Part shown: one piece after another, positions 1-32,671 of the stretch
Layout of the letters: each line of letters opens with the position of its first letter
Position numbering within the stretch: position 1 is the first letter of the stretch
Origin: Chthoniobacterales bacterium
GTDB lineage: Bacteria > Verrucomicrobiota > Verrucomicrobiia > Chthoniobacterales > UBA10450
Assembly (NCBI GenBank): GCA_013820755.1
Contig: JACDHZ010000011.1
Span: 1 to 32,671 of the forward strand
Length of the DNA stretch: 32,671 nt
Reading direction: 5' to 3'
Translations under genes and position numbers: made by a program
Notes under the pieces: model-generated
What the model saw: only the letters and a program-made list of their open reading frames with translations
Told to the model about the DNA's origin: nothing
Databases searched by the model: none

Positions 1-899
1 GAGTAGAGCGGCTTCAGCACGAACTGCTCGAGCGATTCGCCGGCCGGAAATTCATCGGCGAAAAACGCGCGCGAGGTGTGCTCAGTTTTCAGGAACGGCA
101 GCGAATGTTTGCTGATGCGGAAATACCAGTTCGGGTGCCCGATCCATTTCGCGTCGATCTCGTGCTGAAAACCGAAGCCGAAGCTCAGGTCCGGCCGGCG
201 CAGCAGTTCATCGAAGATCACTCGATTGTAAATGCGCTCGATCCGCACTTCCCGGCCGTCTCGTCGATAGAACAGTTCATTCCCGCGGCGAGTGACCTCG
301 GTAAGGGAGACCGGCGCCACACCCAGCAGCGTATCCGTACAGGCGAAGTCGATGCGTGTATTTTGCTTCTCCGGCTCGATCTCGAGCAGCACCACCGTTT
401 CCGGGTCAGCATCGCCGACGATGACTTTGCGCAGCATCTCGACATAGGAGTGCTCGTCGAGGCCATGGAAAAACGGCTGCCAGCCCGCCGGAATCGCGGG
501 GAAGGCGTGCCGCATCGAGTGCAGCAGGAGAATTTGAAACGCGTAGAGACTTGGAAATCCCTGCAACTCGATCAGACGCGGCACCAGTCGGCCGTGGTGC
601 TCGCAGATCGCAAAGTCGACCTGCAGGAATGTCGGATGCGGCGTCTCCCGAGGGACTTCGAGGCCCGGCGGGATGGCCGCTTTTGCATGCTCCGCAAATT
701 CCGCGGTGCGCACCTGCGCGACGATCGCTTCCGCGGCTTGCGTCACTTCAGTTGTGAATGCTGGCGTTAAAAAAAGTGGTGTCTCAGAGATCCTGAAGTC
801 GACCGGCCAGCGTTCCGTTTCGTTTGCCACGCGGAGCATTTCTGCGTAGCGGTCGTCGCTGAATGCGGCGTTGAAACGGCTTCGGAACTCTGGGTCCAT
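1..899 (-). CDS. Conserved hypothetical protein, C-terminus truncated by window edge (possibly ATP-grasp-like)
   Basis: Reverse-strand frame stays open from ATG at 899 to the window edge: MDPEFRSRFNAAFSDDRYAEMLRVANETERWPVDFRISETPLFLTPAF...GLEVPRETPHPTFLQVDFAICEHHGRLVPRLIELQGFPSLYAFQ...FFHGLDEHSYVEMLRKVIVGDADPETVVLLEIEPEKQNTRIDF...; missed by the ORF track because no stop lies in the window. The plus-strand 78-770 ORF is its shadow. Confidence 0.75.
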   Translation of the reverse strand, partial: MDPEFRSRFNAAFSDDRYAEMLRVANETERWPVDFRISETPLFLTPAFTTEVTQAAEAIVAQVRTAEFAEHAKAAIPPGLEVPRETPHPTFLQVDFAICEHHGRLVPRLIELQGFPSLYAFQILLLHSMRHAFPAIPAGWQPFFHGLDEHSYVEMLRKVIVGDADPETVVLLEIEPEKQNTRIDFACTDTLLGVAPVSLTEVTRRGNELFYRRDGREVRIERIYNRVIFDELLRRPDLSFGFGFQHEIDAKWIGHPNWYFRISKHSLPFLKTEHTSRAFFADEFPAGESLEQFVLKPLY

Positions 900-978
900 T
901 CCCGCGAGCGTAAAGCGACGGTGCTATATTGCCGACGTAATTTTCGGCGGTAAATCTCACGCGCCCGCGCTTCCACGC

Positions 979-3900
979 CTATCGGTGCAGCAGGCGCAAG
1001 TTCGCTGGCAACATCTGGCGAGCCGATGCGGAGTCGCGGCCTGAACCGAGCTCTGGCTCCTGCGCCGCAACCTTCGTTGGCGCCGGCTCGATCGGCGGTT
1101 GACCCGCGGCTTTCAGCTTTTCGTTCAACGCCGGCAGATCGGTCGCGATCAACTGCGCGAACTCCTTCGTCACGTCGTCGAGCTCACGCCGCAGCGCATC
1201 GATGTTCGCGATCTGGTAATCGCCCGGCTTGCCTTCGAAGCTCAGGATTGCGCCGTACAGCTGATCCGTATGCTCGCGCAAACGTTCTTCGCCCGTGATC
1301 GCGCCGCCCTCAGTCGTGGCGACGACTTGCTTGCGCACCTGGTCGAGCTTCTCGTCGAAATCGGCGACCGCTTTGCGCGTCTCGTCGCCTTCCGGCAGCG
1401 TCTTCATCAACTGCGCGGTCGCACCGCGCAGCGGCATGATCCGATCCATCAACGCGCTCTCTTCGCCGAAGAGCGCATGCACGCGCATCGCCGCATCAAA
1501 TTGCGCTTTGCGGTCGGCCTCGCTGAACTTGGCACGATTGTCGAGGCCGACGGTCAGCTTGGTTTCGGAGACTTTGCCGGCCTTCGTCATGCGAATCGTG
1601 TAGACGCCCGGTAGGACGCGCGGCCCACTGGTTCCGGCAAACGCCAACTGCGCCGCCGGCGGAACCCGCGGCGGTTTCGTGCGCATGCTCCAGGTCACCC
1701 GATTCAAGCCCGGCCGCTTACTGGCGGGCAGTTCGTCGATCACTTTACCCGACGCATCGAGCACCTCGATCTTCAATTTGCCAAACAAATGCCGCGACCG
1801 CTGGTAGTAGGTGATGACCGCGCCATCCGGCGGATTTGGACCTTCAAATGTCGCCGCGCCGCTCGCCCAGCCGCCGTTCCCCTGGATGCGCTGCTGGACC
1901 GGGCGTAACGGCACGAACGCCGCTTCCTGGGTCAGCAGGTCAGGCGTGAGCGCGCGCAGCGGCGTGATGTCATCGATAATCCAGATGCCGCGGCCATGTG
2001 TGGCGAGCACCAGATCGTTCTCCCGCGGCTGAATCGCGATGTCGCGAACCGCAACACCGACAGGGAACCGGCCGCCTTTGAACTGCGCCCACTGCTTGCC
2101 GCCATCGACTGAAACGTAAAGCCCGAACTCCGTCCCGAGAAACAGCAGGTTCGGCTGCACGAGATCTTCCTTGATCACGTGCGCGTAACCGCTCACTCCG
2201 CTCAACTCCTGCGGCGTCACAAGCGGCGTCCACGTCTTGCCGAAGTCGGTTGTTTTGTACAAATACGCCGTCATGTCGCCGAAGGTGTGGCGATCGAACG
2301 TCACGTATGCCGTGCCCGGCGCGAAGTTGCTGGCCTGCACCCAGCTGACCCAGGAATTTGGCGGCAGGTTCGGGACCGCGGCGACGGTGTTCGTCCACGT
2401 CTTCCCGCCGTCGCGCGTGACCTGCACGTTGCCGTCATCCGTTCCGACCCAGATGACGTTTTTGTCCTTCGGTGATTCACTGATCGAATAGATCGTCGTG
2501 TACATTTCGGCTGCGGAGTTATCGATCGTCACGCCGCCCGATTGTTCCTGTTTCTGTTTTTCCGGATCGTTCGTCGTCAGGTCGGGCGAGATGCGGTCCC
2601 AGGTTTGTCCCTGGTTTTTCGAGCGAAAAAGGAACTGCGCGCCGATGTAGATCGTGCCCTTTTCATTCGGCGAAAGCGCGATCGGAGTGTTCCAATTCCA
2701 GCGCAGCTTCTCCTTGTAGTTAGGCTTCGGTTGAATGTCGCGGCCCTGGTGCGTCTTGCGATTGACGCGGCCGATGTTTCCGCCCTGTGATTCTGCATAC
2801 AGGTAATCGGGATCGCTCGGATCAGGGAACATCCAGAAACCGTCGCCGCCAAACATGTTTTCCCACTGCGCATTAGTGATCCCGCCGGGATATTGCGACT
2901 CGCCGACCCACGAGCTGTTGTCCTGTAAGCCGCCGTAGACGCGATAAGGATCAGCGTCGTCTACGCTCACATGATAGAATTGCGAAATCGGAAGGTTCTC
3001 GCCTTTCCACCATTTTGCACCGCCGTCGTGTGAGTACCAGATTCCGCCGTCATCGGCGCTGATCACGACCTGCGTGTTTGTCGGATCAATCCAGACGTCG
3101 TGGACGTCGCCATGCGCGCCGTTGAACCCGCCGACCGTGGCGAAACTCTTGCCGGCGTCTTCACTCATGATGAGCGCGCCGTCGGTTTTGAAAACGCGAT
3201 CCGGATTTTTCGGATCGACGATCAGGTTCGCGAAGTAGAATGGACGCCAGACCATCCACTGGCTCTTGTCGCGCTTGTCCCAGGTCGCACCGCCGTCATC
3301 GGAAACGAAAAGCGCGCTGTCGGTTGATTCGACAAAGCAGTAGACGCGCTGCGGATTCGATGGAGCGATCGCCGTCGCCAGCCGGCCGTAAGGCTCCTTC
3401 GGAAAACCTTTGCTGTTCTCCGGCGTGACTTCCGTCCATGTTGCACCGCCATCGGTGGAACGGAAAAGACCGCTGCCCGAAGGTGCGTTCGGACCGTCGC
3501 CGCCGGAACGAAAGGTCCAGCCTTTCCGCCGGTAATCCCACATCGACGCGAACATTGCGTTCGGATTGTTCGGATCGAGATCGAGGTCGGAGCAGCCGGT
3601 CGACAGATTGGCGCCTTTCAGGATCAGATTCCACGTGCGACCGCCATCGGTCGTCTTGTAGAGCCCACGATCCGGTGAATCGCTCCACATCGGGCCGGGA
3701 ACCGCTGCATACGCGGTCTCGCTGTTCTCCGGACTAACGACAATCTTCGCGATGCGTTCCGATGCCGGCAGACCGACGCGCGTCCAGGTCTCGCCGCCAT
3801 CGGTGGAACGGTACACGCCGTTGCCGATCGAGATGGTGTTACGCGTCCACGATTCGCCGGTGCCGACCCAGACGTTCTTCGAGTTCCTGGGGTCGAGCGC

Positions 3901-4188
3901 GATCGCGCCGATCGATTGCACCGGCTGCTCGTCGAAGACCGGCTTGAAGGTGGTGCCGTTGTCCTCGGATTTCCAGACGCCGCCGCTCGCCGCCCCGACG
4001 AAGATCGTGATCTTGCCGGAAGGTTCGCGGTTCGCGGCGATCGCGGCGATGCGGCCGCTCATCGTGGCAGAGCCAATGTTGCGGGCGCCGAGACCGGAAA
4101 TCGTCGCGGAGCTGTAGGGCGCCTGTTCGGCTGCCTGCGTGAAGTTCGCGAGCGCGAGCGTTGCCAGGGTAAAAGGAAGAATGCGCAT
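979..4188 (-). CDS. Secreted BNR/Asp-box repeat (sortilin/VPS10-like beta-propeller) protein
   Basis: Signal peptide MRILPFTLATLALANFTQAAEQ; around 11 Asp-box-like repeats (STDGGETWTRV, TTDGGRTWNLI, STDGGATWTEV, SDDGGATWDKR, SHDGGAKWWKG, TRDGGKTWTN, SVDGGKQWAQF etc.); charged, probably helical C-terminal region. Confidence 0.9.
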   Translation of the reverse strand: MRILPFTLATLALANFTQAAEQAPYSSATISGLGARNIGSATMSGRIAAIAANREPSGKITIFVGAASGGVWKSEDNGTTFKPVFDEQPVQSIGAIALDPRNSKNVWVGTGESWTRNTISIGNGVYRSTDGGETWTRVGLPASERIAKIVVSPENSETAYAAVPGPMWSDSPDRGLYKTTDGGRTWNLILKGANLSTGCSDLDLDPNNPNAMFASMWDYRRKGWTFRSGGDGPNAPSGSGLFRSTDGGATWTEVTPENSKGFPKEPYGRLATAIAPSNPQRVYCFVESTDSALFVSDDGGATWDKRDKSQWMVWRPFYFANLIVDPKNPDRVFKTDGALIMSEDAGKSFATVGGFNGAHGDVHDVWIDPTNTQVVISADDGGIWYSHDGGAKWWKGENLPISQFYHVSVDDADPYRVYGGLQDNSSWVGESQYPGGITNAQWENMFGGDGFWMFPDPSDPDYLYAESQGGNIGRVNRKTHQGRDIQPKPNYKEKLRWNWNTPIALSPNEKGTIYIGAQFLFRSKNQGQTWDRISPDLTTNDPEKQKQEQSGGVTIDNSAAEMYTTIYSISESPKDKNVIWVGTDDGNVQVTRDGGKTWTNTVAAVPNLPPNSWVSWVQASNFAPGTAYVTFDRHTFGDMTAYLYKTTDFGKTWTPLVTPQELSGVSGYAHVIKEDLVQPNLLFLGTEFGLYVSVDGGKQWAQFKGGRFPVGVAVRDIAIQPRENDLVLATHGRGIWIIDDITPLRALTPDLLTQEAAFVPLRPVQQRIQGNGGWASGAATFEGPNPPDGAVITYYQRSRHLFGKLKIEVLDASGKVIDELPASKRPGLNRVTWSMRTKPPRVPPAAQLAFAGTSGPRVLPGVYTIRMTKAGKVSETKLTVGLDNRAKFSEADRKAQFDAAMRVHALFGEESALMDRIMPLRGATAQLMKTLPEGDETRKAVADFDEKLDQVRKQVVATTEGGAITGEERLREHTDQLYGAILSFEGKPGDYQIANIDALRRELDDVTKEFAQLIATDLPALNEKLKAAGQPPIEPAPTKVAAQEPELGSGRDSASARQMLPANLRLLHR

Positions 4189-4196
4189 GGAGTGTG

Positions 4197-4955
4197 TTAT
4201 TTCGAAGGCGCTGCGGGGAATTGGAACATCGATTCGTCGGCCGGCACATTCGCCTCGCCCTTCTCGATGATGATCTTCTGCTTGTCGGACGAGCCTTTGC
4301 TTCCCGATTCGATTGAGAACGGAACGAAGACACCGCCGACCTTTTCGTAGTCGCCGAGATCAGTCTCCTCCTCGACTTGTGCACCGCGGAGGACTCGTTG
4401 CGTTAGCACCCGGATTTCGAGGAAGTGCTCCGGATCGAGATAGACGTAACTGACGTCGCCGTTTTTACGCGTGACCTTCAGCTTGTGCGCCTCCGTCCCG
4501 TCGACGTCCTCGGTCCCGAGATACTCGACCGTGCTGCCTTTCGCCTGCCAATCGACGAGCGGTCCATCGACCTCCGCATCTTCGATCAAGCCCTTCGTGT
4601 CATCGCCCGACATCTTCTCGGGGTCCTTGCGTCCGCCGAAGGGTGATATCTTCCACCCCTCCTGCCCGTCGTATGCCTGCACCATGGTCAAACCCTGGAC
4701 AGTGGCTTCGGTGCGAACTGCGCCGGGACGCTTTTTCGTCTGTGAATATGCCATCTCAAATTGGCCTTGATTGACGAGCAGCTTGCCCGTCAGCTGGACG
4801 GACCGAAGCGATTGCAGGGCATCGGCGCCGCCTTTCGCTTCTACATTTTTGGCGACCAGTTGATCGACGGTCGGAGCTTGCTTCTCCTGCGCGTATACGG
4901 CACGCGCGATGATGCCACTGCAGGCGAGGAGGATGAGGGTGTGAGGTATTTTCAT
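4197..4955 (-). CDS. LolA-like / outer-membrane lipoprotein-sorting-like periplasmic protein
   Basis: Signal peptide; 'VDQLVAKNVEAKGGADALQSLRSVQLTGKL...YDGQEGWKISPFGG...YVYLDPEHFLEIRV...DYEKVGGVFVPFSIES' pattern typical of LolA-like secreted proteins; 8 bp upstream of the BNR gene on the same strand. Confidence 0.75.
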   Translation of the reverse strand: MKIPHTLILLACSGIIARAVYAQEKQAPTVDQLVAKNVEAKGGADALQSLRSVQLTGKLLVNQGQFEMAYSQTKKRPGAVRTEATVQGLTMVQAYDGQEGWKISPFGGRKDPEKMSGDDTKGLIEDAEVDGPLVDWQAKGSTVEYLGTEDVDGTEAHKLKVTRKNGDVSYVYLDPEHFLEIRVLTQRVLRGAQVEEETDLGDYEKVGGVFVPFSIESGSKGSSDKQKIIIEKGEANVPADESMFQFPAAPSK

Positions 4956-5001
4956 AATAGATGAGAAGAGAAACTCGCGAAAACTCGGCGTGGCTTATGC
5001 A

Positions 5002-5038
5002 CGCCTTGTGCCACCGCGTCTGCCGGAGGCGCAAGGCG
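5002..5038. repeat. Intergenic 11-bp-stem hairpin (arms CGCCTTGTGCC / GGCGCAAGGCG)
   Basis: cgccttgtgcc (5002-5012) pairs with ggcgcaaggcg (5028-5038) with a single G.U, 15-nt loop; no T-run on either side. Confidence 0.6.
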
Positions 5039-5222
5039 ATGTTACTGAATCGTTTGGCAGTCAAACATCGTCTATCTTTGCTACGCAATCTTCCCAAAGC
5101 CGGGAAAATCAGGTTTCGAAAGCGGGACATTGAACCGGTCGGGTGAGGTGGTGCAAGAAAATGTGTGTCATGTCCGAGGAAACAGACATGTTAACTCTAT
5201 CGCGGTTCGTCAAACTTGGCGG

Positions 5223-5762
5223 ATGAAATACGCTCTTTGGTCAACTGTCCTCGCTCGCTGCGTTGTCTCTTGAAGCTTCGGCAGCTCCGAGCGGTTCAGC
5301 CCCCAGCGCTTCCTCCAAGACGAGCGCGAGCTCAAAAAGCGATGCTCAAAGGCGGCGCGACCGCGACAAAATCATCCGGCGGTGCGCATTCCGGCAAGAA
5401 GTTCACGATCACGCGGATGCGCGCGGGGCAGGTCGCATCCGATATGCTCACGCACCCGATGGCGTTGCTCGTGACCGCCGATTCCACGATGCAAGGTGGC
5501 AAACAAGGGATCAACGTTTCCGTTTCGTCGCACCTCGATGGACCCGATGGACGCTGAAGGCGGTGGAGAAGATCGGGTATCGGATCACGCAATCAACCGC
5601 CACACAGTCGCAACCCAATGCGAAGCCGATCGCGCAGGTGCAGGGCAGCCAAACGATCCCTGCTGCCGGCGGCAAATTCAAGACAGTCGTGGTCGAAGCG
5701 TTCATGTCTGGCGACAAGATCAACGACACGAAGCGATCGTCACTGTTCCCGGCGACCAGTAA
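5223..5762 (+). pseudogene. Frameshifted gene for a small secreted protein
   Basis: Coherent protein can be read only by switching frames: MKYALWSTVLA/ALSLEASAAPSGSAPSASSKTSASSKSDA/KGGATATKSSGGAHSGKKFTITRMRAGQVASDMLTHPMALLVTADSTMQGGKQGINVSVSSHLDGP/RWTLKAVEKIGYRITQSTATQSQPNAKPIAQVQGSQTIPAAGGKFKTVVVEAFMSGDKIND/EAIVTVPGDQ-stop; terminator 24 nt downstream. Confidence 0.65.
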
Positions 5763-5785
5763 CACTGGAGATCGCCAGTTTGCGA

Positions 5786-5819
5786 GCCACCGCGGAGGTT
5801 CTCCGCGGCGGCTTTTTTT
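5786..5819 (+). terminator. Rho-independent terminator
   Basis: gccaccgcgga-ggttc-tccgcggcggc (11-bp stem, one mismatch) followed by TTTTTTT. Confidence 0.85.
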
Positions 5820-5897
5820 CGCCGCTGGCGTTGAGGCGAACGGTCTTAGCGTCGAGGTGAATGATGCCATCCACCGGAGCGTCGAACGCGTTTCACC

Positions 5898-6584
5898 TTG
5901 TTGATGAAGATCCTCGGCTTTCTTGCGTCGGTAGTTTCGTTCGCGGCCCTGTTCATCGCACCAATGCAATCCACGAGTGCCGCGCGGCGCGATGTCACAG
6001 GCGTGACCATTCTGATGCTGGGTGACAGCCTTACCGACGGCTACGGTGTCTCGCGTAGTCAGGCCTACCCGGCCCTGGTCGGCGAGAAGCTGCGGGCGGG
6101 AGGCTATAAGTTTGAGGTCATTAATGCCGGCGTCAGCGGTGACACCACCGCGGGCGGCCTGCGCCGCATCCCGAAGTATCTGACGCAGAAGATCGACATT
6201 CTCGTCCTCGCGCTCGGCATCAATGACGCTTTCCGCGGCGTGCCAGTCGAGCAGATACGCGCCAACCTGCAGGGCGTCATCGACCGCACGCGCGAACGGA
6301 ATCCGAAGGTCAAGGTCGTGGTCGCCGGCATGCAGCTTCCGCTCTTCGGCGCGGACTCCTATGTGCGGAGTTTCGGCGAGATGTTCGCCGAGCTGGCAGA
6401 AAAGAACCATGCAGCTCTGATTCCATATTTGCTGGAAGGTGTGGGCGGTGATCCAAGTTTGAACCTGCCGGATCGCGTGCACCCAAACGCCGCCGGGCAG
6501 CGTGCGCTGGCGCAGAACGTCTGGCGTGTCCTCGAACCGCTCGTTACAAAAGCAACCGCAGCCTCAGCCGGCCGCGCAGAATGA
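5898..6584 (+). CDS. SGNH/GDSL hydrolase, TesA-like arylesterase/lysophospholipase
   Basis: Signal peptide; block I GDSLTDGYGVS, block III GINDAFRG, block V DRVHPNAAGQ. Confidence 0.9.
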   Translation: MLMKILGFLASVVSFAALFIAPMQSTSAARRDVTGVTILMLGDSLTDGYGVSRSQAYPALVGEKLRAGGYKFEVINAGVSGDTTAGGLRRIPKYLTQKIDILVLALGINDAFRGVPVEQIRANLQGVIDRTRERNPKVKVVVAGMQLPLFGADSYVRSFGEMFAELAEKNHAALIPYLLEGVGGDPSLNLPDRVHPNAAGQRALAQNVWRVLEPLVTKATAASAGRAE

Positions 6585-6857
6585 ATGATGGACCCAGCCG
6601 ATCCACACAACCTGCACGACCCCGCCGACCACGAGATTTTAGAGACGATCCAGATCGCGACTGCGGGTAACCACTCTGACGCGTCGATGGAGCGACTTCG
6701 CGAGCCGTTGATGCGCGTCGCGGGCGTGAAGGATGTGCGAGCGGATGTGGCGGCGGAGCTGGTGACAGTGACGTTCGATGCACGCAAAACGCACGCACCG
6801 GATCTGCACGACATCGTGCTCAAGAGCGGCTACAAGCCCGCCCTCTTCGCCGGCTGA
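6585..6857 (+). CDS. Small HMA-like (ferredoxin-like fold) protein lacking CxxC
   Basis: 'MERLREPLMRVAGVKDVRADVAAELVTVTFDARKTHAPDLHDIVLKSGYKP' resembles HMA domain spacing; immediately follows the tesA-like stop codon. Confidence 0.6.
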   Translation: MMDPADPHNLHDPADHEILETIQIATAGNHSDASMERLREPLMRVAGVKDVRADVAAELVTVTFDARKTHAPDLHDIVLKSGYKPALFAG

Positions 6858-6875
6858 CGTGCGCTACTGCGCCGC

Positions 6876-7838
6876 CTAGCCCATCACGTGCAGGCGCCGC
6901 TTCGTCGCTGCGGCTTGCACGAACTTACCCCACGTGAGGTTGTCCTGGCCGGGTAAGTGTTCCCGCACCTTGCGGATCGCCATATCTGAGACTGCGTCGA
7001 CTACCCAGTCGAAGTTCGCCTGGCCGACACTCGTGATCTCGGCGTCCGGCGCGGGGTTGCAAAAATCGATCGCGAGCGGCACGCCGTCGCGGATCGCGAA
7101 CTCGACCGTATTCAGATCATAGCCGAGGTATTCGTTCAGTTTCTGCACACCCCAGCGCACCTGTTCGAGGATGTCCTGCGGCGCCTGCCAGTCAGTCTGA
7201 TAGCGCAAGTGATACGGGTGACGCGGCTCGTAATTCATGACCTTCACGTGCCGCTGATCAATCGAATAGCAGCGGAAGTACATATCGAATACGACCTCTT
7301 CCTGCAGCATCATGACCAGTTGTCCGGTTTCGCTGTACGCGCGGAAAAATTCCTCCGGGTTGTGCAGCTTGTAGACGTTTTTCCAGCCGCCACCGGCGAA
7401 CGGTTTGAAGTAAGCAGGCCAGCCGACGTAGGCGAAGATCGCCTCCCAATCCATCGGATACGCGAGGTTGCGGAATGAGAGATCGCTCGTGTCGGGCGGC
7501 ACTTGGTGCGACGGCAGCAGCACCGTCCGCGGAACAGCGACGCCGATCTTTGTCGCGAGCGCGTTATTGAAAAACTTCTCGTCCGCGCTCCACCAGAACG
7601 GGTTGTTAATGACGGCGGTCCCAGTGAGTGCCGCATTTTTGAGGAACCCACGGTAAAACGGCACGTCCTGCGAGATCCGGTCAACGATCACCTCGTAGCC
7701 GCACGGCTCCCCTTGGACGACCTTGTCAATTCGCACGAACTCTGCCTGCATCTTGCCGTGTGCTTTCTGGTTTACACGTTCCACGAAGGCAGGCGGAAAG
7801 CTGTTTTCCTGGCCAAAGAGGATTCCGATTTTTTTCAT
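6876..7838 (-). CDS. ATP-grasp domain protein (RimK-like/unknown amide or ester ligase)
   Basis: 'VGWPAYFKPFAGGGWKNVYKLHNPEEFFRAYSETGQLVMMLQEEVVFDMYFRCYSI...LGYDLNTVEFAIRDGVPLAIDFCNPAPD' matches ATP-grasp organisation (substrate/ATP lid lysine, acidic metal-binding E and N). Confidence 0.75.
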   Translation of the reverse strand: MKKIGILFGQENSFPPAFVERVNQKAHGKMQAEFVRIDKVVQGEPCGYEVIVDRISQDVPFYRGFLKNAALTGTAVINNPFWWSADEKFFNNALATKIGVAVPRTVLLPSHQVPPDTSDLSFRNLAYPMDWEAIFAYVGWPAYFKPFAGGGWKNVYKLHNPEEFFRAYSETGQLVMMLQEEVVFDMYFRCYSIDQRHVKVMNYEPRHPYHLRYQTDWQAPQDILEQVRWGVQKLNEYLGYDLNTVEFAIRDGVPLAIDFCNPAPDAEITSVGQANFDWVVDAVSDMAIRKVREHLPGQDNLTWGKFVQAAATKRRLHVMG

Positions 7839-7839
7839 A

Positions 7840-7875
7840 AGAGGAATCGCAGACTACGCAGATTTTTCGGATTCA
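7840..7875. repeat. Possible dispersed intergenic repeat copy (AATCGCAGACTACGCAGATTTTTCGGATT)
   Basis: Internal short direct repeat CGCAGA-CTA-CGCAGA-TTTTT in the gap between two genes; resembles 'cgcagattacgcagatt' interspersed repeats. Confidence 0.35.
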
Positions 7876-7912
7876 AAAGCCTTGGCGGACCAGATGCCGC
7901 TCGCGGGCTTGC

Positions 7913-8623
7913 TTACATCGCGGCGAGGTAATGCGGCAGCATGTCGCGCCAGTAGTTCCAGTCGTGCCCGCACCACTTGCGGTCATCCAGCCAGTGCGGG
8001 ATGCCCTTGGCATCCAGGATGCCGGAGAGCCGCAGGCTTTCGTGCCGGGTGTTATCCCATTCCCCCGTGCCGAGAATGATGCTCATGTGGTTGAAGCGCC
8101 ATGTGTCCGGCATGTTCGGCAGGTAGTCATACGGACTGTTGAAGTAGACATTGTCGTCGTAGTAGCCGCCGAAAAAATCGCTGATGTCAAACGCGCCGCT
8201 CAGGCTGACCAGGTGGCTGATGAGATCCGGATGCCGGAACGCGATGTTTGCCGCGTGATATGCGCCGAGGCTGGCGCCGCAGACCGCAACTCGATGCGCG
8301 GAGCATTCGCACCGTGCTTGATCGAACACATCGTGAATGATGACGTTCTCGAAGGCGACGTGCGTCTTGATGCGGTCGGCGGGATGAATCGCTTTGTTAT
8401 AGAAGCTGTCGAGGTCGATCGCGTCCGGACAATAGATCGTCACCTTGCCGCTATCGATGTGCGGCGCGCACGCATCGATCAGGTGGAAATCCTTGTTCTG
8501 GTAGAAACGCCCGAACGAAGTGGGAAAAAGTACAAGTGGAACGCCATGGCCATCGCCGAAAACGAGCATTTCGAATTCACGACGTAAATGCGGCGTCCAC
8601 CAGCGGATGTAACGTTCGTTCAT
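7913..8623 (-). CDS. Esterase (PF00756-type alpha/beta hydrolase)
   Basis: Start taken at MNERYIRWWTPHLRREFEML; nucleophile elbow CGASLGAYHAA, C-terminal CGHDWNYWRDMLPHYL histidine. The longer ORF to 8938 is an unsupported N-terminal extension overlapping the divergent gene. Confidence 0.85.
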   Translation of the reverse strand: MNERYIRWWTPHLRREFEMLVFGDGHGVPLVLFPTSFGRFYQNKDFHLIDACAPHIDSGKVTIYCPDAIDLDSFYNKAIHPADRIKTHVAFENVIIHDVFDQARCECSAHRVAVCGASLGAYHAANIAFRHPDLISHLVSLSGAFDISDFFGGYYDDNVYFNSPYDYLPNMPDTWRFNHMSIILGTGEWDNTRHESLRLSGILDAKGIPHWLDDRKWCGHDWNYWRDMLPHYLAAM

Positions 8624-8763
8624 TGGAGCTTTCTTTTCGAGCAGGGCCAAAGGCGAGTCGAGAAATCTTTCGCGTTGTATCTTTTGGCGCGAACGGCGAT
8701 CGAATTGCGGAGCATCCACGGCGCGTCGACAAGCCGTATCTCCTCCACGATAACTGGTGCGCA

Positions 8764-9636
8764 ATGCCCGAACACACACTGACCGGCAACATCCAGAGCC
8801 ATCCGGATTTCGAATCGAAAATCCTACGGAATCGCCGTGATGCGCTCGTTTATCTGCCACCTGGCTATCGTCGGGCGCGCACTCGCCGTTTCCCGGTGCT
8901 GTACTTGCACGACGGGCAGAACGTTTTCGATGCAGCAACCTCTTTCGGCGGTGTTGAATGGAATGCGGATGAGACGGCCCAGCGGCTGTCTCGAGAGAAA
9001 TTAATCGAGCCGGTAATCATCGTGGCGGTGGCGAACACCGGCGAGAACCGGATCCACGAGTACGCGCCAACCCGCGGCCGTGTAGACCCGCAGAAGCGGA
9101 TGCGTAGCAAAGGCCTTCTGAGGAAGTACGGCTGTTTTTTGATTGAGGAGCTGAAACCCTTTATTGACGCGACCTACCGCACGCTGCCGGGCGCTGAGTT
9201 CACTGGCTTAGGCGGTTCATCGTTAGGCGGTTTGGCAACCTTGGGCCTCGGTCTCTGGTTTCCTCATGTGTTCACCAGACTCGCCGTAATGTCGCCATCG
9301 ATCTGGTGGGATGACCGCGTGCTCTACGAAATGGTTCGGGCGATTCCGGAAGAGGCGCGGCCGCCGCTAAAAATCTGGCTCGACACGGGCACATCCGAGG
9401 AAGGATGGGAGCACGCGCGTGGACTTCGCGATTTGTTGGTGGAGAAAGGGTGGCGTTTGTTCGACGACCTGCAATACGTCGAAGACGAGGGCGGCGCTCA
9501 TACAGAGGCTGCGTGGGCCCATCGACTGGATGCGGCACTACGTTTCCTGTACCCGCCTCCTCCGCCGGCAATCACGGCCACGCCGCCGCCGCGACCGGCG
9601 AAGCCGATCATCCTGCGGCGTCCGACCTTCGTGTGA
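8764..9636 (+). CDS. Esterase, enterochelin-esterase/PF00756 type
   Basis: Start at MPEHTLTGNIQSHPDF; 'VYLPPGY...FPVLYLHDGQNVFD', nucleophile GGSSLGGLAT, C-terminal EGGAHTEAAWAHRLDAALRFLY. Confidence 0.88.
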   Translation: MPEHTLTGNIQSHPDFESKILRNRRDALVYLPPGYRRARTRRFPVLYLHDGQNVFDAATSFGGVEWNADETAQRLSREKLIEPVIIVAVANTGENRIHEYAPTRGRVDPQKRMRSKGLLRKYGCFLIEELKPFIDATYRTLPGAEFTGLGGSSLGGLATLGLGLWFPHVFTRLAVMSPSIWWDDRVLYEMVRAIPEEARPPLKIWLDTGTSEEGWEHARGLRDLLVEKGWRLFDDLQYVEDEGGAHTEAAWAHRLDAALRFLYPPPPPAITATPPPRPAKPIILRRPTFV

Positions 9637-9691
9637 CGCGAGCAGAGCCTCTGGGTGTGCGAGCGTCGCTAACCGCTGACCGTGGGCTTCT

Positions 9692-10063
9692 ATGAAGACT
9701 TGCTCCGTTCTGCCGCTGCTCGGGGCCGTATCCTTCGCTTTGTCAGCTTGCGCTCCACTGCGGGACTCGGAGCGCACGGCCGAGCGGATGCCGATCGTGG
9801 GTGGTTACAGCCGCTCAACCGACGCAAAGGAATCATCCCGTGTGGCTGCTTTCGCTGCCCGAGAGGAAAGCAGACGAACAGGCATGCCCATTCGTGTCGT
9901 GCAGATCTTGAAGAGCGACACGCAAGTTGTCGCCGGCCTGAGGTTCCGACTGCGGATTGCTGCGCAACGTAATGGCGCTTCGACGGAGACTGCGGAGGCG
10001 ATCGTGTTCCGCGATCTGGCGGGACGTCTTCACCTGACTTCGTGGCGTTGGCTCGCGCGCTGA
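9692..10063 (+). CDS. Putative cystatin-like lipoprotein
   Basis: Lipobox LSAC; 'MPIVGGYSRSTDAKESSRVAAFAAREESRR...VVQILKSDTQVVAGLRFRLRIAAQRNG...EAIVFRDLAGRLHLTSWRWL' carries N-terminal GG, central QVVAG (QxVxG) and C-terminal W in cystatin order. Confidence 0.6.
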   Translation: MKTCSVLPLLGAVSFALSACAPLRDSERTAERMPIVGGYSRSTDAKESSRVAAFAAREESRRTGMPIRVVQILKSDTQVVAGLRFRLRIAAQRNGASTETAEAIVFRDLAGRLHLTSWRWLAR

Positions 10064-10106
10064 CCTGCTGCTTTGCGCGAACTCCCGCTACGAGTGAGCA
10101 TTCCGC

Positions 10107-10442
10107 ATGCGCGCAATCTTCACGCCTCAAAGACGGCTCGCTGCGACGCGAATATCGGCTGTCGCACTAATTGTTAGTCTAGCAGCTTGCAGCGACATCA
10201 AGCGGCAGATCGTCGGCCGCTGGAAAGTCACGAGCGACACGAGCGCGCTCGTTTGGGAATTCGCCCAAGACGGCACCGTCACGTCGGGTGATATGCGCGG
10301 TCGATATTCGCTCGGCAGCCAGGACCGGCTCAAGATTCAGACGCCGTTCGCGACCTTCGTCTATCAGGTTGAGCTGAAGGACGACACAATGACGTGGAAG
10401 AACGTCAACGGCTCAAAAACTGAGCTGACGCGGATAAAATGA
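10107..10442 (+). CDS. Small lipoprotein, lipocalin-like/unknown
   Basis: Lipobox LAAC; 'IVGRWKVTSDTSALVWEFAQDGTVTSGDMRGRYSLGSQDRLKIQTPFATFVYQVELKDDTMTWKN' pattern. Confidence 0.7.
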   Translation: MRAIFTPQRRLAATRISAVALIVSLAACSDIKRQIVGRWKVTSDTSALVWEFAQDGTVTSGDMRGRYSLGSQDRLKIQTPFATFVYQVELKDDTMTWKNVNGSKTELTRIK

Positions 10443-10475
10443 CGGACGGCGAGCGGCGGCAACAGGCTTGCGCAC

Positions 10476-11453
10476 CTAGACTGCGGCTGCTTCGCCTTCG
10501 GCAAAGTTCCCGAGTCGGCGGAACTTCTGGTAGCGCTTCTCGAGCAACTCATCAGTCGTTAGCCCTTTTACCCGCTCAAGGTTTCGACGCAGAGCGCTGC
10601 CGACATGTGCCGCCGCAAGGTCATGGTCGCGGTGTGCGCCACCTTCCGGTTCAGCGATCACTTCATCCACAACACCAAGACGCATTAGGTCGTCGGCGGT
10701 CAACTTCAACGCCTCGGCAGCTTCAGGCGCATGACGCCGGTCCTTCCATAAAATGGCTGAGCAAGCTTCAGGACTGATCACCGAATAGTAGGCGTTTTCG
10801 AGAATCAACACGCGGTCAGCCACTCCGATCCCGAGTGCGCCACCCGAACCGCCTTCGCCGATTACGACGGCGGTGATTGGCACACGGAGGCTCATCATTT
10901 CGCGCAGGTTCACAGCGATCGCTTCGGCAATGTGGCGCTCCTCCGAACCGATTCCCGGGTACGCTCCCGGGGTGTCGATGAGTGCGATCACCGGGAGGCC
11001 GAACTTCTCCGCGATCCGCATCACGCGCAGCGCCTTCCGATAGCCTTCCGGATACGCGCAGCCAAAATTTCGCCGCACATTCTCCTTCGTATCGCGGCCT
11101 TTCTGTTGCATCACAACCACGCAGCGATGCAGCCCGATTTTTGCGAGTCCACAAGGCATCGCCTTGTCATCGCCGAAGAAGCGATCGCCATGCAGCTCGA
11201 CCCAATCGGTGAAGCAGCGGGAAATGTAATCGAGTGCGAACGGCCGCTGGATGTGACGGGCGATCTGAACCCGCTGCCACGCACTTAAATTATCGTAGAT
11301 GTCGCGGCGCGTGTCGCGGATCTTGGTTTCCATCGATTCGACCTCGGCTTCGAAGTCGATCTCATGCTCATTCGAGTGAGTTTTCAACTCCTGAAGCCGC
11401 CGCTGCAGTTCGAGGATGGGCTTTTCGAAATCGAGCGGCTGAACGTCCATCAC
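10476..11453 (-). CDS. accA: Acetyl-CoA carboxylase carboxyltransferase subunit alpha
   Basis: Strong AccA signatures: DFEKPILELQRRLQEL, ALDYISRCFTDWVELHGDR, GEGGSGGALGIGVADRVLILENAYYSVISPEACSAILWKD. Confidence 0.97.
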   Translation of the reverse strand: MMDVQPLDFEKPILELQRRLQELKTHSNEHEIDFEAEVESMETKIRDTRRDIYDNLSAWQRVQIARHIQRPFALDYISRCFTDWVELHGDRFFGDDKAMPCGLAKIGLHRCVVVMQQKGRDTKENVRRNFGCAYPEGYRKALRVMRIAEKFGLPVIALIDTPGAYPGIGSEERHIAEAIAVNLREMMSLRVPITAVVIGEGGSGGALGIGVADRVLILENAYYSVISPEACSAILWKDRRHAPEAAEALKLTADDLMRLGVVDEVIAEPEGGAHRDHDLAAAHVGSALRRNLERVKGLTTDELLEKRYQKFRRLGNFAEGEAAAV

Positions 11454-12295
11454 TAGTCTGTAATGGTGACAGCGGTCTTGCTATTCACAAGGCCGCTGAG
11501 CTCCTCCACATCTGCGGGCAGCATTGCAAATCCCGTCGGCGGCGGCGGCACACCTCCCGGCTGCGCATTGGCGCTCGACGGCTCTGCGTATAGGACGTAT
11601 CCGGGCTGCGCGAGGCGAATCCAGCGCGTGCTGCCAATGTACTCCGGGGTACCGAATCCCACCCGCTTCCCATCGCGGAACGCTATCGTTTCGGCAACGC
11701 GCGTTGTTATGCGCGCCGGCTGCTTCGGCGGCAATTTCACCCTCCGGGCTCGGTAACGCTTAAAGAATGCTCCGTTGTCGAGTAGAATTACATCCGCAGC
11801 ATTCCGCTGGATAAACAGCGAGAATTCGGGATGCGAGATCAGCAGTTTATCACCGATGTGTAACATGGTGCCTCGGAGGTTGTTGGTGCGCATGATTAGC
11901 TCAGGAGTGCTCTTCGTTTTTGCAGCTACCCGCGCGAGCACATCGCCGCTTTTGACGGTGTACTCCTGCTTCTCGGGCGAGGGATATTTCGACATCAGGA
12001 TCTGCATGTTCACTTCACCGAGGAGGTCCTTCGCTTCCTGTGTGTGCAGACTATTGGCATACTTCGTCAGGAACGTGGTGAGCGCGGCGCGAGCTTCATT
12101 CAGCTTTCCTTCCTGCCGTAACTGCGCGGCAGCCTGGAATTCCGGGAGGCTGATGTCCACCCGCGGCTCTTCCGGCGCGGTGCCGTTCTGCTCGGCCCGC
12201 AGTGCCATCTCCGGCTTCACGATGATGTGGTAGCCGAAAAATGCCGCGCTCCCGAAGATGATCACCGCCAGCAGTAATGCAAAAAGCCACTTCAT
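11453..12295 (-). CDS. LysM-domain membrane-anchored protein
   Basis: N-terminal TM MKWLFALLLAVIIFGSAAFFGYHI; LysM motif EYTVKSGDVLARVAAKTKSTPELIMRTNNLRGTMLHIGDKLLI; stop codon abuts accA start. Confidence 0.85.
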   Translation of the reverse strand: MKWLFALLLAVIIFGSAAFFGYHIIVKPEMALRAEQNGTAPEEPRVDISLPEFQAAAQLRQEGKLNEARAALTTFLTKYANSLHTQEAKDLLGEVNMQILMSKYPSPEKQEYTVKSGDVLARVAAKTKSTPELIMRTNNLRGTMLHIGDKLLISHPEFSLFIQRNAADVILLDNGAFFKRYRARRVKLPPKQPARITTRVAETIAFRDGKRVGFGTPEYIGSTRWIRLAQPGYVLYAEPSSANAQPGGVPPPPTGFAMLPADVEELSGLVNSKTAVTITD

Positions 12296-12387
12296 GAATT
12301 CGGCCGGCGATATTCAACTTCCCCAGCTCGCTGCAGCCCTCTCAACGGCGCTTGGGCCAGCGTCCCGGCGAAGCTCGCACTCGGAGA

Positions 12388-12786
12388 TTAGCTCTGCTGA
12401 TCGCTCGTCCAGGTGTAGTGGCAATCCTCGCAATAGAATTCCTTGGGAAACAATTTCGTTGCGAGAAGAATGGAAGCGAGGCCGGGAATGAACGGAAATT
12501 TCCGCGGTAACTGCGGATACTGGATGCGCGGCGAGCGGCACTGCGGACAACGCACTGCGCAGCCGATATCCGGATCGGTAGGCTCCCAGTCGATCATCAA
12601 CTTCTGCGCCTGGGTAAAGTCCTCCTCCTCAACCAAAACCTTCACGTTCGCTTGGGGCTTTCCGACCAGTCGCGCCGCCTGTTCGTGCCCTTCATTATGC
12701 ACATCTGCCTTCACGCCGGCCTCCTGAAGCCGCTCTTTCAGGTGCTTCGCTTTGGCTGATTCGTTGAACGTTGCGATCGTCACCAT
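12388..12786 (-). CDS. DUF2007-like signal-transducing protein with C-terminal zinc-ribbon-like cysteines
   Basis: Start at MVTIATFNESAKAKHLKERLQEAGVKADVHNEGHEQ...VKVLVEEEDFTQAQKLMIDWE; RCPQC...YCEDC. Alternative ATG at 12828. Confidence 0.75.
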   Translation of the reverse strand: MVTIATFNESAKAKHLKERLQEAGVKADVHNEGHEQAARLVGKPQANVKVLVEEEDFTQAQKLMIDWEPTDPDIGCAVRCPQCRSPRIQYPQLPRKFPFIPGLASILLATKLFPKEFYCEDCHYTWTSDQQS

Positions 12787-12842
12787 AGAGTCGGTTCTTC
12801 CGTCGTTGCTCCCGGTGAGATCAAACATCAACAACTTCCGAA

Positions 12843-12865
12843 GCGCAAGGCCCGCCGCCTTGTGC
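12843..12865. repeat. Intergenic hairpin (arms GCGCAAGGC / GCCTTGTGC)
   Basis: 9-bp stem with one G.U and 5-nt loop; arm sequence shared with hairpin at 5002-5038. Confidence 0.5.
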
Positions 12866-12890
12866 GACGCCCGGGCGCGCGGAACAGCAA

Positions 12891-13331
12891 TCAGCGAACG
12901 CCTGGCGGCGGAAACCATTGATAAAGCATCAAGTAAACGAGCACGCCTGTGACTGAGACATACAGCCATACAGGCATCGTCCAACGCGCGATGCGCCGGT
13001 GTTTCTCCCATCGCCGACGGAGCGCGGGAATGAGAGTCGCGATTACCAGCGGCAGAATAATAATCGCGAGCAGGACGTGAGTAATCAGGAGAGTGAAATA
13101 GACCGGGCGAACGATCCCGTCGGCCATAAAATGAGTCGATTTCTCGCCGACATGCGCGTGATAAACCAGATATGAGACGAGAAATGCGCTCGATGAAATG
13201 ACGGCTGTGATCATGCACGCGACGTGCTGCCTCCAGTAGCCGCATCGAATGGAATACCAGCCGGCCCCGATAAAGATGGTGCTGAGAAAGTTCAGACAGG
13301 CGTTCAGGGCTGGCAGATCAGAAATCGTCAT
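12891..13331 (-). CDS. DUF420-family membrane protein
   Basis: Four TM segments; 'PALNACLNFLSTIFIGAGW...YLVYHAHVGEKSTHF...GIVRPVYFTLLITHVLLAIIILPLVIATL...KHRRIARWTMPVWLYVSVTGVLVYLMLY' matches DUF420 proteins. Confidence 0.85.
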   Translation of the reverse strand: MTISDLPALNACLNFLSTIFIGAGWYSIRCGYWRQHVACMITAVISSSAFLVSYLVYHAHVGEKSTHFMADGIVRPVYFTLLITHVLLAIIILPLVIATLIPALRRRWEKHRRIARWTMPVWLYVSVTGVLVYLMLYQWFPPPGVR

Positions 13332-13448
13332 GCGGTGCCATCATAACCGAACAACCTCTCGTCCGCTGCCGCGACATGTACGGAGGTGTCACGAGCCGCC
13401 TGCTCTCCGCGCGCTTGAAATTCACAGCGTGTCAGGCCACTGAAACGC

Positions 13449-15845
13449 ATGCCGCCTACGCTGATCGATGTGCCGGAACGGCCGCGCCTGTCACGGTCGC
13501 GTTACCGCCGCTGGACGTGGCAACGGCAATTGGCTGCGAGCGGGCTGCGGCTTATGCTACTGGCGCTTCTTGTGACCTTCGCGTGGGGCGCATGGTATCT
13601 CGCCAATAAGGGCTTCGGCCGTCAATGGCGTCTCACCGTTGTCGAAGAGCTCCGGAAGCACGGCGTCGAAGCTTCAGTGCATCGCCTCACGCTAGATCCG
13701 TTTCGGGGCCTCGTTGCGCAGGACCTTCGGATATTCGACTCGAACGACCGTGACAACGTACTCGCCGTGGTCAGTGAGGTTTCTCTCGACATCAACTACG
13801 CTGCCTTGTTGCACCATCAACCATTCTTGAATGCGGTAGACGTACGGGGCGCTAACGTTACGTTTCGTAGTTCGAGTGCTGACCCTCAAGCACCGAAAGC
13901 GGAGCTGAAGCAGTTTCGAGCGCACGTATACTTTCCGCCGGAGCAGATCTACATCAGTCAGGCCGAAGGCATCTTTTGCGGCATCCGCATCTCCGCGACG
14001 GGACAGTTGATCAAACGGAGCGACTTTCAGCCGGCGAGTCAAATTTCGGATGAACAATGGCGTCAGCGTATGGACCTGCTCCAGCGTCTCGCCGCGGAGC
14101 TGGGACGCTTTGACTTCGCCGGTGGACCGCCTTCGCTACAGGTCAAGTTCTCCGGCGATATCGCGCACATGGAGCTCGCGCGGATCGAAGGCGTGTTCCG
14201 CGCCGAACGCGTGCAAAGGGGCGCGTACGAGATGAAAACAGTTACGGTCTCGGCCGGGTGGCGGGATCGCCAACTCAACATCCCCGAGTGCGAATGGACA
14301 GATGCGCACGGCGATGTTGCTGCGCGCGCAAGCTGGAACGCGGTTACCAATGCTGCGGACCTCCAGGCACATAGCTCTGTCGATGCGAAAAAGTTGCTGG
14401 AAGCATTCGGCTTTGGCGAATTCCTATCCGAGGCCACGTTTTCGGCGCCGCCGTCCGTTGAACTCTCCGGTTCAGCTGATTTTTCTGGTACGGCTCCCCG
14501 CCTCAGCGTCATCGGTCGCATCGCAGCCACCAACTTCACCTACAAGACCATTCCAGTCGTGAGTCTTGCAGGCGATTTCTCGTGGGATGGCGAGCGCACG
14601 ATGTTGCGCGATGTGCGGGTGCGACATCACACCGGCGAAGTTCTCGCTGATCTCCTCGATGCTCCTGACGATTTTCGTCTGAATGTGCAGAGCACCATCA
14701 ATCCCGCCGCGGCCGCGGCGATCGCGCCGCCCGATGTGCGGCGATTCCTCGCCGAATGGGAGTGGCCGCGGACTCCTACGATCCGATTGCAGATCCGCGG
14801 CGCGTCGCACAATCCGCAGACATGGTCAGGTGAAGGAAGTGTGGGGATGCAGCGGGCGCGCTTCCGCGGCGTATGGATGAACAATGCCAACGCAGACGTC
14901 CGCTTCAGCGGCGGAGCAGTGACGTTTCACCACCTGAACGTGACACGCGATGAAGGTTTCGGCAGCGGAGCTTTCACTTACGATTTCAAGAAGCACAAAG
15001 TTCGGCTCGACAATCTCGTGACCACGCTGCGGCCTGCAGATGCCATTTACTGGGTGGAGCCGAAGCTGCATAAGGCCGTTGTTCCCTACAAATTCCGAAA
15101 CCCGCCACATCTAACCGTGAATGGCGTCGTGCAATTGCATGGCGGCAAGAACTCGCACCTTGAGATCGGCGTCGATGCGCCTGCCGGAATGGATTACGTT
15201 TTCCTGGGCAAAACGCTCCCGTTCGAAAAGGTGCGCGGCCGCCTGCTCTTCACCGACGATCGATTGCAGCTCAGCGATCTCGAAGCCGCGCTTTTCGACG
15301 GCACCGCGCGGGGCACGGCTGACATTTCTCTCGCGAAGGACAATCGGCAGTACACCGCCAGTATCGCTGTCGACGGTGTTGATTTCCCGCGGGTGACCGA
15401 CCTCTACTTCGGGTACGAAACGGCGCGGGGCCAGCTGTCCGGCTCGTACGACTTCCAGGGGATCGGGAACGATGCACGTACGATGCATGGAAAAGGCGAA
15501 ATCAAAGTCGCCAACGGCAACGTCTTCGCGATCCCGATATTTGGGCCGCTCTCCGGGTTACTCAACGGGATCTTTCCGGGCGCCGGCTATAGCGTGGCAA
15601 AACAGGCCACCGCGAGTTTCACGGCGAACGACGGTGTCTTTCACACTGACGACTTCAAGGTATCCGGTAAACTCTTCGGGATGATCGGACATGGCGATAT
15701 CCACTTTTTGGATAACAAGCTCGATCTCGATATCCGCATCAGTGCGAGCGGCCCAGGCTTGGTGCTCACGCCTATGTACAAGCTCTTCGAATACAAAGGC
15801 GAAGGCACCCTCTCGAAGCCAAACTGGCACCCTAAAAGGTTCTAA
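13449..15845 (+). CDS. AsmA/TamB-like (DUF3971-type) envelope protein
   Basis: N-terminal TM then long beta-rich repeat protein; C-terminal 'GKGEIKVANGNVFAIPIFGPLSGLLNGIFPGAGYSVAKQATASFTANDGVFHTDDFKVSGKLFGMIGHGDIHFLDNKLDLDIRI' typical of AsmA-like C-terminus. Confidence 0.85.
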   Translation: MPPTLIDVPERPRLSRSRYRRWTWQRQLAASGLRLMLLALLVTFAWGAWYLANKGFGRQWRLTVVEELRKHGVEASVHRLTLDPFRGLVAQDLRIFDSNDRDNVLAVVSEVSLDINYAALLHHQPFLNAVDVRGANVTFRSSSADPQAPKAELKQFRAHVYFPPEQIYISQAEGIFCGIRISATGQLIKRSDFQPASQISDEQWRQRMDLLQRLAAELGRFDFAGGPPSLQVKFSGDIAHMELARIEGVFRAERVQRGAYEMKTVTVSAGWRDRQLNIPECEWTDAHGDVAARASWNAVTNAADLQAHSSVDAKKLLEAFGFGEFLSEATFSAPPSVELSGSADFSGTAPRLSVIGRIAATNFTYKTIPVVSLAGDFSWDGERTMLRDVRVRHHTGEVLADLLDAPDDFRLNVQSTINPAAAAAIAPPDVRRFLAEWEWPRTPTIRLQIRGASHNPQTWSGEGSVGMQRARFRGVWMNNANADVRFSGGAVTFHHLNVTRDEGFGSGAFTYDFKKHKVRLDNLVTTLRPADAIYWVEPKLHKAVVPYKFRNPPHLTVNGVVQLHGGKNSHLEIGVDAPAGMDYVFLGKTLPFEKVRGRLLFTDDRLQLSDLEAALFDGTARGTADISLAKDNRQYTASIAVDGVDFPRVTDLYFGYETARGQLSGSYDFQGIGNDARTMHGKGEIKVANGNVFAIPIFGPLSGLLNGIFPGAGYSVAKQATASFTANDGVFHTDDFKVSGKLFGMIGHGDIHFLDNKLDLDIRISASGPGLVLTPMYKLFEYKGEGTLSKPNWHPKRF

Positions 15846-15847
15846 CG

Positions 15848-16780
15848 ATGCAAAAAAAATCCGAGCGGCGACCGCATGTGCCGGCTCCGGCAAAGCGTGC
15901 CCGAGAGACAATCCTCCTCGGTGCTCACATGTCGATCGGGGGCGGCGTGCACCGCGCGATCGAGCGGTCCTGTTCCGTGGAATGCACTGCGATGCAGATC
16001 TTCGTGAAGAACAACATGCAGTGGTTCGCGCGCCCCTTTGCCCCAGAGGAGATTGCCGCCTTCCTGCGTCACGCGCAGAGGAACCAACTAAGCTCCGTCT
16101 TTGCGCACGCGAACTACCTGATCAACCTGGCCGCGACGAATCCGCAGTTCCACGCTAATTCGCTGCGGGCCCTGGCGGAAGAGCTCGTGCGTGCCGATCA
16201 GCTGGAGTTGCCATTTCTTGTTCTGCATCCCGGCGCGCATTTAGGCGCTGGCGAGGAAGCGGGGCTTGATAGAATCGTCGGGTCGATTGATGCGGTGCAC
16301 GAAGTCCTCGCGAAAACGAAAACCCGCATCGCTTTGGAGACAACTGCCGGTCAGGGTTCGTGCCTTGGCCACTCGTTTGAACACCTCGCTTACATTATTC
16401 GCAACGTGCGAGAGCGGGAGCGCCTCTGCGTCTGTCTTGATACCGCGCACGTTTTCGCCGCCGGATATGATTTAACCACGGAAGCGGCGACGAAGAAGAT
16501 GTTCGCGGAGTTCGATCGCACCGTCGGACTCAGGCATCTGGCAGCTGTGCATCTCAACGATTCAAAGACGGCCCGCGGCTCCCGTGTTGACCGACATGAG
16601 CACATCGGAAAGGGGGAAATCGGATTGCCAGCGTTCCGGTTCATCATGCGCGACAGGCGTTTTCGAAAAATTCCAAAGGTGCTTGAAACGCCCAAAGGCA
16701 AAGAGCTGCTCGAAGACGTCGAGAACATGAAAACCCTGCGAGTGCTCGCGGATCCCCACGTCCAGAGCGGAGATTCTTGA
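15848..16780 (+). CDS. nfo: Deoxyribonuclease IV / AP endonuclease IV
   Basis: LLGAHMSIGGGVHRAIERS, QIFVKNNMQW, HANYLINLAATNP, LVLHPGAHLGAGEEAGLDRI, LETTAGQGS, CLDTAHVFAAGYDL, HLNDSKTARGSRVDRHEHIGKGEIG. Confidence 0.96.
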   Translation: MQKKSERRPHVPAPAKRARETILLGAHMSIGGGVHRAIERSCSVECTAMQIFVKNNMQWFARPFAPEEIAAFLRHAQRNQLSSVFAHANYLINLAATNPQFHANSLRALAEELVRADQLELPFLVLHPGAHLGAGEEAGLDRIVGSIDAVHEVLAKTKTRIALETTAGQGSCLGHSFEHLAYIIRNVRERERLCVCLDTAHVFAAGYDLTTEAATKKMFAEFDRTVGLRHLAAVHLNDSKTARGSRVDRHEHIGKGEIGLPAFRFIMRDRRFRKIPKVLETPKGKELLEDVENMKTLRVLADPHVQSGDS

Positions 16781-16805
16781 TGCAGCTGTCCACACCAGCA
16801 TCAAG
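16776..16805. terminator. Possible bidirectional hairpin between convergent nfo and flippase
   Basis: Perfect 8-bp inverted repeat CTTGATGC...GCATCAAG spanning both stop regions; no good T-run. Confidence 0.3.
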
Positions 16806-18381
16806 CAGTGTCTTCTCCTTCGAGACGCCGTCGCTGCCGGCGGGCCCAAAGCTGACGAAGCACGGCGCGGTCCGATTCCTCTAACCCGATTACCTTCCAT
16901 GCGGCCACATAGACGCCGAGCAGCACGAGCCCGGCGGCTAGCTCACCACGCCAGCCATCGATAATTACGCGCAACGGTATCGCGGCACCGAACGCGAACG
17001 CGAATGCAATCGCCGGGCGGGCAAAGGCACTCCACGGCCAGTGCCATTTAAACAAAATCCGCAGCTCGCAATAACGCAGCACGCCTTGCGTGAAATAGGC
17101 GAGCAGCATCGCAAGCGCGGCACCGGTCGCACCGAGCCAAGGAATAAGCAACAGGCTTGCGCCGAATTGTAGCAGCACTGTGAGGCCGGAATTAATAAGG
17201 TTCAGATTCGGTCGCTGAATCATGATCACGGTTTCCGCCAGCCCCACGAAGCTGTTTGTCGCGTGGGCTACGGCGAGGAGCGCGACCCACAACATCCCTC
17301 GTTCGAATCCTGTCCCGAATATCCTCAGCCCGATGCCTCCGGCGACACACAGGACACCCATAAGCGGTAGCTGTGCAGCGAGCACCCAGCGCCCTAGTTG
17401 GGCAAAACTCTTCTCCATCGCCGCCTGGTCTTGCACTGCTGATTGCCGCGCGATGATCGGAGTGAACATGGGGTCGAATGCCTGCCGCACCTTCCGCATC
17501 CCGCCGGCAATTTCGACGGAAGCGACGAAAACACCGACGGTGGCAAGGCTCACACCAGCGCGCGGGCCGAGGATGCCGAGTAACAGCACATCCATCCGCA
17601 TAATCAGCATGTTCAACAGGCTGTACATCGCGATTGGCGCGGAGAACCGCAGCAGCGGAGCGTGGACTTTCGCCACTGTTGCGGCTTGTCGCGCCAACAG
17701 ACCCCGCGCGAGAGTGAACGCCATCAGCCCCCCGGCGGTGGTTCCAACTAACACCGCGACTACTGGTGCAAGATCCAGCAGCCCTATAGCGATCGCGACT
17801 AGCAGCGTCACTATCGTGCCGAACGTCTCGGTCAACCCCTTCGAATAAAGGTCGTGCTTCATCACCTTCATGCCACGAGAGACTCCGTTGCAAACGCGGT
17901 AGAGAGTGATTCCGGGCAGCGCGAGCAGCATTAGACATGTGCTGCGTATTAGCTCGGGTCGCTGACTTAGCCGCGCTCCGAGAAGCTCGAATCCGATGAT
18001 GCCGACGAGCGCCGTCACCACACTGAAAAGCAGCCCGAACAGCACAGCACGGCGCATTATCGCGCGGCTGCCGTTGGCATCGCCCTCGGCCTGGCGTCGC
18101 GCGACCAGCGCGATTGTGCTCGTATCCATACCGAACACGCCAAACTTGCTTAGCAAATCCGTCGTGGACCATGCAATGCCGAAGGTTCCCAGCGCCGCTC
18201 CTCCGAGAAGGCGCGCAATCAAGAATGTGAAAATGCCACGAAGGTTCGCTGCGAAGAGCGACACCACGTTCATAAGCGCGCCACGGGCCAGCTCCGCCCC
18301 GGTGTGCATCTCTGTTGCGACCGACTCGCGCAGAGCTGCTTCGTCCATCTTCCCGCTCATGCCGGGAGAGATGTAGGGCAC
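16801..18381 (-). CDS. Polysaccharide flippase / MOP-superfamily membrane protein
   Basis: Multi-TM; 'GAALGTFGIAWSTTDLLSKFGVFGMDTSTIALVARRQAEGD' plus conserved Wzx/MATE-like TM organisation. Confidence 0.85.
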   Translation of the reverse strand: MPYISPGMSGKMDEAALRESVATEMHTGAELARGALMNVVSLFAANLRGIFTFLIARLLGGAALGTFGIAWSTTDLLSKFGVFGMDTSTIALVARRQAEGDANGSRAIMRRAVLFGLLFSVVTALVGIIGFELLGARLSQRPELIRSTCLMLLALPGITLYRVCNGVSRGMKVMKHDLYSKGLTETFGTIVTLLVAIAIGLLDLAPVVAVLVGTTAGGLMAFTLARGLLARQAATVAKVHAPLLRFSAPIAMYSLLNMLIMRMDVLLLGILGPRAGVSLATVGVFVASVEIAGGMRKVRQAFDPMFTPIIARQSAVQDQAAMEKSFAQLGRWVLAAQLPLMGVLCVAGGIGLRIFGTGFERGMLWVALLAVAHATNSFVGLAETVIMIQRPNLNLINSGLTVLLQFGASLLLIPWLGATGAALAMLLAYFTQGVLRYCELRILFKWHWPWSAFARPAIAFAFAFGAAIPLRVIIDGWRGELAAGLVLLGVYVAAWKVIGLEESDRAVLRQLWARRQRRRLEGEDTA

Positions 18382-18414
18382 TGTACGATTCGGCGCACGG
18401 AAACGGTCCCGCGG

Positions 18415-18804
18415 CTACTTGATCAGCCGAATCGTTAAAGGGTAGCGATACAGCTGCCCTTCGCTCGCTTTCAGCGACGCGACGATCACAAGCACCACGT
18501 CAGCGACATACAGGACAGCCAGCAACGGCAGCAGCAGAAAACCGATGAGCACGAACATGAGGAAGAAACAGACGACCCCTAGGACGGCTGTGTAGATGAA
18601 CATCGAGATTTGGAAATTCAGCGACTCCTTGCCGTGCTCGTCTATCTCCGCCGAGTCGCCGCGTTTCAGCAGCCAGACGATCAATGGCCCGACAATGTGA
18701 CCCGCCGCGGGAATGATGAATCCGGCCAAGGCGCTCGCGTGACAGAGCACGATCCACGTGCGCACATCTGGCCGATGATTAGCTACTGGCCGTAGTGGTT
18801 CCAT
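18415..18804 (-). CDS. DUF4870-family small membrane protein
   Basis: 'LCHASALAGFIIPAAGHIVGPLIVWLLKRGDSAEIDEHGKESLNFQISMFIY...' is the characteristic DUF4870 pattern. Confidence 0.88.
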   Translation of the reverse strand: MEPLRPVANHRPDVRTWIVLCHASALAGFIIPAAGHIVGPLIVWLLKRGDSAEIDEHGKESLNFQISMFIYTAVLGVVCFFLMFVLIGFLLLPLLAVLYVADVVLVIVASLKASEGQLYRYPLTIRLIK

Positions 18805-18805
18805 C

Positions 18806-20068
18806 TCAATCTGCCTTCACGCGTTCGATGTGGGCGCCAAGCTCGCTCAGCTTCTCATCCAGATGTTCGTATCCACGATCAATGTGGTAGACGCGGCTGA
18901 TCTCGGTCGTTCCTTCCGCTTTTAGGCCGGCGAGCACGAGAGCCGCTGATGCACGGAGATCGCTCGCCATCACGGGCGCACCGAGAAGTTTCTCCACGCC
19001 CTGGATCACCGCCGTCGAACCCTCAATCTGCACCTGAGCGCCCATGCGCTTCAGCTCCGCTACGTGCATGTAACGCTGTGGAAAAATGTTTTCCGTCACG
19101 ACGCTGATTCCTTCGGTGGTCGAGAGCAGCGCACACATTTGCGCTTGCATGTCTGTTGGGAAACCCGGGTATGGCGCGGTAACGATTTCAAGGGGCTTTG
19201 AAGCGCCGTTCGGCGAAACTGTGGCGGAACGCTCGTGTATGTCGATCTTGAAGCCTGCGCTCACAAGCGCGGTGGTGACCGCCTCGATGTGCGACGGCTC
19301 GACGCGGTTCACGGTCACACCTGTGCCGCAAACTGCGCCAGCTACGAGAAATGTGCCTGCCTCGATCCGATCGGGAATAATGTCGTGCTCCGCGCCGTGC
19401 AGCTCCTGCACTCCTTCGATGATCAAGCGGCGCGTCCCTGCGCCTTCGATCTTCGCCCCCATCTTGTTCAGGAAGTTCGCGAGATCGACGACTTCCGGCT
19501 CCGACGCAGCGCCCTCGATAACTGTCGTCCCTTCCGCCAGTACAGCCGCCATCATCACGTTATCCGTGCCAAGAACCGTCGGGCCGAATTTGCCAGTGAG
19601 ATTGATGATGGCGCCCTTCAGCTGCGGCGTGAACATCCGCACATTTCCAGCTTCCACGCGCACCGCGGCACCTAGCGCCTCGAATCCCCGCAGGTGCAAA
19701 TCGATCGGTCGATCGCCGATGACGCAGCCGCCCGGTAACGACACTGTCGCCTCGCGGCAACGTGCCAACAGAGGCCCCAGCACACAGACGGATGCGCGCA
19801 TCCTTCGCACCACGTCGTATGGCGCCACGGACTCCACCTTCTCCGCCTGCACGCTCACCGTCCCGCTCGCCCGCTCAACCTGTGCGCCGAGATACATCAG
19901 GATCTGCAGCATGTAATTCGTGTCGCTTAGGTCGGGCACATGGCGGAGGACGCATGGCTCCCGAGTCAGCAGCGTGGCGGCGAGAATCGGCAGGGCCGAG
20001 TTTTTCGACCCGCTGATCTTGATGGACCCGGAAAGCGGACGGCCGCCGTGAACGAGAATCTTATCCAT
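18806..20068 (-). CDS. murA: UDP-N-acetylglucosamine 1-carboxyvinyltransferase
   Basis: [34 protein letters not shown]; catalytic-Cys loop [33 protein letters not shown]. Confidence 0.97.
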
Positions 20069-20900
20069 ACCGCGCGAGTAGGAAGCGTGTCACACCCGCA
20101 AAGTCCTGTCTCTGGGAAATATCGCGGTACTTCGCTTCGGTGAGCAATGCTGAAAGCGCGTTCGCCTGACCCAATCCAATCTCCAGTGCCAGCAGTCCGC
20201 CCCGCGTGAGATGCGGCGCTGCGGTGACTATCAGCGCGCGAATCATTTCATCCCCACGCTCTCCTCCGAAGACCGCCGTTGCCGGATCGTGCAGTACCTC
20301 ACGGGAGAGAGTTGCACGATCGGTTGCGGCCACATACGGCAGGTTTGCGACGATACAGTCGAAAGCGCCGTCCACCTGCGCAAGCAAATCACTGCGTCCG
20401 AACTCGACGCGCTCAGCGAGACCGAGGCGCGCGGCGTTTTCTCGTGCAAGCGCGAGTGCCTCATCGGAGATGTCGACGGCATGTACCTCCGCATCCGGCA
20501 GCTTCGCGGCCAGGCTCAATGCGATCACACCGCTTCCCGTCCCCACGTCGAGAATCGTCGACGGCTTTTGGTCAATGGTCGATTGGATGATCAGTTCGAC
20601 TAGTTCTTCAGTTTCGGGTCGGGGGATCAGAGCGCGATTGTCGCTGATGAACGTTCGTCCGCAAAACTCCACCGTCCCTAGCAGATGCTGTAGCGGCTCT
20701 CCCTGACCGCGGCGCCGCACCAGCTTCCGCAGCGGCGCCAACTCGCCCTCGGCTAGTTCGCGTTCGAATTCGAGATAAAGATCGATGCGCTTCCGGCCGA
20801 GCGCGTGCGCCAGAAGATGCTCCGCATTCAATCGCGCGCTCTCAACCTTCCGCTTCGTGAAGTACGCGGTGGTCGATTGGAGCACTTCAAGCAGAGTCAT
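20061..20900 (-). CDS. prmC: Peptide chain release factor N5-glutamine methyltransferase
   Basis: SAM motif ILDVGTGSGVIALSLAAKLPDAEVHAVDIS; IPRPETEELVELI; catalytic motif region VANLPYVAATDR; ends in overlap with murA start. Confidence 0.92.
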   Translation of the reverse strand: MTLLEVLQSTTAYFTKRKVESARLNAEHLLAHALGRKRIDLYLEFERELAEGELAPLRKLVRRRGQGEPLQHLLGTVEFCGRTFISDNRALIPRPETEELVELIIQSTIDQKPSTILDVGTGSGVIALSLAAKLPDAEVHAVDISDEALALARENAARLGLAERVEFGRSDLLAQVDGAFDCIVANLPYVAATDRATLSREVLHDPATAVFGGERGDEMIRALIVTAAPHLTRGGLLALEIGLGQANALSALLTEAKYRDISQRQDFAGVTRFLLARYG

Positions 20901-20995
20901 CGGTCGTTAGCGGCAGCCACGGTGCCAGTGCCATCGTCTCTCCTTAACAACAGTGCCAGACTTTGCGATCTGATTTTCCGGCGTATCGCTGACAG

Positions 20996-22630
20996 ATGAC
21001 GGATCCACGGCCGCGGAGGAACGATCGCACGTTGTCTCCAATCCTCGGGGCGGTTGTCGTCGCGACAGTATTTCTGCTAGGCGCAGTTCACCGCTTCTCG
21101 TTGCCGCAGTTACCGATTGCCACGAGCGACGTCGGCTATTTCTGGTCTGCTTTGAATAAGCTGGCAGGCGGGAAGTTCGAGCCGCTCAACGGCGTGAACT
21201 TCCTCTACCCGCTAATTGTTTACCTGGTTCTGTGGCTCTTCGACGAGTTCCGCCCGCTTGGCGTAATTCAGCACGTGCTGGGGCTTGCCGCCGGGGTCGT
21301 CTTTCTCTGCGTCTGGCGCTGCCTGGGGAAGTTCACCTTACCGACCGTATTCGGCAATGAATTGCACCGGTGGCTGGGCATTGTAGGACTCGCGATCTAC
21401 CTGCTCTCGAACGGCCCGCTTCAGTTCGAAAGCCTTCTACGCGCAGATGCCGTTTGTATGTTCATGGGCATCCTCTCTGTATGGCTTTCATTAGAGTCTA
21501 TCTGTGATTCTGTTGTCCGCGTAAATCGGCGGCGGGCCGGGGCCTTAGCCGTCGCTTCGATCGTCAGTTGCGTCACTCTCGCAACGTTCAAGCCGAGCTT
21601 CGTCGCGGCTGCGTCGGCGATCATCCTTGTCACGGCGTTTGTTACCCTCCGCCACGCCAGAAGTCCTGCTATAGCAATGGTCATCGTTAGCGCAATTGTG
21701 GTCACGGCAGTCGTATCCTCCTCGCTCCACAGCTATTTCAGCCGTGGAGACAGCTTGACGAAGATTTTTCTCCCGCAGACCTTGTTCAGCATTCACGCAA
21801 ACATCATCTACGAACAGATGCGAGAGGAGGTTTGGCAGGAGAACAGCAACGGCGCGTCGGCTGTGTGGCTGCAGCAGGCATGTTCTGACCTCGGAGCCGC
21901 TATCGAGGAGACACACGCCCGCTTCCCTAAGCCATTTGCGCGTCTTGGGTTCGATCCTGACCGCCTTGTAAACGGCTGGGACGAGCGACCATCATTGCTA
22001 AGTCGCTGGCGGGCGGAACTTGGCGACGATCGATACAGGGAGTTCTTGTCGTATTGGTATTGGCATACACTGCAACGAAGACCAATCGCGTTCATGAGAA
22101 AAACCGGAGGGCAACTCTCCGTCTTTTACTCTCTCGACTGCCCGGCATTTTGGGGCGGCGGTCGGCTGCTGCGGTTCCCTTACGAGCGCACGATTTCCAC
22201 GTTCGATAATTTTTCGCTGCAAAGTGTTGTCCGAAGCGTTCCGGCTGCTCAGCGATTCGTGATTCAAACTCGCGAACTGCTGCGGACCGCCCCTCCTGAA
22301 TCGCGCGAAGGGGAAGCAATTCACTTTCTCAATAAACTTTGTGGACGCACTTACCTCGCTGCACTCCTGCTTAGTCTCATCGCCTGTTTGTGGTGGCGGA
22401 ACTTCACCCATCATGAGAGGACTGGAGTGCTTCTCGTGATTTTCTTATATGCGCTGAATCTTGGAAACGTGCTCAGTATTTCCATTGTTCACTCGATGGA
22501 GATTGGGCGGTATTCCGGCGTCCAGTTCCTTTCAGCTTTGCTTGCTGAACTTTGGGCCGTGTTGTGGCTTTACACTATCGTTGACCGCGCGATCCGGCAG
22601 CGCCAGACGAGCACCGGCCTTACGCTGTGA
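20996..22630 (+). CDS. Multi-pass membrane protein, possibly GT-C/ArnT-like glycosyltransferase-like
   Basis: ORF with many TM helices; N-terminal acidic loop 'LPIATSDVGYFWSALNKLAGG' reminiscent of GT-C fold proteins; weak family assignment. Confidence 0.65.
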   Translation: MTDPRPRRNDRTLSPILGAVVVATVFLLGAVHRFSLPQLPIATSDVGYFWSALNKLAGGKFEPLNGVNFLYPLIVYLVLWLFDEFRPLGVIQHVLGLAAGVVFLCVWRCLGKFTLPTVFGNELHRWLGIVGLAIYLLSNGPLQFESLLRADAVCMFMGILSVWLSLESICDSVVRVNRRRAGALAVASIVSCVTLATFKPSFVAAASAIILVTAFVTLRHARSPAIAMVIVSAIVVTAVVSSSLHSYFSRGDSLTKIFLPQTLFSIHANIIYEQMREEVWQENSNGASAVWLQQACSDLGAAIEETHARFPKPFARLGFDPDRLVNGWDERPSLLSRWRAELGDDRYREFLSYWYWHTLQRRPIAFMRKTGGQLSVFYSLDCPAFWGGGRLLRFPYERTISTFDNFSLQSVVRSVPAAQRFVIQTRELLRTAPPESREGEAIHFLNKLCGRTYLAALLLSLIACLWWRNFTHHERTGVLLVIFLYALNLGNVLSISIVHSMEIGRYSGVQFLSALLAELWAVLWLYTIVDRAIRQRQTSTGLTL

Positions 22631-23699
22631 GCGTTGACTCTTTGAGCCGCTCCTGCAGATCGGCGGCTTGGAGAGCGTCGATCATCTCACCGACATCGCC
22701 TTCCATCACACGGTCGAGGTTATACAGGGTAAGACCTATGCGGTGATCGGTGATGCGGTTCTGTGGGAAATTATAGGTGCGAACCTTTTCTTCGCGGCCG
22801 CCGGAGCCGATTTGATTTTTACGGTGCGCCGAGTACTTCGCTTCTTCTTCGCGCTGTTTATCCTCGAGCAGGCGCGCGCGCATGATACTCAGCGCCTTTT
22901 CCTTGTTCTTCTGCTGGCTGCGGCCGTCCTGACAGCGAACGATTCGCCCAGTCGGAATGTGCATGATCTGCACAGCGGAGTCGGTCGTGTTGACGCCCTG
23001 CCCGCCGGGCCCGCCGGAGCGACACACCTCGATCCGCAGATCTTCGGGCTTGAGGTCGATGTCAACATCCTCAGCCTCGGGCAGAACAGCAACTGTGGCG
23101 GTGGATGTATGGATGCGGCCTTGCGCCTCGGTTGCGGGGACCCGCTGGACGCGATGCACGCCGCTCTCGAACCGCAGCTTTCGGAAGACATTTTCGCCGG
23201 AGACTTTGAAGATGGCTTCGCGCAGTCCGCCAAGCTCAGAGGGACTGGATTCCAGGTCCTCCATCTTTAATCCCGCGGATTCCGCGTATCGATTGTACAT
23301 CCGGTACAAGTCTGCGGCAAAAATCGCCGCCTCGCTGCCGCCGGTGCCTGCGCGAATCTCTATGATTGCATCGCGGTTCTCGTTCTCGTCTGGCGGAAGC
23401 AACGCAATCTGGAAATCGCGCTCCAACGTTGCGAGCCGCTTCTCGAGCTCCGGAATCTCCTCCCTGGCCAACTGCGCCATTTCGGCCTCGTCCGCCGCTG
23501 CCAGTTCCCGATTATCCTCCAGTTGTTGCCGCGTCGCGTCGAGTTCGCTCCAGAGCGCAAGCATCTGTTTCACGGCGGAATGCTCACGCATGATCTCGCT
23601 GGCGCGCTTCCGGTTCTCGAAAAGCGCCGGGTCAGCGATCTCCCGCTCGAGCTCCGCAAACCGCTCGCGTTTTCGCTCTATCAGGGACTTAAAATCCAT
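22620..23699 (-). CDS. prfA: Peptide chain release factor 1
   Basis: RVPATEAQGRIHTSTATVAVLPE (PAT anticodon-like motif), GGPGGQGVNTTDSAVQIMHIPTG (GGQ), ITDHRIGLTLYNLD; start at MDFKSLIERK. Confidence 0.97.
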   Translation of the reverse strand: MDFKSLIERKRERFAELEREIADPALFENRKRASEIMREHSAVKQMLALWSELDATRQQLEDNRELAAADEAEMAQLAREEIPELEKRLATLERDFQIALLPPDENENRDAIIEIRAGTGGSEAAIFAADLYRMYNRYAESAGLKMEDLESSPSELGGLREAIFKVSGENVFRKLRFESGVHRVQRVPATEAQGRIHTSTATVAVLPEAEDVDIDLKPEDLRIEVCRSGGPGGQGVNTTDSAVQIMHIPTGRIVRCQDGRSQQKNKEKALSIMRARLLEDKQREEEAKYSAHRKNQIGSGGREEKVRTYNFPQNRITDHRIGLTLYNLDRVMEGDVGEMIDALQAADLQERLKESTLTA

Positions 23700-23700
23700 A

Positions 23701-23739
23701 AACGAAAACGGCGATTGCGCGCAGAGGCGCAATCACCGT
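23701..23739 (-). terminator. Rho-independent terminator/attenuator between rpmE and prfA
   Basis: On minus strand: acggtgattgcgc-ctctgc-gcgcaatcgccgt (13-bp stem with one G.U) followed by TTTTCGTTT. Confidence 0.7.
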
Positions 23740-23757
23740 CAGAAAACGCTTCAGTAG

Positions 23758-23982
23758 CTACTTTTTTACGACGCGAGTCGCCTTTGTGCTGCCATAACGG
23801 CGCGCGAACTTTTCAACGCGACCGGCAGTATCGACGAACTTCTGTTCGCCGGTGAAAAACGGATGGCACGCGGCACAGATACCGATTTTGATGTCCTTGC
23901 GAGTCGAGCGTGTGTGGTAAACGGCGCCGCAGGCGCACGAGATTTCAGTCTCGTTATAGTCAGGATGGATGTCCGTTTTCAT
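23758..23982 (-). CDS. rpmE: 50S ribosomal protein L31 (zinc-type)
   Basis: [64 protein letters not shown]; CxC and CxxC cysteines. Confidence 0.97.
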
Positions 23983-24142
23983 GGTCAGGAGCCGATTGCG
24001 AAATTAGTGCCGATGCAGCACTCGCGCAAGTGGCGAACGCGCACGTCCGTGGCTTGAACGAGGCCAGGCATTACAAGCAACGCGCAGGAATCCCGTTGCG
24101 CTCGCGGCTTACTTACATCACGCATGTGGCAACTTCGCTGAG

Positions 24143-25540
24143 ATGATGCCACCCAATGACGCGCTGATTCAATCGTGGACGCAGACGGTCGCACGACGGC
24201 ACGCTGATGCTGCGATATACAACACGCGCGGCGAGGTGCTCCGAACTTTCGCGCAAATCAACGACGAGGCGCGCGACTTTATCGCGAGCGGCTTCGATGG
24301 CCTTAATCCAGGCGATGTAATCGGCATCCAGGCGGGCAATCATCCTTCCTGGCCCGCTCTCTTCCTGGCGTGCCTCAATGCCGGCATAGTGGCGCTTCCT
24401 CTCGAGCGTTCGATCGCCGAACAAGAGCGTGATGCTGCACTCAATGCTTGCCGCGCGTCCGCGGTCGTCACGAGTGGCACCTTCGCCTCCCCAGTCGTGA
24501 TCACACGTCGGTCAGCCGTGCCAACGGATTGGCGCGATTGTCCTCCGTCGTTGTTGAAGCTGACCTCCGGCACCACCGCCGCGCCGCGCGTAATCCGCTT
24601 CCGCTCGCACCAGCTGCTAGCGGATTGCGAGCAGATTTGCGACACGATGGGCATCAGTGACCGCGACTTGAATTTCGCCGTGATTCCGGTGTCGCATTCG
24701 TATGGCTTCAGCAACCTTGTGACGCCACTCATCGCCCGCGGGGTGCCTGTGGTGCTCAGTAGCGATCGGATGCCACGCGCGGTGCTGGATGGTCTCGCCC
24801 GCACGCGAGCGACAGTCTTCCCGGGCATGCCAGTGTTTTACCAGGCGTTTGCGCAAATGGATCCGGCTCCCGAGTTGCCCGCCCTTCGGCTCTGCATCTC
24901 GGCGGGCGCGCCTTTGCCGCTTGCGGTCGCACAGCAGTTCCGCGAAGTGTTCGGACGCGCGATTCACTCCTTCTACGGGTCGTCGGAGTGTGGCGGGATT
25001 TGCTACGACCGCGAAGCGCAGCTCGAGCAGGAGGGTTTCGTCGGCGAGCCGATGCAAGAAGTGCAAATCGAAGCTCTTGATCCTCAAGCCGCCACGAGCC
25101 GGGTGCGGGTGCGTTCTGCTGCCGCCGGTGACGGTTACTTCCCAAACGCGGACGAAACGCGGCTCGGGAACGGCTGCTTCGTCCCCGATGACCTGCTAGC
25201 ACAGCGCGGCGCCGGCTTTGCTATCGTCGGACGAGCCTCCGACATCATCAACGTAGCGGGTAAAAAGGTGAACCCAGCTGAAGTGGAAGCTGTGTTGCTC
25301 GGAGTCTCGGGCGTCCGTGAAGCAGCAGTATTTGGAATCACATCTGCCCTGCGGAACGAAGAAGTAGCGGCCTGCGTCGTCGCTGATGATTCTGTGCGTG
25401 AGGAGGGCTTGCTGAAATTCTGCCGCGGCAAGCTAAGCGGCTGGCAGGCTCCGAAAAGGATCTTCTTCCTGCCTGCCATGCCCACGAACGAGCGCGGGAA
25501 AATCAGCCGCCGCGCGCTCGCGCAGCGTTTCGCATCGTGA
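24143..25540 (+). CDS. AMP-dependent synthetase/ligase (acyl-CoA synthetase-like)
   Basis: P-loop-like LKLTSGTTAAPRVIRF, SFYGSSECGGICYD, IVGRASDIINVAGKKVNPAEVE, catalytic Lys region PTNERGKISRRAL. Confidence 0.92.
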   Translation: MMPPNDALIQSWTQTVARRHADAAIYNTRGEVLRTFAQINDEARDFIASGFDGLNPGDVIGIQAGNHPSWPALFLACLNAGIVALPLERSIAEQERDAALNACRASAVVTSGTFASPVVITRRSAVPTDWRDCPPSLLKLTSGTTAAPRVIRFRSHQLLADCEQICDTMGISDRDLNFAVIPVSHSYGFSNLVTPLIARGVPVVLSSDRMPRAVLDGLARTRATVFPGMPVFYQAFAQMDPAPELPALRLCISAGAPLPLAVAQQFREVFGRAIHSFYGSSECGGICYDREAQLEQEGFVGEPMQEVQIEALDPQAATSRVRVRSAAAGDGYFPNADETRLGNGCFVPDDLLAQRGAGFAIVGRASDIINVAGKKVNPAEVEAVLLGVSGVREAAVFGITSALRNEEVAACVVADDSVREEGLLKFCRGKLSGWQAPKRIFFLPAMPTNERGKISRRALAQRFAS

Positions 25541-25615
25541 CTCTCTTCTAAGTCGCCGAGACACTCACCTGCGGCCCGTTCTGCGAATCAATGGAAGAAA
25601 CCAACAAAAAATATC

Positions 25616-25738
25616 ATGCGAAACATCCTTCTTCCAATCGTCGCGGCAGTCACTCTCATGGCCGTTTTCAGCAGTTGCACCACTACAGTCAAGGCTCCGA
25701 GCGGCCGGACGGCGTCAGTGAGCACAGAAACGCGGTAG
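25616..25738 (+). CDS. 40-aa small lipoprotein
   Basis: ATG at 25616: MRNILLPIVAAVTLMAVFSSCTTTVKAPSGRTASVSTETR-stop; lipobox FSSC. Below the ORF track size cutoff. Confidence 0.6.
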   Translation: MRNILLPIVAAVTLMAVFSSCTTTVKAPSGRTASVSTETR

Positions 25739-25773
25739 GCAAACGCGGCAATCCGCGATCAACATTGTGAAAT

Positions 25774-25828
25774 CGGTGCGCAGACAGCTCGTCGCGCGTC
25801 TGCGCACCGAGAAATGCTTTTCCATTTC
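25774..25828. other. Tandem perfect hairpins in intergenic region
   Basis: CGGTGCGCAGAC (25774-25785) / GTCTGCGCACCG (25798-25809), 12-bp perfect; then GAAATG (25811-25816) / CATTTC (25823-25828). Confidence 0.75.
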
Positions 25829-25878
25829 GCAAGAAGCGGGCATTTTAAGGAACGCGGGCATGTCCTGGCCAGGGGCCG

Positions 25879-27474
25879 TTGCGTGGTTTCCCGCGCCCCA
25901 TTGTGAAGGAACCAAGGTCGACACACGCCGCAGTTCTTTCTGAGCAGGAGCGACGGAGCGTTCTTCTCGCTCGTGACGAGAATCTTGGGCTTACGACGGC
26001 CGTCGGGCCATCTGGAGCACGCAAGATTCTCGTCATCGACGACAGCGCGACGCTGCTGAATGTCGCAAAGAAAATCCTCGCTGAAGCGGATTATGAGGTC
26101 ACCACCGCTGCGACTGCGGAGGAAGGCTTGCGAGCAGCGAGCGCTGAAACGCCCCACCTGATCCTGCTTGATTGCGCGCTGTCGGACATGCCCGGAGATG
26201 AAGTGCTGCGCCGGCTTACGGAAGAGCCGGCAACTGCTGCCTCTCGCGTTATTTACATGTCGAGTTCTGCTGGCGACCTGAAGTTTGTCCCAAAGCAAAA
26301 TCCGAACGTCATCGGATCACTCAATAAACCGTTCACATCCGAGCTTCTGCTTCAAACGGTCGAGACTCACATGGCCGAGGAAACTGCAGCCTCGAAAGCG
26401 ACGCCCGCCGATCGAGGCGCGGAGAAACTGCACGGTGTCTCACCAACAGAAACGGGAGAGCTGCTGCCTGCGAGTTCCATTGCGCCCGAGGCAGAAATCA
26501 TCCGCGAAGCGCCTGCAGAGTCCGCGAAAGCAGAGGCGTCCAAGAACGCTACAGAGGAATCGTGGTGGAGTGCCGCGCCAGCCACTATCCCCGCTGCCTG
26601 CGCGGACGCGTTAACAGCGGCTACATCCGAAGCGACAACGGAGTTGGGCGTGAGCGCGACGCCCGACGCTTCGCGGAATATCGAATTTCAAATCCCTCCG
26701 GGAGTGGCCTATTTTTGCGGCGATACCACCTTCTTCTCGCTAAATTGGGCGCTGCGTACGATTGCTTCGCAGAAGCTCACAGGGCGGCTGCGTTGCTTCT
26801 GGAACAGAGAGCCTGTCGAGTTGCTATCTCGAGACGGAGAAATCCTCATCGTCACCACGCGGGACCCCGAACTGTATTATACCGAAGCACCGATCACGCT
26901 GGTGAATGTGGAACAGGACTGCATCACTGCTGCGCGTGATCAGCAGCGGGAGAACGGCCGGCCGATCTTCATGACGCTTACGGACGAAGACCAGATTTTA
27001 CGCGAGCCGGCGCTGCAGCTGATGCAGCACTACGGGCAGAAGCTTTTTGCGCAGCTTTGGACCACGCCGCCTGTCCGGTTCGTGTTTGAGCGGGCTGAAG
27101 TCCCTCCCTACGCACAGGATCTTACCGGCGAAGAAGACGTCGACCATTGGTCGCTCGGCACGCTGCGCTTCATCCAATTCCACGAACTCGGTGAAGAGGC
27201 TAACTACGATACTGCGTTCATTCCCGCTTACACCCGCGAAGGGTTCGATCGCGTGCAAAGGCTGCGACTCACCGTCGCGGAAGCGCAGTTCGCCTCCGAG
27301 TTCAATGGCTCACGATCGATTGCGCAGATCGCCAAAAACCTTCGGGTCGATCTCAAGTTCGCGCGACTGACGCTGTTCCGCTTTCTCGCGCTAGAAATCG
27401 TGGAGTGCTGGCCGCCCGTCGTCGCGGCGAAACAAGAAAGACGCGGCGTCTTCAGCCGCATTTTTAGCCGCTAA
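25879..27474 (+). CDS. Response regulator: REC domain + Ala/Glu-rich linker + DUF4388/PatA-like C-terminal region
   Basis: REC: ARKILVIDDSATLLNVAKKIL...LILLDCALSDMPGDEVL...IYMSSS...SLNKPF; C-term 'WALRTIASQKLTGRLRCFWNREPVELLSRDGEILIV...' DUF4388-like. Start uncertain: the listed start is TTG; GTG at 25903 is also possible. Confidence 0.82.
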   Translation: MRGFPRPIVKEPRSTHAAVLSEQERRSVLLARDENLGLTTAVGPSGARKILVIDDSATLLNVAKKILAEADYEVTTAATAEEGLRAASAETPHLILLDCALSDMPGDEVLRRLTEEPATAASRVIYMSSSAGDLKFVPKQNPNVIGSLNKPFTSELLLQTVETHMAEETAASKATPADRGAEKLHGVSPTETGELLPASSIAPEAEIIREAPAESAKAEASKNATEESWWSAAPATIPAACADALTAATSEATTELGVSATPDASRNIEFQIPPGVAYFCGDTTFFSLNWALRTIASQKLTGRLRCFWNREPVELLSRDGEILIVTTRDPELYYTEAPITLVNVEQDCITAARDQQRENGRPIFMTLTDEDQILREPALQLMQHYGQKLFAQLWTTPPVRFVFERAEVPPYAQDLTGEEDVDHWSLGTLRFIQFHELGEEANYDTAFIPAYTREGFDRVQRLRLTVAEAQFASEFNGSRSIAQIAKNLRVDLKFARLTLFRFLALEIVECWPPVVAAKQERRGVFSRIFSR

Positions 27475-27484
27475 ACGGACCGAG

Positions 27485-29710
27485 ATGCAGTCAAAAGCAC
27501 AACAGCCTGCCGCGGGAATCCCGGCGAATATCGTGCCGTTACCAGATCAGTCGCCGCAAGGACAGCCGAAGCCTCTTTCTGCGCCGGAAAATTTCATCAA
27601 TCGCGAGCTGAGCTGGCTTGAGTTCAATCGACGCGTTTTCGAGGAAGCACAGGATCCGACGCAGCCGCTCATCGAGCGGGTAAAATTCCTTATAATAGTC
27701 AGCTCCAACCTCGATGAGTTCTTCGAGGTTCGGGTAGCGGGCATCAAGCAGCAGATCGAAAGCGCGACAAGTGATGTCGGTCCAGATGGATTAACCCCTA
27801 CGGACACATTCAACGCAATCCAGCGCACGGCGCACGACATGGTGGCGGCCCAATATGCGCTCTGGCGTGATGAACTGGTGCCCGTTTTGGCCAAGCACGG
27901 AGTTCGTATCCACGACGTGACACAGCTGAACGCAAAACGGGCCGCCTGGGCGCGGCGTTACTTCCATGAGGAAGTTTTTCCGATGCTGACGCCGCTGGCG
28001 GTCGATGCGAGCCACCCGTTTCCACAACTTCTGAACAAAAGTCACAATCTCCTCGTACGGGCACGCGAGTCGAAAGGCGGTGAGCCGCTCCATGCTATCG
28101 TTCAGGTTCCGCGGGTGTTGCCGCGTTTGATCCTGATGCCGCGCGGGAAAGGAGAGGATGAGCCGTGGGATTACATCTACCTGGCTGCACTGATTAAACA
28201 TAACATTGTAGAGCTGTTTCCCGGATTGCTTCTTGATGGCGTCCACGCCTTTCGTGTCACGCGAAACAGCGACTTGTACATCGACGAGGAAGAGGCGGAT
28301 AATCTGCTCCGCAGCATCGAGCAGGAGCTGCGGCGTTCGAGTCGCGGCGACGCCGTGCGCCTTGAAGTGGAGGCAGATTGCCCGAGGGATTTTCGGGAAT
28401 TGCTGCTGGAATTTTTTGATTTGGGCGAACCCGATCTCTACAAAATCAACGGGCCGCTCACAATGACGCATCTCACGCCCCTGGTCACAAACGACGCGTT
28501 CGCGAACCTCAAGGACCGCGTTTTTAAACCGGGTCGCGACCCTGCGCTGCCGCCGCACGCGAAGATTTTCGAAGTGATGCGACAGCAGGATGTGCTGCTG
28601 CATCATCCGTACGAAAGCTACGATCCGGTCGTCGAGCTGATCGAAAGCGCTGCCGAGGATCCCCATGTGCTCGCATTAAAGATCACGCTTTACCGCACCA
28701 GCGGCGATTCTCCTATCGTGGAGGCGCTAATCCGGGCCGCCAACGCTGGCAAGCAAGTCACTGCGCTCGTTGAGCTGCGCGCGCGCTTTGATGAAGCGGC
28801 AAACATTCAATGGGCGCGGCGCCTCGAGGAGGCGGGCGCGCACGTGGTTTATGGAGTCGTGGGCTTAAAGACGCATTGCAAAGCGCTGCTCATCGTACGC
28901 CGGGACACAGACCGGTTGCGTCACTACGTGCATCTCGGCACCGGCAATTACCATCCGCGCACCGCTCGCATCTATACGGATTTCAGCCTCTTCACGACGA
29001 ACCCGAAGCTCACTGAGGAGGTTGCCATCGTGTTCAATACGTTGACGGGCCTCGCCAGTTATCCGGGGCTGGAGAAGCTTATGGTCGCGCCGTTTGATCT
29101 TAGCAAGCGCATCATGGCGCTGATCGAACGAGAACGGGATCATGCTCTCGAAGGGCGGCGCGGGCATATGATCGTGAAGCTGAATTCGCTCGTCGACCAG
29201 GAGATCATCGAGAAGCTCTACGAAGCGTCACGTGCCGGTGTAAACATTGACCTGATCGTCCGCGGCATTTGTTGTCTGCGGCCGAAAGTGCCGGGTTTGA
29301 GCGAGAACATCCGGGTGATCAGCATTGTCGGCCGTTTTCTCGAGCACAGCCGCATCTACTATTTTGCAAACGACGGTAACCCTGCAATTTATCTCGCGAG
29401 CGCCGATTGGATGCCGCGGAATTTCGTACGACGTGTCGAGATCGCCTTTCCGATCGAAGATCCCGCGCTCCGGGAGGAATTGATCAACGAAGTGCTCCCG
29501 TGTTTTGTGAATGATACCGTCAAGGCTCGCGAGCTGCAGGCCGACGGCACCTACGTGCCCCTGAAAACTGACGAGGGCGAGCCCCGGGTCCAGGCACAGT
29601 GGCAGTTTCGCGAATTGTCGCGCGGACAGGCGCGCAGGCTCGCGGAGTCGCAGAAGGCACCGACGATCAAACTTTCTCCACTTACCACTCCTAAAAAGGA
29701 ACGTTCGTGA
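27485..29710 (+). CDS. ppk1: Polyphosphate kinase 1
   Basis: NRELSWLEFNRRVFEEA, VSSNLDEFFEVRVAGIKQQ, ALKITLYRTSGDSPIVEALIRAANAGKQVTALVELRARFDEAANIQWARRLEEAGAHVVYGVVGLKTHCKALLIVRR, HLGTGNYHPRTARIYTDFSLFT. Confidence 0.97.
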   Translation: MQSKAQQPAAGIPANIVPLPDQSPQGQPKPLSAPENFINRELSWLEFNRRVFEEAQDPTQPLIERVKFLIIVSSNLDEFFEVRVAGIKQQIESATSDVGPDGLTPTDTFNAIQRTAHDMVAAQYALWRDELVPVLAKHGVRIHDVTQLNAKRAAWARRYFHEEVFPMLTPLAVDASHPFPQLLNKSHNLLVRARESKGGEPLHAIVQVPRVLPRLILMPRGKGEDEPWDYIYLAALIKHNIVELFPGLLLDGVHAFRVTRNSDLYIDEEEADNLLRSIEQELRRSSRGDAVRLEVEADCPRDFRELLLEFFDLGEPDLYKINGPLTMTHLTPLVTNDAFANLKDRVFKPGRDPALPPHAKIFEVMRQQDVLLHHPYESYDPVVELIESAAEDPHVLALKITLYRTSGDSPIVEALIRAANAGKQVTALVELRARFDEAANIQWARRLEEAGAHVVYGVVGLKTHCKALLIVRRDTDRLRHYVHLGTGNYHPRTARIYTDFSLFTTNPKLTEEVAIVFNTLTGLASYPGLEKLMVAPFDLSKRIMALIERERDHALEGRRGHMIVKLNSLVDQEIIEKLYEASRAGVNIDLIVRGICCLRPKVPGLSENIRVISIVGRFLEHSRIYYFANDGNPAIYLASADWMPRNFVRRVEIAFPIEDPALREELINEVLPCFVNDTVKARELQADGTYVPLKTDEGEPRVQAQWQFRELSRGQARRLAESQKAPTIKLSPLTTPKKERS

Positions 29711-30393
29711 AGAAAATTCTCGGTGTCGACATCGGCGGCACTCACGTGAAACTGATGATTTCGCGCACGCAGAAACGGAAATTCGTTTCCGGTCTGAAAC
29801 TCAGCCCGAAGCAGCTCGTGGCCGGAATCAAAGAAGCCGCGAGTGATTGGGATTACGACGCGGTCTCGATCGGATTTCCATCACCCGTGAAAGCCGGCCG
29901 AATCGCACGCGATCCGAAGCACCTGGCAAAGGGCTGGGTCGGCTGGGATTTTCACAAGTCGTTAGGTAAGCCCACACGCGTCATCAATGACGCCGCGATG
30001 CAGGCTCTCGGAAGTTATCACGGCGGCAGGATGTTGTTCCTCGGCCTGGGTACGGGACTTGGCTCGACACTGATGTGGGATCGCTATGTCCTCCCCCTCG
30101 AGCTTGGCGATCTGCCGTATCCCGGCGTGAATCGCATCGAAGAGGTCCTTGGCAAGGAGGGCCTCGCTCACATGGGTAAAAAGGTGTGGAAGCACGAAGT
30201 TACCTGCGCCGTGCAACAGCTGAAAATCGCGTTCATCGCTGATTATGTGGTGCTCGGCGGCGGAAACGCGAAGCAGTTCACGACGTTTCCGGAGAACGTC
30301 GAGCCCGGGCACAACCGGAATGCGTATCTCGGTGGCTGCAGGTTGTGGCAAGTCGATCGCGCAGGCCGCCCGAAGTGGAATGTGATCTCCTAG
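29707..30393 (+). CDS. ROK-family kinase, polyphosphate glucokinase-like
   Basis: KKILGVDIGGTHVKLMIS (phosphate-1), FLGLGTGLGSTLMWDRYVLPLELGDL (phosphate-2-like), YVVLGGGNAK; GTG start overlaps ppk1 stop (GTGA). Confidence 0.8.
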   Translation: MKKILGVDIGGTHVKLMISRTQKRKFVSGLKLSPKQLVAGIKEAASDWDYDAVSIGFPSPVKAGRIARDPKHLAKGWVGWDFHKSLGKPTRVINDAAMQALGSYHGGRMLFLGLGTGLGSTLMWDRYVLPLELGDLPYPGVNRIEEVLGKEGLAHMGKKVWKHEVTCAVQQLKIAFIADYVVLGGGNAKQFTTFPENVEPGHNRNAYLGGCRLWQVDRAGRPKWNVIS

Positions 30394-30404
30394 CGGAGAC
30401 GACG

Positions 30405-31346
30405 CTACTCGAGGACGATGGTCTCCGGGTCGAACTCTGGAGCCGGATACTCCGGATGCATCGTTTCCAGTGTGTCGACAACGGTCTGGAGCATCCGGAC
30501 ATTGCGCACCCACTTCCGATCCGCCGGTACGATGTGCCACGGCGCGTAATCGGTCGCGCACGCGTTGATCACTGCCTCGTACGCGGATTGGTACGCCGGC
30601 CAGAGCGCACGCTCCTTGAGATCTCCGGGGTTAAATTTCCACAGCTTCGTTGGATCTTTCAGCCGGGCTTCCAATCGCGCTTTCTGTTCTTCCTTCGAAA
30701 TGTGCAGGAAAAATTTGATCAACGTCACGCCATTGCGTGTGATCATGCGCTCGAAGTTGTTTATGTCCTCGCAACGTTCCCGCCAAACTTCCTGGGTGAT
30801 CTGGTCGTGAACACGTGGCACCAGCACATCTTCGTAATGCGATCGGTTCCAGATGGCGATCGACCCCTTACGGGGGGTCGCGTGGTGAATGCGCCAAAGG
30901 TAATCATGATCCCACTCCTCGGCTGACGGATATTTGAAGTTCGTTAGCTGCACGCCGTTTGGGTCGAGGCCGCTGCACAGCACTTTGATTGCTCCGTCCT
31001 TGCCACCCGTATCCATCGCCTGCACGACAATCAGCACACTACGTTTGTGCTGGGCAAACAGCGCGACTTGCAGCTCGGCCAGTCGCGCTTGCAGCTCCTC
31101 CACAGTTTTTGAACCGCGTCGTTTCGATCCCGGCGGCTTGGCGGCAGGGTCAACGTCGGCAAGGCGGATATTCGAGTCTGGACGGACAACGATCGCGTGG
31201 GCACCGGTCCTTCGCCGCGAAACAGGCCGCAGTTTAGCCTCTCCGTTCAATGCTGCATTATCGGAAACGCGCTGCGATGACTCAGACATTGCCCCGACGA
31301 TACAGCCGCAAATGAGCTGGGCAATGTGCCGCGCTTCCTGTGGCAT
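30405..31346 (-). CDS. Polyphosphate kinase 2 family protein
   Basis: Walker A-like VVQAMDTGGKDGAIK, Walker B-like IWNRSHYEDVLVPRVH, lid region; PPK2-type 'FNPGDLKERALWPAYQSAYEAVINACATDYAPWHIVPADRKWVRNV'. Confidence 0.95.
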   Translation of the reverse strand: MPQEARHIAQLICGCIVGAMSESSQRVSDNAALNGEAKLRPVSRRRTGAHAIVVRPDSNIRLADVDPAAKPPGSKRRGSKTVEELQARLAELQVALFAQHKRSVLIVVQAMDTGGKDGAIKVLCSGLDPNGVQLTNFKYPSAEEWDHDYLWRIHHATPRKGSIAIWNRSHYEDVLVPRVHDQITQEVWRERCEDINNFERMITRNGVTLIKFFLHISKEEQKARLEARLKDPTKLWKFNPGDLKERALWPAYQSAYEAVINACATDYAPWHIVPADRKWVRNVRMLQTVVDTLETMHPEYPAPEFDPETIVLE

Positions 31347-31351
31347 GCGAC

Positions 31352-32320
31352 CTATCGGCTGCTCTGCGCAGCAACGTCCCGCTTGAGCGCGTTGATTATG
31401 ATCGTTTTCGCGGTCGCCTCTGCGCGAGTACAGAAGCTCACTTCACGCGAATTCCGAAATGGTTTTCGTGCAGCAATCAGATCGCCATCCGGGAGCACGG
31501 CCGCATAGCGTTTCTCTAACCCGACCAACTCCGGTTTGACCGCGGCAATTACAGCTAACGAGTCGAACATTGGTCCGCCGGGATGCCGAACGATCGCGGT
31601 CCAAAACCACAACCATATGCGGCTGCCGCGTTGCAGGAACCTTCCAGCGGCACCGTCGGAAGAGAGCTTCCGCGCATCATCGCGCGTCAATACGAGTTGC
31701 GCGCCAACTTCCGTTGGCGCGAGCAGAAGCGGCACTTTGCTTTCGAACACCACTCGCGCTGCGGTCGGATCTTTGAAGACGTTCGCATCGTGAATTTGCA
31801 ACCAGCCGTTCGTGCCGAATGCAAGCGCGCGGCCGGGCGTTCTGCCTCCTACAAAGATTACGCCGTCGAGACGCGACGCGAGCTCGGGATGGACCTGCAA
31901 CAGTGTGGCAAGATTCGTCAGCGGCCCAAGAGCGACATACGTGAGGCGTTCCTCCTTCAACACAGCGGCAAGCGCTTGGGTGGCCGCAGTGGACCGCCCA
32001 AGCGTATCATTTCCTGCGCTGCCGGCGTAAACGCATGCTTCTGTCACACCCGCAGGCGCACCAAACCGCCGGACTAGATCACGGGCTACAGTAGTTGTGC
32101 GTTTAAGGCCGGCATTCCCGTACGTCGTGCTAATGCCTGCAATCCGCCGTTCAGGCGAATGAAAAGCAACGACTAGCGCGAAAGCATCATCTACCTCGCG
32201 GTATGGCGAGCCGATGGAGGGATCGGTGTCGATCCATATCCTCGTCTGCGCCGGCGCATGCTCCGATCGAAAGAGAGCAGACGCGACGACCGCCGCTGCC
32301 AGGAGGCGAAAGGAGTGCAC
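31352..32320 (-). CDS. Secreted inosine/uridine-preferring nucleoside hydrolase family protein
   Basis: Signal peptide; RIWIDTDPSIGSPYREVDDAFALVVAFHSPERRIAGISTTYGN; YVALGPLTNLATLL; VIFVGGR. Confidence 0.88.
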   Translation of the reverse strand: MHSFRLLAAAVVASALFRSEHAPAQTRIWIDTDPSIGSPYREVDDAFALVVAFHSPERRIAGISTTYGNAGLKRTTTVARDLVRRFGAPAGVTEACVYAGSAGNDTLGRSTAATQALAAVLKEERLTYVALGPLTNLATLLQVHPELASRLDGVIFVGGRTPGRALAFGTNGWLQIHDANVFKDPTAARVVFESKVPLLLAPTEVGAQLVLTRDDARKLSSDGAAGRFLQRGSRIWLWFWTAIVRHPGGPMFDSLAVIAAVKPELVGLEKRYAAVLPDGDLIAARKPFRNSREVSFCTRAEATAKTIIINALKRDVAAQSSR

Positions 32321-32323
32321 CGT

Positions 32324-32671
32324 TCAGGAATGCTCAGGCTCGTCAGGCATCGCTTCTCTGCCGCGCAACATCTCCCGGTCGGACTGCAATGCTTTCTCGA
32401 GATTCTCGATGTGCAGGCGCGCCATGGAGGCGTAGCCCTCGGCGTCGCCCGTCCATTGCGCCATCTCGCGCACGGACGCTTCGTCGTGTTCACGGAAGAT
32501 CCGAACTGCCCGGCGCGCACGCTCCGGCTCCACGCCGAGTGCCAGTAATGCGTCGCTGCTGAGATCGAGCGCGCTCCCGAACGTTTCGCGGTATACGTCC
32601 GCGACTCCTTTGCGCAGCAGCTCGTATGCGTGCTGCCGGCTCACAGCGCGTGCGAGCACATGCAGGTGTGG
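32324..32671 (-). CDS. C-terminus of KefB/KefC-type (CPA2) potassium/proton antiporter; N-terminus outside window
   Basis: Frame open to the window edge on minus strand: PHLHVLARAVSRQHAYELLRKGVADVYRETFGSALDLSSDALLALGVEPERARRAVRIFREHDEASVREMA, typical Kef C-terminal RCK/TrkA end. Confidence 0.8.
   Translation of the reverse strand, partial: PHLHVLARAVSRQHAYELLRKGVADVYRETFGSALDLSSDALLALGVEPERARRAVRIFREHDEASVREMAQWTGDAEGYASMARLHIENLEKALQSDREMLRGREAMPDEPEHS

Follow-up and report, generated by a model that had tools for sequence, protein, structure and literature searches.

Genes at the locus

The window, by which we mean the whole stretch of 32,671 nucleotides that was analysed, starts at base 1 of contig C261 in a draft genome of 3.0 Mb (92% complete, 3% contamination). 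An ATP-grasp ligase gene (AG) and two genes for esterase-like hydrolases (E1 and E2) were found in it with intact and strongly conserved reading frames, together with a gene for a second ligase (AG4) at the contig edge (Table 1).

Table 1. Position and strand of the module features in the window, with the basis of each assignment.
Feature	Position	Strand	Basis
AG4: second ATP-grasp ligase, predicted glutathione-synthetase fold, N-terminal three quarters	3-899	-	65% identity to AG4 of relative locus L016
AG: LysX/ArgX/Ddl-like ATP-grasp ligase, 320 aa	6876-7838	-	Alignment, AF2 model, Foldseek
E1: PF00756-type alpha/beta hydrolase, 236 aa	7913-8623	-	Pfam, alignment A3
E1/E2 intergenic region, 140 bp, presumed shared promoter region	8624-8763	.	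Start codons from alignments
E2: PF00756 esterase, divergent from E1, 290 aa, GSSLG	8764-9636	+	Pfam

The conserved start of E1 was placed at the ATG at 8623 (MNERYIRWW...) by alignment A3, which also led us to reject the upstream TTG given in the list of open reading frames. Since E2 begins at the ATG at 8764 (MPEHTLTG), the region between the two genes agrees in length with the approximate value in an earlier note made on this DNA; the spacing between AG and E1 was 74 bp, counted to the end of E1 at 7913, and not 75 bp as given there. A promoter scan did not find the sigma-70 consensus between E1 and E2, nor were sigma-70 promoters or terminators above chance found around the module genes. 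No obvious signal peptide was seen by eye at the N-termini of the module proteins, and the enzymes look cytosolic.

Both hydrolases passed the Pfam gathering cut-off for PF00756 (22 bits), E2 with 99.7 bits and E1 with 26.1 bits, in line with their earlier assignment. The nucleophile elbows described for them are conserved as well. In E1 (GASLG, Ser118 in A3 numbering) the triad residues S118 and H220 were present in at least 90% of the aligned sequences and D190 was invariant, and the GSSLG serine of E2 was kept across 64 relatives.

For AG, no Pfam family matched the sequence. The AF2 model (pLDDT 89.4) showed an ATP-grasp fold with ArgX as the best Foldseek match (3vpc, E=4e-13), followed by LysX, Ddl and PsnB, with RimK also near; the best 50 of 513 PDB matches at E<=0.001 were all ATP-grasp proteins or synapsin. 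Membership of AG, earlier described as RimK-like, in the RimK family TIGR00768 was rejected (10.7 bits vs a cut-off of 143.4). AG shares its fold with LysX, ArgX, RimK and Ddl, but only 10-16% identity, and no LysW-like carrier was seen. Residues K145-P146, the GGGW lid (149-152), Q179-E180, E246 and D258-F-C-N261 were invariant in 38 relatives (alignment A1), and probably represent the ATP lid and metal-binding residues that had been proposed. The DFCN stretch stands where ATP-grasp ligases usually carry an ExN metal motif.

A wider module in three phyla

A scan of a public collection returned at least 593 AG relatives, of which 80 were kept. These came from Verrucomicrobiota (Chthoniobacterales, Opitutaceae), Ignavibacteria and Bacteroidota, with the sole exception of a record titled Williamsia, whose AG grouped with those of Chitinophagia. 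AG identity between phyla was 61-89%, far above chance. The nearest relatives were found in Chthoniobacterales metagenome genomes (87-89% identity), and the AG tree placed the host AG inside the Chthoniobacterales clade with full support. No plasmid location of AG was found.

The neighbourhood of AG was compared across 88 loci, which represent Verrucomicrobiota, Ignavibacteriota and Bacteroidota. A downstream GCS2 gene (PF04107, glutamate-cysteine ligase 2 family) was present in 79/88 loci, a divergent E2 in 65, E1 in 51 and AG4 in 35, some of the loci being incomplete. E1 was absent from many Chitinophagia loci, and in several of the nearest relatives E2, E1 and AG occurred without an adjoining GCS2. 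A class-I glutamine amidotransferase was found in 27 loci and an M29 metallopeptidase in 11, never together; counting full-length copies (27 and 8, respectively), the overlap was zero. The usual complete order was E2 on the opposite strand, E1, AG, GCS2, amidotransferase or M29, and AG4. The complete operon of the relative locus L016 has few bases between its genes, and AG, GCS2, M29 and AG4 are contiguous there as well as in L026, L027 and L029. The GCS2 of L016 scored 535.5 bits against the carboxylate-amine ligase model PRK13515 (cut-off 371), and also passed the cut-off of TIGR02050.

The genes flanking the module vary from phylum to phylum, with accA found in Chthoniobacterales and mutS in Ignavibacteria, and other genes in Bacteroidota. 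The grouping is therefore not explained by general synteny, and the module is a real unit, widely conserved across three phyla. E2, E1 and AG form one end of this larger amide-ligase module, which is akin to ATP-grasp/GCS2 peptide-ligase pathways. The earlier note was right to treat AG, E1 and E2 as belonging together, and their co-conservation extends well beyond this genome; the unit as drawn there was incomplete, as it lacked its tightest partners, GCS2 and AG4. No description of the cluster and no matching characterised pathway was found in the literature searched, and the module is apparently uncharacterised. In the window, accA (acetyl-CoA carboxylase alpha, 10476-11453, minus strand) lies just past E2, as it does in L015, L016, L024 and L026. 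In one Chthoniobacterales lineage (L016, 6420-7985, and L003) a gene for a FAD-dependent oxidase (FAD_binding_4 and ALO-like) was found between E1 and AG, possibly representing an extra tailoring step.

The open frame at the contig edge, which had been recorded as a separate conserved hypothetical, was confirmed to be a real gene but turned out to be a member of the same module: a search of the host genome matched it with AG4 of L016. Its 3' end falls outside the contig. The L016 ortholog (AG4 length about 390 aa) was modelled at pLDDT 92.8, and Foldseek matched the model to GspS, YgiC/YjfC and the synthetases of glutathione and homoglutathione from human, yeast and plants, with E values between about 1e-13 and 1e-10, including the glutathione synthetase (GSS) 8fbz (E=3e-13, TM 0.64 by query length). 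By this fold AG4 is predicted to be a ligase of the glutathione-synthetase type. No Pfam or NCBIfam family, GSS families included, was matched above cut-off, and a profile comparison of AG and AG4 was negative, so that sequence homology between the two was rejected. The conserved stretch LIE(L/M)Q(G/A)FPS resembles the metal-binding ExN segment of the GSS fold. The glycine-rich loop, KPL(F/Y)SFAG, lacks the acidic residue of the human GSS loop (KPQREGGG), and catalysis or metal binding may thus differ from that in GSS. In an Opitutaceae-like genome (L137 4275-5597; G122 C1:1768280-1769545) AG4 gave two separate matches within a single open frame, and the part of the frame that lies between the two was unmatched.

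The module in the host and its class

In the host, the block E2-E1-AG-GCS2-M29-AG4 of relatives, with E2 divergent, has come apart. AG4 lies 6 kb downstream of AG, separated from it by genes for a heavy-metal-binding ORF, a GDSL hydrolase, a LolA-like protein and a 1069-aa sortilin/BNR-repeat protein. GCS2 (73% identical to that of L016) was located on contig C203 (3822-4928) and M29 on contig C106. Thus, with AG4 on C261, the host keeps every partner of the Chthoniobacterales version of the module. The sortilin/BNR-repeat gene (979-4188, minus strand) adjoins AG4, and a lookalike of BNR type, judged by eye, adjoins M29 on C106 (L139 5275-8001, minus strand).

The same assembly contains an AG fragment on C311 and an AG4 fragment on C301, with 79-80% DNA identity to the genes in the window. 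They probably stem from a related strain that was binned with the host, or represent paralogs, and were left out of the module parts. On C311 (L091, 1-3244) the C-terminal end of AG (79% DNA identity) is followed by a nucleotidyltransferase-like ORF, a homocysteine S-methyltransferase-like ORF and the N-terminal part of a GCS2 gene.

Among 286 genomes of the host's class, AG, AG4 and high-scoring GCS2 (>640 bits) were found in an identical set of 17; three further genomes contained only a distant GCS2 (<=300 bits). High-scoring E1 (>=299 bits) was present in 14 of the 17 AG-bearing genomes and in no others of the 286, while weaker E1 paralogs were scattered. AG was adjacent to GCS2 in 15 of these genomes, and AG4 lay within 7 kb of AG in 16. 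The naive probability of such co-occurrence is 1e-27, a value that ignores kinship, the 17 genomes representing three families. Presence and absence of the module genes were likewise concordant within family f7, and pairwise distances among the module families correlated (r 0.86-0.97), in part by shared ancestry. Most carriers of the host's family (G013, G167, G254, G343, G411) contained a second high-scoring GCS2 copy, in tandem in G254, which suggests two substrates.

A predicted peptide-ligase pathway

GCS2 enzymes, GSS-fold enzymes and ATP-grasps of the LysX/Ddl type all use ATP to activate a carboxylate, which is then transferred to an amine. Where a module contains three ligases of this sort, the simplest expectation is a single small molecule in which they make three amide bonds or alternative bonds. 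We favour, at somewhat better than even confidence, a cytosolic pathway independent of ribosome and NRPS, in which a short peptide-like metabolite is built by successive ATP-dependent amide bonds; the suggestion in the earlier note that ligase and hydrolases make or remodel a conjugate is supported by this reading. GCS2 followed by a GSS-fold ligase repeats the logic of glutathione synthesis, which makes a gamma-glutamyl (pseudo)oligopeptide the first guess, and the product is plausibly a glutathione-like gamma-glutamyl oligopeptide. From the gene content, folds, conservation and co-occurrence observed, we infer the following order of steps, with their substrates and product. GCS2 would couple an amine to an initial carboxylate, which is probably the one at the gamma position of glutamate, although GCS2-family enzymes are not uniformly glutamate-specific. 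AG4 would add a further amine or amino acid to the resulting (pseudo)dipeptide and AG would form another amide bond. E1 and E2, as serine hydrolases, may act on an acyl, ester or thioester form to release or recycle it, and the M29 peptidase, or the class-I amidotransferase in other lineages, would trim or recycle the peptide. That M29 is replaced by an enzyme of the amidotransferase fold suggests that the peptide undergoes a hydrolytic step, and hydrolytic steps that can stand in for each other would be expected to show such mutual exclusion. Cleavage of gamma-glutamyl bonds is known for some enzymes with the amidotransferase fold. The retention of three amide ligases together with hydrolases over three phyla points to a product that is likely useful.

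Glutathione and homoglutathione synthesis (GshA or GCL with GSS) resembles the module in its use of a PF04107 enzyme and the GSS/hGSS fold. It differs in that AG4 matched no GSS sequence family, that AG comes in addition, as do two esterases and either a peptidase or an amidotransferase, and that GshB was not found in the host or in 19 relatives (controls detected in both). BshC was also not found in the host, which had no PF10079 match, with controls detected. A 2018 survey listed Verrucomicrobia among the major lineages without a documented or predicted low-molecular-weight thiol (PMC6282198), and the module thus offers a concrete gene set for testing in relatives that can be cultured (Mucilaginibacter, Pedobacter, Opitutaceae), the operon being complete in the cultured carriers Mucilaginibacter or Pedobacter. 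As a special case of the favoured pathway, GCS2 could form gamma-Glu-Cys, with AG4 adding a third residue and AG a fourth, to give a low-molecular-weight thiol in hosts lacking glutathione and bacillithiol; the pairing of GCS2 with a GSS fold would parallel GshA and GSS, and the esterases would act like S-formylglutathione hydrolase, a PF00756 enzyme. However, BshC was present in all 13 Bacteroidota and Ignavibacteria carriers examined, so that the product does not serve as a substitute thiol in general. The module is also absent from most of the class genomes that were sampled, and E2 scored 11.9 bits against the S-formylglutathione hydrolase model (cut-off 281.7). A thiol role is therefore possible but not favoured, and we regard it as unlikely. 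A further proposal, which we hold to be of low probability, is that the module makes a new glutathione-like gamma-glutamyl peptide of three or four residues, possibly a thiol. In those Verrucomicrobia that have neither glutathione nor bacillithiol it would act as a cofactor of detoxification or as a redox buffer, while in Bacteroidota and Ignavibacteria, where bacillithiol is present too, it would have a second role.

The co-existence with bacillithiol in Bacteroidota would be compatible with an osmolyte pathway like that for N-acetylglutaminylglutamine amide, a compatible solute, in which the ligases would build a small neutral peptide and the amidotransferase or peptidase would amidate or recycle it. 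Several ligases in a single operon with one of these enzymes, their cytosolic appearance and the soil origin of the hosts fit such a role. We nevertheless give it a low probability, since no acetyltransferase or osmotic regulator recurs, pathways of this kind are not known to make use of two esterases, and the amidotransferase is a stand-alone protein without its own synthetase domain.

The alternating peptidases in the operon, and the closeness of the AG fold to LysX, ArgX and RimK, some of which act on protein C-termini, might instead indicate protein modification, with amino acids put on a protein by the ligases and taken off by the hydrolases. Such tagging seems quite improbable to us: no conserved carrier protein was present among those ORFs of 90 aa or more that recur, the complete operon of L016 is tightly packed, and GCS2 and GSS-fold enzymes mostly work on small molecules. 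Similarly, no recurrent small gene for a graspetide precursor was found beside the ATP-grasp among ORFs of this size, and L016 has no intergenic room for one.

Stepwise amide formation by stand-alone ligases, as in the favoured pathway, is known from the synthesis of E-64 (Cp1B/Cp1D) and dapdiamide (DdaF/DdaG). In the E-64 pathway, which is independent of NRPS, a pseudodipeptide is made by Cp1B, a fungal ATP-grasp with the GSS fold whose sequence shows no detectable identity to those of the other ATP-grasp enzymes that have been characterised (PMC12568646). Those systems combine an ATP-grasp with an adenylating amide synthetase, whereas the module combines GCS2 and two ATP-grasps with esterases, and AG and AG4 match no curated family. 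AG4 also resembles YgiC/YjfC and glutathionylspermidine synthetase in fold, with a weak profile match (E=0.068), but its sequence fell under every family cut-off and no polyamine gene recurs. Pathways combining ATP-grasp enzymes, glutamine-synthetase-fold ligases and peptidases were reportedly predicted in an amidoligase survey by Iyer et al. in 2009.

The chemistry of E1 and E2, which may be acyl, ester or thioester cleavage, is without explanation in the favoured pathway and was counted against it, as were the lack of E1 in many Chitinophagia loci and the modest share of loci with AG4 near AG. In another reading the esterases would hydrolyse an exported ester conjugate of the siderophore-like or polyol-ester kind suggested earlier. 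In its favour, the best NCBIfam match of E2 was an enterochelin esterase, and E2 had a PDB match to an IroE-like hydrolase. The score of 42.8 bits is far below the PRK10439 cut-off of 222, though, the recurrent neighbours of the module include no gene for the synthesis of a siderophore, for its receptor or for an ABC transporter, and the enzymes appear cytosolic, which leaves this chemistry very improbable. Outside the module, E1 relatives on plasmids showed 30-38% identity. Two of these, on plasmids of Peptoclostridium (L120 4788-6753) and Pararhizobium (L122 4828-6756), were located directly downstream of an unrelated PF13535 ATP-grasp, so that the pairing of such a hydrolase with an ATP-grasp recurs, but other E1 relatives examined had no ATP-grasp neighbour.
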